Shown: piece by piece, positions 1 to 64,000 of the stretch | How the letters are laid out: each line of letters starts with the position of its first letter | Numbering within the stretch: the stretch's first letter is position 1 | Assembly (NCBI RefSeq): GCF_020080045.1 | Contig: NZ_CP083451.1 | Location: 1,488,001 to 1,552,000 of the forward strand | Origin: Comamonas odontotermitis | GTDB taxonomy: Bacteria > Pseudomonadota > Gammaproteobacteria > Burkholderiales > Burkholderiaceae_C | Direction: 5' to 3' | Length of the DNA: 64,000 bases | Notes under the pieces: model-generated | Told to the model about the DNA's origin: nothing | Databases searched by the model: none | What the model saw: the letters and a program-made list of their open reading frames with translations, nothing else | Position numbers and translations under genes: made by a program

Positions 1-1
1 C

Positions 2-121
2 AATCTGATCGCCCGCACGCCTTCTGGTGCGCCTAACTGGTCAAACGCTGGCGGAAAGTATGTGCAAGGCCTGCAGAACCGCCGCCAAGCTGAGCGCGCT
101 TTGTGTTTGGAGGGACTGTAA
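2..121 (+). CDS. phage endolysin (GH24-type lysozyme), C-terminal fragment
   Basis: An open frame enters from the left edge and ends at TAA 119-121. It reads NLIARTPSGAPNWSNAGGKY, then VQGLQNRRQAERALCLEGL. The W-NAGGK-GL-NRR-ER-LCL pattern is the usual C-terminus of T4/P22-type (GH24) phage lysozymes, which cut the glycan strands of peptidoglycan at lysis. The catalytic N-terminal part lies outside the window. The stop codon shares its last A with the ATG of the next small gene, a tight lysis-cassette arrangement that continues with Rz/Rz1. The family call rests on about 39 residues and on the neighbours, so it is probable rather than certain. Confidence 0.72.
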   Translation, partial: NLIARTPSGAPNWSNAGGKYVQGLQNRRQAERALCLEGL

Positions 122-210
122 TGCTCCTGTTCTTCGCATTCATAGCCTGTCTGGCTGGTGCGCCGCTTTGGGGAGCGTTCTGGATATTCCTGCATTTCCT
201 CATGAGGTGA
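121..210 (+). CDS. 29-residue hydrophobic peptide in the phage lysis cassette
   Basis: ATG at 121 overlaps the endolysin stop (TAATG) and has a good ribosome site (GGAGGG, 110-115). The product is 29 residues: MLLFFAFIACLAGAPLWGAF, then WIFLHFLMR. Nearly all of it is hydrophobic and it would form one membrane segment ending in a basic residue. The stop is 3 bases before the Rz start. Placement between endolysin and Rz fits a small accessory lysis membrane peptide; no family is recognised. It could also be only a translational coupler for Rz. No test of function is possible from sequence. Confidence 0.5.
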   Translation: MLLFFAFIACLAGAPLWGAFWIFLHFLMR

Positions 211-213
211 GCC

Positions 214-768
214 ATGACCCTGCAGATTCAACTAGCGATAGCGGCCCTGGTGGCCGCTTTGTCATTTGGCGGAGGCTGGATGGTCAACGGCTGGCGCGGC
301 GCATCCAAAGTTTCCGAATGCAAGACCGAGCAGGCCCAGGGCGTGGCCACCCGCGCCGAAGCCGCCCGGGCCGACGAAACCCAAACTGCACAACTGGAGA
401 GCAAGCATGCCCAAGACACAATCTACAACGCTGACAAGCTGGCCAGCCTCAAAACTGGCATTGCTGTTGATGTGCGCTCTGAGCTTGAGCGTGCTCACCG
501 GCTGCAGCTCAGCGCCGACAGCCGAGCCGCCACTTATCGCGCGCAAGCCCAAGCCGACGCCGCTGCCCGCAGCGATCTTGCAGATAAAGCCTCAGCCCTC
601 GACCGACAGCTTGCAGAAGGCGTCGGAGTGGTCGCGGAACTCGGAGGCGCTCTTAAACAGCGAGACGCCGAAGTAGCTGCGCTGTGCGACCAGGTGAACA
701 TCGAACGGAGACTGAATGGTGAGGACAGCAACCAGGCCTGCAAAAATAGTTTGTTTGTTGATGAATGA
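214..768 (+). CDS. Rz-like inner-membrane spanin subunit
   Basis: The 184-residue product has an N-terminal membrane anchor (about residues 5-25, LAIAALVAALSFGGGWMVNG) followed by a long charged, alanine-rich, coiled-coil-prone periplasmic part. This is the build of i-spanins (Rz; DUF2514-like), which join with the Rz1 lipoprotein to fuse inner and outer membranes in the last step of phage lysis. A GAGG ribosome site precedes the ATG. Two C-terminal cysteines (in ALCDQ and QACKN) could form a disulfide, as in other spanins. The strongest support is an o-spanin lipoprotein gene wholly nested in another frame (407-676). Confidence 0.8.
   Translation: MTLQIQLAIAALVAALSFGGGWMVNGWRGASKVSECKTEQAQGVATRAEAARADETQTAQLESKHAQDTIYNADKLASLKTGIAVDVRSELERAHRLQLSADSRAATYRAQAQADAAARSDLADKASALDRQLAEGVGVVAELGGALKQRDAEVAALCDQVNIERRLNGEDSNQACKNSLFVDE
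407..676 (+). CDS. Rz1-like outer-membrane spanin lipoprotein, nested in Rz
   Basis: This reading frame sits entirely inside the Rz gene, shifted by one base. ATG 407 is preceded by GGAGA at 396-400. The product of 89 residues has a signal peptide with hydrophobic stretch LALLLMCALSLSVL and a clear lipobox LTGC (cysteine codon at 503-505). After the cysteine comes a short proline-rich stretch (PKPTPLPAA), the hallmark of Rz1 o-spanins. It would be lipidated, sorted to the outer membrane and would pair with Rz. Nested Rz/Rz1 genes are well known in lambdoid phages; the lipobox and proline content make chance unlikely. Confidence 0.8.
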   Translation: MPKTQSTTLTSWPASKLALLLMCALSLSVLTGCSSAPTAEPPLIARKPKPTPLPAAILQIKPQPSTDSLQKASEWSRNSEALLNSETPK

Positions 769-925
769 ATTTCTTGGTTGGCCCGCTTTATGAAAGAAGG
801 ATAGAAAACCGACAGATCAAAGAAAAAACCGAGAAATTACCGAGATTTCGGGGTTCTAACGATAGACAAGGCAGTGTTTTTTTGGTTACAAATTCAAGCA
901 TTAGTTAACAATCACTCCGCCCACC

Positions 926-2482
926 ATGTCACTCCTCTCTCACTCATGGCTTGCCAGAAGCCTTATCAAGCTGGCACTTCCTGCTTTATTGACACTCGGG
1001 ATGCTGGCTGCTCCGGCTCGGGCGCAGAGCATTGATACGACGCAAGTGGGTTACGGCGGTGTAGGCGCATTTGGTAAGAGTTTCACGCACACCTACGGTC
1101 AAACCATCACTGCACCTGCGCAGGCAGCAGTGCTGCACGGATTCAGTATTCGCATGTCCGCGCCTAGCAGCGGTTTGCCGTTTAAATTTTACGTGTACGC
1201 TTGGGATGACACTAGTAAACGCGCCACTGGACCAGCGCTGTACGTTGGTGCAGAGCAGATGACGACGGCAAACCAGTTCTATGGAGTTACTGGTCTGAAT
1301 ATCAGCTTGGTGCCTGATCAAAAGTATGTGCTGTTTGCCAGTGTCCTTGAAACATCCTGGCCCGCTCAAGCCGGTGCAATGTGGGGTTTCTGGAGTAGCG
1401 ACATCTACCCGGGCGGTAATTTCGTTTACGGCTTCGATGCCACCACCGTATCCGAACTGACTACGAATGCCTGGGAGCAATCAACCTCTGGAGATCTGGC
1501 CTTTACCGCCGAGATTGCCTATACATCTCTGCCCATTGCACCCAATCTCTCCCTTGCTTCCAGAGGGGATAGCCAAGCCACATTCACAGTGAACGCTTCG
1601 GATTCTGGCGCCTATCCTCTGAAGCACTATGCTGTTAGCTGCACTCCGCAAGGTGGTGATTCGTCGGTATCTGCCACAGGCGCGAGCAGCCCGATCACGG
1701 TTACCGGACTGACGAATGGAACTACATACGACTGCACCGCGACGGTAACCAATCAAGGTGACATAACGGGACCAGCCTCGGCCGTAGTGAGTGTCACGCC
1801 CATCTCGGAACCTGTAATCACAGTGCCAAGCACGCTAGCAGGGCGCATTAACCAACTCTATAGCGTGACTCTACAGGCAACAGGCGGAGTTGCGCCCTAC
1901 AACTGGTCTGCCTCAGGCCTACCAGCGAATCTGACGATTGACCCTGTATCAGGCATCATTAGCGGAACACCGACGGCAGCAGGTACATCGCAGGTTACTG
2001 TCACAGTTGCGGATGATGCGAGCCAAGTAAAGAACACATCTTTTGCAATTGTCATTGACCCGCTCGACCTGACGATTCCTGCTGATGGCCAAGCACTGCC
2101 TGCAGGGCAGGTTGGCCAAGCGTACAGTGCCCGCATCGTAGTTGCCGGAGGGGTGCCGCCATACTCGTTCACCTTGAGCGGAGCGCTGCCTGATGGCCTG
2201 ACCCTGGACCCAGTAACGGGCGCGATCACCGGCACGCCAACCAAGGCGCAGACCAGCAATTTCAGCATCACTATCTCGGACAGCACCCAGGTAGGCGCGG
2301 CCAGCGTGGCCAAGGCTGCGGTGAACAATCTGACCCAGAGCTACAGCATCATGATTGCTGCTGAGCCTGTTGTCACTCCTACGCCAACTCCTGTACCGAC
2401 TCTGGGCCTGTGGAGTGTGATCTCGTTGTCTTCATTGCTGGCGGTGTTTGGCCTGGTGCGAGGCCGTAGACGCTCAGCTTAG
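926..2482 (+). CDS. secreted Ig-like repeat protein with IPTL-CTERM-type sorting tail
   Basis: The product of 518 residues has a signal peptide (about 1-33, ending ARAQS) and an N-terminal beta-rich domain (about 35-195). A fibronectin-III-like stretch follows (about 195-290), then two putative-Ig (He_PIG) repeats at about 290-375 and 385-475, each with a GLP/DGLT-x-DPV-x-G-x-I-x-GTPT signature. The C-terminus reads VPTLGLWSVISLSSLLAVFG then an arginine-rich tail. This tripartite sorting signal (VPTL motif, membrane segment, basic end) matches IPTLxxWG-CTERM, thought to be processed by exosortase H. It is therefore probably an anchored or released surface protein. It lies between the lysis genes and the tRNA, so it is likely prophage cargo. 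Its ligand is unknown, and the start has only a weak ribosome site. Confidence 0.78.
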   Translation: MSLLSHSWLARSLIKLALPALLTLGMLAAPARAQSIDTTQVGYGGVGAFGKSFTHTYGQTITAPAQAAVLHGFSIRMSAPSSGLPFKFYVYAWDDTSKRATGPALYVGAEQMTTANQFYGVTGLNISLVPDQKYVLFASVLETSWPAQAGAMWGFWSSDIYPGGNFVYGFDATTVSELTTNAWEQSTSGDLAFTAEIAYTSLPIAPNLSLASRGDSQATFTVNASDSGAYPLKHYAVSCTPQGGDSSVSATGASSPITVTGLTNGTTYDCTATVTNQGDITGPASAVVSVTPISEPVITVPSTLAGRINQLYSVTLQATGGVAPYNWSASGLPANLTIDPVSGIISGTPTAAGTSQVTVTVADDASQVKNTSFAIVIDPLDLTIPADGQALPAGQVGQAYSARIVVAGGVPPYSFTLSGALPDGLTLDPVTGAITGTPTKAQTSNFSITISDSTQVGAASVAKAAVNNLTQSYSIMIAAEPVVTPTPTPVPTLGLWSVISLSSLLAVFGLVRGRRRSA

Positions 2483-2500
2483 TCTGCCGAAATAGAGCGA

Positions 2501-2542
2501 GCCTCTCAGGTGCCAAATGCGGCGCCTGGGAGGCTATTTTTT
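2501..2542 (+). terminator. rho-independent terminator of the IPTL-CTERM gene
   Basis: A GCCTCTCAGGTGCC arm and its G-U-tolerant partner GGCGCCTGGGAGGC form a 14-bp stem with a 6-nt loop, followed by TATTTTTT. It starts 18 bases after the stop of the upstream gene. Confidence 0.85.
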
Positions 2543-2653
2543 CGTTTGTGCGGTCAGGTTGCTGGAATCACAGCAATGGACAGCTCTGAATCCATGGCAT
2601 GGAAAGCAGCAGCCAAGATGTCAAAGTGTCTTTGTAATAGTTAAGGTGGGCTA

Positions 2654-3811
2654 TTATTGATTTAAATTTTCTGTATTGCTTTTGTCCGGATCGAGATCAA
2701 AAGCTTTAAATATTTCTATTTTTATTTTCTGATTCTCAGGATTTCTTAAATCAAATTTTCTGTCATAACACTCTGTTGTACATGTCCAATATGGTTGATT
2801 GGATTTCTCTGTTATGCAAGATTGAAGAGTATTAATATTTAATCCGAATCCCGAGCTTTCTTTTCTGTATGGATTTTCTAGATGTCCATTGTATAGGGAT
2901 TCATCTTCATGTGTGAGGTATTTGTTAAATTTTGAGATGTCGAGTTCTTTGTAAATAAGTCCGTGCTGTATGTAGACTTTGTTGCGATCATCGCTATTGA
3001 TACTTTGGCTATACGAAATTGGCATATCAAGCTCATCGGTTGTAAGAGGTTTGTGACCAATTATCAAGTTTTCTCCATAGTAAAAATGATTGTCCATGAT
3101 GAACTGCGATGGGAGTGCCATTGTTCTCGAAAGCTCATCAAGATCGACATTTATGCTGTTGCTTGTTTTGTGATACACCTTCACGACAAGGCACTTTCCC
3201 ATCAAATTTGTCAATCCATAGTGCTCATTTCTTTGGATTTTCTTGGTTTTTATGTTCTTTTGTACATCGAATAGTATTCGTCCAAATCCCCATTTTCTTC
3301 TCTCTATTTTGAAGGCAAAGAAGTCGCCTTCTTTGTATTTGCAGTGAGTTCTGTTGGCAGTTCTGAATTTTTCGATGTCTTGAAGATCATCTTTTGATGA
3401 ATCAGCAATCCACTCTTTAAGCCACAACTTCAAATACTCGATATTTTTATTGGTAAATCTTTCACTGTGATATTCAGTCTGAGTTGTGTAGTTGGAGATA
3501 GTAAGAAAGCTTTCAGAGAATGAAAAATAGACCCCTATTCCTTTGAAGGTTTGGGTGGCAGTGAAGTTAAGCTTCTTGGGTTTTCCTTTTTCCGTTTTTG
3601 GGAGTAGGATGGTTCGATTCTCTGTCGTTGTTTCTTTCAAATTTCTTTCTGTGTAAGAGTTTTCGCTGGAGGTAATTTCTTTGCGGATAATATCTCCATC
3701 AAAATACACATAGCTGTCGAATAATTTTACAAGCTCCCAGCCTTTTTCAATAGGATCAAGTCCTAAATATCTGCGTTGTTCGTTTGTTAACTCAAAAAAC
3801 GGTTTTTCCAT
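2654..3811 (-). CDS. AT-rich Imm26-like immunity-domain protein
   Basis: The product is 385 residues from the ATG at 3811, which has a strong AGGAG site 7 bases upstream; a further upstream ATG (3856) lacks one. Composition is strikingly AT-rich, with K/N/I/F/Y-rich protein, unlike every neighbour. Residues about 158-185 (YKEGDFFAFKIERRKWGFGR) fit the start of the Imm26 family, whose members typically neutralise nuclease or other polymorphic toxins. The N-terminal 150 residues are not recognised. No toxin lies beside it. Within a prophage end it looks like a recently acquired orphan immunity gene or a phage-exclusion moron. The domain call rests on one motif; the wider function is open. Confidence 0.6.
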   Translation of the reverse strand: MEKPFFELTNEQRRYLGLDPIEKGWELVKLFDSYVYFDGDIIRKEITSSENSYTERNLKETTTENRTILLPKTEKGKPKKLNFTATQTFKGIGVYFSFSESFLTISNYTTQTEYHSERFTNKNIEYLKLWLKEWIADSSKDDLQDIEKFRTANRTHCKYKEGDFFAFKIERRKWGFGRILFDVQKNIKTKKIQRNEHYGLTNLMGKCLVVKVYHKTSNSINVDLDELSRTMALPSQFIMDNHFYYGENLIIGHKPLTTDELDMPISYSQSINSDDRNKVYIQHGLIYKELDISKFNKYLTHEDESLYNGHLENPYRKESSGFGLNINTLQSCITEKSNQPYWTCTTECYDRKFDLRNPENQKIKIEIFKAFDLDPDKSNTENLNQ

Positions 3812-3964
3812 CTCGATTCTCCTTTTTCGGGTTGGGCTGCATTGCAACATTTGCATTTCCCTAAGATTACATATACTACAGCGTGTTATGTATTTGTCGG
3901 AATAGATGGGCTTTGCTGAATAAATTGACCTGAGGCCGAGCTACCCCAAACTCCAGAAGCAGTT

Positions 3965-4144
3965 ATGCCACTATCGTTGTTTGGAGCCCCCCAGTTCGGT
4001 GAATCGATTGAGGGGAGATGCCCGAATGTTGAGTTCGGCTTTGAGCATGTGAGCATCGGAACCACCCCAGTCCTGCACATGCAGAACGACCCGGAGACGC
4101 TGGCCTCCAAACTAAAGCTGCTGCATGGGCAGTTCTGGGGGTGA
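3965..4144 (+). CDS. short ORF or gene remnant, unrecognised
   Basis: A 59-codon frame begins MPLSLFGAPQFGESIEGRCP and ends GQFWG. The open frame extends upstream without a start to a TGA near 3916, and no convincing ribosome site precedes the ATG. The composition looks protein-like, so this may be the 3' remnant of a truncated prophage gene. No family is recognised, and it could also be non-coding spacer between the Imm26-like gene and the SOS-controlled pair. Confidence 0.25.
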   Translation: MPLSLFGAPQFGESIEGRCPNVEFGFEHVSIGTTPVLHMQNDPETLASKLKLLHGQFWG

Positions 4145-4164
4145 AGGGTGACGAAGAACCGCCA

Positions 4165-4368
4165 TCAAAACGGCACATCCGGCCCCAGATCACGGCAGAC
4201 TTCCCGCATTTCCGCAGGTGTTGGTGCGCAGCGCCAGATCATTGAGCCGAGAACCTGCATGGCCTCGGGGTGCGACGACTTGATGCTGTCCGCGCGCTCA
4301 TGCTCCTGCATCTTGACCCATTGATCTTGTGGCTTGATGTGCCATTGCCAGTATCTTGATCCAATCAT
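4165..4368 (-). CDS. small SOS-controlled protein, unrecognised
   Basis: The product is 67 residues from ATG 4368, with GGAG six bases upstream. A TTG at 4380 is in frame but overlaps that ribosome site, so the ATG is preferred. The protein begins MIGSRYWQWHIKPQDQ and is hydrophilic, with no signal peptide or membrane segment. Its start lies 15 bases from a near-consensus LexA box shared with the divergent gene at 4416, so DNA damage should induce it. It is probably prophage cargo. No family is recognised. Confidence 0.55.
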   Translation of the reverse strand: MIGSRYWQWHIKPQDQWVKMQEHERADSIKSSHPEAMQVLGSMIWRCAPTPAEMREVCRDLGPDVPF

Positions 4369-4382
4369 GTCGATCTCCAAAA

Positions 4383-4402
4383 CACTGTATATTTATACAG
4401 TA
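4383..4402. promoter_or_regulatory. LexA (SOS) box between divergent small genes
   Basis: CACTGTATATTTATACAGTA contains CTGT-N8-ACAG (4385-4400) with an AT-only centre. It differs from the E. coli consensus TACTGTATATATATACAGTA at only two positions. It lies directly between the two ribosome sites and so probably overlaps both promoters. Betaproteobacterial LexA recognises the same CTGT-N8-ACAG form, so either host LexA or a phage repressor could use it. Confidence 0.85.
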
Positions 4403-4415
4403 ATCTGGAGTTGCC

Positions 4416-4913
4416 ATGGAATCATTTGCACACTTTGAAGTCGGGGATTTGCCCGGTAGGTTTAATCAGGGCAGGGCCTCTCCTGGAACTGACGGGTACA
4501 TTGCAGCCAAGAAAAAGGCAGGCTATCCATCCTGTGTTCTGAGGCTGCAGCATGCTGGCGTGTTTCTGCCTGTCCATCTGTTGCAATTCAGACCAAGACT
4601 GCATGGAAATTTGGTCACGACCCGCGCCCATAACGGTTCTGACTGCACCTGCTTGGTGGATCGCGAAGATCCTGCGAGGTTGCTTTGCCAGGCTTTGGAA
4701 AAGGCAGAGGTGTGGAAGGAGCGGGACAATGTGCTCTTGCTTCGTGGCATCGAGTGGGATGAAGCAGAGTTGCAGCAATGGCCTCAGATTTGGATCTGTG
4801 GACCTTCTCCCGCTGAGATTGGGAGCAGTCTAAAAATCCTGAGCCCTTGGCTTGAGAAGCAATACATGAAGGTCAAACGGCCTCCATATCCTGAATTTCC
4901 ACGGAGGAAATAG
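4416..4913 (+). CDS. SOS-controlled hypothetical protein
   Basis: The product is 165 residues. ATG 4416 has a CTGGAG ribosome site and lies 13 bases from the LexA box. The protein begins MESFAHFEVGDLPGRFNQGR and is soluble, with several cysteines (SCVLRL, DCTCLV, WICGPS) but no CxxC zinc motif. It has no signal peptide or membrane segment and no family is recognised. Its position at the prophage end and its LexA control suggest a lysogen-expressed, damage-induced function such as lysis timing, excision or host takeover. That role is inference from context only. Confidence 0.6.
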   Translation: MESFAHFEVGDLPGRFNQGRASPGTDGYIAAKKKAGYPSCVLRLQHAGVFLPVHLLQFRPRLHGNLVTTRAHNGSDCTCLVDREDPARLLCQALEKAEVWKERDNVLLLRGIEWDEAELQQWPQIWICGPSPAEIGSSLKILSPWLEKQYMKVKRPPYPEFPRRK

Positions 4914-5245
4914 TTTTGGTTCTACGCGCGCTGTAGGTGCGGAGGGCAGTTCTTCCACTTCACCCCCCCTTCAATCTGGAAGTTTTCTGTACTGCCACCC
5001 TGGAGCCAAGAGCTAGGGCGGCGACCTCAACTGTTCTAAAGAGTCATCTTCCGGCTCCTTGGTTGCTGGCACATTTTGCAACCAAAAATGGAATAAACCC
5101 GGGATAAATGCTTGGGTTTTAGACGAAATTTTGCTTCGCTTTTGCTACGGCGAAAACTGAAAGACTTGGCTGGAAGGCTGTGCAAATCAACAGTTTTCCG
5201 AAGCGGAAAACTATAGAATTGATAGCATTGAATCGTTGTATAGGC
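4914..5245. other. non-coding prophage-end region next to tRNA-Arg
   Basis: No credible gene is seen. The region holds an 8-bp perfect inverted repeat, AGTTTTCC-GAAGC-GGAAAACT (5192-5212), and a nearby related GGCGAAAACT (about 5150-5160). Repeats of this kind close to an attachment site could bind an integrase or excisionase, but this is not shown. Confidence 0.45.
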
Positions 5246-5322
5246 TGGCCTGCCCGACTGGAATCGAACCAGTGACCCACAGCTTAGAAGGCTGTTGCTC
5301 TATCCAACTGAGCTACGGGCAG
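5246..5322 (-). tRNA. tRNA-Arg (anticodon TCT)
   Basis: Read on the minus strand, the 7-bp acceptor stem CTGCCCG/CGGGCAG is intact. The D-arm GCTCAGTTGGATAGAGC, the anticodon arm CAGCC-TTCTAAG-CTG with anticodon TCT, and the T-loop GGTTCGATTCC are also intact. Discriminator G and an encoded CCA follow (5246-5248). It reads AGA codons. Its 3' end faces the phage genes at lower coordinates, the usual geometry for a tyrosine-integrase attachment site. Confidence 0.97.
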
Positions 5323-5670
5323 GAGTTTGATTTGATTGAGGAAAGTTGACTTTTCCGCAATTGAAATTTTGACCAGATGCGGAGCGCGCCGCATTGGCCA
5401 ATCAGCGATCTTCATGACCGCTTGTTATTATGCCCGGAATTTAGGGACTCACCTGGTTGCTTTGGCTGGGGGACGCCCACCAGTTGCCAGCTTGGCAACG
5501 GACATCCGGCCCGGGCGGTTTTGCTACTTTGGAGAGCCTATGGCTTCAAAGATGTGAGACGCAAGTTTTCAGGAATGCATGGCCTCGGAACAGACTGATT
5601 TTGACAAGCACAGAATGGCAAAGCCAAGGAAGGCCGAGCCGGAGGTGGCAGCGATGCTCGTCAAAAACAG

Positions 5671-5693
5671 AAAGGGCCTACTGGGTAGGCCCT
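5671..5693 (-). terminator. hairpin terminator, minus strand
   Basis: GGGCCTAC-TG-GGTAGGCCC forms a near-perfect stem; on the minus strand it is followed by TTTCTGTTTTTG. No gene immediately upstream on that strand is evident. Confidence 0.55.
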
Positions 5694-6121
5694 TCACTCA
5701 CTGAAACTTACCGATAGCAGAGGGCTTGAATAGGATTCAGTCGTGATCTCTCTCTAGATGGAGTTTCTGGTGAGTGACTCAATTGTGTTCTTCTTGCTCA
5801 AAAGGTTTATAGGTAAAAACCCTTGTGCGTTTGGCAGGGAAGGGCTGAGGGATAGCTTGAGGTAGTGCGGAAGGCGGATGCCAAGGAAACCGCCTAAGCC
5901 CTGCACCCGGCCTGGATGCAAAGCGCTTTTGACTAATGGCAGTGGCAGATGCCCAGCACACCCCAAGCCGAAATGGGAGAAGAGGCCGGACGCTACCCAG
6001 CGGATCACAGATCGAAAGCTCCAGTGACTGAGAGAGAGCGGAGCGGAAGCCTGCATGAGAGCGTCAGTGAGCACCCCATTGCGATCCTTGCGCATGTCGG
6101 CAGGTACCCGCGCCCTTCAGG

Positions 6122-6147
6122 CAAAAAAGAAGCCACCCGAAGGTGGC
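6122..6147 (-). terminator. hairpin terminator, minus strand
   Basis: GCCACC-TTCG-GGTGGC with a stable tetraloop is followed on the minus strand by TTCTTTTTTGC. It ends a minus-strand transcript whose gene is not identified. Confidence 0.6.
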
Positions 6148-6307
6148 GCGAGTTTCGCTGTAAAAAAGCCGACCCTGGGTTACCAGGGATATCGTGCAAG
6201 TATAGAGAGGGAGGGAGGAGAGCACGAACTCGGCGCAAATCGAGGAATCGATATTAGCGCATCACTATCGATTCTTGAAAAATATTTGTATTTTTTCTCG
6301 TTGCGGG

Positions 6308-6337
6308 GCAAAAAAAGAGCCTGCTATGCGCAGGCTC
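6308..6337 (-). terminator. hairpin terminator, minus strand
   Basis: GAGCCTGC-GCATA-GCAGGCTC is followed on the minus strand by seven T. No minus-strand gene is visible immediately upstream. Confidence 0.65.
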
Positions 6338-6641
6338 AAAGCTGAACTAACTTTTTGTCGTGGTATTCCCTCTCTCTATAAGGGTGCAATGATATATTAA
6401 ATTTATAATAAATTGAATTTGATAATTTTTATAAATATCATTACTTGGCCGGTGGGTAGTGGGCGCGCGCCACTTTGGGCGAAGCCCAGCAGTGGCCCGA
6501 GCCCTTGCACTGCCGTCGTTGCTTTGCGAGATGCCCGTGAAAGCATTCTTGCACGCAGGCATTGCAGAAGTGAGGCAGCGAAACGCTCGCAGCAGTGCCA
6601 GCTTTCCAGGTCGCTTAGTCCAGGTTCGCTATCATGACTTC

Positions 6642-6893
6642 ATGACCCATCCCTTGAGCCCCATTGCCAGCACCCTCTGCGCTCTTGCTGTCAGTGCCTG
6701 TGCGCAGACCGAGCCGCAGCCCCGCATTGGCATGCCCAACCCGGCCTCGGCATACTGCGTCAAGAGGGGTGGGGCATTGCAGATCAAGGATACGCCCCAG
6801 GGGCAGGTAGGCATCTGTGTGCTTCCCGACGGCTCGCAGATTGAGGAGTGGGAGCTTTTCAGGCGCGACCATCCGCTCTCGCCCAAGCAGTGA
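6642..6893 (+). CDS. DUF333 lipoprotein
   Basis: The product is 83 residues starting MTHPLSPIAS. A short signal peptide ends at a lipobox VSAC, so a lipoprotein is predicted. The mature part holds the DUF333 pattern: GMPNPASAYCVKRGG at the front, then GQVGICVLPDGSQIEEWELF. The two conserved cysteines of the family are present and probably form a disulfide. DUF333 proteins are small periplasmic or outer-membrane lipoproteins, sometimes labelled hemolysin-like, with no firm function. A longer in-frame extension upstream (to 6459) has no supported start. Confidence 0.82.
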   Translation: MTHPLSPIASTLCALAVSACAQTEPQPRIGMPNPASAYCVKRGGALQIKDTPQGQVGICVLPDGSQIEEWELFRRDHPLSPKQ

Positions 6894-6958
6894 AAGCGCA
6901 CTGGTGATAGGCTGCGAGGCAGTTAACATGGCCGAGTACCTCGTCGAAAGCCCTATCT

Positions 6959-7360
6959 ATGTCGCCTCCATTGTACTGTCTCCTTTACACAAGCCAGATA
7001 GCCCCTGATCTGGACGTTCACCAGGTTGGACAGATCGTCAAGCAGGCCAGAGAACTCAACGCCATCCAGGGCATCACAGGGATACTGGTTTTCGACGGAG
7101 AGCGATTTGCGCAGTATGTCGAAGGACCCGCAGAGGCGATTTCACCCCTGGCCACCAAGCTGGCAGTGGATGCACGGCACAGGCATTTCAACCCGTTGCT
7201 GACGCAGGAACTTGCAGGGGAGCGCCGGTTCGCCAGCTGGGCGATGGGGTATTCCGATGTGGATATGGATGCGCTCGATATCGAAGCGCTGAGCAGCATG
7301 GAGGCCGGCAGGGCGCTTGAATACTTCTGCGCCACGACCACGGCCATCGATAGTTTGTAG
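6959..7360 (+). CDS. BLUF-domain blue-light photoreceptor
   Basis: The product is 133 residues, essentially one BLUF domain that binds FAD and senses blue light. The key tyrosine is in LYCLLYTSQ (about residue 10). The flavin-contacting asparagine is in ARELNAIQGITG, and the conserved glutamine is in GERFAQYVEG. These match the Tyr-Asn-Gln hydrogen-bond triad of AppA/BlrB-type proteins. There is no output domain, so it must act through a partner. The ribosome site is weak (GAAAG). No partner regulator or EAL protein is adjacent. Confidence 0.88.
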   Translation: MSPPLYCLLYTSQIAPDLDVHQVGQIVKQARELNAIQGITGILVFDGERFAQYVEGPAEAISPLATKLAVDARHRHFNPLLTQELAGERRFASWAMGYSDVDMDALDIEALSSMEAGRALEYFCATTTAIDSL

Positions 7361-7561
7361 CTGGCTCCTGATTGCAACCGCCGCAGCGGATGTTATGGCA
7401 AAGAAGCGGCATGGTTAAAAAGAGCTTCGTGTGGTAACGTTGGCTATCAGTAGATATCCAAAGCATGCAAGCCTGCGTTTTCAAACCGAATGAAATGCGC
7501 AATGAAAAGCGCAATTTGCACGGATTTTTCCGTACTTTCCTCACCCATCCATTGTCTTCCC

Positions 7562-7966
7562 ATGAACAAAAACGCCTTTTTCCGAAACTTCGCTGTTGCC
7601 TGTGGACTGGCTGCATCGGCCATGCAGATTTCCGCGCAGGTGGCCCCCGCTTTTTTTCTGAATGACACGATCATCCGGAATATTCCGGCAAAGGATTTGC
7701 CTTCGTTTCGTTCGGCCCTGGGCAGCGTGCTGGAGAGCCCTCAGGATGGCGTGGCCAAGTCCTGGAGCAGCACCAACGCGGTGGCATCCAAGGCCATCAA
7801 GGTGGTTTTGACGCCTTTGCAGACGGCGCAGACAAAATCTGCCAACACATGCAGGCTGGTCAAGGCCGATGTGGCAAGAGGCAGCCAGTCGGAAAACTGG
7901 CAGTTCTGGTTCTGCAAGCAGGGTGACGGTGCCTGGAAGGCAAGCGGAAGCTCCACTCCGCGCTGA
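7562..7966 (+). CDS. exported small protein with surface-antigen-like C-terminus
   Basis: The product is 134 residues from ATG 7562 (MNKNAFFRNFAVACGLAASA), the first start with a clear signal peptide (cleavage near ISAQ-VA). Longer upstream extensions add a cysteine-rich non-signal tail and are rejected. The C-terminal half (SWSSTNAVASKAIKVVLTPL and later CRLVKAD, WFCKQGDGAWKAS) resembles the end of 17-kDa-type surface antigen proteins, with two cysteines and a DG-W motif. It lies 11 bases before the acylase gene at 7978 and may be cotranscribed. Function unknown. Confidence 0.6.
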   Translation: MNKNAFFRNFAVACGLAASAMQISAQVAPAFFLNDTIIRNIPAKDLPSFRSALGSVLESPQDGVAKSWSSTNAVASKAIKVVLTPLQTAQTKSANTCRLVKADVARGSQSENWQFWFCKQGDGAWKASGSSTPR

Positions 7967-7977
7967 AGGACCGACGT

Positions 7978-9081
7978 ATGGCGATCTCCAAACCTACCAA
8001 GGGCAATTGCATGCATTCCTGCAGGAGCCGGTTCCTTGGTATCAAGCCATTGCTTCTCAGCCTGGCGTTGCTGAATGCACTGCCCGGCGCGTCGGCATGC
8101 ACGAGGCTGGTCTTTCTGGGCGATGGCGGGCAAGTGGTCACCGCGCGCTCCATGGACTGGAAGAGCGATATCACGAGCAACCTGTGGGTGATGCCGCGCG
8201 GTATGGCGAGAAGCGGTGAAGCAGGGCCGAATTCGCTGCGCTGGACGTCGCGTTATGGCAGTGTCGTCACATCGGGCTATGACATCTCCACAACCGATGG
8301 CGTCAATGAGGCGGGCCTGAGCGCCAACCTGCTGTGGCTCGTGGAGTCGCAGTACCCCAAATTCGATTCGAACAGCAAGCCGGGGTTGAGCATCGCTGCC
8401 TGGGCACAGTATGTTCTGGATAATTTTGCGACCGTCGAAGAGGCGGTGGCCGCCTTGCAACAGCAGCCTTTCACCATTGTCACGGATAGCGTTCCAGGCG
8501 AAAGCCGGCTGGCTACGCTGCATCTGTCGATATCGGACGCCAGCGGTGACAGCGCCATCGTTGAATATATTGATGGGCGTCAAGTCATTCGCCACAGCCG
8601 CAGCTACCAGGTAATGACGAACTCGCCTGTTTTTGACCAGCAACTGGCGCTCAACAGCTATTGGCAGCAGGTGGGTGGAACGACGATGTTGCCGGGCACC
8701 AATCGCGCAGCAGACCGCTTTGCCCGCGCCTCGTTCTATGTAAACGCCATTCCCAAGGACCAGGATGCCAACAAGACGCTTGCAAGCGTCTTCAGCGTCA
8801 TCCGCAATGTCTCGGTGCCCTATGGCTTGACCACCCCTGGCGAGCCCAATATCTCGTCGACGCGCTGGCGCACCGTGTTTGACCACCAACGCAAGCTGTA
8901 TTTCTTTGAGTCGGCACTCACGCCCAATACCTTCTGGGTGGATCTCAAGCGCATCGATTTCAGCAGCGGCAAGGGAAAGGTGCTCAAGCTTGATCTGGGG
9001 CCCAACCAGGACCATCCCTTTGCCGGGGATGCCACCAGTGCCTTCAGGCCTGCCGAGCCGTTCAGGTTTCTCGGAATCTGA
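7978..9081 (+). CDS. periplasmic choloylglycine hydrolase / penicillin V acylase family enzyme
   Basis: The product is 367 residues. A signal peptide runs to about residue 40 and would cleave just before CTRLVFLGDGG, exposing cysteine as the N-terminal nucleophile required by this Ntn-hydrolase family. Arg and Asp of ARSMDW and the family asparagine in MTNSP are present, as is a GLSANLLWL segment. Known members hydrolyse penicillin V, bile-salt conjugates or N-acyl-homoserine lactones; Gram-negative relatives often prefer the last two classes less clearly, so the substrate is not assigned. An upstream ATG run makes the exact start uncertain (ATG 8011 is an alternative). A strong terminator follows at 9135. 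Confidence 0.87.
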   Translation: MAISKPTKGNCMHSCRSRFLGIKPLLLSLALLNALPGASACTRLVFLGDGGQVVTARSMDWKSDITSNLWVMPRGMARSGEAGPNSLRWTSRYGSVVTSGYDISTTDGVNEAGLSANLLWLVESQYPKFDSNSKPGLSIAAWAQYVLDNFATVEEAVAALQQQPFTIVTDSVPGESRLATLHLSISDASGDSAIVEYIDGRQVIRHSRSYQVMTNSPVFDQQLALNSYWQQVGGTTMLPGTNRAADRFARASFYVNAIPKDQDANKTLASVFSVIRNVSVPYGLTTPGEPNISSTRWRTVFDHQRKLYFFESALTPNTFWVDLKRIDFSSGKGKVLKLDLGPNQDHPFAGDATSAFRPAEPFRFLGI

Positions 9082-9134
9082 ACGCTGCGGGGGTGTGAGC
9101 GCGTTCCGCAATCACAAGGCTTGATCTTCATGCG

Positions 9135-9157
9135 GGGCCCACGCTGTGGGCCTTTTT
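9135..9157 (+). terminator. terminator of the acylase gene
   Basis: GGGCCCAC-GCT-GTGGGCC followed by TTTTTC. It touches the stop codon of the convergent Sel1 lipoprotein gene. Confidence 0.88.
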
Positions 9158-9585
9158 CATGGCTGCTCGCTCTCCAACGATTCCAGGGTTGACTGCGCAT
9201 TGGGGTAGCCACTGTCCCTCGCTTTTCGTGCCCAGTAGATGGCTCTCTCGTAGTTGTTCTCATGCCGGTAGATCTGGGCCAGGATGTATTGCGAAGACGG
9301 GTAGCCCAGCTCGCCGGACATCAAGAGCCACTCCATGGCCTTTGGCTGGTCATTGGCGGTAGATCGGTAGTACGTATACACGTTGAAGGCGGCTCTGCCG
9401 TCACCGTTGTTGGCCAGTCCTTTCTGGCGTGTCAACTCGGCTGCTGACATGGTTGGAATGCCGGTGATGGATGCCTTTGAATCGTACCGGATGCCCGTGT
9501 CCGGGGGCGGGCGGTTGAAATGAGGAATATTGGTGCATGAGGCGACGCTCAGAACTGCAAGTGATGCGATCAGGTGGTGTTTCAT
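9157..9585 (-). CDS. Sel1-repeat lipoprotein
   Basis: The product is 142 residues. The signal peptide MKHHLIASLAVLSVASC ends in a lipobox (VASC). Residues about 75-135 form two Sel1-like helical repeats (AMEWLLMSGELGYPSSQYIL and ERAIYWARKARDSGYPNAQS), a TPR-related protein-binding fold. It is probably tethered in the periplasm. The gene is convergent with the acylase gene and lies 49 bases downstream of the LysR gene on the same strand. Partner unknown. Confidence 0.78.
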   Translation of the reverse strand: MKHHLIASLAVLSVASCTNIPHFNRPPPDTGIRYDSKASITGIPTMSAAELTRQKGLANNGDGRAAFNVYTYYRSTANDQPKAMEWLLMSGELGYPSSQYILAQIYRHENNYERAIYWARKARDSGYPNAQSTLESLESEQP

Positions 9586-9633
9586 GGATTGCCAATTTGC
9601 CTTGGTTTAGAGGGTGTGCCGTTCAGCGCTGGC

Positions 9634-10509
9634 TCAATCGCCCAGTATCAGCAGCTCCGCCAGCCGCTGCTGCAGCCATAGCGCGGTGCCGTCCAGCGTT
9701 GCGCCCTGCAGGCTGAGCATGCGCACGGCCAACGGTGGCAGGCGCAGTTCCGGGCAATCGAGTGCGACGATGCGCGGCTCGATGCCCGGTGCCTCGGCAA
9801 TGTTGCGTGGCAGGATGCCCCAGCCTATGCCGTCGGCCAGCATGTCGGCGAGCACGTAAAAGCTCTCCGAACGCCAGATGCGCGGGCTGATCACGAGGTC
9901 TTCAACGTCTTCGATGTGCATCACCAACTGGCGGTGGCTGGCCAGGTCCTCGCGGGTGATGCGGGTCTTTGCAGCCAACGGATGGTCTCGCGCCACGAAC
10001 ACCATCTGCGGCACGCCTGCCACATAGCTCTGGGCAAACTGCGCGTCCGCAGGCCCGCGCACGAACTGGAAGGCCAGCGCCGCCTGGCGCGACTGCACGG
10101 TTTGGGCCACCTCGGCTGCAGTGCCATTGAGCAGGGTCAATTCCAGCGCAGGAAACTGCTGCGCCAGCTCCCGTAGCAGTCTGGCGATTGGTGGGTAGGG
10201 CAGGGCCTCGTCAATGGCCACGCACAGCTGTGCGGCCTGACCGGCGGCCAGCGCCTGGGCGCGCAGATCGAGCGCCTGGGCCTGGTTGAGCAGGGCCCGC
10301 GCCTCCACCAGCATGACTTCCCCCGCCGGCGTGAGGTGCACCGAGCGCCCGATGCGCTGGAACAGCGCCAGCCCCAGGTCCGCCTCCAGCAGGCCCATGG
10401 CCATGCTCACTGCCGACTGGGCGCGCCCCAGCCGCCGCGCAGCCTGGGTCATGGAGCCGCAGTCGGCCACGGTGACGAATTGGTTCAGGCGCTCAAGAGT
10501 CCATTCCAT
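9634..10509 (-). CDS. LysR-family transcriptional regulator
   Basis: The product is 291 residues, the usual LysR length. The N-terminal winged HTH (about 5-65) is typical: FVTVADCGSMTQAARRLGRA, then SAVSMAMGLLEADLGLALFQ and LTPAGE. The rest is the two-lobed effector-binding domain. It is divergent from an MFS efflux gene with 97 bases between the starts, the classic arrangement for a LysR regulator controlling its neighbour. An inverted repeat that could be its site lies at 10523-10544. The inducer is unknown; a toxic cation or drug exported by the pump would be the natural guess. Confidence 0.9.
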   Translation of the reverse strand: MEWTLERLNQFVTVADCGSMTQAARRLGRAQSAVSMAMGLLEADLGLALFQRIGRSVHLTPAGEVMLVEARALLNQAQALDLRAQALAAGQAAQLCVAIDEALPYPPIARLLRELAQQFPALELTLLNGTAAEVAQTVQSRQAALAFQFVRGPADAQFAQSYVAGVPQMVFVARDHPLAAKTRITREDLASHRQLVMHIEDVEDLVISPRIWRSESFYVLADMLADGIGWGILPRNIAEAPGIEPRIVALDCPELRLPPLAVRMLSLQGATLDGTALWLQQRLAELLILGD

Positions 10510-10522
10510 GCATCAATTTTAC

Positions 10523-10544
10523 TGATTAATCTAAGCTTTTATCA
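10523..10544. promoter_or_regulatory. candidate LysR operator
   Basis: TGATTAA-N8-TTTATCA is an imperfect inverted repeat with AT-rich arms, placed between the divergent LysR and MFS genes and close to the LysR start. Size and position fit a LysR recognition site. Confidence 0.5.
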
Positions 10545-10606
10545 AATATAAAAATGATAGACCATGGGGTTTTATTCAAGACAACCTCCCTCCACAAGAG
10601 GATTCC

Positions 10607-12124
10607 ATGCAAACCACAACACGCTCCACTTCGCTGACTCCGGGCCTCGGGTCTCGCCGCTGGCTGGTGCTGGGCATCGTCTCCGTCGCGCTGCTGCTCA
10701 TCGTCATCGACATGACGGTGCTGTATACGGCACTGCCGCGTCTCACCCATGACCTGGCTGCCACCGCATCGGCCAAGCTCTGGATCATCAACAGCTACTC
10801 CCTCGTCGTCTCCGGCCTGCTGCTGGGCATGGGCACGCTGGGCGACCGCCTGGGCCACAAGCGCCTGTTCATCGCGGGCCTGGCCGTATTTGGCGGTGCC
10901 TCGCTGGCGGCGGCCTTTGCGCCAAGCGCGGGCGTGCTGATCGCGGCCCGTGCGCTGCTGGGCGTGGGCGCGGCCATGATGATGCCGGCCACGCTGTCGC
11001 TGATCCGACTGAGCTTTTGCGACGAGAAGGAGCGCGCCCTGGCCATCGGCATCTGGGCCTCGGTGGCTTCTGGTGGCGCTGCCTTTGGCCCGGTGCTGGG
11101 CGGGGCGCTGCTGGAGCACTTCTGGTGGGGCTCGGTGTTCCTGATCAACGTGCCCATCGTGCTGATCGCCTTGCCGCTCGCCTGGCGGTACATCCCCGCC
11201 AGCCAAGGCAATCGGGAGCGGCCCTGGGATCTGGTGGCCTCCATCCAGGTCATGCTGGGCCTGATGGCAGGCACCTATGCGATCAAGGAGCTGGGCAAGC
11301 AATCACCGGACTGGGCCTTGGCTGCCTTCGCGTTGTTGACAGGTATTGGCTTCCTGTGGATCTTTGTGCGCCGCCAGCGCAGCAGCAGCCACCCGCTGCT
11401 CGATCTGGCCCTGTTTCAGGACAAGGGCTTCAGCACCGCCGTGATCTCGGCCCTGGTGGCGGCGGCTGCGCTGCTGGGCATGGAGCTGGTGTTCAGCCAG
11501 CGCCTGCAACTGGTGCTGGGCTTCAGCCCGCTGGAGGCTGGCTGGGCCGTATTGCCGCTGCCGATTGCAGCCTTCGTGGCAGGCCCTATTGCCGGGCGCC
11601 TGCTGCCGCGCTGGGGCAGCAGCCGTCTGCTGGCGCTGGCACTGCTGGCCTCCGGCCTGGGCATGGGGGCCTATCTGGCACTGCACGAGGCGACAGCGCT
11701 GTGGCAGTCGCTGAGCCTGGTGCTGCTGGGTCTGGGGATTGGCGGTGCCATCACGGCGGCCTCGGCCACCATGCTGATGCGTGCGCCTGCCGACCGTGCC
11801 GGCATGGCAGCCTCGGTGGAGGAGGTGTCGTACGAGCTGGGTGGCGCCCTGGGGGTGACTGTCATGGGCAGCCTGCTCTCGGCCGTCTATGCCCATTCGC
11901 TGGTCGTGCCAGAAGCGGCTGCTGCGGCTGCATTGCCACCTACGGTGCGCGACAGCCTGGACGAAGCCCTGCTGGCGTCGGAACGCATGCCGCTGGATGC
12001 CGCCCAAAGCCTGGTGCAAGCGGCCAGCGCCGCCTTCGATAAAGGCTTTGCCGCGGTGCTGCTGCTGGCGACCCTTTTGCTGCTGGTCACCGCCTGGGTG
12101 GCCTGGCGCACACGCACGCGCTAA
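10607..12124 (+). CDS. DHA2-family (14-helix) MFS efflux transporter, SmvA/QacA-like
   Basis: The product is 505 residues. It opens with a basic tail, then the TM1 motif IVIDMTVLYTALPRLTHDL characteristic of DHA2 drug:H+ antiporters. The motif A region is present (GTLGDRLGHKRLF), as is motif C in TM5 (GGAAFGPVLGGALL). Hydrophobicity gives about 14 membrane segments. Relatives export quaternary ammonium compounds, methyl viologen and dyes. A ribosome site (AGAGG) precedes ATG 10607. It is divergent from and probably controlled by the LysR gene. Its stop codon TAA is part of the CTAA target duplication of the MITE that follows. Confidence 0.9.
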   Translation: MQTTTRSTSLTPGLGSRRWLVLGIVSVALLLIVIDMTVLYTALPRLTHDLAATASAKLWIINSYSLVVSGLLLGMGTLGDRLGHKRLFIAGLAVFGGASLAAAFAPSAGVLIAARALLGVGAAMMMPATLSLIRLSFCDEKERALAIGIWASVASGGAAFGPVLGGALLEHFWWGSVFLINVPIVLIALPLAWRYIPASQGNRERPWDLVASIQVMLGLMAGTYAIKELGKQSPDWALAAFALLTGIGFLWIFVRRQRSSSHPLLDLALFQDKGFSTAVISALVAAAALLGMELVFSQRLQLVLGFSPLEAGWAVLPLPIAAFVAGPIAGRLLPRWGSSRLLALALLASGLGMGAYLALHEATALWQSLSLVLLGLGIGGAITAASATMLMRAPADRAGMAASVEEVSYELGGALGVTVMGSLLSAVYAHSLVVPEAAAAAALPPTVRDSLDEALLASERMPLDAAQSLVQAASAAFDKGFAAVLLLATLLLLVTAWVAWRTRTR

Positions 12125-12284
12125 GGAACCTCTGCAAAACTCCCTGCCGTGGCCTGAACGCGGTCTCGGGCGATCCGCTGCGTTGTCTTCCTCGGCAATA
12201 GCTACGGCTATTGCCGAGGAAGACGCCTTGCGGCTCATCCCGATCCGCGTCCATCCCATCTGGCGAGGGTTTTGCAGAGGCTCC
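12125..12284. mobile_element. palindromic MITE, copy 1 (IS5-like ends, CTAA target duplication)
   Basis: The 160-bp non-coding element has terminal inverted repeats: left GGAACCTCTGCAAAAC, and right end, reverse-complemented, GGAGCCTCTGCAAAAC. Its centre (12185-12224) is a perfect 18-bp stem with a 4-nt loop, starting GTCTTCCTCGGCAATAGC. It is flanked by the direct repeat CTAA at 12121-12124 and 12285-12288, matching the 4-bp YTAR target of the IS5 group. Related copies lie at about 22050 and 53943. It has no coding capacity and would need a transposase in trans. Confidence 0.82.
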
Positions 12285-12348
12285 CTAAGCGGGCAGTTGC
12301 TCATGGCAAAGAATTTGAAATTGATTAGAAATTAAAAAGGATTGATTC

Positions 12349-12867
12349 ATGAATACGAATATTCAACTGAGGCCACTGGAACGTGAGGATTTGCGCTTCG
12401 TGCACCTGCTGGACAACAATGCCAGCGTCATGCGGTACTGGTTCGAGGAGCCCTACGCCACATTTGATGAGCTGACCAGCCTGTACGATGCCCATGTGCA
12501 TGACCAGGGCGAGCGGCGCTTTGTGGTGCAGCACGCGGGTGAGCGCGCTGGCCTCGTGGAGTTGGTGGAGATCAATCTGATCCACCGCAGCGCAGAGTTT
12601 CAGATCATCATCGCCCCCGACCAGCAGGGCAAGGGCATTGCAGCCCATGCCACGCGACTGGCGTTGGACCATGGCTTTCGTGTGCTGAACCTGCACAAGA
12701 TTTACCTGTACGTCGACAAGGAAAACGCCAAGGCCATCCACATCTATGGCAAGCTGGGCTTTCAGCCGGAGGGCGAGCTGGTGGATGAGTTCTTTTCGAA
12801 CGGCCAGTACCGCAGTGCGATCCGCATGTACATGCTGCAGGGGCCTTACCTGCAGCGAATAGCCTGA
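12349..12867 (+). CDS. speG: spermidine N1-acetyltransferase
   Basis: The product is 172 residues, a single GNAT domain very close to E. coli SpeG. Shared segments include [39 protein letters not shown], the acetyl-CoA loop QQGKGIA and the C-terminal [10 protein letters not shown]. It acetylates spermidine and spermine in the cytoplasm and so prevents polyamine toxicity. AAGGA precedes ATG 12349. The MITE lies between it and the MFS gene, so it probably has its own promoter in 12285-12340. A strong bidirectional terminator follows. Confidence 0.95.
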
Positions 12868-12891
12868 CGGAGCCAAACAAGAAAGAGGAAA

Positions 12892-12932
12892 GAAGAAAGC
12901 CACCCTGGCATGCCGGGGTGGCTTTCTTGTTC
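12892..12932. terminator. bidirectional terminator between speG and the M14 peptidase gene
   Basis: AAGAAAGCCACCCTGGC pairs with GCCGGGGTGGCTTTCTT, a stem of more than 14 bp with A-rich and T-rich flanks on both sides. It serves speG (plus) and the convergent peptidase gene (minus). Confidence 0.85.
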
Positions 12933-12966
12933 AGGGCTGCCGGTCAGGCCGTGCGCACGAGGCAGC

Positions 12967-14757
12967 TCAATCCGTTTCGTCGTACACCAGCGATGGATTG
13001 TTCATCGACCGGGCCACATCGCTCAGGCCGGTGATGATGTGATTGGCAAAAAAGCTGCTTTGGGTATCGGGCTCCAGGGCGGCAATGGCCAGGTTGGCCA
13101 TGGGCTGGTTCAATGGCACGTAGTAGCTGCCTTCCGGCACATCGATGGCAATGCGCTGCAACTGAACCTTGACCCGCTCCACCGAGCGGGAAGAGGGGCC
13201 CAGCACATCATTCTTGGCGCTGCTGCTGCGTTCTACTTCCTGGTAGGTGTCTGCCAGCATATTGCCCGGCTCGGCCACCCGCAGTACCTGCAGCCCCAGG
13301 GCGCGCAGCTTGTCGGCGGCTTCACCGGCATTGGTGGACAGCCAGTAGCCGCAAGGGCGGGCACGGCTCTCGCCCGGCTGCAGCTTGACGGACGACTTCC
13401 AGTCCACTTCCTGCGGACGGTCCTCACCCGTCTGCGGGTCGAGGAAGACGATGCGCCGCTTTTCGGTGGTTTGCTGGGATTCGAGGGTGAACTGGCCCCG
13501 GCAGGCCTGCGAAGCCACGTCGCGGGCCACGAATGCGCGCACCTGCTCCAACTCCTTGGCGCGCTGCGCCGTGGTCTGCAGTGCTGATGTGAGAGCCACC
13601 ACATGGCTGTGGACGCGGCGCTGGATATGGGCGCGACCAATGCCGACGCCACGGGTCTCGATCAACAGGCTGGGCGCATTCTTGAGGGCATAGACATTGC
13701 GGCCGGTATCGGGGCGCACGCCGCCCATCGACAGTGTCAGGTCGTCGGCCTTCTTCGTGGTGGTGTAGTACCAGTTGGTGCTCATGCCCTGGTCGGTCAG
13801 CGCCTTCTGCATGGGCAGCAGATACCATTCATTGGCGGCCTTGCCCACAAATTCATGCGTATTGGCCGTGGTCGGGGTCTGCAGCAGGGCGTCGTAGCGC
13901 TGTACGGCCTGGAATTTTTCCAGATAGCGTCCGGCAACGGTGAATTCATGCGAATCAAATACCGCGACGGGACGGTAGTTGCGGCTGAGCTTGGCCAGCG
14001 CATCGGCTTCAGGCGTCTGCAGCAGCAGGTGGTCGCGGTTCATGTCGATGCCGTTGGAGGTGGTGCGTCGGCCCGAGGCAGCGCCATCGGGGTTGGCGCG
14101 CGGCACCAGCAAGACATTCAGCTTGTCGAGCAAAGGCCCAAGTGGGCCCTGCGCGAGGGATTGTGCCATGGCAAGCAGGGCTTCGCTGCCGGCAGGCTCG
14201 TCACCGTGCTGCTGGCCGATCAGCAATACCGTTGGGCGTCCGCTGGCATCGAGGTCGTGCAAGCTGGTGCCAGCAGCGCGCGTGAGCAGCAAGGCATGGA
14301 TGGGGGTGCCTTCCTGCGAGGTGCCGGCCGTGATCAGCTCGGCCTTGGTTCCCCCAGCCGGTGCTGACGCAATCTGGCGCAGCATCTGGCCCAATTCCGC
14401 ATTGCTGGTGAATGTGGTGCGTCCGTTGGTCAGGCCAGGGGTGCTGTAAGGGGTGGCCGGGTCTGGAAACCGTGCGGCAACTTCGGGGCTTTCCTGCCAC
14501 ACGCTCAAGGGGACGGCCTGCAGCGGCGTGGTTTCCACGGGGGTGCTGATGACCCCCGGGTTGCTGACACCGGGGATGTGCACGGGGGCAGGCCCCTGGC
14601 TCTTGGGGGCGGTGGTGACCGTGCCGGGCGTTGCCGTGGGCGCGCTCGTCCAGGGTGGCAGGGGCGTGCTGGTGCATGCGCTCAGCAGGACTGCTGCAGA
14701 AACGGCACTGAGCGTCATCCAGCGCGAGGCAGTGAGAGAGGAATGGGGTTGCATCAT
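12967..14757 (-). CDS. M14-family zinc carboxypeptidase lipoprotein
   Basis: The product is 596 residues from the ATG at 14757; an SD-linked GTG at 14778 is an alternative start. The signal peptide ends in lipobox LLSAC, followed by a Pro/Thr-rich linker to about residue 90. The M14 zinc site is visible: HGDEPAGSEALL supplies His and Glu, DSHEF the second His, and LIETRGVG the catalytic Glu. M14 lipoproteins remodel peptidoglycan peptides or trim other peptides in the periplasm. The extra C-terminal 200 residues are not recognised. The ribosome site before the ATG pair is weak. Confidence 0.82.
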   Translation of the reverse strand: MMQPHSSLTASRWMTLSAVSAAVLLSACTSTPLPPWTSAPTATPGTVTTAPKSQGPAPVHIPGVSNPGVISTPVETTPLQAVPLSVWQESPEVAARFPDPATPYSTPGLTNGRTTFTSNAELGQMLRQIASAPAGGTKAELITAGTSQEGTPIHALLLTRAAGTSLHDLDASGRPTVLLIGQQHGDEPAGSEALLAMAQSLAQGPLGPLLDKLNVLLVPRANPDGAASGRRTTSNGIDMNRDHLLLQTPEADALAKLSRNYRPVAVFDSHEFTVAGRYLEKFQAVQRYDALLQTPTTANTHEFVGKAANEWYLLPMQKALTDQGMSTNWYYTTTKKADDLTLSMGGVRPDTGRNVYALKNAPSLLIETRGVGIGRAHIQRRVHSHVVALTSALQTTAQRAKELEQVRAFVARDVASQACRGQFTLESQQTTEKRRIVFLDPQTGEDRPQEVDWKSSVKLQPGESRARPCGYWLSTNAGEAADKLRALGLQVLRVAEPGNMLADTYQEVERSSSAKNDVLGPSSRSVERVKVQLQRIAIDVPEGSYYVPLNQPMANLAIAALEPDTQSSFFANHIITGLSDVARSMNNPSLVYDETD

Positions 14758-14882
14758 TGTTGTTGCGTGACGAAGCACGGCCCTCCTGAAAATTATGTTG
14801 CCATTATGCAAAACAGAGGCGGGTGTCTGCGTAGGATGGGTGCGAAAGAAAAGCCGACTGCTGCTGTGGTTGCAGCCGGGAG

Positions 14883-15974
14883 TCAAGACCCTTCGAATGT
14901 ACCAGCGACCGGCGGGGCTCCGGCCGAGCCGGGTGGGCTGGCTGCCTGTTCCTTGTCCGGGATGCGCAGGCGCAGCAGGGCGCGGACAAACCCGTGATCG
15001 GAGCGTGTGCGGTCGCGGCCTTCATGCAGGTGGTCGTTGAAATAGTCCACCCGGCGCACATCGCCAATGGAATGCTTGCTGCCCGGGTCAAACTCCTCGC
15101 TCACCAGAATCTGGTCGAGCACGGCAGGTGCGCCCTGGTGGATGTGCGAATAGGCGACATCCTTCTTGAGGGCCGCATCACCAAGCAGATCGTAGGCATT
15201 GAACAGGGCGCGGTCGCGTGCTCCCCGGTCATAGGCGACCTCGGATGTGGCCGCAATCAGCTGCGTGGTGACGCTGTCGGGCGTGTCATTGAAGTCGCCC
15301 ATCACCACCAGGGGCATGCGCGTATGGCGCAGCAGATCGATCACGAGGCAGCGCAGGGCCAGGGCTTCCACCCCGCGCATGATGAGCGAGCGTAGCGAGG
15401 CGAGTGCCGCAATCTTGGGGTTGTCGCGGTCTTCGAGCGGATTGCCTGCTTCGTCCTGCAGGAATTTGGGGCGCTTGGATTTGAGGTGGCATGTGAGCAC
15501 CGACACCACCTGGCCGTGCTTCATCTGCAAGGTGGCCACCAGCGGCGGGCGCTCGAATTTGTCGTGCATGCCCAGACCCGGAATCGGCTGGCCAAGGCCT
15601 GCCGGGAAATCTGGAAAGGAGCGGCAGGCCAGCACCTTGAGCCTCGTGGCAATGCCCACGCGGGGTGTACCGCTGGCGCCAGGCTGTCCATCGGTGTTCT
15701 CTGCGCCCGGCACGCTCACAAAGGGGTAATGCAGGCCACTGATCTTGAGGGCCTCCTGCAGCGCGGCGGCATCCCAGACCTCCTGCACGGCCAGGATGTC
15801 GGCGTTGAGCGTCTGGAAGCGATTGCCCAGCCACTGCACCTTGCGTTCGTACTGGTTGCGCGTGTAGGCGTCCTGGTTGGGGTAGAACATGCGCTCGGCA
15901 AGCGCCAGATTCAGGGTGTTGCAGGTCGCAACCGTGAGGGTGTCAAGAGGTACAGGTGAAACAAAGGGCCGCAT
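14883..15974 (-). CDS. endonuclease/exonuclease/phosphatase (EEP) family protein
   Basis: The product is 363 residues. EEP motifs appear in order: TVATCNTLNLAL, DILAVQEVW (metal Glu), LTCHLKSKRP, VVMGDFNDTPDS (catalytic Asp-Asn) and the terminal SDHG. The fold hydrolyses phosphodiester or phosphomonoester bonds in nucleic acids, lipids or phosphate esters. There is no signal peptide, so it is cytoplasmic, and the substrate cannot be assigned. The last 25 residues are Ala/Pro/Gly-rich and disordered. It lies upstream of the M14 gene on the same strand with a 125-base gap. Confidence 0.88.
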   Translation of the reverse strand: MRPFVSPVPLDTLTVATCNTLNLALAERMFYPNQDAYTRNQYERKVQWLGNRFQTLNADILAVQEVWDAAALQEALKISGLHYPFVSVPGAENTDGQPGASGTPRVGIATRLKVLACRSFPDFPAGLGQPIPGLGMHDKFERPPLVATLQMKHGQVVSVLTCHLKSKRPKFLQDEAGNPLEDRDNPKIAALASLRSLIMRGVEALALRCLVIDLLRHTRMPLVVMGDFNDTPDSVTTQLIAATSEVAYDRGARDRALFNAYDLLGDAALKKDVAYSHIHQGAPAVLDQILVSEEFDPGSKHSIGDVRRVDYFNDHLHEGRDRTRSDHGFVRALLRLRIPDKEQAASPPGSAGAPPVAGTFEGS

Positions 15975-16059
15975 GGAAATCTCTTTCTGATGCGGCCCTA
16001 CCGTAGCGGAATCTGGTGACTAGATCAACGAAAAGAAGATTTGTTCACCATGCAAATGC

Positions 16060-17832
16060 TTATCTTGAAAACGAATGGTTACGATTTCCTCGCCCACCAT
16101 TGCCGCCATTGCGATTGCCGCCGCCAAAGCCGCCACGACGGCCGCGTTCGGCCATGCTGTCTACGCTGGTGCGCATGGGGTCGGGTTGCGCAGCGCCGCT
16201 GCGGCGGTGATCGCGGCCATCCACGGTGCCACCAAACTGGGTACCCAGATGGGCATCGGCGCGGGGCTGGCGCTCATCCTGGCGTGGAGCGCGCGGGCCG
16301 CTGTGGCGCGGATTGGCACCCTGTGGGTGGCGCGGCTGTGCACCTTGGCCACCTGGCCGACGTGCCTCTCCGGAGCCGCGCGGGCCCTGGCGGTTGGCAT
16401 CACGGCGTGGAGGGCGCTGGTCGCGGCGAGGCTGCTCTGCGCCTGCGGGCTCGAATTCGCCGTTGGCTTCTGCGCGAGGGGCCGCACCGCGCTTGGCGTT
16501 GCGTTGGCCGCCATTGGCATTGCCTGCGGTGCCCGTGCCGCGGGTCGACTTGGTCGTGCGGATGCGCTCCATCATTTCCTGGCGCGCAGCCTTGGCAGCC
16601 GCTTGCATCACATCACGGCTTGGTGGCTTGCCGGCACCGCCCCAGATGGTTTGCCGGCCCATGGCGATGGGTTCGGCCTTTTCGCCTTCTTCAGGGCCAA
16701 AGCCGTCGATCACCTGCACCGGGATTTCCTGCTTGGTGAAGCGCTCGATGTCCATCATGAAGCCTTCTTCATCCATGCACACCAGGCTCACGGCATTGCC
16801 TTCGCGACCGGCGCGGCCCGTGCGGCCGATGCGGTGCACGTAGTCTTCCGAGACATTGGGGATCTCGTAGTTCACCACGTTGGGCAGCTCGTCGATGTCG
16901 ATGCCGCGTGCTGCAATGTCAGTCGCGACCAGGGCGCGCAGATCACCCGTCTTGAAGCCTTCGAGGGCCTGGGTGCGTGCGCTTTGGCTCTTGTTGCCGT
17001 GCAGGGCCATGGCAGAGACGCCATTCTTGGTCAGAAAATCAGCCACATTGTTGGCGCCAAACTTGGTGCGCGTGAACACCAGCACCTGGCTCCAGTTGTT
17101 TTCCTGGATGATGTGCAGCAGCACCTGCTTTTTCTTGCCGCGGCCCACAGGGTGGATCACCTGCTTGATGCGCTGCACCGTGGTGTTGCGCGGGGTGACC
17201 TGGATGGACTGCGGGTTCTTCAGCAGGCCATTGGCCAGTTCGCGGATCTCGTCGCTGAAGGTGGCGGAGAACAGCAGGCTCTGCTTGTCCTTGGGCACCA
17301 GGGCCAGCACCTTCTTCACATCGTGGATGAAGCCCATGTCCAGCATGCGGTCGGCTTCGTCCAGCACCAGGATTTCCACGGTGGACAGGTCCAGAAAGCC
17401 TTGCTGCTGCAGATCCAGCAGACGGCCAGGCGTGGCCACCAGTACGTCGATACCTTTTTTGATGCGGTCGATCTGTGGCTTCATGCCAACGCCGCCAAAG
17501 ATGACGGTGGATTGGATGTCCAGATGCGTTGCATAGTGGCGCACGTTCTCTTCCACCTGGGCTGCCAGCTCGCGGGTGGGCGCCAGGATCAGCGCGCGGA
17601 TGGCCTTGCCGCCCCATTTGTTGCGGCTACCTTCGGATTGGGTGAGGCGGTGCAGCAAGGGCAGCGTGAACGCTGCGGTCTTGCCGGTGCCGGTCTGTGC
17701 ACCGGCCAACAGGTCTCCACCTTGGAGCACCACGGGAATGGCCTGGGCCTGGATGGGGGTAGGGGCGTCATAGCCCTGCTCGCGCACAGCCTGCACAATG
17801 GCTGGTGCCAGATTCAGTTCTTCAAATGTCAT
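16060..17832 (-). CDS. rhlE: DEAD-box ATP-dependent RNA helicase RhlE
   Basis: The product is 590 residues from ATG 17832 ([16 protein letters not shown]); a TTG 18 bases upstream is possible. All helicase motifs are present: Q motif [10 protein letters not shown], Walker [22 protein letters not shown], and [10 protein letters not shown]. From about residue 400 the C-terminus is a basic, Arg/Gly/Asn-rich low-complexity tail ending GNRNHSFSR, typical of beta-proteobacterial RhlE and used for RNA binding. It acts in ribosome maturation and RNA decay. It is divergent from ettA, another ribosome-linked gene. Confidence 0.93.
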
Positions 17833-18086
17833 TGGATCAGATGCGTCCAACCTGGACGCTGGGTATCAGCCTTGTCTCAGCAATTTCTTGGAGTTATTGC
17901 CGCCAGTCAAAGGCAGATGGGTTCAAAGAGTGGAGCCTGGAACTGATGTCCGTCGTCCCCAGCATTAGCGCTGAAGTCCTAGGCAACTGGAGCCTTTGAC
18001 TGGGGGTATTGTCGCATGCACCGATAATCCTGGGGTGGCCGCGACCAAAAATCGCATATTTTTTTACTGATTTACCAAAACAACAC

Positions 18087-19748
18087 ATGGCTCAATACGT
18101 TTTTTCGATGAACAACGTCACCAAGACGGTTCCTCCGAAGCGACAGATTCTGAAGGGCATTTCGCTCAGCTTCTTCCCCGGTGCCAAGATCGGCGTGCTG
18201 GGCCTGAACGGCTCTGGCAAATCGTCGCTGCTCAAGATCATGGCGGGCGTGGACAAGGAGTTCGAAGGAGAGGCCATTCCCATGCAGGGCCTGTCCATCG
18301 GCTACCTGCCGCAGGAGCCACAGCTCAACCCCGAGCACACCGTGCGCCAGGCCGTGGAAGAAGCCATGGCCGAGGTGAACAACGCCAAGGCGCGCCTGGA
18401 AGAGGTGTATGCCGCCTATGCCGAAGAAGACGCCGATTTTGATGCGCTGGCTGCGGAGCAAGGCCAGCTCGAAGCCATCATTGCAGCTGCTGGCACTGAT
18501 TCGGAACACCAGCTCGAAATCGCAGCGGATGCGCTGCGCCTGCCGCCATGGGATGCCATCGTTGGCAAGCTCTCCGGTGGTGAAAAGCGCCGCGTCGCGC
18601 TGTGCAAGCTGCTGTTGTCCAAACCCGACATGCTGCTGCTCGACGAACCCACCAACCACTTGGATGCGGAATCCGTCGACTGGCTGGAGCAGTTCCTGCA
18701 CCGCTTCAGCGGCACCGTCGTGGCCATTACCCACGACCGCTACTTCCTCGACAACGCCGCCGAGTGGATTCTGGAACTGGATCGGGGCCACGGCATTCCC
18801 TACAAGGGCAATTATTCCGATTGGCTCTTGCAGAAGGGCAACCGTCTGGAGCAGGAACAGAAGGGCGAGGAAGCCCGTGCCAAGGCGCTGAAGAAAGAGC
18901 TGGAATGGGTGCGCCAGAACGCCAAGGGGCGCCAGGCCAAGTCCAAGGCCCGTATTGCCCGCTTCGAAGAGCTGAGCGACTACGAATACCAGCAGCGCAA
19001 CGAGACGCAGGAAATCTTCATTCCTGTGGCCGAGCGCCTGGGCAGCCGCGTGATCGAGTTCAAGAACGTCTCCAAGGCCTTTGGCGACCGTCTGCTGATC
19101 GACAACCTGAGCATGAACATTCCCGCTGGTGCCATCGTCGGCATCATCGGCCCCAATGGTGCGGGCAAGTCGACCCTGTTCAAGCTGATTGCAGGCAAGG
19201 AGCAGCCCGATTCCGGTGAAGTCGACATCGGCCAGACCGTGAAGATGGCCTATGTGGAACAGAGCCGCGATGCCCTCTCCGATGAAAAGACGGTGTGGGA
19301 AGACATCTCCGGCGGCCTCGATATCATCAATGTGGGCAAGTTCCAGATGGCTTCGCGCGCCTATGCCGGGCGTTTCAACTTCAATGGTCAGGACCAGCAG
19401 AAAAAGGTCGGCAACCTCTCCGGCGGGGAACGAGGCCGCCTGCACCTGGCAAAGACCTTGATCCAGGGGGGCAACGTGCTGCTGCTGGACGAGCCGTCCA
19501 ATGACCTGGACGTGGAAACCCTGCGTGCGCTGGAAGACGCTTTGCTGGAATATGCAGGTACTGTGTTGGTGATTTCCCACGACCGTTGGTTCCTTGATCG
19601 CATCGCTACCCATATCCTTGCTGCAGAAGGGGATAGCCAATGGGTATTTTTTGATGGAAACTATCAAGAATACGAAATTGATAAGAAGAAGCGGTTGGGT
19701 GAAGAAGGGGCGGCGCCAAAGCGTATGCGCTACAAAGCCCTGAAGTAA
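18087..19748 (+). CDS. ettA: energy-dependent translational throttle protein EttA (ABC-F)
   Basis: The product is 553 residues from ATG 18087 (MAQYVFSMNNVTKTVPPKRQ), close to the E. coli EttA length. There are two ATPase domains, with Walker A GLNGSGKS and GPNGAGKS, signatures LSGGEKRR and LSGGERGR, and DEPTNHLD / DEPSNDLD. There is no membrane domain, as expected for ABC-F proteins. The arm insertion in domain 1 (residues about 95-140) is of EttA type. It binds the ribosomal E site and gates the first elongation steps according to ATP/ADP. Confidence 0.95.
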   Translation: MAQYVFSMNNVTKTVPPKRQILKGISLSFFPGAKIGVLGLNGSGKSSLLKIMAGVDKEFEGEAIPMQGLSIGYLPQEPQLNPEHTVRQAVEEAMAEVNNAKARLEEVYAAYAEEDADFDALAAEQGQLEAIIAAAGTDSEHQLEIAADALRLPPWDAIVGKLSGGEKRRVALCKLLLSKPDMLLLDEPTNHLDAESVDWLEQFLHRFSGTVVAITHDRYFLDNAAEWILELDRGHGIPYKGNYSDWLLQKGNRLEQEQKGEEARAKALKKELEWVRQNAKGRQAKSKARIARFEELSDYEYQQRNETQEIFIPVAERLGSRVIEFKNVSKAFGDRLLIDNLSMNIPAGAIVGIIGPNGAGKSTLFKLIAGKEQPDSGEVDIGQTVKMAYVEQSRDALSDEKTVWEDISGGLDIINVGKFQMASRAYAGRFNFNGQDQQKKVGNLSGGERGRLHLAKTLIQGGNVLLLDEPSNDLDVETLRALEDALLEYAGTVLVISHDRWFLDRIATHILAAEGDSQWVFFDGNYQEYEIDKKKRLGEEGAAPKRMRYKALK

Positions 19749-19758
19749 AGCCAACCAC

Positions 19759-19791
19759 CGCCCGCCGCTTCGCGCAAGTGCCGGGCGTTTT
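19759..19791 (+). terminator. probable terminator of ettA
   Basis: CGCCCG pairs with CGGGCG across a 17-nt GC-rich loop, followed by TTTTACTTT. It is moderate in strength and sits just before the DUF1631 gene. Confidence 0.5.
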
Positions 19792-19811
19792 ACTTTGGGG
19801 GAGTGATTACC

Positions 19812-21752
19812 GTGGAACAGCGCGCAGCATCCGTATTCGATACCTGCCTGGAGCAGGCTTTGCAGGAGGCAGAGCCCTTGATGAAGGCCATGGGCAATGC
19901 CGCCCTGGCCTCTTTGCGGGCCAAGTTGTTGGATTCAGCCAACAGTCATCAGGAACCGGTTCTGCAAGATGCCATGGAGCAGCTCAAGCGCCGCCGAGAC
20001 ACCTTGCCGGTAGGTTACGCCAGGCGGCTGCGCGAGCTGGCCTTTCTGATTGCACAGGGAAAAACGGCCGATTACCACCAGTTGATGGGGGGGGACGGCA
20101 TGGCCTTTGCTGGTGTGCTGGAGTCGGAGATGCTGCGGGCCCAGATCGAGTGGGGCCGTGCCCAGATCAGCCTGCTGCAGCAGACCGAGGAAAGCAGGAC
20201 TGCACTGGAGCGTGTGTACCAGCCGCTGCGCAAGATCACCCGCTACTGGCGCAATGGCAATCCGCTGCACCACACGGTGTACCTGGACAGCCTGCAGGCG
20301 AGCCTGCAGGACCAGGGCATCTCCATCGAAGTGACTTCGCTCTTCCTCGCCGACATGGTGGGCGTGATGGCCGATCACCTGCAGATCAGCTACCGGCGCA
20401 TCATGACTTTGGCGATGAACAGCTATGCCGAGCTGCTCTCCAAGGCCGAAGCAAAGCGCCAGGCGGATAAAGCCAATACCAAGGCGTTTGCGCGCAAATT
20501 GAAAAAGCTGTTCGCGATACCGGAGCATTGCCCGGTGGGCGCCGTGCGTGCCTACAAGCGGCTGATCCCCGTGCTGGAGCGCCTGTCGGAGCACGATGCC
20601 GGCTTCTGGACGGATGCAGCGCACCCGGCGCGCCTGCTGGTGCAGGCCATCGTGGACAAGGCCACCACATTGAAAGAGGGCGGCAGCACCGTGTCTTACC
20701 CGCAGTTTCCGGGCGTGGTCTTGGAGACGGTCGAGACCTTGTCGGCGCTCAAGCTGCCAGCCAGCGCGGATTTTGCGCAGGCGCTGGTGCGGTTGAATGC
20801 TGCCGCACCCGTGGCACCCCGCAAGACGCCTGTCAGCATCAGGGCTGGCCTTGTCGGCGAGCCCAGCAGCATGCCCATGGAAAGCCAATGGGATGCCTCC
20901 GAGCTGATCAGCATCCATCCCGAATCCGAACTGGCGGCATCGGATGGCGTCGGCCTGGAATCTGCACTCGCACCGCTGGCAGAGCCATCAGCACGCGCCA
21001 CGCCTGCAGGCAGTGCGCAACCGGCGCACGCAGGCAGCCTTGACGCCATGGAGCAGGACGTCATGGCCATGGTGGCTGTGCATGTGCGCAGCATTGACGT
21101 TGATCCGGCGGTACTGGCGGTGCTCACCAATGCCTGGCCCCGGGTGCTGTACCAGACAGCACAACGCGCGGGCATGGATTCGTCGAGCTTCCGCGCCTAC
21201 CGCCAGGTGGTGCCCGAGGTGCTGGCATTGGCTGATGCCCACGCCGGAGCCGGGGTACGCATCGAAACGGACATGCTGATCCCGTCCTTGCTGACCCGTC
21301 TGAAATCGGGGCTGACCGGCATTGGCTGGATGCCGGAGCGGATTGCACCTGTACTGACTGCGGTGGCCCATATGGCACCCAGTGCCATTGTGGAGTTGCA
21401 GGTCGTGCAGGAGGATGAGGTGGCCGAGGTAGCAGAGGTGGTCAGCGGCTCACCGCAGGCACCCGCTGCCGTGGCGCAGGCACCCGCTGCCGCGCCTGTT
21501 TCGGTGGCGCAAGCAGCTCCGGCGGCCCCAGCCGCTTCGGGTGCAGCAGGCCTGCACATATGTGGTCGCAAGGTGCAAAAAGGGGTGCGCCTGGAGTTCC
21601 TCAGCCGTGGTGAATGGGTTGCCAAGGAGCTGAGCTGGTCCAACCCGCAGGCGACGATGTTCCTGTTCACGGCCAGCAATGGCGCCAACCAGTCCATTAC
21701 CCGGCGCATGCTTGAAAAGCTTGAGCAGGAGCGAGCCGTTCGCGCCACCTGA
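19812..21752 (+). CDS. DUF1631 family protein
   Basis: The product is 646 residues from GTG 19812, which has GGGGGA at a suitable distance; the GTG at 19803 touches that site. The N-terminal 340 residues are helical and match DUF1631 (LSLAQ-free core with VYQPLRKITRYWRNGNPLHH and FLADMVGVMADHLQISYRRI). Then come a low-complexity linker rich in Ala/Pro and a second helical part (SIDVDPAVLAVLTNAWPRVL). A C-terminal PilZ-like beta segment follows (GVRLEFLSRGEWVAKELSWS, then MFLFTASNG). This family is common in Burkholderiales. The PilZ-like end hints at cyclic-di-GMP or regulatory binding, but function is unknown. Confidence 0.8.
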   Translation: MEQRAASVFDTCLEQALQEAEPLMKAMGNAALASLRAKLLDSANSHQEPVLQDAMEQLKRRRDTLPVGYARRLRELAFLIAQGKTADYHQLMGGDGMAFAGVLESEMLRAQIEWGRAQISLLQQTEESRTALERVYQPLRKITRYWRNGNPLHHTVYLDSLQASLQDQGISIEVTSLFLADMVGVMADHLQISYRRIMTLAMNSYAELLSKAEAKRQADKANTKAFARKLKKLFAIPEHCPVGAVRAYKRLIPVLERLSEHDAGFWTDAAHPARLLVQAIVDKATTLKEGGSTVSYPQFPGVVLETVETLSALKLPASADFAQALVRLNAAAPVAPRKTPVSIRAGLVGEPSSMPMESQWDASELISIHPESELAASDGVGLESALAPLAEPSARATPAGSAQPAHAGSLDAMEQDVMAMVAVHVRSIDVDPAVLAVLTNAWPRVLYQTAQRAGMDSSSFRAYRQVVPEVLALADAHAGAGVRIETDMLIPSLLTRLKSGLTGIGWMPERIAPVLTAVAHMAPSAIVELQVVQEDEVAEVAEVVSGSPQAPAAVAQAPAAAPVSVAQAAPAAPAASGAAGLHICGRKVQKGVRLEFLSRGEWVAKELSWSNPQATMFLFTASNGANQSITRRMLEKLEQERAVRAT

Positions 21753-22049
21753 TCCGGCTCCTTCACACTGAGGCTGGAACCGCCTTGCGCCGCAGCGCCG
21801 GTGCGTCGTTACGCCGGGGCGGCATGCAGGCGTGGGGCAAGGCCTTTGACAACCGGGTTCGCGACCGGTGACTGCTCGCCTGCCCATCCATGCATGCATG
21901 GCTGCACGCCAAGGCCCCGGTTCCGCTGGATGGCCCATGGCACAATGGCGGCCATTGGTGGTTTCCGGGCAATTACGACCGGCGCCACCTGCCGTCATGT
22001 GCGGCTGCGGGCAACGATCCTGCCGCTGTGCATGCAGCGCCACACCCGG

Positions 22050-22208
22050 TGAGCCTCTGCAAAAATCCCTGCCGTGGTCTGAGCGTGGTCTCGGGCGACC
22101 CGCTGCATTGTCTTTTCGTCGATAACGATGGTTATTGGCTTCAAAAGACGCTTTGCGGCGAGTCCCGATCCACGTTCAGCCCATCTGGCGAGGGTTCTGC
22201 AGGGGATC
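22050..22208. mobile_element. palindromic MITE, copy 2 (diverged)
   Basis: The left end GAGCCTCTGCAAAAATCCCTGCC... and right end GGCGAGGGTTCTGCAGGGGATCC match copy 1, as does much of the interior (GTCTCGGGCGA, CCATCTGGCGAGGGTT). The central stem has changed on both sides in step: GTCTTTT pairs with AAAAGAC and ATAAC with GTTAT, so the hairpin is conserved. No clear target duplication remains. It lies just upstream of the tctC gene start. The 298 bases before it (21753-22050) hold no gene that I can see. Confidence 0.7.
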
Positions 22209-22263
22209 CCTGGCAAACAAACCGGTCTGCCGTGCTCAGCGGCAGGCTCTCAAGGGGACAAAC

Positions 22264-23286
22264 ATGAGCCATATTTCTCGCCGCGCCCAGGGCCTGGGCA
22301 ATGCCGCATCGCGCCGTACCGTTCTGGCCGCTGCACTGCTGGGTGCCAGCGCCCTGGTGCCTTTGGCCGCGCAGGCAGCCGACGTCAAAAAATACCCGGA
22401 GCGCCCCGTGCGCGTGGTGGTCGGCTTTTCTGCCGGCGGCACCACCGATGTGGTGGCCCGCATCATGGCCAAGGAACTGACGGCCGAGCTCGGCCAGTCG
22501 TTCGTGATCGACAACAAGCCCGGTGCGGGCAGCAACATCGCCACCGAACAGGTGGCGCGCGCTGAGCCCGATGGCTACACCTTGCTGTTTGTCGCGGTGA
22601 CCAGCGCCATCAACCAGACGCTGTACCCCAAGGTGCGTTTTGACCTCGTCAAGGACTTTGCGCCGGTCGCCCTGGGCGCCAAGGTGCCCAATGTGCTGGT
22701 GGTCAACCCCAGCGTGCCCGTCAAGAACGTGCAGGAGCTGATCGCCTACGCCAAGGCCAACCCGGACAAGGTGTCCTACGCTTCTTCCGGCAGCGGCACC
22801 TCCATCCACATGGCGGGTGAACTGTTCAAGCTGCGCACCGGCCTCAAGACCCAGCACATTCCCTACAAGGGCAGCGCCCCCGCGCTCACCGACCTGATGG
22901 CTGGCCAGGTGCAATTCATGTTCGACAACATGCCCTCGTCGTGGCCGCATGTGATGAACGGCAAACTCAAGGCGTTGGCGGTTACCACCAGCAAGCGCTC
23001 GCCCACGGCGCCTGACCTGCCCACCATGGAAGAAAGCGGTATCAAACCGTTTGATGTATCTTCGTGGTTCGGCCTGATCGCCCCTGCAGGTACGCCGCCC
23101 GAGGTGGTCAACAAGCTCAATGCCGCCATGAACAAGGCCTTTGACAAGCCCGAGGTAAAGGAAGCCTATGCCAAGCTGGGCGCCGTGTCGGAAAAGAACA
23201 CCCCCGAGCAGTTCGGCGTTTTCATCAAATCGGAAGTGGCCAGCTGGGCGCCTGTGGTCAAATCCTCGGGTGCCACGGTGGATTGA
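22264..23286 (+). CDS. Bug/TctC-family periplasmic solute-binding protein
   Basis: The product is 340 residues; AAGGGGA precedes ATG 22264. The N-terminus SRRTVLAAALLGASALVPLA is a signal peptide, possibly Tat-type, from the twin arginine-like start RRAQG...SRRTV. The mature part is a Bug domain: RPVRVVVGFSAGGTTDVVAR, GAGSNIATEQVARAEPDGYT and FDVSSWFGLIAPAGTPPEVV. Such proteins bind carboxylates or aromatic acids, often without an adjacent transporter, as here. The ligand cannot be assigned. The MITE copy ends 55 bases upstream and may have brought or disrupted regulatory sequence. Confidence 0.9.
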   Translation: MSHISRRAQGLGNAASRRTVLAAALLGASALVPLAAQAADVKKYPERPVRVVVGFSAGGTTDVVARIMAKELTAELGQSFVIDNKPGAGSNIATEQVARAEPDGYTLLFVAVTSAINQTLYPKVRFDLVKDFAPVALGAKVPNVLVVNPSVPVKNVQELIAYAKANPDKVSYASSGSGTSIHMAGELFKLRTGLKTQHIPYKGSAPALTDLMAGQVQFMFDNMPSSWPHVMNGKLKALAVTTSKRSPTAPDLPTMEESGIKPFDVSSWFGLIAPAGTPPEVVNKLNAAMNKAFDKPEVKEAYAKLGAVSEKNTPEQFGVFIKSEVASWAPVVKSSGATVD

Positions 23287-23482
23287 TGGGGCATGCCGCG
23301 CGTAGCGGCCACCGCAATCTATCAAAACGAGAGCTGTCAGCGCTTGTTGGTGTTGGATTTCATGGTGTTTAAATTCTGAAATCAAGCAATGACACGCGCG
23401 GACAGCTATTATTTTTTTATAGCCAACCCCTGGGTGGTGTGGCGTGCCATGTTTTCCGCCCTGCAGGACTGATCCGCCATCG

Positions 23483-26400
23483 ATGAACGCCCCCGTATCG
23501 CCAGCCATCACCCCCGGTCTGATGGTGATCCACAGCAACCACCCCGAAGCCCTGCGCGATCTGGTGGTGGCCTGGATGCGGCGCTACCCGCTCGCGCCGC
23601 TGGAGAGCGAAACCATTCTGGTGCAGAGCAATGGCATCGCGCAGTGGCTCAAGCTGTCGCTGGCGCAGCCCGTGGCGCAAGGCGGCTGTGGGGTGACGGC
23701 TGCCGTCGATGTGCAGCTGCCCGCGCAGTTTCTGTGGCGCGCCTACCGCACCGTGCTGGGCAAGCACCAGGTGCCCGAGATTTCGCCGCTCGACAAGCAA
23801 CCGCTGACCTGGCGGCTGATGCACCTGCTGCCTCAGTTGCTGCAGCAGGACACCTTTGCCGCGCTGCGCCGCTTTCTGCAGGATGATGGCGACCAGCGCA
23901 AGCGCTACCAGCTGGCCGAGCGCATTGCCGATTTGTTCGACCAGTACCAGGTCTACCGTGCAGACTGGCTCGAAGACTGGGCGCAGGGCCGCGATGTGCT
24001 GCGCACGGCCAGAGGCGGCGAGGCACCACTCGCGGCAGACCAGCGCTGGCAGGCCGCGCTGTGGCGCAGCCTGCTGGGCGACGTAGGCACTGCAGGCATG
24101 CAGACCAGCCGCGCTGCCGTGCACCAGCAGTTTCTGGGCTTCTGGCAGGCACCGCACACCACACCCCTGGGGTTGCCGCGCCGCATTGTGGTGTTCGGTA
24201 TCTCGTCCATGCCTGCCCAGACCTTGCAGGCACTGGCTGCCATTTCTTCTACCTGCCAGGTGCTGCTGTGCGTGCACAACCCGTGCCGCCACCATTGGTC
24301 GGACATCGTGGCCGACAAGGACCTGCTGCGCCACCAGTACCGCCGCCAGGCCCGCAAGCGCAGCATGGCCCATGTGCTGAGCGATGACGAACTGCACCAG
24401 CATGCCCACCCCCTGTTGGCAGCCTGGGGCAAGCAGGGGCGCGATTACATCCATCTGATCGACGAGTTTGATGACTCGCGCCAATGCGCAGCGCAACTGG
24501 CACCCATCAACGGTGGCCGCATCGACCTGTTCAGCGACGATGAACCTCGCCACATGCTGGCCCAGTTGCAGGACGACATTCTGGACCTGCGACCGCTCGC
24601 AGAAAGCCGCGCGCGCTGGCCGGTGTTCTCGCCTGTGCAGGACGGCACCATCCGCTTTGCGACGGCTTTCAGCCCGCAGCGCGAGGTGGAAGCCCTGCAC
24701 GACCAGCTGCTGGCGCGCATGGATGCCGACCCCGCGCTTGCGCCGCGCGACATCATCGTGATGGTGCCGGACATCAACGACTACGCGCCGCATATCGAGG
24801 CCGTGTTTGGCCGCATCGGCCGCGACGACCCGCGCTACATCCCCTACACCGTGGCAGACCAGGGCCAGCGCGGCCGCGCGCCGCTGCTGGTGGCGCTGGA
24901 GCATGTGCTGGCCATGCCGGAGAGCCGCTTTGCCGTCAGCGAAATTCTGGATCTGCTGGCGGTGGACGCCGTGCGCCAGCGCTTTGGCATTGGTGAAAGC
25001 GATGTGCCGCTGCTGCACCGCTGGATCGAAGGCGCGGGCGTGCGCTGGGGGCTGGATGGCGCGCAGCGCGCGCGCATCGGCCTTGCACAGGCCGGAGAAA
25101 CCAACAGCTGGCGCTTTGGCCTGCGCCGCATGCTGCTGGGTTTTGCCGTGGGGCAGGGCGAGGCGCTGGCAGACATCGAGCCGTACGACGAAATTGGCGG
25201 CCTCGATGCCGTGGCGCTGGGCGGGCTGGCCGCGCTGCTGCGCGCGCTGGAGCAATCCTGCACCCTGCTGGCCGAGCCGGTGTCGCCTGAGGAATGGGTG
25301 GAGCGCGCCCGCACCGTGCTGGAGCTGCTGCTGGCACCCCGCCAGGAGCGCGAAAGCCTGCTGCGCGATCAGCTGCTGCAGGGGCTGGACAAATGGCTCA
25401 CCCAGTGCAAGGTCGCGGAGTTTGCAGACGCGGTGCCGCTGTCGGTGCTGCGCGAGGTGTGGCTGGCGGGCATGGATGCTGGCAGCCTCAACCAGCGCTT
25501 CATGGCGGGCTCGGTGAGCTTCTGCTCGCTGATGCCGATGCGGGCGATCCCGTTCAAGCTCGTGTGCCTGCTGGGCATGAACGACGGCGCCTACCCGCGC
25601 CCCGTCTCCGTACTCGATTTTGACCTGATGCGCCAGGAATACCGGCCGGGCGACCGCTCGCGCCGCGACGACGACCGCTACCTGCTGCTGGAAGCCGTGC
25701 TCTCGGCGCGCGAGCAGCTCTACATCAGCTGGGTGGGGCGCAGCATCCGCGACAGCACCGTGCGGCCTGCCTCGGTGCTGGTTGGCCAGTTGCGCGACCA
25801 TCTTTCACAAGGCTGGCGACTGGCGGGGGGTGGCGAGGCGCCGGACGGCAGCCAGCCGCCCACCGACGCGGAGCGCGCACGCATGCTTGCCGCCATCACG
25901 CTGGAACACCCGCTGCAGGCCTTCAGCCCGCGTTACTTCGCGCAGCCTATGGCAGGCGGCAACCCCACGGGCAGCCTGTTCACCTATGCGCAGGAATGGC
26001 ACGGCGTGCATGCGCCTGCAATTCTTGATGAATATCAAGAGGCAGGCGCAGGTCTGCTGCCGATGGAGGAGCGCGATACCGCAGTGGGATTGCGCATGCT
26101 GCAGGACTTTGCCCTGCAACCCGTGCAGGCCTTCTTCCGCCAGCGCCTGCGCGTCTACTTTGCCGAGGAAGACCTGACCAGCCAGGACGACGAAATGTTC
26201 ACCCCCGATGGCCTGCAGGCCTGGCAGTTGCAGGCCCGCCTGCTGGCGGATGTGCAGCCCTGGCTGGAGTCGCAGGACGCCCAGGCCCTGCAGGGCCAGA
26301 GTCTGCCGGGCGATCTGGCAGCGCAGCTGGCACTGTCAGCAGCCCGCCTGCAGCGCGAAGGCATGCTGCCGCTGCAAGGTTTTGCCGAATGTGCGGTGCA

Positions 26401-27133
26401 GCCTGCCACCCAGGCGGCCCAGCGCGGCCTGCTGCATTACGCCCAGGCACTGCGCATCTGGCCGCAGCGAATGGGCGAAGCCTGGGAGCTGCGCAGCAGC
26501 GATGCCGATGCCGGTATCGACGTGGCAGACTGGCTGCGCGGCCTGCGCGCGGCAGCGGGCGTGGCCGAGGCCGACCTGCCCCGGCCAGACCTCACACGCC
26601 CCGAGCAATGCGCGCGCATCACGCTCTCCGCCGGGCGGCTGCATTCAGGCAAGGAAGTGCGGCATGACCGCCTGCTACGCCACTGGGTGGAGCACCTGGC
26701 CTGGCACGTAGCCGGGCGGCCGCTGGTGAGCGTGGTGTGCAGCGAATCGGGCATTGCCGTATTGCCGCCGCTGCCCGGCGCGCAGGCCCGGATGCACTGG
26801 CACGCCCTGCTGGCGCTGTGGGCTGAAGGCATGCGCGAGCCGCTGCCGCTGGCCGCACGCACCGGCATTGCCGCTGCGCAGGGCATGCAGGCGCAGCAGG
26901 TTGCCAGCGTATATGACGACGCCTACCGTGGCACCGGAGAGGTGCAGCGCCTGCCCGAGCTGGCGCGCAGCTACCCCGATTTTGACCACCTGCAGGCCGA
27001 TGGCCGATTTGCGCAACTGGCGGCGCAGCTGTATGGCCCGATGCTGGAATGCGTGCGCCTCATCAGCAGCCACGACCCCGCAGCGCTGGGTCGCATCGCC
27101 CGTGGCGAGGCAGATACGGGAGGCGCGCCATGA
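23483..27133 (+). CDS. recC: exodeoxyribonuclease V subunit gamma RecC
   Basis: The product is 1216 residues from ATG 23483 (MNAPVSPAITPG). It has the inactive-helicase plus nuclease-like architecture of RecC: MVIHSNHPEALRDLVVAWM at the start, then SNGIAQWLKLSLA, CLLGMNDGAYPR and YQPGDRSRRDDDRYLLLEAV-type segments (here YRPGDRSRRDDDRYLLLEAV). RecC holds the complex together, splits the duplex and reads Chi. It is first in recC-recB-recD; its TGA stop overlaps the recB ATG (ATGA, 27130-27133). A short AT-rich codon patch (about 26018-26040, ...ILDEYQEAGAG) stands out from the otherwise GC-rich codons. Confidence 0.95.
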   Translation: MNAPVSPAITPGLMVIHSNHPEALRDLVVAWMRRYPLAPLESETILVQSNGIAQWLKLSLAQPVAQGGCGVTAAVDVQLPAQFLWRAYRTVLGKHQVPEISPLDKQPLTWRLMHLLPQLLQQDTFAALRRFLQDDGDQRKRYQLAERIADLFDQYQVYRADWLEDWAQGRDVLRTARGGEAPLAADQRWQAALWRSLLGDVGTAGMQTSRAAVHQQFLGFWQAPHTTPLGLPRRIVVFGISSMPAQTLQALAAISSTCQVLLCVHNPCRHHWSDIVADKDLLRHQYRRQARKRSMAHVLSDDELHQHAHPLLAAWGKQGRDYIHLIDEFDDSRQCAAQLAPINGGRIDLFSDDEPRHMLAQLQDDILDLRPLAESRARWPVFSPVQDGTIRFATAFSPQREVEALHDQLLARMDADPALAPRDIIVMVPDINDYAPHIEAVFGRIGRDDPRYIPYTVADQGQRGRAPLLVALEHVLAMPESRFAVSEILDLLAVDAVRQRFGIGESDVPLLHRWIEGAGVRWGLDGAQRARIGLAQAGETNSWRFGLRRMLLGFAVGQGEALADIEPYDEIGGLDAVALGGLAALLRALEQSCTLLAEPVSPEEWVERARTVLELLLAPRQERESLLRDQLLQGLDKWLTQCKVAEFADAVPLSVLREVWLAGMDAGSLNQRFMAGSVSFCSLMPMRAIPFKLVCLLGMNDGAYPRPVSVLDFDLMRQEYRPGDRSRRDDDRYLLLEAVLSAREQLYISWVGRSIRDSTVRPASVLVGQLRDHLSQGWRLAGGGEAPDGSQPPTDAERARMLAAITLEHPLQAFSPRYFAQPMAGGNPTGSLFTYAQEWHGVHAPAILDEYQEAGAGLLPMEERDTAVGLRMLQDFALQPVQAFFRQRLRVYFAEEDLTSQDDEMFTPDGLQAWQLQARLLADVQPWLESQDAQALQGQSLPGDLAAQLALSAARLQREGMLPLQGFAECAVQPATQAAQRGLLHYAQALRIWPQRMGEAWELRSSDADAGIDVADWLRGLRAAAGVAEADLPRPDLTRPEQCARITLSAGRLHSGKEVRHDRLLRHWVEHLAWHVAGRPLVSVVCSESGIAVLPPLPGAQARMHWHALLALWAEGMREPLPLAARTGIAAAQGMQAQQVASVYDDAYRGTGEVQRLPELARSYPDFDHLQADGRFAQLAAQLYGPMLECVRLISSHDPAALGRIARGEADTGGAP

Positions 27134-30100
27134 GCGGGCAGGGCAGCGTGCCGCAAGGCCTGGCAGACGCGGTGCAGGCGCTGCACCCCCTGCAGTTTCC
27201 GCTGTGGGGCAGCCGCCTGATCGAGGCGAGCGCGGGCACGGGCAAAACCTACACCATTGCGGCCCTCTACCTGCGGCTGGTGCTGCAGCATGGCGCAGGC
27301 AATGCCTATGGCCGCCCGCTGGTGCCGCCAGAAATCCTGGTGGTCACCTTCACCGACGCTGCGACCCAGGAGCTGCGCGACCGCATTCGCCAGCGCCTGG
27401 CCGAGGCAGCTGAGTTGTTTGGCCGCAACCCGGCAGACACCATCGGGCTGGATGCGGTCGATCCCTTGCTGCTGGCGCTGCGTGCAGACTACCCCGACGC
27501 CCAATGGCCCGGCTGCGCCCGCCGCTTGCGTGAAGCCGCCAACTGGATGGACGAGGCCGCCGTCTCCACCATCCACAGCTGGTGCTACCGCATGCTGCGC
27601 GAACATGCCTTTGACAGCGGCAGCCTGTTCCAGCAGCAACTGGTGACCGACCAGACCGAGCTGCTCACCCAGGTCGTGCAGGATTACTGGCGCACCCAGT
27701 TCTACGGCCTGCCTGCCAGCGCGTTGCGCAGCCTGCAGACCGTGGTGGCTTCCCCCGCGGCGCTGCAAGATGCGCTGCAAGGCATGCTGGCGCGGCAGGA
27801 GGCCGAGTGGCAGTTCGAGGGCCAGGCGCTGCCAGCATCTGCGGAGGTGGATGTTGCGGCGCTCCTGAACCAGGCTGCCGAGCAGACCGAGCGCTGCGAG
27901 CAGCTGCAGGCAGTCGCTCGTGATGCCTGGCGTGCCCACCGCGCCGATCTGGAGCAACTCTTTGCCACGCTGCTGCCGCACTTCAATGGCACCACCTACC
28001 CCAAGAAAGACGAAGAGGGCGTGTTCGACGGCTGGATGGCCGGCATGGCCGCATGGAGCGAAGGGGCCGATGCACCCGCAAAGATCCGCGCCTTCAGCCA
28101 GTCGGGCATTCGCCTGAAAAAGGGCGCCAATGTACCCACGCACACCGCGCTGGCAGCGCTGGACGACTGGCTGGCTGCCGACGGCGAAGCCTTGCCAGCC
28201 GCAGCGCAGATCAAGCCGCTTTTGCTGCGCCATGCGCTGGGCCACGTCAGGCGTGCGCTGAACGCCGAAAAGCAGCGCCGAGCCGAGCTGGGTTTTGACG
28301 ACCTGCTGCAACGCCTGGACGCCGCCTTGCAGGCCGAAGGAGGCGAGGCGCTGGCAGCACGCATCCGCGCGCAGTTTCCGGTGGCGATGATCGATGAGTT
28401 TCAGGACACCGACCCGCTGCAGTACCGCATCTTCGAGCGGGTGTATGCCATCGACGCCAACGACGCCGCTCTGGGTTTTTTCATGATTGGCGACCCCAAG
28501 CAGGCGATCTATGCGTTTCGTGGTGCAGATATCTACACCTACCTGCGCGCCCGTGCGGCAACGGCCGGGCGCCACTATTCGCTGGGCACCAACTACCGCT
28601 CCACCACGGCGGTGGTCGACGCCGTCAACCACTGCTTTGCCCATGCCGAGGGGCATGACAGCGGTGCATTCCGCTTTCGCCAGGGCGCAGCCAACCCGGT
28701 ACCGTTTGTACCCGTGGGCGCCAATGGCCGCAGGGATGGCTTGTTTCTGGAAGGAGCCACCCAGCCCGCCATGACGCTGTGGACCGTGCTGGCACCGGAG
28801 CGGGAAGCGGATGGCGAAGGCGCGGAGGGGGCAGGCGGTGCAGAGGATGCCGCCGCCAGTGCCGCATCCTCACGCACCGGCGTGCCCGAAGGCCAGTACC
28901 GCCGCCGCATGGCAGCGTCTGCGGCTGCGCAGATCACCGAATGGCTCAATGCCGCGCAACGCGGACAGGCCGGGTTTGGCACCGGCCCCGATGCCCTGCA
29001 GCGGGCGCTGCGCCCGGCCGATATCGCCGTGCTGGTGCGCGGCCGTGCCGAGGCTGAGCTGGTGCGCGATCAGCTCGCGCTGCGCGGCTTGGCCAGCGTC
29101 TACCTGTCCGACCGCGATTCGGTCTTCCAGACTGCAGAAGCCGCCGACATGCTGCGCTGGCTGCGCGCGGTGCATGCGCCGTCTGATGACGGCCTGCTGC
29201 GCGCGGCCCTCGCCACCGCCGCCATGGGCTGGTCGTGGCAGGCGCTGGACCGGCTCAACCACGACGAACAACACTGGGAGCAACTGGCCCTGCGCATGCG
29301 CGCGCTGCAGCAGCTGTGGCAGAAAAAGGGCGTGCTGCCCATGCTGCGCCAGTGGCTGCTCGATTTTGACCTGCCCGCGCGCTGGCTGTCGCAGGCCGGA
29401 GGCGAGCGCCGCCTCACCAATGTGCTGCACCTGGCCGAATGGCTGCAGCGCACCTCGGCCGCCGTCGATGGCGAGCAGGCGCTGATGCGCGCCCTGGCCG
29501 AGCAGATGGCGCGGCCCGAGGGCGACGAGGAAATCCTGCACCTGGAAAGCGATGCCGATCTGATCAAGATCGTCACTATCCACAAATCCAAAGGCCTGGA
29601 GTACCCGCTGGTGCTGCTGCCATTCATCAGCAGCTGGCGCGATTTCGATGGCAAGAGCCGGGGCTATGCCCAGTTTCACGACGCGGCCACGGGCGCCCTG
29701 GTGGTGGAGCTGAGCAACAGGCACGCGCCCGCCGTGGCGGGCCACAACGACGAACGCCTCAGCGAAGACATGCGCCTGCTGTACGTGGCGCTCACGCGCG
29801 CGCAGTACGCGCTGTGGCTGGGCATTGCGCCCATCGCCAAGGGCAGCAGCAAGGCCGGTACGCTGGAGAAAAGCGCCGTCGGCTACCTGCTGGCGGGCGG
29901 CAACAAGCTGCCGGATGCGACGCTGGGTGCCACCTTGCAGGCGTTTGCCCAAGGCTGCACAGGCATGGCCGTGCAGCCGCTGCCACCAGCAACCAGCCCG
30001 GACGCTGTGCGCTACACACCGCCGCCGGCCCCCGCACTGCATGCGCCGCGCCAACCGCAGCGTCGCTACGACGAACACTGGTGGATCGCCAGTTTCTCGG

Positions 30101-31053
30101 CGCTGACCGACAAGCTCGGCCCTGTTGGAGCGGTTGGCCCTGTTGGCGACGTGGCAGGCCTGGCCCCGCAGCCAGTGGATGCTATTGATTTTGATGCCTT
30201 GGCGCAGGATGGACGGGTGCCAGAGCCCGAAACGGCCCAGGAAGACCAGTACCTGGAGCTGCAGGACGTGGCCCCCGATACGCCAGGCGCTACGCTGCCC
30301 GTGCGTCCAGCCGCTGCCGAGCCCGGCAGCCTGCACGCCTTCCCCAAGGGGCCGGATGCCGGTAATTTTCTGCACGGCATGCTGGAATGGTGCGCGCAGG
30401 AAGGCTTTGGCACCGTACTGGCGCAGCCTGCGCAACTCGACAGCCTCATTGCCCACCGCTGCAAGGTGCGTGGCTGGGCCGACTGGGCCGAGCCGCTGCA
30501 GGGCATCGTGCGCCAATGGTTGCAGGCGCCGCTGGTGCTGCAGGGTGAAGCCGGGCCTTCGCTGGCCCAACTGGCGCAGTGGCAGGTCGAGATGGAATTC
30601 TGGCTGCCCGTGGTGGGCCAGGCATCGTCTGCCCAGCTCGATGCGCTGGTGCAGCAGCACATTGCGCCCGGCCAGCCCCGGCCTGCGCTCGCTTACAACC
30701 GGCTCCATGGCATGCTCAAGGGCTACATGGACCTGGTGCTGGAGCACGGCGGTCGCTACTACGTGCTCGACTACAAATCGAACTGGCTGGGCACGGACAG
30801 CACGGCCTATACACCTGCTGCCATGCAGGCTGCAGTGCTCCAGCACCGTTACGATGTGCAGTATGTGATCTACACCTATGCGCTGCACCGCCTGTTGCAG
30901 CTGCGCCTGCCTGGTTACGATTACGAGCGCGATGTGGGTGGCGTGGTGTACTGGTTTCTGCGGGGCGTGGATGCTGCGGGCGCCGGCATGTATGCCGACA
31001 AGCCGCCGCGCGCGCTGATGGATGCGCTCGATGCCCTGTGGGCGGCGCCGTGA
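27130..31053 (+). CDS. recB: exodeoxyribonuclease V subunit beta RecB
   Basis: The product is 1307 residues. Walker A is near residue 32 (EASAGTGKTYTIAALYLRL), with later SF1 helicase motifs FSTIHSWCYR-type (STIHSWCYRMLREHAF), DEFQDTDPLQYRIF, IGDPKQAIYAFRGAD, HKSKGLEYPLVLLP and LLYVALTRAQYALWLG. The C-terminal nuclease domain has YVLDYKSNWLG near residue 1210. RecB supplies the 3'-5' helicase, the nuclease and RecA loading. It overlaps recC by 4 bases and recD by one (TGATG). The linker between helicase and nuclease (about 995-1070) is long and low in complexity, with an AT-rich DAIDFDALA patch. Confidence 0.96.
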   Translation: MSGQGSVPQGLADAVQALHPLQFPLWGSRLIEASAGTGKTYTIAALYLRLVLQHGAGNAYGRPLVPPEILVVTFTDAATQELRDRIRQRLAEAAELFGRNPADTIGLDAVDPLLLALRADYPDAQWPGCARRLREAANWMDEAAVSTIHSWCYRMLREHAFDSGSLFQQQLVTDQTELLTQVVQDYWRTQFYGLPASALRSLQTVVASPAALQDALQGMLARQEAEWQFEGQALPASAEVDVAALLNQAAEQTERCEQLQAVARDAWRAHRADLEQLFATLLPHFNGTTYPKKDEEGVFDGWMAGMAAWSEGADAPAKIRAFSQSGIRLKKGANVPTHTALAALDDWLAADGEALPAAAQIKPLLLRHALGHVRRALNAEKQRRAELGFDDLLQRLDAALQAEGGEALAARIRAQFPVAMIDEFQDTDPLQYRIFERVYAIDANDAALGFFMIGDPKQAIYAFRGADIYTYLRARAATAGRHYSLGTNYRSTTAVVDAVNHCFAHAEGHDSGAFRFRQGAANPVPFVPVGANGRRDGLFLEGATQPAMTLWTVLAPEREADGEGAEGAGGAEDAAASAASSRTGVPEGQYRRRMAASAAAQITEWLNAAQRGQAGFGTGPDALQRALRPADIAVLVRGRAEAELVRDQLALRGLASVYLSDRDSVFQTAEAADMLRWLRAVHAPSDDGLLRAALATAAMGWSWQALDRLNHDEQHWEQLALRMRALQQLWQKKGVLPMLRQWLLDFDLPARWLSQAGGERRLTNVLHLAEWLQRTSAAVDGEQALMRALAEQMARPEGDEEILHLESDADLIKIVTIHKSKGLEYPLVLLPFISSWRDFDGKSRGYAQFHDAATGALVVELSNRHAPAVAGHNDERLSEDMRLLYVALTRAQYALWLGIAPIAKGSSKAGTLEKSAVGYLLAGGNKLPDATLGATLQAFAQGCTGMAVQPLPPATSPDAVRYTPPPAPALHAPRQPQRRYDEHWWIASFSALTDKLGPVGAVGPVGDVAGLAPQPVDAIDFDALAQDGRVPEPETAQEDQYLELQDVAPDTPGATLPVRPAAAEPGSLHAFPKGPDAGNFLHGMLEWCAQEGFGTVLAQPAQLDSLIAHRCKVRGWADWAEPLQGIVRQWLQAPLVLQGEAGPSLAQLAQWQVEMEFWLPVVGQASSAQLDALVQQHIAPGQPRPALAYNRLHGMLKGYMDLVLEHGGRYYVLDYKSNWLGTDSTAYTPAAMQAAVLQHRYDVQYVIYTYALHRLLQLRLPGYDYERDVGGVVYWFLRGVDAAGAGMYADKPPRALMDALDALWAAP

Positions 31054-33329
31054 TGAAGAATGCAATGACACGAGAAGAACAAGATCTGACTGTGAACACC
31101 CCTGGCCAGGAGCACCGCCAGGAGGCGCAGGCGCGGCCTGCTGCGAAGGTGGCCGCCGACAGCGCCACGGCCACCCTGCTGCACACGGTGCAGCGCTGGA
31201 CGGCGCACGGCTGGCTGCGCAGCCTGGATGAGGCGCTGGTGCTCTTTCTGCACGAGCTGGACCCTTCTGCATCGCCGCTGGTGCTGCTGGCCGCCGCGCT
31301 GGCCAGCCACCAGCTGGGGCGTGGCCACGTCTGCCTGGACTTGCGCGCCACCCTGGCCGGCAGCCGTTTTGTCCTGTCGCTGCCGCCCGATGCGGCTGAC
31401 CAGGGCAGCGGCGCGGTGGAGGCTACGCCCCTGCCATTGCCCAGCGAACTGCTGGCGAACGTGAGCCTGCCCCAATGGCAGGGCGCGCTGTTGGCCAGCG
31501 CACTGGTGGCGGGCGAAGGCAAGGCCACGCAGGGCGGCACGCCGCTGGTGCTGCAGGGCGACCGCCTGTACCTTCGCCGCTACTGGCAGCACGAGCAGGA
31601 CGTGGCGCGCGCCGTCGGCCAGCGCATCGATGCCAGCGGCATCCTGCGCGCTGCGCGCACGCCCGCGCAGGATGCCGCGCTGCGCGAGGCGCTCGATGTG
31701 CTGTTTGCCCCGCAGAGCGCAGATGCCGAGGGCCCTGACTGGCAGAAAATGGCCTGCGCGCTGGCCGCCACCAGCGCCTTTGCCATCATCACCGGCGGCC
31801 CGGGCACCGGCAAGACGACCACCGTCGTCAAGCTGCTGGCGCTGCTGCAGCACATGGCCTTGCAGCCCGATGCGGCCAGCGGCAAGCCTGCGCGTCCGTT
31901 GCGCATCTGCCTCGCCGCGCCCACGGGCAAAGCCGCCGCGCGGCTGACTGAATCCATCGTGCAGGCGCTGGGCCGCATTTCTGACGCTGAAATGCCCGAG
32001 ACGCCGCCGGTGGTGATGAACGGCGAGTCGCGCAGCCTGAAGCAGCTCATTCCCGCCGAAGCGCAGACCCTGCACCGCCTGCTGGGCAGCCGGCCCGAGA
32101 GCCGCCACTTTCGCCACAATGCGCAGAACCCGCTGGCGCTCGATGTGCTGGTGATCGACGAGGCGTCGATGGTCGATCTGGAAATGATGGCCGCCGTGCT
32201 GACCGCGCTGCCGCGCGATGCGCGCCTGGTGCTGCTGGGCGACAAAGACCAGCTCGCATCGGTGGAGGCGGGAGCCGTGCTGGGCGAGCTGTGTGCGCAA
32301 TCGGAGCGCGGCCTGTACTGGCACGAGACTGCGCACTGGCTGCAGCAGGTGACTGGTCAGCAAGTGCCCGCGCAACTGCAGGACATTGCGGGCAAACCGC
32401 TCGACCAGGAGGTGGTGATGCTGCGCGTAAGCCACCGCTTTCATGCCCAAAGCGGCATTGGTAGGCTGGCGCGCGAAGTCAACGCAGGCAACGGCAAGGC
32501 CATCAAGGGCCTGCTCAAGGAGCAGTACCCCGATGTGGCCGCCTACCCGGTGCCGGACATCACCCACTCATCGCTGGCGCAGCTGGTGATTGATGGCGGC
32601 GGCAAGCGCTTTCCTGAAAGCGTGCAAAAGCAGCAGGGCGGCCCGGTAGGCTATGGCCATTACCTGCAACTGCTGCGCGCCATGCCCCAAGAAGGAGGCC
32701 AGGCCGCGCTGGATGAGTGGGCCCACGCCCTGTTGGCCGCGCACAGCCGCTTTCAGGTGCTGTGCGCGCTGCGCAGTGGGCCCTGGGGAGTGGAGGGCAT
32801 GAACGAGCGCATTGCCCAGCTGCTGGCCCATCGCGACCTGATTGCGCACAGCAGCGGCTGGTATGCCGGCCGGCCGGTACTGGTCACGCGCAACGACTAC
32901 AGCCTGAAGCTGATGAATGGCGACATCGGCATCACGGTCGAAGTTCCGCTACACAATCAGGAGCTGATGGCGCATGCTGGTCGGGCGCAAGAGGCCCATA
33001 CGTCTGCAAACCCGGCGCGCGGCCTGCGCGTGGTATTTGCCACCGGTGAAGGCCTGCGCTGGGTGCTGCCCAGCCGCCTGCAGGCGGTGGAGACGGTGTA
33101 CGCAATGACCATCCACAAATCGCAGGGCTCGGAGTTCGACCACGCCGCCGTGGTGTTGCCGCCGCAGCTCTCGCCCATCATGACGCGCGAACTCGTCTAC
33201 ACCGGCATCACCCGCGCCAAGAACTGGCTGACGGTGGTGGCAGGCGGCACCAGCAGCTTTGCGGTGCTGGAGCAGGCGAGCCACCTGCAGGTCAAACGCG
33301 CCAGCGGTCTGCGGCAGGGCGAGCTGTGA
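31053..33329 (+). CDS. recD: exodeoxyribonuclease V subunit alpha RecD
   Basis: The product is 758 residues, longer than E. coli RecD (608). Walker A GGPGTGKTTTVVKLLALL is at about 247, then LAAPTGKAAARL, DVLVIDEASMVDLEMM, LLGDKDQLASVEAG and the SH3-like and motif VI segment YAMTIHKSQGSEFDHAAVVL...YTGITRAKNW. RecD is the 5'-3' helicase of RecBCD. The ATG is embedded in the recB stop, so the three genes are translationally coupled. Extra length lies in the N-terminal domain and in an insertion after QVTGQQVPAQLQDI. A second in-frame ATG at 31065 is possible. Confidence 0.95.
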   Translation: MKNAMTREEQDLTVNTPGQEHRQEAQARPAAKVAADSATATLLHTVQRWTAHGWLRSLDEALVLFLHELDPSASPLVLLAAALASHQLGRGHVCLDLRATLAGSRFVLSLPPDAADQGSGAVEATPLPLPSELLANVSLPQWQGALLASALVAGEGKATQGGTPLVLQGDRLYLRRYWQHEQDVARAVGQRIDASGILRAARTPAQDAALREALDVLFAPQSADAEGPDWQKMACALAATSAFAIITGGPGTGKTTTVVKLLALLQHMALQPDAASGKPARPLRICLAAPTGKAAARLTESIVQALGRISDAEMPETPPVVMNGESRSLKQLIPAEAQTLHRLLGSRPESRHFRHNAQNPLALDVLVIDEASMVDLEMMAAVLTALPRDARLVLLGDKDQLASVEAGAVLGELCAQSERGLYWHETAHWLQQVTGQQVPAQLQDIAGKPLDQEVVMLRVSHRFHAQSGIGRLAREVNAGNGKAIKGLLKEQYPDVAAYPVPDITHSSLAQLVIDGGGKRFPESVQKQQGGPVGYGHYLQLLRAMPQEGGQAALDEWAHALLAAHSRFQVLCALRSGPWGVEGMNERIAQLLAHRDLIAHSSGWYAGRPVLVTRNDYSLKLMNGDIGITVEVPLHNQELMAHAGRAQEAHTSANPARGLRVVFATGEGLRWVLPSRLQAVETVYAMTIHKSQGSEFDHAAVVLPPQLSPIMTRELVYTGITRAKNWLTVVAGGTSSFAVLEQASHLQVKRASGLRQGEL

Positions 33330-33515
33330 TGTGATGCACAAAGGCTGGCAGGTGGCGCGGGCAGAGCCCCGTGCGCCTTGCGCAGCGACTGAAAAAGCAA
33401 AAAGCGCCGACAGTGCAGACTGCGGCGCAATGGAAAGCGGAAGCCAGCCCATGCCGGATGGGCAGGGTGCGACAGGCTGAGCGACAAGGCACTCAGGGGC
33501 GAAATCGTTTCATCG

Positions 33516-33667
33516 AAAAAAATGCGTGGCTACCCGACAAGTCGTTGGCTGGCTAAAACGACCCCGAAGCTGAACAGGCCCCGAGTGTCGCCCCACGATG
33601 AAACAATCACTGTTGCGTTGGCACAAGCGCTTTTTGAGGGAGCGTTTGCGCCGTCTGCAGCGGCGAT
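33516..33667 (-). ncRNA. candidate Fur-regulated small RNA sharing its 3' module with hemP
   Basis: On the minus strand a good promoter (-35 TTGATA 33698-33703, 18-nt spacer, -10 TATAGT 33674-33679) overlaps a Fur-like box (33688-33702). Downstream there is no plausible protein (no ATG). The transcript of about 150 nt ends in a structured module and a run of seven T (33516-33522). The module pairs CGTGG with CCACG and CGAC with GTCG, and contains the hairpin GTCGTT-N10-AACGAC. The same module (GTTTCATCGTGGGGCGAC at its 5' side, GCCAGCC in a loop, GTAGCC near the end) forms the 3' UTR of hemP. An unpaired CUCCCUC in the 5' part could pair with ribosome sites. This is inference from sequence. 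Confidence 0.55.
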
Positions 33668-33673
33668 GGGTGA

Positions 33674-33703
33674 ACTATAACACTGAATGAGAATAATTAT
33701 CAA
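33674..33703 (-). promoter_or_regulatory. Fur-controlled promoter of the candidate small RNA
   Basis: TGAGAATAATTATCA (33688-33702) matches the 7-1-7 Fur consensus TGATAATNATTATCA at 13 of 14 defined positions. It covers the -35 and most of the spacer of a TTGATA-N18-TATAGT promoter. Iron-replete Fur should silence it. Confidence 0.7.
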
Positions 33704-33860
33704 TAAGAATGTGGATGAATTCTTTGCCAGACCCCAGTTTTGTGTAAGTGTTTGTTTTTGTGTTGGTTTCTGCCGCAAATTGCGCATAGGCAGAGGTGCG
33801 CGCGCTGCGAAATTTTGGTAACTTCTAGCTATCAATACAACAAAATTGCGGAGGATTGCA

Positions 33861-34190
33861 ATGATGAACAACAGCGAGAGTTTTCGATCGAGTGTGGTGG
33901 CGCTTTTGGCGCTGACGGCTTCTGCATGGTCGCACGCAGCGTGCTACACCGTCTACAACGCCAAGAGTGAAGTGGTGTACCGCAGCGTAGAGCCGCCGGT
34001 GGACATGTCCAAGCAACTGCACCAGACGCAAAGCCAGCTGCCTGCCGGCAGCCAGGTGGTGTTTTCGCCCAACAACAGCATTTGCGTGACCGAGGTGAAC
34101 GAGCTGCAAAAGGGCAAGGGGTTCAAGTCCACCAACGCCAATATGGTCACCGATCAGTTGAATCTGGGCAGCATGATCACCGCCCAGTGA
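33861..34190 (+). CDS. exported small protein, unrecognised
   Basis: The product is 109 residues from ATG 33861, with GGAGG ten bases upstream; an in-frame TTG at 33846 is discounted. A signal peptide (SSVVALLALTASAWSHA) is followed by ACYTVYNAKSEVVYRSVEPP and VDMSKQLHQT. Two cysteines in the mature part (ACYTVY, SICVTEV) may form a disulfide. It is probably periplasmic. I recognise no domain; a similar ACYTVY...PPVDMS pattern recurs in my memory of comamonad exported proteins, but this is not verifiable here. The start lies 158 bases from the divergent Fur-controlled promoter. A clear terminator follows. Confidence 0.7.
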   Translation: MMNNSESFRSSVVALLALTASAWSHAACYTVYNAKSEVVYRSVEPPVDMSKQLHQTQSQLPAGSQVVFSPNNSICVTEVNELQKGKGFKSTNANMVTDQLNLGSMITAQ

Positions 34191-34227
34191 TCCGGGTCGT
34201 AGAGTCATAGGCAGCTTGCCTGCCTGC

Positions 34228-34258
34228 AAAGCCAGCTTCGTGCTGGCTTTTGTTTTTT
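34228..34258 (+). terminator. terminator of the exported small protein gene
   Basis: AAAGCCAGC-TTCGT-GCTGGCTTTT followed by GTTTTTTGG; strong stem with U-rich tail. Confidence 0.87.
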
Positions 34259-34363
34259 GGGGAGTAGCGCCGGGCCCGCCTTTTGCGCGCTGCGCCTGCC
34301 CATTCCGGCTGAAATTGCCAGAGGTTTGCTTTGGGCCATTGCCCGGCCTGCGAAAATAGCGGG

Positions 34364-35941
34364 ATGAGTGAAGCGCAGACCCCACCAACACATCCCACCC
34401 CACCCCCGACAGCCGCCGAAATGGCAGCCGGCATTGCCGCCAGCGAAGCTGCGCAATTTCCTGCAGATGCCCTGTGCATCACCTCCATGGACATGGACGC
34501 CCAAGGCGTGGCGCGCCGCGCCGACGGCAAGGTCGTGTTTGTCGACGGTGCCTTGCCTACCGAATGGGTCAGTGCCAAGACCCGCCGCAAGAAAAACAAC
34601 TGGGAGCAGGCCGATCTGCTGCAGATCCACCGTGAATCCTCGCAGCGCGTGCGCCCCGGCTGCCCCCACTTTGGCCTGCATGCCGGCGCCTGCGGCGGCT
34701 GCAAGATGCAGCACATGCACGTAAGCGGGCAGATCGCCATCAAGCAGCGGGTGCTGGAGGACAACCTCTGGCACCTGGGCAAGGTGGTGCCCGAGACCGT
34801 GATGCGCCCCATCGAAGGCCCGAGCTGGGGCTACCGCTTCCGGGCGCGCCTGTCGGTGCGCTATGTGGCCAAGAAGGGCAAGGTGCTGGTGGGCTTTCAT
34901 GAGCGCAAGAGCCGCTACATCGCCGACATGGAAACCTGCAAGGTGCTGCCGCCCCATGTCGATGCTCTGCTGATGCCCATGCGCGAGCTGATCGCCAGCA
35001 TGGATGCGCGCGAGACCTGCCCGCAGATTGAGGTGGCCTGCGGCGATGAGGTGACCGCGCTGGTGCTGCGCCACCTGGAGCCGCTGTCCGATGCCGACCA
35101 GCAGCGCCTGCGCGATTTTGCCGCTGCCCACAACGTGCAATGGTGGTTGCAGCCCAAGGGGCCGGACACCGTGCGCCTGATGGACGAGGGCGGCACGCAG
35201 CTGTCGTACGGTCTGCCCGATTTCGGCATCACCATGCCTTTCAAGCCGACCGACTTCACCCAGGTCAACCCGCACATCAACCGCGTGCTGGTCACCCGCG
35301 CGCTGCGCCTCTTGGATGCGAAGAAGACCGAGCGTGTGATCGACTGGTTCTGCGGCCTGGGCAACTTCACGCTGCCGATTGCCACCATGGCGCGCGAAGT
35401 GCTCGGTATCGAGGGATCGGACACGCTGGTACAGCGCTCGCATGAGAACTACGCGGCCAACAATGCTGCAAGGCCAGCTGGTCAGGCGCTTGCTGCTACT
35501 AGCTTTGTAGCGCGCAACCTGTTCGAGATGACGCCCGAGATGCTGGTGGCCGATGGCCAGGCTGACAAATGGCTGGTTGATCCGCCACGCGAAGGCGCGT
35601 TTGCTCTCTCCAAGGCACTGGCGGACATCCACAAGGCGCGTCACCAGGTGCCCGATGCGCCTGTGCTGCCCACATCTGCCAAGGAATGGACGCCGCCCCG
35701 CCGCATTGTCTATGTCAGCTGCAACCCGGCCACGCTCGCGCGTGATGCGGGGCTGCTGGTGCACCAGGGCGGTTACCGTTGCGTGGCAGCGGGCGTGGTC
35801 AACATGTTCCCGCATACGGCCCACGTCGAGAGCATGGCCGTCTTCGAATGGGACGGCCACCCGCCCTCCGTCAAGACAGACGCAGAGGCAGACCTGGCCG
35901 CGCTGGCTGCAGAGAGCGAAAACAACCTCATGGATGCCTGA
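34364..35941 (+). CDS. rlmD: 23S rRNA (uracil-1939-C5)-methyltransferase RlmD
   Basis: The product is 525 residues from ATG 34364. The N-terminal iron-sulfur cysteines [14 protein letters not shown] plus METCKVL fit the [4Fe-4S] cluster of RlmD/RumA. The SAM-binding region [20 protein letters not shown] and the catalytic [12 protein letters not shown] with nucleophilic cysteine are intact, as is the DPPREG motif. It methylates U1939 of 23S rRNA. A short insertion ([13 protein letters not shown], about 35480-35515) is AT-richer than its surroundings. It resembles the GCTA...TAGC repeats seen in intergenic regions. A hairpin terminator begins two bases after the stop. Confidence 0.92.
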
Positions 35942-35942
35942 C

Positions 35943-35963
35943 AAGGTGGATTACCACCTTTTC
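35943..35963 (+). terminator. terminator of rlmD
   Basis: AAGGTGG-ATTA-CCACCTT followed by TTC, immediately after the stop codon. Confidence 0.7.
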
Positions 35964-36128
35964 AGGCACAAATGATGTGATGACGGCGACGGATTCCATC
36001 TGTTCATAGCCGGTTATGCTTGTGGAACGAGGAATGTGCGCAAAGTCCCCTCCTGCCCGGGAAAGTGGCTTTGGACACATCCTTTCCATCTGAACTGAGT
36101 TGAACCGATTCGATTGAGGAGAGACACC

Positions 36129-36536
36129 ATGAAAACCAAACCCGTGCTGGAACTGGCCGACGTCAAGGCCATCCTGAACGCTGCCGAGGCCGAAGCGGCC
36201 AAGAACAACTGGGTTGTCAGCATTGCCGTGGTGGACGATGGCGGCAACCTGCTGGGCATGATCCGCCGCGACGGCGCAGCCCCCGTGTCTGCCCACATCT
36301 GCCAGGCCAAGGCGCGCACCGCTGCGCTGGGCCGCCGCGACACCAAGGGCTACGAAGACATGATCAACGGTGGCCGTACCGCATTCCTGAGCGCTCCCGT
36401 GATCGACGGCATGCTCGAAGGCGGCCTGCCGGTCATGAAGGATGGCGAATGCCTGGGTGCTGTGGGCGTGAGCGGCGTCAAGTCCAACGAAGACGCGCAG
36501 ATCGCCAAGGCCGGTATTGCTGGCATCGGCCTGTAA
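36129..36536 (+). CDS. GlcG/HbpS-type heme-binding domain protein
   Basis: The product is 135 residues from ATG 36129, with AGGAG 9 bases upstream. A single GlcG/HbpS (DUF336) domain is seen: LADVKAILNAAEAEAAKNNW, VSIAVVDDGGNLLGMIRRDG, and the C-terminal GGLPVMKDGECLGAVGVSG. There is no signal peptide. Family members bind heme or corrinoids, or are accessory proteins of oxidative pathways. The catalytic role is unknown and the cofactor is not evident from sequence. It stands alone with its own terminator. Confidence 0.88.
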   Translation: MKTKPVLELADVKAILNAAEAEAAKNNWVVSIAVVDDGGNLLGMIRRDGAAPVSAHICQAKARTAALGRRDTKGYEDMINGGRTAFLSAPVIDGMLEGGLPVMKDGECLGAVGVSGVKSNEDAQIAKAGIAGIGL

Positions 36537-36577
36537 TCACCAGCTTCACTGGCAGGAGAGCAATCTCTATGCGCAAG

Positions 36578-36599
36578 GCGGCCGCGAGGCCGCTTTTTT
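36578..36599 (+). terminator. terminator of the GlcG/HbpS-like gene
   Basis: GCGGCC-GCGA-GGCCGC followed by six T. Confidence 0.88.
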
Positions 36600-36675
36600 C
36601 ATGCAGGAGCGCTACGGCAAACTGCCCGGACTGCTTCCTGATACATGGCGGCTTGCAACCACCGCCTCCGGCGGG

Positions 36676-38256
36676 TCAGCTGCAGGTATAGCTCGATGCC
36701 TGGTTCACATCGCCCGAGCCGTTGTACCGAGGGTAGAGGGGATGCCGGCAGACCGGCTTGCTGCGGGTTGTTGTGCCGCTGGTGGCGGTATAGATAAGCT
36801 GCTGGGGCGCTGCACCTTTTTCTACCCAATCCATGATGGCGCTGGCCCAATCCACCTCCCACAGGCTCTGGCCCACTCCGTGGGTGGCGCCCGGCACAAT
36901 GAAAAAACGTGTTGCCGTCCCCGGGTCAGCCAGGCCCTTGGACTGTGCAATGCCAGCCATGGCTGTCCAGTTGCGGTAGTGGTCGGCCGGCGAGAGCAGT
37001 CCATCGCTGCCGCCATGCCAGGAGATAAGCTTTCTGCCCGATGCCACAAAGCCGGCAATGGCCGCTTTGTCGTGGTCAGCGCCAATCTGTGACAGGCCGG
37101 TCTTCAAAATCGGGTAGTCCGTCTCCAGTTGGAAAGTCGATTGCCTGGCAGGCGTGAGCCAGACCGCATCGCCGCTGGCCAGCAGCGCAAAGCCGCCGCC
37201 GAGCAGCTCCCAGCCTTGGCCCAGTCCGCTGGACCACCAGTAACCCGAGAGCAGGCTGGTGCCGTTCTGCAGTTTCAGATCGGTAAAGTAGGACTTCATC
37301 GTTGCCACCTGCGGCGCGCTCAGGCAAATGGCCGGGTCGGGGCTCGCCCCTGCTGCGCCGCACTGAAGCGCTGCGGGGTCAAACCTGCAGGCCATGGGGT
37401 TGGCAATCACCTCGTCTGCCACACCATCCAGCCCATCGCAGGCAGCTACGGCGGCACCATGGGCCGCATTGATCTGCGCCGCACTCAGCGCGGCTGGCGT
37501 TCCCTTGGCAGCAGCTTCCTGCAACCACGCACTGGTCTGCCCGGCCATGTCCATGGTTTCGCAGCCGGACACGATGCCGTCAAACTCCTGGGGCCAGCGC
37601 TGTGCGGCGATATACGCATTGCGCCCGCCATTGGAGCAGCCATTGAAGTAACTGTGGCTTGGTGCCTTGCCGAAGAAGGCCTTCGTCACTGCCTTCCCGA
37701 AGTGGACCGTTGTACCCAATGCCGCGTATGCATAGTCGGTGGCCGATTGGCGGCCCTCCGGACTGGTACTCGCCCAGATGCCGGGCGCCGCCTGCGCAGC
37801 CACGTTTGCGCGGTTTCCGCCATTGGAGGCGGCGTACACCGCGCCCTTGTTCGCCACGATGGCACTGAGCGCCGTGATGGCGCCACCTGCGTCAGTCGTG
37901 ACTGCGGAGGGGATCTGGCCATCGAAGCCGCCACCCCCTTGCTGCCAATAGCGCCCGGTCCAGTGATCCGGTACATCGATTTCGATGTCGAGATAGGGCG
38001 CACGCGTTCCCAATACCTGGCAGAAGCCGGGCGAGGAAACAGCCGCGTTCGCTTCATGGCGCGTGGTTTTGGTGATGGTCACCCCTTCAATGACCTGACC
38101 GGCAAGGCTCAGGCAGGTCGCCTTCAACTGCTCGGCAGTCGGCGGGGTGGGCGCCGGAGAACCGCTGCCCCCGCCACCACAGCCTTGCAGGACCAACCCC
38201 GCCGCAAGCAACAGTTCACTCAGGGGCAGGGCGCGGGGCAGGAGTTCTTCGCTCAT
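36676..38256 (-). CDS. tannase/feruloyl esterase family lipoprotein
   Basis: The product is 526 residues from ATG 38256 (GGAGAG upstream). The signal peptide ends in lipobox LQGC followed by GGGGSGSP, a flexible tether, so it is an anchored extracytoplasmic enzyme. The catalytic core fits the tannase/feruloyl-esterase family: YFNGCSNGGRNAYIAAQRWP holds the serine in a G-C-S-x-G context with the cysteine used for the family's disulfide. The catalytic Asp lies in the DPGTATRF region and the His in PGATHGVG. Such enzymes release hydroxycinnamic or gallic acids from plant esters. The exact substrate is not predictable. Confidence 0.87.
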   Translation of the reverse strand: MSEELLPRALPLSELLLAAGLVLQGCGGGGSGSPAPTPPTAEQLKATCLSLAGQVIEGVTITKTTRHEANAAVSSPGFCQVLGTRAPYLDIEIDVPDHWTGRYWQQGGGGFDGQIPSAVTTDAGGAITALSAIVANKGAVYAASNGGNRANVAAQAAPGIWASTSPEGRQSATDYAYAALGTTVHFGKAVTKAFFGKAPSHSYFNGCSNGGRNAYIAAQRWPQEFDGIVSGCETMDMAGQTSAWLQEAAAKGTPAALSAAQINAAHGAAVAACDGLDGVADEVIANPMACRFDPAALQCGAAGASPDPAICLSAPQVATMKSYFTDLKLQNGTSLLSGYWWSSGLGQGWELLGGGFALLASGDAVWLTPARQSTFQLETDYPILKTGLSQIGADHDKAAIAGFVASGRKLISWHGGSDGLLSPADHYRNWTAMAGIAQSKGLADPGTATRFFIVPGATHGVGQSLWEVDWASAIMDWVEKGAAPQQLIYTATSGTTTRSKPVCRHPLYPRYNGSGDVNQASSYTCS

Positions 38257-38381
38257 GGTTGTCTCTCCGATCTGTGCGTAGCGTAACAGAGGCCGAAGGG
38301 GCAGATGCCGTTGGATGACCTGCATCAAGTGTCGCAAGCTCTACCGTGCGTGCCGTATGGCAGAAGAGGGATCACCAAAAG

Positions 38382-38409
38382 CACAACGGCCGCAATGGCG
38401 GCCGTTGTG
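38382..38409 (-). terminator. perfect 12-bp hairpin downstream of the hemP 3' UTR
   Basis: CACAACGGCCGC-AATG-GCGGCCGTTGTG; on the minus strand it is followed by CTTTTGG. It probably acts as a second, back-up terminator for hemP. Confidence 0.6.
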
Positions 38410-38426
38410 AGTCTGTGACGGTGGGG

Positions 38427-38518
38427 AAAAAAAGTGCCTGGCTACGTGGCAAGCCTCTGGCTGGCAAATACGACCTTTGGAGGGTGTGTTGGCCTCCTAG
38501 AGTCGCCCCACGATGAAA
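38427..38518 (-). ncRNA. structured hemP 3'-UTR module (same family as the RNA at 33516)
   Basis: It begins directly after the hemP stop with GTTTCATCGTGGGGCGAC and ends GCCAGGCA then seven T (38427-38433). It shares the 18-nt 5' block, the GCCAGCC loop element, the GTAGCC segment and the outer CGTGG/CCACG pairing with the orphan transcript at 33516-33667. The inner stem sequences differ. It serves at least as a terminator and may release a 3'-UTR-derived small RNA when hemP is expressed. Confidence 0.55.
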
Positions 38519-38519
38519 C

Positions 38520-38717
38520 CTATTTCGTCAGAATGAGCTTGCCCAGCTTGGTGGCCTGCAAGCGGTAGATGGCGCCATTGTGCAGAATGGAAACGGCTTT
38601 GGCGCCTTGCAGCAATTCGCTGCTCTCCAGGGTACCTGCAGGGCACACGGGCTGGGCCGTGCTGGCAGTGCTGAGCGGAGCAGTCGTTGGAAGGGCAAGA
38701 GGTGCGCTGGTTTGCAT
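38520..38717 (-). CDS. hemP: hemin uptake protein HemP
   Basis: The product is 65 residues from ATG 38717 (MQTSAPLALPTTAPLSTAST); a TTG at 38738 would add seven residues. The C-terminal half is the HemP/HmuP domain: LLQGAKAVSILHNGAIYRLQ ending TKLGKLILTK. HemP proteins are small, needed for heme or hemin uptake, and in rhizobia HmuP activates heme-uptake genes. Upstream at 38751 is a Fur-like box. Downstream is the structured element discussed above. No heme receptor is adjacent. Confidence 0.9.
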   Translation of the reverse strand: MQTSAPLALPTTAPLSTASTAQPVCPAGTLESSELLQGAKAVSILHNGAIYRLQATKLGKLILTK

Positions 38718-38750
38718 GGCAATCGCTTGTTGATTCAAAACTTGATCAAA

Positions 38751-38765
38751 TGATAACGATTCTTA
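38751..38765 (-). promoter_or_regulatory. Fur box of hemP
   Basis: TGATAACGATTCTTA matches TGATAATNATTATCA at 11 of 14 defined positions and lies about 35 bases before the hemP ATG. It contains the AATAAGAAT element (on the minus strand) shared with the other iron promoters here. Confidence 0.7.
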
Positions 38766-38859
38766 TTTCCAAAGTCCAGGGGATCTTTCGAATAACCATA
38801 CGGAACGTCAGAAAAAGCCGCCACAGCAATCCCTGGCTCACGGGCTGATCCAAAGCACA

Positions 38860-40065
38860 TCAGGTCGTATGCATCAAGGGATAAACGGCCAGCCCCAGTA
38901 GCGCAGCGGCAAGTACAACGACAGGCTCAGGCAGCTTTTTAAATCGCAAGAGCAATACCGCAGTCCCTACAGCCAGACATGCGGTGACCCAGTCACCAAT
39001 TGAGCGCTGCCCAATGACAATGACGGCCCCAATGATTGCTCCGATAGCTGCAGCGGTAACACCGTCCACAAATGCCACAAGAGCAGGCACTTTGCCGTAT
39101 TTTTTGAAGTAGGGAGCTGGAATCACGGTAAGCAAGAAGCATGGCAGAAATGTGGCAATCGCTGCAACCACGGCGCCCCAAAAGCCGGACACTAGAAAGC
39201 CAATAAATCCTGTAGTGATGACAACCGGCCCTGGCGTAATCATTGCCACTGCGACAGCGTCCACGAACTGGTGGTCGGTCAACCATGCGTACTCTTTGAC
39301 GACGCCCGAGTACAGGAACGGAACGATGGCTAAACCACTACCGAAAACGAATGTCCCGGCATAGGCAAAATAGCGCCCAATTTGAGCAATTTTTTCCAAG
39401 TCAACATTGCTCAATGCAAAGAACCCAATCACTGGTGCCGCCGATACATGCAGGGTGCGTTTGGAGATCCAGGCCGGAGGCGCACGCAGCAACCAAACGA
39501 GAACCCCGGAGCCGATGAAAAGCCACAGTTCCTCGGACTGGGTGACAAAGGTAACGCATGCACTTGTGGCACATATAAGCCATAGAAGCTTGTCTTTGCC
39601 GATGTTCTTGGTTGTGAGCTTGTACGCGCTGATGCTGATGATGCCTATCACGCATGCCCCAACGCCATAGAAAACGGCTTGCATCCATGTGAGACCTCCG
39701 TACGTTCTGTAGGTAACACCAAGCGCCACGACCATGACAAACGAAGGCAGCACAAAGGCAAGGCCGACGAGAGAAGCTCCAAGCAGGCGATATTGAACAA
39801 ATCCAAGATAGATTGCCAACTGAGCAGCTAGTGGCCCAGGCATCAACTGTGCAAGTGCGAGTCCTTCTTTGTAATCGGACTCAGTGAACCATTGGCGTCG
39901 CTCTACCAGGTCGCGATACATGTAGCCCACAAGCGCGACTGGGCCACCGAAACCCCAGGTGCCAAGGCCCAGCATGTAGAGGGTGAGCTGCCACAACGTA
40001 TAAGGTGTTGGGCTTGCGACCGTTTCAGGTGTGGATGGGGTGAGGGAGGGGGTGGGGGATGTCAA
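38860..40065 (-). CDS. chrA: chromate transporter ChrA (two-domain CHR family)
   Basis: The product is 401 residues, starting at TTG 40065, which has AGGAG seven bases upstream (no better ATG is in frame). There are two homologous CHR halves: GTWGFGGPVALVGYMYRDLV with LAQLMPGPLAAQLAIYLG, and VPFLYSGVVKEYAWLTDHQF with VAMITPGPVVITTGFIGF. This is the long CHR form that exports chromate with proton coupling. The leader holds a small hairpin (CGGGC-TATAT-GCCCG, 40078-40092). No chrB regulator is adjacent. Codons are less GC-rich than in the flanking genes, hinting at acquisition. Confidence 0.92.
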   Translation of the reverse strand: MTSPTPSLTPSTPETVASPTPYTLWQLTLYMLGLGTWGFGGPVALVGYMYRDLVERRQWFTESDYKEGLALAQLMPGPLAAQLAIYLGFVQYRLLGASLVGLAFVLPSFVMVVALGVTYRTYGGLTWMQAVFYGVGACVIGIISISAYKLTTKNIGKDKLLWLICATSACVTFVTQSEELWLFIGSGVLVWLLRAPPAWISKRTLHVSAAPVIGFFALSNVDLEKIAQIGRYFAYAGTFVFGSGLAIVPFLYSGVVKEYAWLTDHQFVDAVAVAMITPGPVVITTGFIGFLVSGFWGAVVAAIATFLPCFLLTVIPAPYFKKYGKVPALVAFVDGVTAAAIGAIIGAVIVIGQRSIGDWVTACLAVGTAVLLLRFKKLPEPVVVLAAALLGLAVYPLMHTT

Positions 40066-40314
40066 GATACGCTCCTACCCGGGCATATAGCCCGAAATTA
40101 GGAGCAGCACTTGGGACAGAGGCTGTCCTTGGTGGCGGGGAGACTGCTCAAATCCCCAACTGCGAAAATTCTACCTTTAAACAGTGGACTTTGCGAAGAG
40201 AATAATGCTCTCAGGCTCAACCGGTGATCCGGCACCGCTATACGAGCAAGTAATTGGCTGCGACATATGGTGACATCGTCCAAGTCCTGACCGAAAACCA
40301 ACTGGAAGGAAGCC
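40066..40314. other. intergenic region between divergent chrA and the His-rich DMT gene
   Basis: It holds the chrA leader hairpin and probably both promoters. A minus-strand open frame ending near 40098 would finish SLCPKCCS; it overlaps the DMT start and has no convincing start of its own, so it is not called as a gene. Confidence 0.4.
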
Positions 40315-41358
40315 ATGAATGCTCTGACAAATCGGGGTGTGCTCGCTGCACTGGGCGCCGCAGTTCTCTTCGGTGCGGGAACACCTGCCGTCAAGCTGCT
40401 GCTGGAACACGCCAGCCCATGGCTGCTGGCAGGCATCCTTTATTTGGGTTCAGGAATTGGCTTGCTGATTTACAGGCTGGTGACTCACGCTTGTCCTGTT
40501 GAGCTCAAGAGCAATGAGATCGGATGGCTGGGCGGGGCTGTCATCGCAGGTGGCATGGTGGGCCCACTTTTGCTAATGACCGGTCTTACTGGAATGGCTG
40601 CCTCCGACGCCTCGCTGTTATTGAATGCCGAAGGCGTACTGACAGCAGTCCTGGCCTGGTTCGTCTTCAAAGAAAACTTTGACCGCCGAATTGCCCTTGG
40701 AACGCTTGCCATTGTGGCTGGCGCTATTGTTCTCAGTTGGCCCAATCAAAAGAGCGCGGCAGCGCTCTGGCCATCGCTTTCTGTGATGGGTGCGTGCCTT
40801 TGCTGGGCGATTGATAACAATCTCACACGCAAGGTCTCTATTGCTGATGCGTCCTTCATTGCCATGGTCAAGGGCCTGGCTGCAGGGGCAACCAACCTGG
40901 TGCTTGCACTGGTAACAGGTGCTCACTTGCCATCATTCCCCATCATTGCCATAGGTGCCGTCATCGGTTTTCTCAGCTATGGCAGCAGCCTTGTACTCTT
41001 TGTCATTGCATTGCGCAATCTCGGCACAGCGCGGACTGGCGCCTATTTTTCCATTGCGCCGTTCTTTGGTGCAATTCTCGCTATCGTATTTCTGGGCGAG
41101 ACTGCTTCACCTCAGCTTTTGATTGCAGGCGTTCTGATGGGGGTTGGCGTCTGGCTGCATTTGACTGAAACGCATGAGCATGAACACACGCATGAGCTGC
41201 TGGAGCACAGCCATGAGCACGAACATGATGAGCACCACCAGCATGCGCACGAGGACGGGTCAAATTTGACAGGAAAGCATGTTCATTGGCACCGTCACGA
41301 ACCAATGACACACAGACATGCGCATTTCCCGGATGTACACCATCAACACCAGCATTGA
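40315..41358 (+). CDS. DMT-family (EamA) transporter with long His-rich tail
   Basis: The product is 347 residues; AAGGAAG precedes ATG 40315. Residues 1-285 form ten membrane segments with two EamA halves (LGAAVLFGAGTPAVKLLLEH; GACLCWAIDNNLTRKVSIAD). The last 60 residues are strikingly histidine-rich (HEHEHTHELLEHSHEHEHDE, then further HxH runs to the end) and should be cytoplasmic. Such tails bind Ni, Co, Zn or Cu. DMT members export amino acids, purines or metals; with chrA beside it, a metal-related role such as metal or metallophore export is plausible but unproved. RcnA- and CzcD-type exporters carry similar His-rich tails but are not homologous. Confidence 0.85.
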   Translation: MNALTNRGVLAALGAAVLFGAGTPAVKLLLEHASPWLLAGILYLGSGIGLLIYRLVTHACPVELKSNEIGWLGGAVIAGGMVGPLLLMTGLTGMAASDASLLLNAEGVLTAVLAWFVFKENFDRRIALGTLAIVAGAIVLSWPNQKSAAALWPSLSVMGACLCWAIDNNLTRKVSIADASFIAMVKGLAAGATNLVLALVTGAHLPSFPIIAIGAVIGFLSYGSSLVLFVIALRNLGTARTGAYFSIAPFFGAILAIVFLGETASPQLLIAGVLMGVGVWLHLTETHEHEHTHELLEHSHEHEHDEHHQHAHEDGSNLTGKHVHWHRHEPMTHRHAHFPDVHHQHQH

Positions 41359-41462
41359 GCCAAAGCGGGTGGAGCAGGCTGAGCCGTTGCAAGCGGCCCG
41401 ACCTGGCTGCAACCCGCACGGTATCTGCCCTGCAGGCATGTATTCCTCCATGGGGCAAGCAA

Positions 41463-41594
41463 CTACATCTGCTTTTTCTGCTGGTCCTGCTTCTGCTGAT
41501 CGGTCTGTTGACCGGGCTTCTGAGGATTCGATTGGTCTTGCTGTTTTTGACCAGGCTTCTGGTCATGCTGATTGGGCTGCTGTTGGTTGGTCAT
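41463..41594 (-). CDS. 43-residue glutamine-rich hydrophilic protein
   Basis: ATG 41594 has a strong AGGAG site seven bases upstream. The product starts MTNQQQPNQHDQKPGQKQQD and ends QQKKQM. It is almost entirely Gln, Lys, Asp, Asn and Pro, with KPGQ repeated twice. No hydrophobic core is possible, so it should be disordered. This composition resembles small stress-related hydrophilic proteins, but no family is recognised. The coding bias and good ribosome site argue for a real gene below the usual size cut-off. Confidence 0.6.
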   Translation of the reverse strand: MTNQQQPNQHDQKPGQKQQDQSNPQKPGQQTDQQKQDQQKKQM

Positions 41595-41853
41595 GTCGAT
41601 CTCCTGATGAACGTGCGGTGGATGGAGCAGCGTCTGCGCTGTTTCGCCCTATGGAGGGCTGGCGGACACTGCAAGTTCAGAGTACGCCTTGCCCGGACAT
41701 GCAGCTGTAGTCCGCCGGGCCGCACCGACGTAGTGCCATCTGGTCAGAACAGCTGTTCGAAGTTGAAACAATTGATGCCTCTGAGCGCAGATAGGCGTAC
41801 AGTGAATGGGTCATTTGCCCAAGCAGGGGAGTCCTGCAGCAAAGGGGGACAAA

Positions 41854-42033
41854 ATGACAAATCCAGACAGAACAGGAATCAAAGTCTTCCAGTACCTGCA
41901 ACGCTTGCAGGAAGAGTTCAGGCAATTGCAGGTCTTGGAGCCTTTGGTAGGATCTTTACAGCATGATCGGATGAAAATAGTTGAGCGAGAGCTCTCTGAG
42001 TTGAAAGCAGAGCAGCCAGTACCAGCGTTGTAA
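41854..42033 (+). CDS. 59-residue helical protein, unrecognised
   Basis: ATG 41854 follows GGGGGACAAA. The product, starting MTNPDRTGIKVFQYLQRLQE, is mostly amphipathic helix (FRQLQVLEPLVGSLQHDRMK), likely a small coiled-coil. A terminator follows 18 bases after the stop, supporting expression. An upstream in-frame ATG at 41806 is poorer. No family is recognised. Confidence 0.6.
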   Translation: MTNPDRTGIKVFQYLQRLQEEFRQLQVLEPLVGSLQHDRMKIVERELSELKAEQPVPAL

Positions 42034-42051
42034 ATCGAAATTGCGAACCAA

Positions 42052-42075
42052 GCCGCCCACATGGGCGGCTTTTTC
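42052..42075 (+). terminator. terminator after the 59-residue protein gene
   Basis: GCCGCCC-ACAT-GGGCGGC followed by TTTTTC. Confidence 0.85.
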
Positions 42076-42130
42076 AATGTCGGCGTGCAGCTCGCAGCGT
42101 TCTGCATTGAGTGCGGGCGGATTCCTTCAC

Positions 42131-42385
42131 CTATCCTTCAGTGGGCTTCTTGCTGCCCAATGGGCGTCCATCCGTGCCCCTGGCGTCGGTGTTTTCGAGC
42201 CCACGCTTGACATCCTTGAATGCCTGCTGGACTTCCGGATGCGGATCCTTGCGGGTCGCGCCGATCGATTGGTCGCGCTCATGGGGAAGTTTTGCAGACG
42301 AACCGGGGTTGGATGGTGTCTGCTGCGAGGTTGTATCGACTTCAACTTCTGGCGTGGTTGTGCCTTTGACTGGTTTTCGAGTCAT
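42131..42385 (-). CDS. 84-residue hydrophilic conserved hypothetical protein
   Basis: ATG 42385 has a perfect AGGAGG site. The product begins MTRKPVKGTTTPEVEVDTTS and contains AKLPHERDQSIGATRKDPHP followed by EVQQAFKDVKRGLENTDARG. It is highly charged, without signal peptide or membrane segment, and is predicted to be largely disordered. The LPHERD-S-G motif and QQA-DV-RGL-DT motif recur in small comamonad proteins as I recall, but no function is known. Confidence 0.75.
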   Translation of the reverse strand: MTRKPVKGTTTPEVEVDTTSQQTPSNPGSSAKLPHERDQSIGATRKDPHPEVQQAFKDVKRGLENTDARGTDGRPLGSKKPTEG

Positions 42386-42662
42386 GGAGCCTCCTCAAAA
42401 GAACCATTAGGCCGGGGCCCGAGCGCAGGGGGCGTAGGTCTATCGCTCAGTTGCTTGGCTGGATATCTCGATGAATCGCTACTCCACACGCCATCCTGCA
42501 TGGGGGCTCCTACAGTGCAGCGAACCTGATGAGGAAAAAAATTCGCTGGTACCGGCTTGTTTTCTGGAGCACCAGGCAGGCTTGCACAGAGATCTTCTGG
42601 AGGATTTCCTACCTGAAACCGCCTCTGGAGCACCTATAAACAAGGTTTCGAAAGGGAGTTCC

Positions 42663-43253
42663 ATGGAAAGAAAGCTGCCTTCTTCGCGTCGCTCCACGTC
42701 TTGCGCTGCAACATGCATTCTCACGGGAGGCGTCGCTATCGTCGCCGGATGGTACTTTGCGCAGCGTGTTTCGGTACCGGACGATGTGCTTCCGGTCGAG
42801 GATTTTGACCTTGAGCGCTATCTGGGACACTGGTATGAGATAGCCCGGATCGACTACTTCTTTGAACAAGGGCTCACATCATGCACTGCAGACTACCGTC
42901 TTGGCGCTGATGGCTCGCTGCGTGTGTTTAACCAGGGGTTTGATCCCGAGAAGGGCGTCTGGAAGTCTGCAAAGGCCGTAGCCCAATTCATCGGGGCACC
43001 AACGGATGGTTCGTTGAAGGTCTCGTTCTTTCGTCCGTTCTACTCCGGATACTACGTGGTGCATGTGGACGACGACTATCAGCACGCGGTTGTCGTCGGA
43101 GATGGATGCAGGTACTGCTGGGTGTTGTCACGCACACCGGAAATGGACGACAAGCTCTATACAGGCCTGCTTTCAGTGGCTGCGGCCAATGGAGTGGACA
43201 TCAGCCGCATGCACCGGGTTCCCCATGGTGCCTTGCTTGACGATGGCCGCTGA
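42663..43253 (+). CDS. blc: bacterial lipocalin (Blc-like)
   Basis: The product is 196 residues from ATG 42663 (GGGAG upstream); a longer in-frame start at 42471 has no signal. An N-terminal membrane or signal segment (about 20-42, CILTGGVAIVAGWYFAQRVS) is followed by the lipocalin core: FDLERYLGHWYEIARIDYFF (the GxWY motif), SCTADYRLGADGSLRVFNQG, and YCWVLSRTPEMDD. Lipocalins carry fatty acids, lysophospholipids or similar molecules and are often stress-induced. There is no lipobox, so this copy is probably anchored by an uncleaved signal segment. Confidence 0.9.
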   Translation: MERKLPSSRRSTSCAATCILTGGVAIVAGWYFAQRVSVPDDVLPVEDFDLERYLGHWYEIARIDYFFEQGLTSCTADYRLGADGSLRVFNQGFDPEKGVWKSAKAVAQFIGAPTDGSLKVSFFRPFYSGYYVVHVDDDYQHAVVVGDGCRYCWVLSRTPEMDDKLYTGLLSVAAANGVDISRMHRVPHGALLDDGR

Positions 43254-43652
43254 ACAGGCCGGCCATTCAGTCTGAGAGCCAGACACACCCAGGTATTCCC
43301 CTGACGCCGAAAGGCGCGGTTTGTTTCAAGAGCCCAGCTCTCTGAGTGAGAGGTGCAGTGCCGGTAGGAGGTGTTTGCCGCTTGCGCATCGTCAAGGTGC
43401 AGGGCTGCCCATACGCAGCGCGCTCGGCGACATTGACTGGGATCAAGAGGCAGCAGGTTCAAGCCTCATGGCTGATGGGGCCTGGAGGGCCTTTTCTTGA
43501 ATCGCTATTCCAAAATATAATAGCGATTGCCGAATGGTTCGCTGCCGGCCTCATGCAAAGACGGATTCTGTTGCAGGGGGCGGCGGGATCTCGGCCTTCC
43601 GCTGAGGTTTCGTCGTTGAACCCTACAAGCAACTTCCCATGCCGGAGATGCC
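43254..43652. other. 399-bp intergenic region, no gene seen
   Basis: It contains a weak CGCC-GAAA-GGCG hairpin followed by GGTTTGTTT (43306-43327) that could end the lipocalin transcript. An AT-rich patch near 43500-43530 (ATTCCAAAATATAATAGCGATT) may hold the promoter of the fusion gene. Confidence 0.4.
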
Positions 43653-44546
43653 ATGCCCATGCGCGCAGAATCGCTGCCCACAGATTTCCACCTGGTGGAT
43701 ATTGCGCCCCAGTTGCTGGCCTTGCAGCGCACGCTCGACTGGGGCGGTGCGGCACGCGCTTGCGCGCTCTCCCGCGTGGGGCTGCAGGAGTCGATTGCGC
43801 GCGCAGAGGCGGAATATGGGCAGAAACTGGTGGTTTGGGGAGACCCATTTGCAGGGTTCACCGAGCCGGGTCTCCAGGTGCTGGAATGGGCCCGCAGCCT
43901 GACCGATTCCGTCGAAGAGCTCAAGCAGGTTTTTGCGGCATCCAGAAAAAGAGCGGCGCTGGCCGCGCTGATGGGGCGCAGATCCATTTCGCCCAAGCGC
44001 CTGGGTGAACCTGGGCCTTCGCAGGAGGACATGGATCTGATGATTGAAGCGGCGCTCTGCGCCCCCGACCATGGCAGCCTGCATCCATGGCGCGTGCTCA
44101 CGTTCGAGCCGAATCAGCGCCAGGCATTGGCCAGTCTGTTCATGGAGGAGAAGCTGCGCCGCGACCCGCTCGCCTCCCGGGCCGACCTTGACCGCGCCAT
44201 GGAGCACGCAACGCGCAGCCCCGTTCTGCTCGCCTTCGTCGTGTCGCTGCACGAGCGCAGGAATGTTCCCTTTCGTGAGCAATGGCTTGCCGCCGGCGCC
44301 GCAATCGGCAACTTTCTCAACGCGGCGCACCAGTTGGGCTTTGGCGGCATTTTGCTCAGTGGTGATCGCTGCTTTGACCCCACGCTCAAGGCGGCCCTGG
44401 GTGTCGGGCCCCATGAGTTTCTTGCTGGATTCATCAGCCTGGGGAGCATCGCTGCAGCGCCTCCGGCTCGCCGCAAGCCGCAGGCGCAGAGCATGCGCAG
44501 CCAGTGGGCGCCTGTTTTTCCCGGTCCGTCCTGCGCTTCGGCCTAG
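43653..44546 (+). CDS. LysR-type HTH fused to a nitroreductase domain
   Basis: The product is 297 residues. Residues about 10-90 look like a LysR DNA-binding domain: WGGAARACALSRVGLQESIA, then RAEAEYGQKLVV...FTEPGLQVLEWARSL, following the AA-x-L-S-x-x-LE-x-x-G-x-x-L-x-T-x-x-G pattern and the linker helix. Residues about 105-285 form an FMN nitroreductase of the YdjA type: RSISPKRLGEPGPSQEDMDL, APDHGSLHPWRVLTF and AAGAAIGNFLNAAHQLGFGG. No LysR effector domain is present. This could be a flavin-sensing transcription factor or an enzyme with a relict HTH. The GGAG ribosome site is at 43644. It is convergent with the tctC gene, the stops overlapping. Confidence 0.78.
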   Translation: MPMRAESLPTDFHLVDIAPQLLALQRTLDWGGAARACALSRVGLQESIARAEAEYGQKLVVWGDPFAGFTEPGLQVLEWARSLTDSVEELKQVFAASRKRAALAALMGRRSISPKRLGEPGPSQEDMDLMIEAALCAPDHGSLHPWRVLTFEPNQRQALASLFMEEKLRRDPLASRADLDRAMEHATRSPVLLAFVVSLHERRNVPFREQWLAAGAAIGNFLNAAHQLGFGGILLSGDRCFDPTLKAALGVGPHEFLAGFISLGSIAAAPPARRKPQAQSMRSQWAPVFPGPSCASA

Positions 44547-45571
44547 GTGGGCTGCACGCCCGCGTCCTGCAGCAGTTGTTTCCAGATCGGTAGCTCCCGC
44601 TTCCAGTCGGCTTGGTATTTCTGCGGGCTGTCGTCGGTCAGTGGCACAAAGCCAGCCATCAGCACACGGGCGTTGACCTCGCGGGTCTGCAATGTCTTTC
44701 GAATCTGTGCGCCCAACTGGTCTACCACGGCCGCCGGTGTGCCGCCAGTGGCCGCCACCCCCAGCCAGCCCGAGACGGTGAACGCATCCTGCTGGTGGCC
44801 CAGCTCGGCAAAGGTGGGAACGTCGGGCAGGGCAGGCACACGGGTGCGGCCGGTGAAGGCGATGGCACGCAGCTTGCCGCTGTCGATATGCTGCTTGAGC
44901 GAGAGGATGCTGCCGATGCCGATCATCAACTGGCCGCCCACGAGGTCCTGCACCATGGGGGCCTCGCCCTTGTAGGCGATGTGGGTCATGTCCGAATCCG
45001 TGACCTTGCTCAAGGTGGCCAGCGCCAGATGGCCTTGCGAGCCGATGCCGTAGCTGCCGTAGGTGAGCTGGCCCTTGTTGGCCTTGGCGTGGGCCATCAG
45101 TTCCGGCAGGCTGCGTGCGGCCAGCTTGCTGTTGACCACGAGCACGATCGGTGCCCAGCAGATGCGTACCACCGGCACCAGGTCCTTTTGCGGGTCATAG
45201 GACAGTTTCTTGAACATGAACTGGTTGGACAGCATGGTGCTGGTGGTGCCCAGGGTCAAGGTATGGCCGTCGGGCGCCGCCTTGGCGACGGCGTCGCATG
45301 CGAGCAGGCCTGCGGCGCCCGGGCGGTTGTCCACGATGGATGGCTGGCCTATCTGCTGTCCCAGCTTGTCGCAGACGGCGCGGGCGAGGACATCGGTGGC
45401 GCCCCCTGCGGCAAAAGGCACGATGACACGCACAGGCTTGGTGGGGAACGCTGGTTTGTCACCCGAGGCCAGGGTCCAGCTGGTGGCGCCTGCAGCGGAG
45501 GCAGCCGTTGCCAGGCGAAGCAGTTGGCGGCGGCTCAGGGAGGGGAATGGTTGGCCGGATTCAGTCTTCAA
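44543..45571 (-). CDS. Bug/TctC-family solute-binding protein (Tat-type signal)
   Basis: The product is 342 residues. The N-terminus SLSRRQLLRLATAASAAGAT is a twin-arginine-type signal. The mature part follows Bug structure: KPVRVIVPFAAGGATDVLAR, GAAGLLACDAVAKAAPDGHT and VSGWLGVAATGGTPAAVVDQ. It binds an unknown carboxylate. No tctA/tctB transporter genes are adjacent, which is usual for the expanded Bug families of Burkholderiales. It is a different subgroup from the protein at 22264. Confidence 0.9.
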   Translation of the reverse strand: MKTESGQPFPSLSRRQLLRLATAASAAGATSWTLASGDKPAFPTKPVRVIVPFAAGGATDVLARAVCDKLGQQIGQPSIVDNRPGAAGLLACDAVAKAAPDGHTLTLGTTSTMLSNQFMFKKLSYDPQKDLVPVVRICWAPIVLVVNSKLAARSLPELMAHAKANKGQLTYGSYGIGSQGHLALATLSKVTDSDMTHIAYKGEAPMVQDLVGGQLMIGIGSILSLKQHIDSGKLRAIAFTGRTRVPALPDVPTFAELGHQQDAFTVSGWLGVAATGGTPAAVVDQLGAQIRKTLQTREVNARVLMAGFVPLTDDSPQKYQADWKRELPIWKQLLQDAGVQPT

Positions 45572-45766
45572 AATGTCTCCTCATTGCACGGTAACAGGTC
45601 AGGGGAGGCGCTGGAGAGTGAATGCCAGCCGCTGCTTCGGCCAGTGCAGCTCGCCCAGGATCCTGAGACCAGTGTAGAGGCTGGTCCGGCAGGCTGCTTT
45701 TGGGGTAAACCTGAGGGCACGGTGTTGTGGAACGAGCGGCCCTGACGAAACACAATGGCATTGATT

Positions 45767-45786
45767 GCTATCAAAATAATAGCTAT
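45767..45786. repeat. GCTAT...TAGCT short palindromic repeat
   Basis: GCTATCAAAATAATAGCT is an imperfect palindrome. Variants recur at about 23319, 49617 and 59534, and possibly inside coding sequences at about 30178 and 35487. It looks like a dispersed repeat family of this lineage. Confidence 0.5.
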
Positions 45787-45929
45787 ATGCGTATGCTGCA
45801 TTGGCGCATGCGTCAGGAAATGGTTGAAATGCCGTTGAAATGCCTTGCGGGCACCGCACGGGTGTCGACAGGGGCAGGGCATGGGCGCGATGAGAGCGGC
45901 AAGAACGGGCTGCGGCCACTGCAGTGCAA

Positions 45930-45958
45930 AACAGAAAAGGGCTCCTGCAGGAGCCCTT
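45930..45958 (-). terminator. terminator of exbD
   Basis: AAGGGCTCC-TGCA-GGAGCCCTT is a perfect 9-bp stem; on the minus strand it is followed by TTCTGTTTTGC. Confidence 0.8.
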
Positions 45959-45983
45959 GTTGTGGTGGCGATACCAATTTTGC

Positions 45984-46397
<414 letters not shown>

Positions 46398-46399
46398 GT

Positions 46400-47125
46400 T
46401 CAGGCCCCTTTCTTCAGCGGCGTCACCACGGCACGGGCGCTGCCACCTTCCACATTGAGGCGTGCACCGGTCACAAAGAAGGCGTGCAGGTCATGGGCAA
46501 AGCTGTTCAAGCGGTTGAGCACCGACTTGTTGCCGCGCACCAGCGCGTTGTAGCCCAGCACGGCGGGGATGGCGACTGCCAGGCCCAGGGCCGTCATGAT
46601 CAGTGCTTCACCGATGGGGCCGGCCACCTTGTCGATCGACGCCTGTCCCGACAGACCGATGGCGACCAGCGCGTGGTAAATGCCCCAGACGGTACCAAAC
46701 AGGCCGATGAAGGGAGCGGTGGAGCCGACGGAGGCCAGCACGGCCAGGCCCGATTGCGCACGGGCGGTGAACTCGTCGATGCCGTTGCGCAGGCAGCGCG
46801 TCACCCAGTCGCTGATGTCGAGCGAGTCATGCAGGTGCTCGGCCGTCTTGCGGTGGTGGGAGGTGGCTTCACGGCCTTCCAGGGCCAGTTGGCGGAAGGG
46901 GTTGTCGGTTTGGGCGCCCAGCTTGTCCAGGCCAGCGGCGAAGTCGGCGCTGTGCCAGAAGTCCTGGGCGCTGCGGGCGTACTTCTTGAAGCGCACGATG
47001 TCCAGCGCCTTGATGATGATCACGATCCAAGAGGCGAGCGACATGCTGACCAGAATCAAGGCGACTGCCTTGGTCACGAAATCTCCCTGGGCCCAGACGT
47101 GGGCGATGCCGAATTGCGAGTCCAT
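46400..47125 (-). CDS. exbB: biopolymer transport protein ExbB (MotA/TolQ/ExbB family)
   Basis: The product is 241 residues from ATG 47125 (GGAAAAGCT upstream). Three membrane segments are seen, at about 16-38, 130-155 and 170-195. The family signature is TVWGIYHALVAIGLSGQASI with IGEALIMTALGLAVAIPAVL. It is the pentameric stator partner of ExbD. Gene order tonB-exbB-exbD with short gaps (23 and 2 bases) indicates one transcript. Confidence 0.95.
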   Translation of the reverse strand: MDSQFGIAHVWAQGDFVTKAVALILVSMSLASWIVIIIKALDIVRFKKYARSAQDFWHSADFAAGLDKLGAQTDNPFRQLALEGREATSHHRKTAEHLHDSLDISDWVTRCLRNGIDEFTARAQSGLAVLASVGSTAPFIGLFGTVWGIYHALVAIGLSGQASIDKVAGPIGEALIMTALGLAVAIPAVLGYNALVRGNKSVLNRLNSFAHDLHAFFVTGARLNVEGGSARAVVTPLKKGA

Positions 47126-47148
47126 AGCTTTTCCTGTTTCCGAAATAT

Positions 47149-47880
47149 TTAATTGAGTTCCCACTTCATGGGCACATTGACCCACATGGGTTGAGGGGTT
47201 CCGTTGGACGTGCCGGGCTTGAAGCGCCACTTGCGGATGCCATCGAGTGCAGCCTGGTCCAGGCGGTCATAGCCGCTGGATTTCTTCAGCTGAATGTCGA
47301 GCACCCTGCCTTCTTCGTCGATGTGGACGCGCACGATGGTCGTCCCCGTCTCGCCCATGCGCTTGCTGATGCTCGGGTAAGGCGGCAGCGGATTGCTCAG
47401 GTAGGCGGCATTGACATCGGGCAGGCGGATCACCGGCTGGGCAGGCGGCGCGGGAGGCGCCGGCGGCGGAGACGGTGGGGTCGGCGGCGCGGGCGGCGTC
47501 GGCGCTTCGATGGGCGGCGCTGGCGGCTGCGGCTCTGCACTGCCCTTGACGGCGTTGGGCGCTGGCGTCGGGTCCTTGATCGCCTGCGGCTTGGGCATGG
47601 GCTTGGGCGCTGGCGTGGGTTTGGGCTGTGGTTTGGGTGCTGGTGCGGGAGGAGGCGGCTTGGGCGCAGGCGGTGGAGGCGGGGCCACCACGGGCATGGG
47701 CTCAGGCGCGATCAGCTGCACCACCACGGGTTCAGGCTTGGGCAGTTCGACGGCAGCGCTTTTGAGTAAGCCCGCCTGCAAGGCCCACAGGCCGGCAACG
47801 TGTGCTGCCAGCACCGATCCCGCGACCACGATGTTACGCCCCGTATTCTTGGGGGGGCTGGTAGGGTCTGAAGGATGCAT
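47149..47880 (-). CDS. tonB: energy transducer TonB
   Basis: The product is 243 residues from ATG 47880. A membrane anchor (about 15-37) is followed by a very proline-rich spacer (about 55-150, PKP and PPAPP repeats). The C-terminal TonB domain reads YPSISKRMGETGTTIVRVHI, then SSGYDRLDQAALDGIRKWRF. It carries proton-motive energy to outer-membrane receptors such as the one at 50418. The bfd-side terminator lies just 10 bases upstream of the start, so tonB must use read-through or a promoter overlapping 47881-47930. Confidence 0.95.
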   Translation of the reverse strand: MHPSDPTSPPKNTGRNIVVAGSVLAAHVAGLWALQAGLLKSAAVELPKPEPVVVQLIAPEPMPVVAPPPPPAPKPPPPAPAPKPQPKPTPAPKPMPKPQAIKDPTPAPNAVKGSAEPQPPAPPIEAPTPPAPPTPPSPPPAPPAPPAQPVIRLPDVNAAYLSNPLPPYPSISKRMGETGTTIVRVHIDEEGRVLDIQLKKSSGYDRLDQAALDGIRKWRFKPGTSNGTPQPMWVNVPMKWELN

Positions 47881-47889
47881 AAGGCGATA

Positions 47890-47919
47890 AAAAGTGCTGC
47901 GGGCAGAGTGCCGCAGCAC
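47890..47919 (-). terminator. terminator of the bfd transcript
   Basis: GTGCTGCGG pairs with CCGCAGCAC across a short loop; on the minus strand it is followed by TTTTTATC. It lies 18 bases after the stop of the 24-residue gene. Confidence 0.75.
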
Positions 47920-47936
47920 GGCAAATCAATGGCGGT

Positions 47937-48011
47937 TTACTTCTGAAAGACCCACCAGATGGAGGCAGCGACCAGGATCAGGCTGCCTGTGACAGCGGCG
48001 AGGAGTTCCAT
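47937..48011 (-). CDS. 24-residue single-span membrane peptide after bfd
   Basis: ATG 48011 has GGAAAG upstream and lies inside the end of bfd in another frame. The peptide, MELLAAVTGSLILVAASIWW then VFQK, is one hydrophobic helix with an acidic N-terminus and a basic C-terminus. It resembles tiny membrane-complex subunits such as CydX-type peptides only in build. The stop is followed by a terminator, so the frame fills the otherwise unused end of the bfd transcript. No family is recognised. Confidence 0.45.
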   Translation of the reverse strand: MELLAAVTGSLILVAASIWWVFQK

Positions 48012-48250
48012 GCTTTGCTTTCCGTAATGGCTTTGGCAAGCTGGACCGGCTGTGTCATCGCTTCGTTACGCAAAGCGGCAACCGGGCGCGACGCGCTGCA
48101 CTGTTCGACCACATCGCGGGCGCAGCCTTCGCAGCAACCGCATTGCAGTCCAACACCCAGTTCGAACTGGATTTCATCAAACGACATGCCTGCATGCGCG
48201 TGGCGTGCAATCTCTCGATCCGAGACCCGACGGCAAACACAAACGATCAT
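47978..48250 (-). CDS. bfd: bacterioferritin-associated ferredoxin Bfd
   Basis: The product is 90 residues starting MIVCVCRRVSDREIARHAHA. The [2Fe-2S] cysteines are CVC near the start and CGCCEGC in the middle, as in Bfd. It reduces bacterioferritin to release stored iron. The last 30 residues extend past the domain. A Fur-like AATAAGAAT element lies about 55 bases upstream, which fits its induction under iron limitation. Confidence 0.92.
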   Translation of the reverse strand: MIVCVCRRVSDREIARHAHAGMSFDEIQFELGVGLQCGCCEGCARDVVEQCSASRPVAALRNEAMTQPVQLAKAITESKAWNSSPLSQAA

Positions 48251-48301
48251 GGTGTGATGAACAGCGTGGTGGCTGGCTAGTGATAAATGTTGGGTGAATT
48301 A

Positions 48302-48320
48302 TAAATAAGAATTTGTCGCA
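48302..48320 (-). promoter_or_regulatory. possible Fur site upstream of bfd
   Basis: TAAATAAGAATTTGTCGCA contains the AATAAGAAT core (48304-48312) seen at the other iron promoters here. The full 7-1-7 match is poor, so this is suggestive only. Confidence 0.4.
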
Positions 48321-48466
48321 TTCGCAATAATCACATGAAAGCGATAGGGATGCTGTGTTGCGATAATGCGCATTGGCTATGACCTTTTCTGGATGAAATT
48401 GATGTCAATCCCAATCAGGATATGCGCTATTTGCTCCTTATTTTGAAGTGAAAAAGTCCTGCTTTG

Positions 48467-49597
48467 CTAGCTGCGCCAGTCCCCAGCCAGCAGGGCAGGG
48501 CCGATATCGGCGATGCTGCGGCAGCCGGTGAGCGCCATGACGGCCTCCAGCTCATCGCGCAGCAACCGGATGACATGGGCTACACCGGCTGCACCGGCGG
48601 TGGCCAGCCCATACACCAGGGGGCGGCCCACCAGCACGGCCGATGCGCCCAGCGCGAGGGCCTTGAAGACATCGGTACCGCGCCGGATGCCGCCATCCAC
48701 CAGCACGGGAACAGCGCCGCCCACGGCAGCCACCACGCCGGGCAGCAAGCGGGCGGTGGCAGGCATGGTGTCCAGGGTGCGACCGCCATGGTTGCTGCAG
48801 ATGATGCCGTTGGCCCCCAGTTCCACGGCTTGCTGCGCATCCAGCGGATGGGTGATGCCTTTGAGCAGAATCGGCAAAGTCGTCTGATTGCGAAGCCAGG
48901 CAATGTCATCCCAGGTGGGGGCATGGCGCAGCAGGTCGTCAAACAAGGGGCTGTCGGCAGGGGTGAGCTGTACCGACTCGGCAGCAGGCAGACCCTCCAT
49001 GTTGACGGGGCCAATGCCTGCGGGCAGCCTGAACTGGGCACGCCGCTCGCGGTCGCGCACGCCGCTGGTCGGGGCATCTACCGTCACCACCAGGGCCTGG
49101 TAGCCCGCCGCTTCTGCGCGGCGCAGCAGGTCGATGTTGAAAGCGCGGTCATGCTGCAGGTAGAGCTGAAACCACAGCGGGCCATGGGCCGCGTCCTGCA
49201 GGTAGCTGTCGGCAATGGCATCCAGCGGCTGGCTGGCCTGGGTGCTGACGACCATCCCCGCACCCATGGCGGCGCAGGCATAGGCCATGCCGATTTCACC
49301 CGATTCCTGCGCCAGACACTGAAAGGCCATGGGAGCTGCCAGCAAGGGGTGTGCCAGGCGCTGGCCTAGCAGTTGCATCTGTGTATTGCCGTGGGCCAGC
49401 GGGCGCAGCACGCGGGGCGCGAGCTCGATCTGCTGCCAGGCGCTGGCATTGGCGCGCAGGGTGATTTCATCGCCTGCACCGCCGCTGAAGTAGGCCCAGG
49501 CATTGGCATCCATGCGCGCCTGTGCATGGCGTTCGTAATCGGCCAGGTTGATGGTGCCCGGTGGAATGGGAAGCAGGGTGGGCGTGGGGGCGGTCAT
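48467..49597 (-). CDS. FMN-dependent alpha-hydroxy-acid oxidase/dehydrogenase
   Basis: The product is 376 residues. This is the (S)-2-hydroxy-acid oxidase fold: AWAYFSGGAGDEITLRANAS, LLAAPMAFQCLAQESGEIGM, SNHGGRTLD with the catalytic histidine, and VPVLVDGGIRRGTDVFKALA with FMN-phosphate and substrate arginines. It is soluble, without the membrane loop of LldD. Substrates could be lactate, glycolate or mandelate. It sits inside an iron-acquisition block on the same strand, which is odd; an iron link is not evident. Confidence 0.9.
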   Translation of the reverse strand: MTAPTPTLLPIPPGTINLADYERHAQARMDANAWAYFSGGAGDEITLRANASAWQQIELAPRVLRPLAHGNTQMQLLGQRLAHPLLAAPMAFQCLAQESGEIGMAYACAAMGAGMVVSTQASQPLDAIADSYLQDAAHGPLWFQLYLQHDRAFNIDLLRRAEAAGYQALVVTVDAPTSGVRDRERRAQFRLPAGIGPVNMEGLPAAESVQLTPADSPLFDDLLRHAPTWDDIAWLRNQTTLPILLKGITHPLDAQQAVELGANGIICSNHGGRTLDTMPATARLLPGVVAAVGGAVPVLVDGGIRRGTDVFKALALGASAVLVGRPLVYGLATAGAAGVAHVIRLLRDELEAVMALTGCRSIADIGPALLAGDWRS

Positions 49598-49643
49598 GTC
49601 CTGAAAGCTTCAGTTTGCTATGAATAAAGTAGCTAATCGCGCT

Positions 49644-50333
49644 TTATACATCTGCCCAAAGGCGCAAAAGATTGTGGTAGGTGCCTGTGAGGCCGATGAT
49701 GGACGGGTTCTGTTCACCCACTTGCTGGCGCAGGCGCAAAAGCTGCATGTCCATGTCAAACAGCATTTGGCGCTGCTCGGTGGAGCGCACCATGCTTTCC
49801 ACCCAGAAGAAACTCGCCAGACGTGTGCCGCGCGTCACCGGCATGACCTGGTGCACGGTGCTGCCGGGGTAGAGGATCATGTCGCCAGCGGCCAGCTTGA
49901 TCTTTTTTTCACCAAAATGCTCGCGCATCACCAGCTCGCCGCCTTCGTATTCGGTGGGTTCGCTGAAAAACAGGGTGCACGAGATGTCGCTGCGCACCCA
50001 CTGCTGCGTGGCCCTGGAATGCAGCACCGCGCCATCGACGTGCTCGCCATAGAAGTTGCTGGCGCCGCTGTAGCGGTTGAACAGCGGGTTGAAGATGCGC
50101 TTGGGCAGGGCCGCAGAGAAGAACAACGGGTCTCGCTTGAGCGCTGCAAGCACCAGATCCTGCAGCTCGCGCGAGGCATCGCTGTCCTGCGCAAGCTGCT
50201 GGTTGTGCTTTTGGTGCACGGCCTGCGCTCCGGCGCTGGTGGCGCCATCGCTCCAGTGAGGGCTGTGGTCCAGCAGTGCGCGGGCGCGGTTCAATTCATC
50301 TGGGGTCAGCAGCTTGGGGACGTGAAGAAACAT
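49644..50333 (-). CDS. piuC: Fe(II)/2-oxoglutarate PKHD-type hydroxylase PiuC
   Basis: The product is 229 residues, the usual size. Iron ligands are His and Asp in YGEHVDGAV and His in GSTVHQV; RGTRLASFFW supplies the 2-oxoglutarate arginine. PiuC (YbiX-like) genes typically sit beside catecholate siderophore receptors, as here, and are iron-regulated. The physiological substrate is unknown; modification of siderophores or of the receptor has been suggested. The receptor's terminator lies in the 84-base gap, so its expression would need read-through or a promoter within 50334-50362. Confidence 0.93.
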   Translation of the reverse strand: MFLHVPKLLTPDELNRARALLDHSPHWSDGATSAGAQAVHQKHNQQLAQDSDASRELQDLVLAALKRDPLFFSAALPKRIFNPLFNRYSGASNFYGEHVDGAVLHSRATQQWVRSDISCTLFFSEPTEYEGGELVMREHFGEKKIKLAAGDMILYPGSTVHQVMPVTRGTRLASFFWVESMVRSTEQRQMLFDMDMQLLRLRQQVGEQNPSIIGLTGTYHNLLRLWADV

Positions 50334-50362
50334 GGCAGAAATCGATGGGCAATCCGGCGATG

Positions 50363-50393
50363 AAAAAAGGGCGTGCGCTGGATGCGCACGCCC
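50363..50393 (-). terminator. terminator of the TonB-dependent receptor
   Basis: GGGCGTGCGC-ATCCA-GCGCACGCCC followed on the minus strand by TTTTTTC, a strong 10-bp GC stem. Confidence 0.88.
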
Positions 50394-50417
50394 TCAGGCC
50401 TTGGAGACTGGCTGACT

Positions 50418-52688
50418 TTAGAAGCGGTGCTTCAGAGTCATCTGTACGGCGCGCGCAGCACCTGGCTGGTAGAAGCCACGGTACAGCGTATCAGCATACA
50501 GCTTGTCGGTCAGGTTGGTGACGTTGAGCTTGAGCGAAGTCTTCTGGTCGAAAGTGTATTCGGCCATGGCGTCGATCGTGGTGAAGCCCGATGCCTGCAC
50601 CTGACGGGCGCCTTCCGGGCTTTGCGCGCTGCGATAGGTCAGGCCGGTACCAATGCGCAGCTTGGGCAGAACCTGGTAGGTGGTCCACACGCTGCCGCTG
50701 TGCTTGGGGGTCAGGCCTGGGCGGTCGCCTTCCACCTGGGCGCCGCCACCATTGGCAGCCAACACCACATTGCTCTTGTCGATCTTGGCACGGGGAATCC
50801 AGGTGTGGTTCCACATCACTTCCCACTGAGGTGTGATGCGGCCGGCGAAGTTGAATTCCACGCCTGCAGCGTGGCGCTTGCCAGACAGCAGCTCTTGCGT
50901 GGCGGTGGTGTCCGGGTCGGTGTTGCGCTCGTTGTACTTCTCGCTGTAGAACAGGGCAACGCCGGCCAGTGCCTTGCGATCGAACAGCTCCCACTTGCCG
51001 CCGATTTCGAAGTTGCGGCTCTTTTCCGGGTCGGTGTTGGCGGTACGGCTGGTTCCGTTGCTGATGTTGACGGCGTACTGGTAGGTATCGCCCGAGGTGT
51101 TGTACGAGGTGCCGTACGACATGTAGTAGCTGCTCAGCTCATCGGGCTGGAAGATCAGGCCGATGCGGGGGCTCCACAGGCCGTCGCTACGCTCGCTCGA
51201 CAGGCTGCCGTCCGCATTGCGGTACGAAGCCTTGAAGTGGTCATAGCGCAGGCCACCGACCAGCTTGACGGTGTTGGTCAGCGACATGGTGTCCTGGGCA
51301 TACAGCCCCAGGTTGCGGGCCTTGAAGGTGTTGAAGGGAATCGGGCCACGGTTGTCGGGTACCCAGTCGCCATTGTTGGGCGTGCCCACGCTGGTGTTGG
51401 GGCGCGTGCCAGGGTTTGACGCGTTGCTGTTGCGGTCGGCATCGTCGTTGTAGAAGTCGAAGCCGGTGATGATGTCGTGCTTCATGCCACCGAGCTTGAT
51501 GCTGTTGGTGTAGTCGCTCTGCAGCTGGGTCATCGTGCTTTCGCCGATGCGGCCCTTCGAGCCACGGGTCAGCTGGGTGCTGTCGGTGATATCGCTCACC
51601 ACGGTAGGACGCGGGTTGGCAAAGCCGATGGTCGAGGCCAGCAGGTCACGCTCGTACTTGCCGTGACGCACGCGGGTCTTGAGCTCGCCGCCGTCGTCAA
51701 AACGGTGGATGTGGCCCAGGGTCAGGTACTTGGCCGAGGTGTTCAGGTGGTCACCGTTGAGGCCGTAGAAGTTCTTGGCAGGCAGGGTTGGAATGATCTT
51801 GCCATCAGCCGTCAGCCAGGGGTGGTTGTAGCTGGGACGGCCCTTGATGTCCAGATAGTAGGCGCCGATCGAGAATTCGTCGCGGGTGCCGATGCCCCAC
51901 GAGAAGGTGGGCGCAATGCCGCGCTTCTTCTGGAAGGCACCATAGTTGTAATCGTTGTTGATCATGGCGTTCAAACGCAGGGCTGCGTTCTCGCCAGTCA
52001 CAAAGTTGAAGTCGCCGGTCGCGCGATGGAACTGGCCGGTGCCGAAGGTGTAGCTGACTTCCTTCTGGTCGATCAGCAGGGGCGACTTGTTGACCTGGTT
52101 GACCACGCCGCCGGTCGAGCCCTTGCCAAACAGCATCGAGGCAGAGCCCTTGAGCACTTCCACGCGGTCGAGGTTGAAGGTGTCGCGCTCGTAGAGAGGG
52201 GCATCCTTCATGCCGTCCACATAGATGTCGCCAGCCTGACCCAGCGAGAAGCCGCGCAGGCGCACATCTTCTTCACCGGTTTCGCCCGCCTGGAAGGTCA
52301 CGCCGGCGGTGGTACGCAGCACGTCGCGGAAGTCATCCTGGTTGCGGTCGGTCATCAGCTTTTCGGTGAACACCGTTACCGATTGCGGAATGTCCTTGAT
52401 GTCCTGGTTGCCTTTGCCGACCGTGGTCTTCTTGACCATGATCGTGTCCTTGCTCTGCACTTCGGCTGCATCCTTGACCGTCACCGTGCCCAGCGTGGTC
52501 TCCGGGGTTGCGGCTGGGGCTGCAGGGGCGGGCTGCGTCTGGGCCCAGCTGCTGACGGAGGCGGCCAGCATCAGTGCGCCCAGAGGCAGTATGGCTTTGT
52601 CAGCCACGTTGGACACTGGTGCTGCAGAGGCACACACAGCGAGGCTCGCCTGGTGTGCGCGCTGGCGGTTTTGGCGTTTCTTGGACAA
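50418..52688 (-). CDS. TonB-dependent catecholate-type siderophore receptor
   Basis: The product is 756 residues, starting at TTG 52688, which has AGGAG six bases upstream. A signal peptide ends near SSWAQTQ. The TonB box and plug follow (DIKDIPQSVTVFTEKLMTDR, FSLGQAGDIYVDGMKDAPLY, FGKGSTGGVVNQVNKSP), then a 22-strand barrel ending in the canonical terminal F (VQMTLKHRF). The plug sequence is of the Fiu/PiuA type, receptors for monomeric catechols and catecholate drugs. It pairs with piuC and tonB-exbBD. A Fur-like box lies upstream at 52873. Confidence 0.94.
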   Translation of the reverse strand: MSKKRQNRQRAHQASLAVCASAAPVSNVADKAILPLGALMLAASVSSWAQTQPAPAAPAATPETTLGTVTVKDAAEVQSKDTIMVKKTTVGKGNQDIKDIPQSVTVFTEKLMTDRNQDDFRDVLRTTAGVTFQAGETGEEDVRLRGFSLGQAGDIYVDGMKDAPLYERDTFNLDRVEVLKGSASMLFGKGSTGGVVNQVNKSPLLIDQKEVSYTFGTGQFHRATGDFNFVTGENAALRLNAMINNDYNYGAFQKKRGIAPTFSWGIGTRDEFSIGAYYLDIKGRPSYNHPWLTADGKIIPTLPAKNFYGLNGDHLNTSAKYLTLGHIHRFDDGGELKTRVRHGKYERDLLASTIGFANPRPTVVSDITDSTQLTRGSKGRIGESTMTQLQSDYTNSIKLGGMKHDIITGFDFYNDDADRNSNASNPGTRPNTSVGTPNNGDWVPDNRGPIPFNTFKARNLGLYAQDTMSLTNTVKLVGGLRYDHFKASYRNADGSLSSERSDGLWSPRIGLIFQPDELSSYYMSYGTSYNTSGDTYQYAVNISNGTSRTANTDPEKSRNFEIGGKWELFDRKALAGVALFYSEKYNERNTDPDTTATQELLSGKRHAAGVEFNFAGRITPQWEVMWNHTWIPRAKIDKSNVVLAANGGGAQVEGDRPGLTPKHSGSVWTTYQVLPKLRIGTGLTYRSAQSPEGARQVQASGFTTIDAMAEYTFDQKTSLKLNVTNLTDKLYADTLYRGFYQPGAARAVQMTLKHRF

Positions 52689-52872
52689 GTTTTTCTCCTA
52701 AGGCAGGATGTTATGAAGCTCTCAAACGGGAATGCCAGCGTCCCAAAAAGACGCTGGCATGACAGATGTTGGCTGGCAGAGGGAAAAGGCGAAGGCGGCG
52801 CCATCAGTACGCAGCGCAGACCCTCGCGCTCTTCTTCACTCGCTCGGATCGTAATGCTACGCCAAATGAGTC

Positions 52873-52887
52873 TGATTCTTATTTTGA
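52873..52887 (-). promoter_or_regulatory. Fur-like box of the siderophore receptor
   Basis: On the minus strand TCAAAATAAGAATCA, a partial match to TGATAATNATTATCA with the shared AATAAGAAT core. It lies about 185 bases before the start codon, implying a long leader. Confidence 0.55.
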
Positions 52888-53150
52888 ATTTTGCACAAAA
52901 GCAACAAAAAACCTGAAAATCTTCACAATTGTGCGCTGCGGAATGGAGCTTTCGAGGGGAGTGTGCGCAAGTTGCGCTGCCCATATGTAACCGGAACCGG
53001 GTGGCCGCAGACCGAAACAGCAGCCGCGAAGCAGGGTGCAATGGTGGAGAAGGGCCAGGTGATGAGGTGAAGCGGGGTTGCATGGCCGGGGAACCGCTTT
53101 GCCGGAATCAGGAGATCCGCCCGAAAGAGAGCGTCTTTGTGCACGCATAA

Positions 53151-53180
53151 AAAAACCAGCACGCATGAAGCGGCTGGTTC
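53151..53180 (-). terminator. terminator of the SWIB protein gene
   Basis: On the minus strand AACCAGC-N12-GCTGGTT followed by TTTTTATG. Confidence 0.75.
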
Positions 53181-53236
53181 TTTGGCAGTGCCTGCCTTGT
53201 GCGGCAGGCCTGCGGGGCCGGTAACTGGTACAGGAC

Positions 53237-53536
53237 TTACTTGACGTGCTTGCCGATCAGGCCAGCCATTTCGAACATCGAAACCTGTGGCTTGCCAAAT
53301 ACCTTCTTGAGCTTGTCGTCGGCATTGATCATGCGCTTGTTGCTGGCATCTTGCAGGTTGTGCGCCTTGATGTAGACCCACAGCTTGCTGATGATTTCGG
53401 TGCGTGGCAGTGGAGCGGTGCCCACCACGGCGCCCAATTCAGCGCTGGGAGTCAGCGGCTTCATGAAAGCAGCATTAGGGGTGCGCTTCTTGGCAGGAGC
53501 AGCAGTCTTTGCAGCGGTCTTGGATGCAGTTGCCAT
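53237..53536 (-). CDS. SWIB/MDM2-domain protein
   Basis: The product is 99 residues from ATG 53536 (MATASKTAAKTAAPAKKRTP). A basic Ala/Lys-rich tail of about 30 residues is followed by a complete SWIB domain: LPRTEIISKLWVYIKAHNLQ, DASNKRMINADDKLKKVFGK, VSMFEMAGLIGKHV. Small bacterial SWIB proteins, shared with chlamydiae and many Burkholderiales, probably bind DNA or a topoisomerase-type partner and condense chromatin. The histone-H1-like tail supports DNA binding. It has its own promoter region and terminator. Confidence 0.92.
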   Translation of the reverse strand: MATASKTAAKTAAPAKKRTPNAAFMKPLTPSAELGAVVGTAPLPRTEIISKLWVYIKAHNLQDASNKRMINADDKLKKVFGKPQVSMFEMAGLIGKHVK

Positions 53537-53942
53537 GTGTTGGTTTCCTTGTATCAATATCTTTGTCTGCCAGACAGAGATTCCCTCCGCTGGTTACAGC
53601 CATGCTAACGGTAAAAAAAGGGCTTTCCAAGGGAGGGGAGCAATTTTTTGCCTCGAAATGTTGCTTCTTTCAGGCCCGCTGACCTTTGTTGATGGATTAC
53701 AACTATCAATCAAAAACAGTTTTTATTTGATTTCAATAAAGAATTGCGTCTTTTTCGCATCTCTTCTGTAATACCGGCTGCTGGCGAGGAAAACCTTGCG
53801 AGGTAACAACACCTGCCGACTCGTGGGGTCATGCCTGGGGCATTTGGAGCCGCTAACACAACTACAACTCTTGATACGTCGTTGCTTTGCCGGGGGCGCT
53901 TCGTCTCAACCGCAAATCTACGATTTGCTTGGTTGTGTGAGT
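53537..53942. other. intergenic region, no gene seen
   Basis: About 400 bp between the SWIB gene and the MITE remnant. It is AT-rich near 53690-53770 and probably holds the SWIB promoter. The open frames here lack ribosome sites and protein-like composition. Confidence 0.4.
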
Positions 53943-54034
53943 GGCGCTTGCTGCAAAATGCCCTGCCGAGGTCTGAACGCGGTCTGGCGCGGTCCATGCA
54001 CATTCCATTTGCCGGGGTGTGTGCAAAGGAGGCT
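53943..54034. mobile_element. palindromic MITE, copy 3 (internally deleted)
   Basis: The left part CTGCAAAATGCCCTGCC plus GAGGTCTGAACGCGGTCT matches the left arm of copy 1. The right part CCATTTGCCGGGGTGTGTGC then AAAGGAGGCTC matches its right arm. The centre with the long stem is missing, leaving about 92 bp. The right end touches the stop codon (TGA) of the DMT gene. Confidence 0.6.
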
Positions 54035-54957
54035 CAGGCCGGGCTGCGTTCGCGCCCGGGCAACGGAGCCGTGGCCAACACGAGGCTCGACACCGCTATC
54101 GCGAACGCCAGAAGCTGCAGGCCCGTGAGCGTTTCGCCGAGAAACACCACGCCTACCAGCGCCGTGGAGACCGGCAGCATGACGGTGAACACCGCGCTTT
54201 GCGACGCAGGCACCGCCTGCAGGCCCGTCATCCATAGCCACACGGTGAACACGCAGGCCGCCAGCGCATAGCCCAGCAGCAGCAGCCAAAGCGGTGCAGC
54301 CACGCTGCCGAAGTCGAAGTGCCAGGCCAGGTACAGGCCAAATGGCATGGTCAGTACAAAGCCCCACAGGTTGATGAGCGCGGCAATGCGCTTGGGGCTC
54401 AGGCTGGCCGTGAGTTTCTTGCCGATGACCGCGTAGCTGGCTTCACAGAACACGGCGGCAATCAGCAGCAACTGACCGATCCAGCTGTGCTGGGCGGCCT
54501 CACCCTGCGCGGGTGCGTGTGCAGGTTTGGCAAAGGCAAACAAGGCAATGCCCAGAACAGCCAGGCCGATGGCGCACAGCACGCGGCCGGTGATGTGCTC
54601 CTTGAGCAACAGCCAGCTGAAAAGCGCAATGGCCGCCGGAATGGCCGCCATGGTCACGCTCGCCGCCACGGCGCCTGTCATCGACACCCCGGTGATCATG
54701 CAGATGGTGAAGAGAAAGTTGCCGAAGAAGGATTCCAGGAACAGCAGGCCGCGCTCTCGGCCCGACAGCCGTGGCTCGCCCGCAGGGCGCCGCAGCCAGC
54801 CTGCCATGGCCACGACACCGATGCCAAACCGCAGCCAGGCCAGCAGCAGCACCGGCAGTACGGCTGCCAGTGGCTTGGAGAGCGCGACATAGGCGCCTAC
54901 CAGCGACATGCTCAGTGCCAGGTAGGTATAGGCCAGCGGTTTGCTGATATTGCTCAT
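54034..54957 (-). CDS. DMT-family (EamA) transporter
   Basis: The product is 307 residues with ten membrane segments and two EamA domains (SLVGAYVALSKPLAAVLPVL; AVFCEASYAVIGKKLTASLS). It has no His-rich tail. Members export amino acids or other small metabolites; the substrate is not assignable. The TGA stop overlaps the end of the MITE remnant at 53943-54034. The ATG at 54957 begins MSNISKPLAYTYLALSMSLV. Confidence 0.88.
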   Translation of the reverse strand: MSNISKPLAYTYLALSMSLVGAYVALSKPLAAVLPVLLLAWLRFGIGVVAMAGWLRRPAGEPRLSGRERGLLFLESFFGNFLFTICMITGVSMTGAVAASVTMAAIPAAIALFSWLLLKEHITGRVLCAIGLAVLGIALFAFAKPAHAPAQGEAAQHSWIGQLLLIAAVFCEASYAVIGKKLTASLSPKRIAALINLWGFVLTMPFGLYLAWHFDFGSVAAPLWLLLLGYALAACVFTVWLWMTGLQAVPASQSAVFTVMLPVSTALVGVVFLGETLTGLQLLAFAIAVSSLVLATAPLPGRERSPA

Positions 54958-55465
54958 AAATCAATAGCTGAAAGAAATAGTGCGACAGCCGCTGGAGGCT
55001 CGTTCTGCGGGTGTGCAGGGGTGGCTGTCACCGACCTGCCATGGGGCCGGGCGATCATCATGCCAGAGCCATCCGTGGCAGATGCGCCGCGCAGGCGACC
55101 AGCGCGGCGTGCGTGGCAATGAAGAGGCGATGCGCTGCGGATGGATGCCTGTCGTTGGCGCCCGGTTGCTATCGAAATTGCTGCGCAGCAGCATGATTTT
55201 TCAGCAATGAAAATGGCTTTTTGCATTATGAAATTTCAAAATGCTGCATTGCGCAAAAATTTCTCAATACGAGAAATTGAATTTCATAATGTGGTTTTAA
55301 ATATGTAATTTTATGATTTTAAATGATTTAATTTTAGTCTTATATAAGACATAAGACAAAAAATAGTGGATGATCGGGCGTACAGTTAAAGCCACGGACA
55401 GCACAGCGGTCCTCCGGTTCTTCCCACAGTTTTCGACTACCACCTTTTTTTGATAGGAGTTCCCC
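54958..55465. other. intergenic region between the DMT gene and aceA
   Basis: The first part holds no gene that I can support. From about 55200 it becomes very AT-rich and contains two nested inverted repeats, annotated separately, forming the aceA control region. Confidence 0.5.
55225..55290. promoter_or_regulatory. nested inverted repeats upstream of aceA
   Basis: Outer pair ATTATGAAATT (55225-55235) and AATTTCATAAT (55280-55290) are exact complements. Inner pair AATTTCTC-AATAC-GAGAAATT (55258-55278) has perfect 8-bp arms. Both sit about 175-240 bases before the isocitrate lyase ATG and are likely operators of a glyoxylate-shunt regulator. Confidence 0.6.
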
Positions 55466-56797
55466 ATGTCTCAGAAACTGAACCAACAACTCAGCCGCGA
55501 ACAGCAAATTGCCGCCCTGGAAAAGGACTGGGCACAAAATCCTCGCTGGAAGGGCGTCAAGCGTGGTTACAGCGCAGCCGACGTGGTGCGCCTGCGCGGC
55601 AGCCTGCAGCCAGAGTACACCCTGGCCCAGCGCGGCGCCGATGTGCTGTGGGAAAAGATCAATGGCGGCGCCAAGAAGGGCTACGTCAACGCCTTTGGTG
55701 CCATCTCTGCCGGCCAGGCCATGCAGCAGGCCAAGGCTGGGCTGGAAGCGGTGTACCTGTCGGGCTGGCAGGTGGCTGCCGACGGCAATAGTTCTGAAAC
55801 CATGTACCCCGACCAGTCGCTGTATGCCTACGATTCGGTGCCGACGATGGTGCGCCGCATCAACAACACCTTCAAGCGCGCCGATGAAATCCAGTGGGGC
55901 AAGGGCGTCAATCCTGGCGACAAGGAATTCATCGACTACTTCCTGCCCATCGTGGCCGATGCGGAAGCTGGTTTTGGCGGCGTGCTCAACGCTTTCGAGC
56001 TGATGAAGAACATGATTGCCGCAGGTGCTGCAGGCGTTCACTTTGAAGACCAGCTGGCTGCCGTCAAGAAGTGCGGCCACATGGGTGGCAAGGTGCTGGT
56101 GCCGACCCGCGAAGCCTGCGAAAAGCTGATCGCCGCACGTTTTGCCGCCGATGTGATGGGCGTGCCTACCATCATCCTGGCACGCACCGATGCGGAAGCC
56201 GCCAACCTGATCACCAGCAACCACGATGCGAATGACCAGGCTTTCCTGACCGGCGAGCGTACGCAAGAGGGCTTCTACCGTGTCAAGAACGGCCTGGAGC
56301 AATCCATCAGCCGCGGTGTGGCTTACGCGCCATACGCCGATCTGGTGTGGTGCGAAACGGGTGTGCCTGATATCGGCTTTGCCCGCGAGTTTGCCCAGGC
56401 CGTGCATGCAGCTGCACCCGGCAAGCTGCTGTCGTACAACTGCTCGCCTTCGTTCAACTGGAAGAAGAACCTCAACGACAGCCAGATCGCATCCTTCCAG
56501 GAAGACCTGTCTGCGCTGGGCTACAAGTTTCAGTTCATCACGCTGGCCGGTATTCACAGCAACTGGTACAACACCTTCAAGTTTGCCCACGAGTACGCTC
56601 GCGGCGAAGGCATGAAGCACTACGTGGAAATGATCCAGGAACCCGAATTCGCCGCTCGCGACAAGGGCTACACCTTTGTGTCGCACCAGCAGGAAGTGGG
56701 CGCCGGTTACTTCGACGACGTGACCACCGTCATCCAGGGCGGCAGCTCCAGCGTGAAGGCGCTGACGGGCTCGACCGAGGAAGAGCAATTCCACTGA
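55466..56797 (+). CDS. aceA: isocitrate lyase
   Basis: The product is 443 residues; GATAGGAG precedes ATG 55466. The enzyme signature [10 protein letters not shown] with the catalytic cysteine is present, along with [10 protein letters not shown] near the active site, [10 protein letters not shown] and [10 protein letters not shown]. It splits isocitrate to glyoxylate and succinate, the first glyoxylate-shunt step needed on acetate or fatty acids. It is monocistronic with a strong terminator. Malate synthase is not in the window. Codon use is typical of a well-expressed gene. Confidence 0.97.
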
Positions 56798-56854
56798 TCT
56801 GCGGGTCTGCAAGACACACCGGGGATTGGTCTCCCCGGTGGGCAAAAGAGAGAA

Positions 56855-56878
56855 AGGCGGTCTGCGGACCGCCTTTTT
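56855..56878 (+). terminator. terminator of aceA
   Basis: GGCGGTC-TGCG-GACCGCC followed by TTTTTC. A further hairpin, CCGGGGA-N5-TCCCCGG, lies just upstream. Confidence 0.88.
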
Positions 56879-56942
56879 CATGGGCCTTTAGGGTCTGCGC
56901 GGGCAATCACGCCCAGGCGCCAGCGAATGTGGACGCCAGGCG

Positions 56943-58250
56943 TCAACCTGTATAGCGCTTCAGAATGACTGTGGCATTGACGCCGCCAAAACCAAAGCCG
57001 TTGAGCATGGCGTGCTCAATGCGTTGCCGCCGAGCCTCGCCCCGGATCAGGTCCATGCCCTCTGTCAGCGGGTCCGGGTTTTCGAGGTTGAGCACGGGCG
57101 GTGCGACCTGGTCGCGCAGCGCCAGTACCGTGAAGATGGCCGCCGCGCCGCCCGCCGCGCCCAGCATGTGGCCCAGGGCAGATTTGGTGGCGGTGATGGA
57201 GGGGCCTGCCGCAGCGTCCGCGCTTGCACTTGAACCAGCTTCTGCACCGCCACCAAATACTTCGCGGATGGCCGCTAGCTCGCCCCTGTCGCCTACGGGC
57301 GTGGAGGTAGCGTGGGCGTTGAGATGCTGAATGTCACCGGGCTGCAGGCGCGCATTGCGCAAGGCGTTGCGCATGGAGCGCGCGGCGCCCGCGCCATCTT
57401 CCGGCCCGGAGGTGATGTGGTAGGCGTCTGCCGACGTGCCGTATCCCACGACTTCGGCCAGCGGCGTGGCTCCGCGCGCTAGTGCATGCTCCAGCGATTC
57501 CAGCACCAGAAGGCCCGCGCCTTCGGCCATGACAAAGCCGTCCCGTGCCTGATCGAAAGGACGCGATGCGCGCGCCGGGTCATCGTTGAAGTGGGTGGCC
57601 ACCGCCTTGGCCGCAGCAAAGCTGCCCAGGGCCACGCGGTCAATGGTGGCTTCGCTGCCGCCGCACAGGGCCATGTCGGCTTCGTCGTTGCGAATGAGGC
57701 GTGCCGCGTCTCCAATCGCCTGGATGCTGGCCGCGCAGGCGGTGACCGGCGCGCCGAGCGGGCCCTTGAGCTGGTGCCGGATCGACACCTGGCCTGCTGC
57801 CAGATTGGCCAGAAAGGCAGGCACCGTGAAAGGCGAGAGGCGCTGCGGGCCCTTGGTGTCTGTGGTGCGCACTGCTTCTGCAATGGTGCCAAAGCCGCCC
57901 ACGCCAGAGCCGATGATGGTTGCCGCGCGCTCCTGCTGGTCGGCACCGCCCTGCGTCCAGCGCGCATGCGCCAGCGCTTGGTCTGCCGCGCCCAGGGCAA
58001 AGGCGATGAAGCGGTCCATGCGGCGCAACTCCTTGGCGGAGATGACGGCCTCGGCATTCCAGCCGGCCTGGGGGTCTTCGTCCAGGCCGGGAACCCGTCC
58101 GGCAATGGCGACCCCCGTGCCTTCTCCCACCTCGCTGGCGAGGGCGCGCACGCCCGACTGGCCTGCCAGCAGCCGCTGCCATGCCATCTCCACATTGCAC
58201 CCCAGAGGGGAGACCAGGCCCAGGCCTGTGATGACCACCCGTCGATTCAT
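56943..58250 (-). CDS. FabF-like beta-ketoacyl-ACP synthase II
   Basis: The product is 435 residues from ATG 58250 (AAGGTG upstream), beginning MNRRVVITGLGLVSPLGCNV. The active-site cysteine is in PVTACAASIQ, with histidines in LNAHATSTPVGD and SALGHMLGAAGG. It condenses malonyl-ACP with acyl-ACP. It lies alone, away from acpP/fabG, and is divergent from a TetR gene, so it is probably a specialised, inducible synthase rather than the housekeeping FabF. The insertion EAGSSASADAAAGP (about 345-360) is unusual. Confidence 0.9.
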   Translation of the reverse strand: MNRRVVITGLGLVSPLGCNVEMAWQRLLAGQSGVRALASEVGEGTGVAIAGRVPGLDEDPQAGWNAEAVISAKELRRMDRFIAFALGAADQALAHARWTQGGADQQERAATIIGSGVGGFGTIAEAVRTTDTKGPQRLSPFTVPAFLANLAAGQVSIRHQLKGPLGAPVTACAASIQAIGDAARLIRNDEADMALCGGSEATIDRVALGSFAAAKAVATHFNDDPARASRPFDQARDGFVMAEGAGLLVLESLEHALARGATPLAEVVGYGTSADAYHITSGPEDGAGAARSMRNALRNARLQPGDIQHLNAHATSTPVGDRGELAAIREVFGGGAEAGSSASADAAAGPSITATKSALGHMLGAAGGAAAIFTVLALRDQVAPPVLNLENPDPLTEGMDLIRGEARRQRIEHAMLNGFGFGGVNATVILKRYTG

Positions 58251-58296
58251 ATCGCACCTTTCGTCTGCAGTGGCCAAGGCCTGTTTTGCAGTATTG

Positions 58297-58313
58297 ATGA
58301 TGATCGTCATCAT
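58297..58313. promoter_or_regulatory. TetR operator 1
   Basis: ATGATGA-TCG-TCATCAT is a perfect 7-bp inverted repeat in the fabF-like/tetR divergent promoter. Confidence 0.65.
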
Positions 58314-58323
58314 ACTGAGTTTT

Positions 58324-58339
58324 GATGATGGTTATCATC
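58324..58339. promoter_or_regulatory. TetR operator 2
   Basis: GATGAT-GGTT-ATCATC is a 6-bp inverted repeat with the same GATGAT/ATCATC half-sites as operator 1, ending seven bases before the TetR ATG, so it could autorepress. Confidence 0.6.
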
Positions 58340-58345
58340 TAACGT

Positions 58346-59011
58346 ATGAAAGTCAGCAAAGCCCAGGCCGCCGAAAATCGCGAAGGAATCGTGGACGCCG
58401 CAGCGCGCCTGTACCGACAGAAGGGTCTGGATGGCGTGGGCGTGGCCGAGATCACGCGCGACGCGGGGCTGACGCATGGCGGCCTGTACCGGCACTTCGA
58501 ATCCAAGGACGCCCTGGCACGCGAGGCCTGCCTGCGCGCCTTTGACTGGACGATCACACCGCTCGATGGCCTGGCCGCGGCTGGTGCAGGGGATGCGGAT
58601 GCGGCATCTACCGCCAGGCTGCACGCGCTGGTGCAGGGCTATCTTTCTGCAGACCACCGCGATCACCCCGGCGAGGGCTGTCCCGCTGCGGCGTTGGCTG
58701 CCGATGCCGCGCGCGCCGGGCCGGAAATGTCGGAAGTGTTTGCCCAGGGGGTGGAGCGCAATATCGCGCGCTTCATGGAAGTGTTGCCGGGCGAGGATAC
58801 GGCCGCTCGCCGCACCCAGACCATTGTCACGCTCAGCAGCATGGTGGGCGCCCTGGTGCTGGCGCGCGCCACGGCAGCGGGCAACCCGCAACTGTCGGAA
58901 GAGATACTGGCCACCTTGCGCGGACACCTGACAGCGCCTACCGATGCGCCGGGATCAACTGCGGAGGGCGGATCTGGCTCGGGGCAGTCGGTACATGCAA
59001 AAAAAAGCTGA
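58346..59011 (+). CDS. TetR-family transcriptional regulator
   Basis: The product is 221 residues. The N-terminal HTH is typical: AARLYRQKGLDGVGVAEITR, then DAGLTHGGLYRHFESKDALA. The C-terminal domain (PGEGCPAAALAADAARAGPE) resembles the TetR_C type often found in regulators near lipid or efflux genes. It is divergent from the FabF-like gene with two palindromes between them, so it probably represses itself and that gene. The ligand may be an acyl compound (inference). A short hairpin overlaps its stop codon. Confidence 0.9.
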   Translation: MKVSKAQAAENREGIVDAAARLYRQKGLDGVGVAEITRDAGLTHGGLYRHFESKDALAREACLRAFDWTITPLDGLAAAGAGDADAASTARLHALVQGYLSADHRDHPGEGCPAAALAADAARAGPEMSEVFAQGVERNIARFMEVLPGEDTAARRTQTIVTLSSMVGALVLARATAAGNPQLSEEILATLRGHLTAPTDAPGSTAEGGSGSGQSVHAKKS

Positions 59012-59105
59012 TACGCATCAGCCAATTGCTGTAGATGCAATCGCTGTGGGGCATGCGCTGCCCCGTCGATAATCACTTCTTTTCCCTTTTTGAGTTTTCG
59101 CGAGC

Positions 59106-59477
59106 ATGTCCGGCACCTCTGAAAAAACCGTCTCCATCGTTCACTGGCCCGCCAGGACCCTGGTCAACCCTGTCATCGGCAAACCCAGCCGCCCGATCAG
59201 CGGCGATACCGAGTACCAGACCATGCATGTGTTTGAAGGGCTGGGCGGCAAGGTGAGCTCCGGCACCTGGCAGTCGACCGCTGGCACCTTCCGCTCCAAC
59301 ATCGTCGGCTACATCGAGTTTTGCTACATCGTCGAAGGCGCATGCCGCCTGGTAGACCCGGACGGCACGGTGCATGCGTTTGGCGTGGGTGACCATTTCA
59401 TCATGCCCGAAGGCTGGACGGGCCACTGGGAGGTGGATGAGTTTGTGAAGAAGGTCTACATGGTGGCCGAGACCTGA
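59106..59477 (+). CDS. cupin-domain protein (cupin_3 type)
   Basis: The product is 123 residues, a single small cupin: VGYIEFCYIVEGACRLVDPD followed by GVGDHFIMPEGWTGHWEVDE. The EFCYIVEG...PEGWTGHW pattern is the (S)-ureidoglycine aminohydrolase-like/DUF861 cupin. Metal-binding residues are only partly conserved (one Glu and one His visible), so enzymatic activity is uncertain; a binding role is possible. No neighbour explains its pathway. Confidence 0.85.
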   Translation: MSGTSEKTVSIVHWPARTLVNPVIGKPSRPISGDTEYQTMHVFEGLGGKVSSGTWQSTAGTFRSNIVGYIEFCYIVEGACRLVDPDGTVHAFGVGDHFIMPEGWTGHWEVDEFVKKVYMVAET

Positions 59478-59529
59478 CTCTGCAGACGCTTGATGAAAAT
59501 GGCTTGCAGCGCTTGTTTAGAAAGCGCTA

Positions 59530-59556
59530 TTTGCTATCGATTTTGTAGCTAAAGGC
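59530..59556. repeat. GCTAT...TAGCT short repeat
   Basis: TTGCTATCGATTTTGTAGCTAAAGG, preceded by the companion stretch GCAGCGCTTGTTTAGAAAGC, a variant of the dispersed repeat at 45767. Confidence 0.45.
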
Positions 59557-59610
59557 CATGCGAATGTCGCCGTGCCATTGCCGCAGGCGGCTCGGATCGC
59601 AGACCCATGC

Positions 59611-61026
59611 TTACTTCAGGCCCAGCCGGCCCAGCTTTTTGATCAGCCCCACGCGCGAGATGCCCAGGCGCCGCGCCGCTTCGGACTGGTTGCCGCCAGC
59701 CTGCGTCATGGCATCGCGCAGCATGCGGGTCTCCAACTCCAGCATGGCTGCATCGAGCGCGCCGTGACCATCGGAGGCAGTGCCCTGGGTGCCTGCTGCG
59801 TCGGCGCCGGGGGATTCGGGCAGGTGGGTGGTGTCGCCGTTGGCAAATTTCAGCAGCTCGGCATCTACGAGGGCGCTGCCCGGGGTGATCAGCGCGCCAG
59901 CGGATTCCACCACCGCGCGCAGCTGGCGCACATTGCCCGGCCAGTCACGCGACTGCAGCCACTGCATGGCGTCGGCGGACAGGCGCGCCTGCGGTGCCAC
60001 ATTCTTCAGAAAACGTGCTGCCAGAACGGGAACATCTGCCGCACGCTCGGCCAGAGATGGCGTACGCAGCACCATGCCTTTCAAGCGGTAGAACAGGTCT
60101 TCGCGGAAGGTGCCAGCCTGCACCATGGCTTCCAGATCGCGGTGGGTGGCAGCAATCACGCGCACTTCGGCGCGGCGTAGTTCGCGTCCGCCCACCGGCA
60201 GAAAGCTGCCTTCCTGCAAGAAGCGCAGCAGCTTGACCTGCATGGGGGCGGGCATTTCTCCCACTTCATCAAGAAACAGGGTGCCGCCGTGTGCAGTCTC
60301 CAGCAGGCCGGGCTGGTCGCGGTGGGCTCCCGTAAAGCTGCCCTTGAGGTGGCCAAAGAGTTCGCTCTCCAGCAGTTCGGCCGACAGCGCGCCGCAGTGG
60401 ATCACGGCAAACGGCCCCTCGGCGCGCGGGCTGCATTGGTGCAGGGCGCGCGCCACCAGCTCCTTGCCGGTACCCGTGGGGCCCAGCACGATCAGGTTGA
60501 CCGAGGTGGCACCCACGCGCTGCACCAGCGTGCGCAACTGCTGCATGGCTGCTGTCTGGCCGATCAGCCCCATCTCGCCCGGGTCCTGCCCCTGCTGGGC
60601 ACTGCGCAGGGCGCGCACCTGCTCGTCGAGCCGGGCCTTGTGCATGGCGCGCGTCAGCACGAGGCGCAGCACATCGGGGTCGATGGGCTTGGTCAGGAAA
60701 TCCCAGACGCCGCGCTCCACCGCCTGCAGTGCGATGTCGCGCTCGCCATGGCCGCTCAGCACCACAACGACCGATTGCGCAAAGTGCGGAATCAGCGACA
60801 GCCCGGCCTGCGGGTCCATGCTGGGCGGCATGGCCAGATCGAGCAGCACCACATGCGGCCGGTCGCCCGCAAAGGCCTGCAGCGCGCTGTCCACATCGCC
60901 CGCCACCGACACGCGGTAGCCCAGCTGGCGCAGAAAGCTCGCGCCCAGGCGCTGGTAGGCAGGCTCGTCGTCCACCAGCAGCACGTGGCCGGATAACGAG
61001 GGTGTGGATGGGGCGGCAGAAGTCAT
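59611..61026 (-). CDS. sigma-54-dependent response regulator (NtrC family)
   Basis: The product is 471 residues. The receiver (about 15-125) has VLLVDDEPAY, phosphoacceptor VVLLDLAMP and TKP. The AAA+ domain has Walker A GPTGTGKE, the sigma-54 loop as GSFTGA (usually GAFTGA), GTLFLDEVGEMP and GNVRQLR. The C-terminal Fis-type HTH is NQSEAARRLGISRVGLIKKL. It activates sigma-54 promoters on phosphorylation. Its ATG overlaps the kinase stop (61023-61026), so the pair is coupled. The receiver is followed by a short linker. The overall build resembles PrsR, but no exosortase genes are adjacent. Confidence 0.92.
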   Translation of the reverse strand: MTSAAPSTPSLSGHVLLVDDEPAYQRLGASFLRQLGYRVSVAGDVDSALQAFAGDRPHVVLLDLAMPPSMDPQAGLSLIPHFAQSVVVVLSGHGERDIALQAVERGVWDFLTKPIDPDVLRLVLTRAMHKARLDEQVRALRSAQQGQDPGEMGLIGQTAAMQQLRTLVQRVGATSVNLIVLGPTGTGKELVARALHQCSPRAEGPFAVIHCGALSAELLESELFGHLKGSFTGAHRDQPGLLETAHGGTLFLDEVGEMPAPMQVKLLRFLQEGSFLPVGGRELRRAEVRVIAATHRDLEAMVQAGTFREDLFYRLKGMVLRTPSLAERAADVPVLAARFLKNVAPQARLSADAMQWLQSRDWPGNVRQLRAVVESAGALITPGSALVDAELLKFANGDTTHLPESPGADAAGTQGTASDGHGALDAAMLELETRMLRDAMTQAGGNQSEAARRLGISRVGLIKKLGRLGLK

Positions 61027-62870
61027 GGTGCAAGCAGGCCGGAGGCCGAAGAATCAGTGGGCGCAATCCGTGGAAAGCGCAGTGTGAAGCAGGTTCGCCA
61101 TGGCGCGCGCTCGGTCACGGAGGCCGCGCCGCCATGCGCGGCCATGATGCGTGCCGCAATGGCCAGGCCCAGGCCGGTGCCACCGGGGCTGCGTGAGGCA
61201 AAGGGCTCGAAGAGGCGTTCGCGCAGATCGGCAGGAATGCCCGGGCCGTCGTCGCATACATGCACCAGCACCGCATCGGGCAGCAGTTCGGTATCCACCA
61301 GCACCCGCCGCTCGCCCGCCGCCGTGCAGGCGTTGGAGAGCAGGTTGCCCAGTGCCTGGTCGAACCGGGCAGGGTCGATGGTGGCCATGCGTGGCTCCTG
61401 CAGCGCGGCGCCCAGCTCTACCTCGGGGCGATGGCGCACCTGGGCCTGGATGCGGGCGTGCAAGTCGGTTGCCACCGGTGCAATCTGCCAGGGCTTGGCG
61501 TAGTCGAGCAGATCGCTGGTCAGGTGCGAGATGCGGGCAATCTGCTCGCCCACTTCCTGCCGGGTTTCGGCCGGGGCCATCGCCACGGCCATGGCGATGA
61601 TGTTGAGCGGGTTGCGCACATCGTGGGCCACCGTGGCCGCCAGCGAGCCCAGTTCTGCCAGGCGCGCCTGCAACTGGCGCTCGCGCTCGCGCTGCTGGGC
61701 CAGTTCGGCCAGCTCGACCTGCGCTGCCGCATCGGCCAGAGCATCGCCAAACAGCGCAGCCAGATGGCGCTGGCCGGGCGGCGCTTCTTCAAAACCCAGC
61801 AAGTGCGTCTGCCAGTCGCCCTGAGGGCCCTTGTGGCACAGCAGGCCCGGCTGGCTGTGGTCGGTGGTGGCGGGCGGCGCGCCATCGGCCTGTACCTGCA
61901 TCTGCAGCGGCGTGCCCATGCGGGTGGACAGCAGGGTGGCGGCAACCGCCTCCAGTGCTGCCATGGATTCGGCTTGCCCCATGGCACTGCGCCACTGGCG
62001 CAGATCGCCCGCAGAGGGTGTGCCGCCCGGGTACACCAGGCGCGAGGCGAACCGCCACACCGGACCGCTGAGGATGAAGCATGCGGTTGCCACGGCGGCG
62101 GCGTTGAGCCATTTCGATTCGACAGGCAGCAGCACCGTGAGCGACACCACCGCCAGCCCCAGCACGATGAAGATGGCAGACGCCAGCGCGCGCCGTGCCC
62201 AGACGTTGACGACAAACACCCGGTAGCGCAGCACGCCATACACCAGCAGCAGCGGAAACACCGGCATGGTCAGCACCGGCCAGGGATAGTGCTCGATACC
62301 GAGTGCCGCAAAGGCAAAGCCGGAAATGGCCAGAAGCCCCCAGGCACACGAGATGGCAATCGAGGCGAACTGCTTGCGGCGCAGCGGCGAGGGCGCATGC
62401 AGCCAGCCCCAGCCCAGCACCAGCAGGCCCGCAGTGGCGAGGATGCCCCAGGCCAGGCTGTGAACCCAGCCCACTGCATTGGGCACCACCACCCATTGAA
62501 AGCCGGTGAACGGCGGAAAGTGGACGAAGTCGCCCGGTGAACGCACAAGCGACAACAGCGCCACCAGCATCGCCATGGCATAACCCGCGCGCACCCAGTG
62601 CCGGTGCAATGGCGCGCCGCAGAAGATCACGCAGAAGTGAAAGAAGGCGGCAGAGGTGAAGGTGAGCGAAGACAGCAGCGCCATGGCGGCCGGCACGCTG
62701 CCCAGGCCTGCCCAGTTGGGCAATTCGTTGCCAACGATCCACGTCGCCACACCCAGGAGGAACACCACCAGCAACCGGGCACCTGCCACCTGTTTGGCCC
62801 ACAGCAGCAGAACGCTGCCAAGGGCCAGGATTTCGAGCAGGGTGAGCAGCAGGGCAAGGTGGATGGCCAT
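61023..62870 (-). CDS. membrane sensor histidine kinase
   Basis: The product is 615 residues. The N-terminal half (about 1-275) has eight to nine membrane segments, of the 7TM/PrsK sensor type. A GAF-like stretch follows (about 290-390), then the dimerisation box TVAHDVRNPLNIIAMAVAMA with the phospho-histidine. The HATPase motifs are GNLLSNAC (N box), CDDGPGIP and GGTGLGLAIAARIMAAHGG. It should phosphorylate the overlapping sigma-54 regulator. The signal is unknown; architecture suggests a membrane-associated or lipid-soluble cue. Confidence 0.92.
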   Translation of the reverse strand: MAIHLALLLTLLEILALGSVLLLWAKQVAGARLLVVFLLGVATWIVGNELPNWAGLGSVPAAMALLSSLTFTSAAFFHFCVIFCGAPLHRHWVRAGYAMAMLVALLSLVRSPGDFVHFPPFTGFQWVVVPNAVGWVHSLAWGILATAGLLVLGWGWLHAPSPLRRKQFASIAISCAWGLLAISGFAFAALGIEHYPWPVLTMPVFPLLLVYGVLRYRVFVVNVWARRALASAIFIVLGLAVVSLTVLLPVESKWLNAAAVATACFILSGPVWRFASRLVYPGGTPSAGDLRQWRSAMGQAESMAALEAVAATLLSTRMGTPLQMQVQADGAPPATTDHSQPGLLCHKGPQGDWQTHLLGFEEAPPGQRHLAALFGDALADAAAQVELAELAQQRERERQLQARLAELGSLAATVAHDVRNPLNIIAMAVAMAPAETRQEVGEQIARISHLTSDLLDYAKPWQIAPVATDLHARIQAQVRHRPEVELGAALQEPRMATIDPARFDQALGNLLSNACTAAGERRVLVDTELLPDAVLVHVCDDGPGIPADLRERLFEPFASRSPGGTGLGLAIAARIMAAHGGAASVTERAPWRTCFTLRFPRIAPTDSSASGLLAP

Positions 62871-62995
62871 GGCAGGACTGTATACGGCGTTGACGCCTCC
62901 GGCAACGGTGTTGTATCTGGCGTTTACAGGTAAGAGAAAAATTTCAATAAAATCAACATTATTTTGAATGGCATGGATGCTGCATTGGTGTAGGT

Positions 62996-63640
62996 ATGAG
63001 CACCTTGCATTCCCCCCATCCGAACATCCATCCGGCCCATGCCGATGCGTTGGATATCAGCGCGCTGGTCGGGCCCGCTGCCTGGCAGCAGCTCTCCCCC
63101 GCCATCCATCGCCGTTTTGCCAGCCAGCATGCGCCAGTGGCCTATGCCGGGCACATGGAGCTGCGCACATCGCGTATCGGCCGGTTGTTTGCGTGGGCTG
63201 CGCAACTGTTGGGCAGCCCGCTGGCTGGCAGCCGCGCTGGCCTGGTGCCGACGCAGGTGCAGGTGGCAAGCGACGGGCGGGGTGGCGTGGTGTGGTCGCG
63301 CCAGTTGGGCGAGTGCGGCAGTGCGGGCAGCCAAGCCGTGCGATCGACCAAGCGCCTGGGGCCCGGTGGCCAGCTCGAAGAGTGCACCGAAGGCGGCCTG
63401 TCGATGGCGCTGGAGGTGTGTGTGGAGCAGGGCGCTCTGGTGTTTTACAGCCGCCGCTACTTCTGGCTGCTGGGCCGGTGGCGGCTGCCGGTGCCAGCGC
63501 TGCTGACGCCCGGTGTGTGCCGTGTCGAGCACCGCGACGAAGGCCCAGGGTGCTTTCGCTTCACGCTTGAGATGACGCACCCGCTGTGGGGCCGCACCTT
63601 CTACCAAACCGGCGTTTTTTCCGATCCTCTGGAGTCCTGA
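62996..63640 (+). CDS. DUF4166 protein
   Basis: The product is 214 residues from ATG 62996. DUF4166 features are visible: LSPAIHRRFASQHAPVAYAG, MELRTSRIGRLFAWAAQLLG, WSRQLGECGSAGS, and FTLEMTHPLWGRTFYQTGVF. The domain is often fused to SDR or epimerase domains, or sits beside membrane-protein genes, as here. It is predicted to be soluble; function unknown. The next gene starts two bases after its stop. Confidence 0.85.
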   Translation: MSTLHSPHPNIHPAHADALDISALVGPAAWQQLSPAIHRRFASQHAPVAYAGHMELRTSRIGRLFAWAAQLLGSPLAGSRAGLVPTQVQVASDGRGGVVWSRQLGECGSAGSQAVRSTKRLGPGGQLEECTEGGLSMALEVCVEQGALVFYSRRYFWLLGRWRLPVPALLTPGVCRVEHRDEGPGCFRFTLEMTHPLWGRTFYQTGVFSDPLES

Positions 63641-63641
63641 G

Positions 63642-64000
63642 ATGACTATCGTTTTTGTGTTGCTCACCGTGCAGTCGCTGCTGGGCGCGTTTGACAACTT
63701 CTGGCACCACGAGCGCGAAGCGCGCCTGCCGCAGCGCACATCGGCGCGCTACGAACTGCGCCTGCACGCCGCGCGTGAAGCCATCTACGGCCTGCTGTTT
63801 GCCAGCTTTGCATGGCTGCAGTGGCGCGGATGGTGGGTGCTGCTGCCTGCGGGCCTGCTGGTGGCCGAGATGTTCATCACCATTGCCGATTTTCTGGAAG
63901 AAGACCGGAGCCGCAAGCTGCCGCCGCTCGAGCGCGCGCTGCACACGGTGCTGGCGGTGAGCTATGGCCTGCTGGTGGGGCTGGTGGGGCCGCTGTTCTG
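63642..64000 (+). CDS. membrane protein, 3'-truncated by the window
   Basis: ATG 63642 follows GGAG with good spacing and lies two bases after the DUF4166 stop. The visible 119 residues begin MTIVFVLLTVQSLLGAFDNF. They contain about four membrane segments with a conserved WHHEREARLP loop and FLEEDRSRKLPPLERALH, and run past the end. Cotranscription with DUF4166 is typical. The rest of the protein lies outside the window; no family name is given. Confidence 0.75.
   Translation, partial: MTIVFVLLTVQSLLGAFDNFWHHEREARLPQRTSARYELRLHAAREAIYGLLFASFAWLQWRGWWVLLPAGLLVAEMFITIADFLEEDRSRKLPPLERALHTVLAVSYGLLVGLVGPLF

Follow-up and report, generated by a model that had tools for sequence, protein, structure and literature searches.

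An orphan transcription unit on the minus strand of the 64,000-nucleotide stretch of DNA analysed here (the window) is likely to encode, as a gene standing on its own, a trans-acting small RNA (sRNA) of the BrrF kind that Fur represses and that targets sodB, the gene having been duplicated from the 3′ end of the hemP mRNA. Under iron scarcity, the sRNA would probably lower iron-using enzymes such as superoxide dismutase. In the unit (33507–33707), a Fur box and a sigma-70 promoter are followed by a leader of mostly variable sequence and by a module of 89 nt; the unit sits between recD (frame end 33329; Pfam RecD_N) and a small plus-strand frame (33846–34190) that has no Pfam match. Its features are as follows, with HPRE denoting an HmuP-responsive element and 'cluster copies' denoting the eight orphan copies, the window's included, that are grouped by shared flanking frames.

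33689–33707, minus strand: Fur box CTTATTGATAATTATTCTC, scoring 20.8 against the Fur matrix, the highest value in the 64-kb window; kept in the eight cluster copies.
33674–33703, minus strand: promoter TTGATA-N18-TATAGT, which shares positions with the Fur box; transcription is predicted to start at about 33667.
33658–33670, minus strand: conserved stretch CCCATCGCCGCTG around the predicted start in the eight cluster copies, the last of which reads CCCATCGCCGTGG.
33605–33667, minus strand: leader of about 63 nt, mostly variable in a comparison of the eight cluster copies.
33516–33604, minus strand: orphan module, 89 nt, from the 5′ block to the end of the U7 tail.
33591–33604, minus strand: 5′ block and predicted seed GTTTCATCGTGGGG, which complements the sodB ribosome site.
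33559–33590, minus strand: hairpin 1 (CGAC...GTCG), from a shuffle test of 86 distinct copies.
33547–33553, minus strand: GCCAGCC, first half of the HPRE-like element, from alignments (compare the HPREs in PMC9131926).
33535–33544, minus strand: small hairpin 2 (CGA...TCG), from a family shuffle test.
33524–33532, minus strand: TAGCCACGC, second half of the HPRE-like element, from alignments.
33516–33522, minus strand: U7 tail, the predicted mature 3′ end, its U-run conserved in alignments A2 and A3.
33507–33515, minus strand: CGATGAAAC, just past the U-run, by sequence comparison the exact complement of GTTTCATCG at the 5′ end.

The Fur box was scored with a position weight matrix trained on 53 hemP-upstream boxes from other genomes. 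A preliminary description of this DNA had placed the box at 33688–33702; its existence is borne out by the top score of the window, although it is better placed at 33689–33707. The promoter that this description saw overlapping the box is confirmed, its hexamers TTGATA (33703–33698) and TATAGT (33679–33674) forming the sole sigma-70-like site in 33200–33900, where 0.3 would be expected. All eight cluster members retain the Fur box and promoter region, and in the other seven the −35 hexamer is present together with −10-like hexamers (TATAGT, TATGAT, TATTAT and TAAGAT). The stretch CCCATCGCCGCTG carries two changes in one of the eight, and the remaining leader is not kept. ATG is absent from 33667–33516, in agreement with the earlier statement that the predicted RNA has no start codon.

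Across the family, the module keeps the order of 5′ block, hairpin 1, U-rich spacer, GC(C/U)AGCC, hairpin 2, AGCCA.GC and U-run. Of the block GUUUCAUCGUGGGG, the part CGUGGGGC is present in all 89 aligned copies; TCATCGTGGGGCGAC is exact in 85 of the 89 family members and CGTGGGGC in every one. Against mononucleotide shuffles, the folding of hairpin 1 ranks in the best 5% for 81 of 86 distinct copies, extending to the whole family the earlier observation that the inner stems differ while pairing is kept. For hairpin 2, 26 of 74 distinct segments lie within the same 5% (mean z −1.69), and that of the window's orphan copy does not (p 0.405). Further structural claims fell away. The single-sequence folding energies are ordinary (z −0.24, −0.47 and −0.38). 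Nor does the proposed CGTGG/CCACG closing stem hold generally. Its CCACG stands at non-equivalent positions in the two copies, 10 of 32 and 15 of 89 aligned copies have the matching end AGCCACGC, and in the consensus fold the CGTGG-containing block is paired with GCCAGCCA and not with the CCACG end. An unpaired CUCCCUC, put forward as a seed for ribosome sites, is found in only two of the eight cluster copies, and an anti-Shine–Dalgarno role for it finds no support.

In the consensus fold, the partner of UGGGGC from the first block is GCC-AG-CCA throughout the 87 distinct rows, an arrangement that would hide both the seed and the HPRE-like part; this helix is nearly invariant, so its covariation support is slight and the pairing is weakly tested. 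Beyond the module, 49 of 84 orphans have a GATG no more than 14 nt from the U-run, versus 7 of 114 hemP copies (background 8.5%). The inverted repeat of GTTTCATCG and CGATGAAAC, frequent in orphans and rare in hemP copies, was considered as the end of a mobile element and rejected. A read-through transcript containing CGATGAAAC would lock the seed.

The preliminary description had made conservation beyond the two sites of the window a check on its proposal, and such conservation is found. The orphan sequence has BLASTN matches in 45 of 53 genomes of the window's genus, which takes in Comamonas and Delftia, with up to four matches per genome, and a covariance model built from 32 genus copies recovers the module in 65 of 250 family genomes and 40 of 141 genera. 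In an order sample of 300 genomes, searched with strict filters that miss divergent relatives, the model has matches in six, all of the same family (Comamonadaceae). A pattern scan of named genomes found at least 120 stretches, 80 of them listed; the genera among the matches listed include Acidovorax, Variovorax, Hydrogenophaga, Delftia, Comamonas, Polaromonas, Ramlibacter and others. Apart from one record titled 'Pantoea sp. 18069', which is probably mislabelled, the named matches listed belong to what we take to be genera of Comamonadaceae.

The 198 distinct copies collected comprise 114 behind hemP and 84 elsewhere (orphans), the latter forming 16 locus clusters by shared flanking frames. 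A Fur box, defined with the matrix from hemP promoters at the 99% shuffle quantile, lies within 130 nt upstream in 78 of the 84 orphans, which are related sequences and not independent cases, versus none of 83 downstream control stretches. A module under its own Fur box is thus a repeated arrangement. Rfam has no match at the orphan site (33400–33750, up to E 1); relatives show six matches downstream of the module, all of them under the gathering threshold and none overlapping the module by more than 5 nt.

The second copy of the module in the window follows hemP:

38752–38770, minus strand: hemP Fur box GGAAATAAGAATCGTTATC, with the second Fur-matrix score of the window, tied with 6421–6439.
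38520–38738, minus strand: hemP coding sequence (PF10636, E 2.5e-15).
38427–38519, minus strand: hemP 3′ untranslated region (UTR) copy of the module, 93 nt, in the position of BrrF (BLASTN; covariance model R1, 76 bits).
38436–38465, minus strand: HPRE-like element of this copy (GCCAGCC, hairpin, TAGCCAGGC), from sequence.
38382–38409, minus strand: terminator-like 12-bp stem, 17 nt beyond the U-run of this copy, as described for BrrF.

The identical 18-nt 5′ block previously noted in the two copies is indeed shared, within an overall identity of 75% (BLASTN E 4.7e-9), and the genome holds just these two at E ≤ 0.001. In Comamonas and its relatives, the orphan gene seems to descend from a copy of the hemP tail. 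The original reading, a Fur-controlled non-coding RNA of iron-sparing type that is related by duplication to the hemP 3′ UTR, is well supported by the conservation, the Fur boxes of the orphans and the promoters of the cluster. A tandem double module stands behind hemP at four loci (L202, L214, L108 and L194, including Corticibacter, Lampropedia and Vandammella). On the other side of hemP, a chrB-b RNA (RF03086; 40104–40158, minus strand) adjoins the chromate transporter gene (38860–40065).

The best-supported target is likely to be sodB, read as Fe-type superoxide dismutase in the window's genome, with the sRNA acting by covering the ribosome site. This site reads AACCACGAGGAAACGACG-ATG and pairs with the 5′ block through 5 + 6 bp with one mismatch between them (−16.8 kcal/mol); a duplex as good occurs at 1% of 103 gene starts of the same genome, and CCACGA at one of the 103. 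The test with the 14-nt seed was post hoc, and earlier tests of duplex energies with the whole module or the 18-nt block gave no signal. Among family genomes outside the window's genus, CCACGA is found in the 40 nt before sodB in 30 of 51 RNA-bearing and 2 of 48 RNA-lacking genomes (Fisher 1.5e-9), the latter being those with no covariance-model or BLASTN match; 21 of the 51 RNA-bearing genomes have a sodB without it. This hexamer separates the two sets best of 209, and among pentamers CACGA does so. The comparison omits 11 of the 62 RNA-positive genomes outside the genus (only the other superoxide dismutase type, none, a fragment, or, in G208, a weak RNA match), and its 48 RNA-negative genomes were drawn from those listed, of 185. 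Within the genus, the sodB site is present in all 13 genomes with the RNA and in none of three without, two of the three being only 85% complete; the genus-level counts for sodB, sdhC and acn leave out genes whose start was not found. A poorly resolved SodB tree (115 rows, 95 columns) yields nine supported independent pairs, over which CCACGA agrees with the presence of the RNA in 3.6 and disagrees in 0.0 (median p 0.125), the values for CACGA being 5.3 and 0.2 (median p 0.06). The association of site and RNA is largely clade-wide, and the pair test is consistent with it, not decisive.

A weaker candidate is sdhC, in which CCACGA lies 17–20 nt before the start in 15 of 17 RNA-bearing Comamonas and in neither of two RNA-lacking ones with a start found; its pairing energy is ordinary, a fraction of 0.21 of gene starts being equally good. 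Two further candidates were rejected: acnA, which pairs in the window's genome and not in relatives whose start was found, and acnD, for which the starts found show CCACGA in no genome but the window's own. A scan of this genome for CCCCACGATGAA, the complement of the 5′ block, allowing one mismatch, gave 37 matches versus four for the reversed control, and the 30 loci viewed, two of them the sRNA copies, offered no convincing start-codon target. The same genome carries two direct copies of GCAATTTTTCATCGCCGGGCCGCCCCAAGATGAAAAGCGCCCCT, 86 nt apart, before a long open frame (C1:991376–991473; L303/L304).

From these features we infer how the orphan RNA would be transcribed, processed, repressed and bound by HemP. 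When iron is scarce, Fur would leave the box at 33689–33707, and RNA polymerase would start near 33667 and make a transcript that stops at the U7 tail (33516); its 63-nt leader may be trimmed to a GUUUC start, BrrF likewise being trimmed. The block GUUUCAUCGUGGGG would then pair with target mRNAs and, with its 5 + 6 bp and one mismatch, cover the Shine–Dalgarno region CCACGAGGAAAC of sodB, so that translation should be blocked. The HPRE-like 3′ half could be bound by HemP; since the consensus fold pairs the seed UGGGGC with the HPRE segment GCC-AG-CCA, such binding could free the seed.

The sRNA is possibly HemP-bound, its 3′ half resembling the HmuP/HemP-responsive element that often follows hemP in Burkholderiales. 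The HPRE was reportedly described in Amarelle et al. 2019. It is a direct repeat occurring in alpha- and betaproteobacteria (PMC9241770), and the ChuP study gives CCCGCAAGCCAGCCGACAGCCAGCCAGCG and GCCAGCCAGACGACGCCGCCG as elements of Chromobacterium; in its proposal, the heme-binding protein ChuP, one of the HemP/HmuP kind, works at the 5′ UTR of the mRNA (PMC9131926). In the literature searched, that study was the sole one to bring the HPRE together with HmuP, heme and a UTR, and the available text of the BrrF paper (PMC7377471) makes no mention of the HPRE or HmuP. The module contains such a direct repeat of GCCAGCC-type units, the second unit being altered in the Comamonadaceae copies (AGCCAGGC, AGCCACGC and others). 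Such spacing of the units also arises by chance (three seen in the window, 1.67 expected), so the case for an HPRE rests on conservation. In the order sample (L115–L144), 23 of 30 loci have at least two GCCAGC in the 200 nt behind hemP, as do 2.2% of shuffles and 5 of 330 other stretches; in a second set, family f32, taken to be Burkholderiaceae, the figures are 16 of 30 loci, 1.8% of shuffles and 10 of 345 other stretches. Several hemP-downstream loci read GCCAGCCA, hairpin, UAGCCAGCCA, close to the sRNA 3′ half. GCCAGC pairs around a hairpin occur also where no seed block was found.

The HPRE-like pairs behind hemP, with their closeness to the sRNA 3′ half, lead to the proposal that BrrF-type RNAs join a seed and a HemP-responsive element. 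It is a tentative suggestion that BrrF-type sRNAs are HemP-partnered in this way, the mRNA for HemP, a small heme-binding regulator, ending in such an RNA, with the HPRE closing the seed until HemP binds and with orphans repeatedly freed from hemP. It is improbable that the RNA works mainly through the HPRE, as a Fur-induced decoy or cargo for HemP that tunes heme and siderophore receptors, with mRNA pairing secondary. The GCCAGC pair around a hairpin is the part most widely kept behind hemP (23 of 30), also without the seed block, and the HPRE is proposed to act on mRNA 5′ UTRs with ChuP/HmuP (PMC9131926); however, within Comamonadaceae the seed block equals the HPRE in conservation and goes along with the sodB site, the second HPRE half is altered, and HemP/HmuP is described as a DNA-level activator in some studies, accounts of its mode of action differing between bacteria.

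Among known systems, the free-standing, sodB-directed sRNA favoured here comes closest to BrrF of Burkholderia cenocepacia (also named ncS63 and BTH_s39; PMC7377471, PMC5688073). Described as iron-induced, BrrF is a 126-nt sRNA that arises by processing of the hemP 3′ UTR, with hemP upstream in all genera surveyed; its 5′ end is CGA|GUAUU, and it ends at a U-run without a preceding stem, the terminator lying further on (PMC7377471). It is described as lowering sodB, acnA, fumA, katB and sdh, and its 5′ end is dispensable for sdhC control in Burkholderia (PMC7377471). Among the f32 loci, GTATTGTGGGG is found in the hemP 3′ UTR of all 30. The distance from it to the U-run end is 124–130 nt in 28, and it is preceded by CGA in six, by CGG in 13 and by other triplets in 11. 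On the strength of GTATTGTGGGG and the matching distances, the f32 element was taken as BrrF.

Direct similarity between BrrF and the Comamonadaceae module is insignificant (best E 0.71 and 6.4; covariance model, best E 0.17). The two could accordingly be independent sRNA families that resemble each other by convergence on the hemP 3′ UTR position, a reading that is doubtful. In its favour, the order GTGGGG, hairpin, GCCAGC, hairpin, AGCCA.GC, U-run, searched with a regular expression written post hoc after both groups had been seen, is missing from all 30 hemP loci of the order sample; it occurs in 20 of 30 f32 hemP UTRs and in none of 6,000 shuffles. Against convergence, 13 of the 14 HMM hits below threshold lie within BrrF, their order matching, and the two groups share the same position, a similar neighbour and the same order of parts. 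The neighbour, an HbpS-like motif at most 1.8 kb downstream, accompanies 66 of 97 hemP copies, 13 of 30 f32 loci and none of 80 orphans; the window's HbpS-like gene lies at 36114–36536. The orphan itself is outside a hemP 3′ UTR, where the sister copy (38427–38519) and 114 of the 198 distinct copies lie, and the predicted Fur boxes of orphan and hemP suggest the Fur control known for BrrF. Because position, order of parts and neighbours agree, the Comamonadaceae module is probably a counterpart or branch of BrrF. The suggestion of a new sRNA family thus stands in that Rfam has no match, and gives way in that the module is probably the Comamonadaceae branch of the described BrrF (PMC7377471).

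It is very unlikely that the duplicated hemP tail was kept as a terminator or 3′-end-protecting module with no regulatory role of its own. The U-run, the unexceptional folding energy and the dispersal of orphans over 16 locus clusters would suit such a role, but it is at odds with the Fur box in 78 of 84 orphans, and termination leaves the conserved 5′ block and HPRE halves unexplained; moreover, no stem immediately precedes the U-run in the aligned copies, and the orphan module ends in no canonical terminator. A small protein or peptide gene can be practically dismissed: an open frame (33530–33871, TTG start) runs through the module, but aligned copies differ by single-base indels across it, for which the module is taken as non-coding, no frame is conserved in the alignments, and the conservation is located in RNA features.

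The favoured reading, if true, would provide an iron-sparing sRNA for Comamonadaceae (Comamonas, Delftia, Acidovorax, Variovorax and others), for which none was found in the literature searched, and a natural series in which a 3′ UTR-derived sRNA is also present as independent Fur-controlled genes; it makes testable an action of HemP on BrrF-type sRNAs through an HPRE. If the HemP-partnered reading is true, the iron-sparing arm of Fur and sRNA and the heme-uptake arm of HemP would be joined in one RNA.

Compared with known systems, the orphan resembles RyhB of E. coli and PrrF of Pseudomonas aeruginosa in having its own Fur box directly upstream (PMC7377471), in its presumed iron-sparing logic and in counting sodB among its predicted targets; it differs from them in that no Rfam model, those of RyhB and PrrF included, recognizes the orphan site (33400–33750). 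With the HPREs of Ensifer and Chromobacterium (PMC9131926) it shares repeated GCCAGCC/AGCCAGCC units, whereas the described elements lie upstream of receptor genes and the one here forms the 3′ half of a free-standing sRNA. The likeness to BrrF as described covers the hemP 3′ UTR position (hemP copy), Fur control, here predicted, GUGGGG near the 5′ end, the succession of hairpin, GCCAGC, hairpin, AGCCA.GC and a U-run that no stem precedes, a more distal terminator (hemP copy), an HbpS-like neighbour at part of the loci, and sodB as a target through the 5′ end, which in the present RNA is a prediction from sequence. BrrF is 126 nt long, in contrast to about 90 nt for the module, sequence similarity is weak, and BrrF, in the published survey, is always found behind hemP and without its own Fur box, whereas the free-standing copies have a Fur promoter of their own. 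What looks new is this free-standing form with its own Fur promoter and its spread through Comamonadaceae, together with a seed at the 5′ end that fits the ribosome site of sodB and a 3′ half resembling an HPRE.
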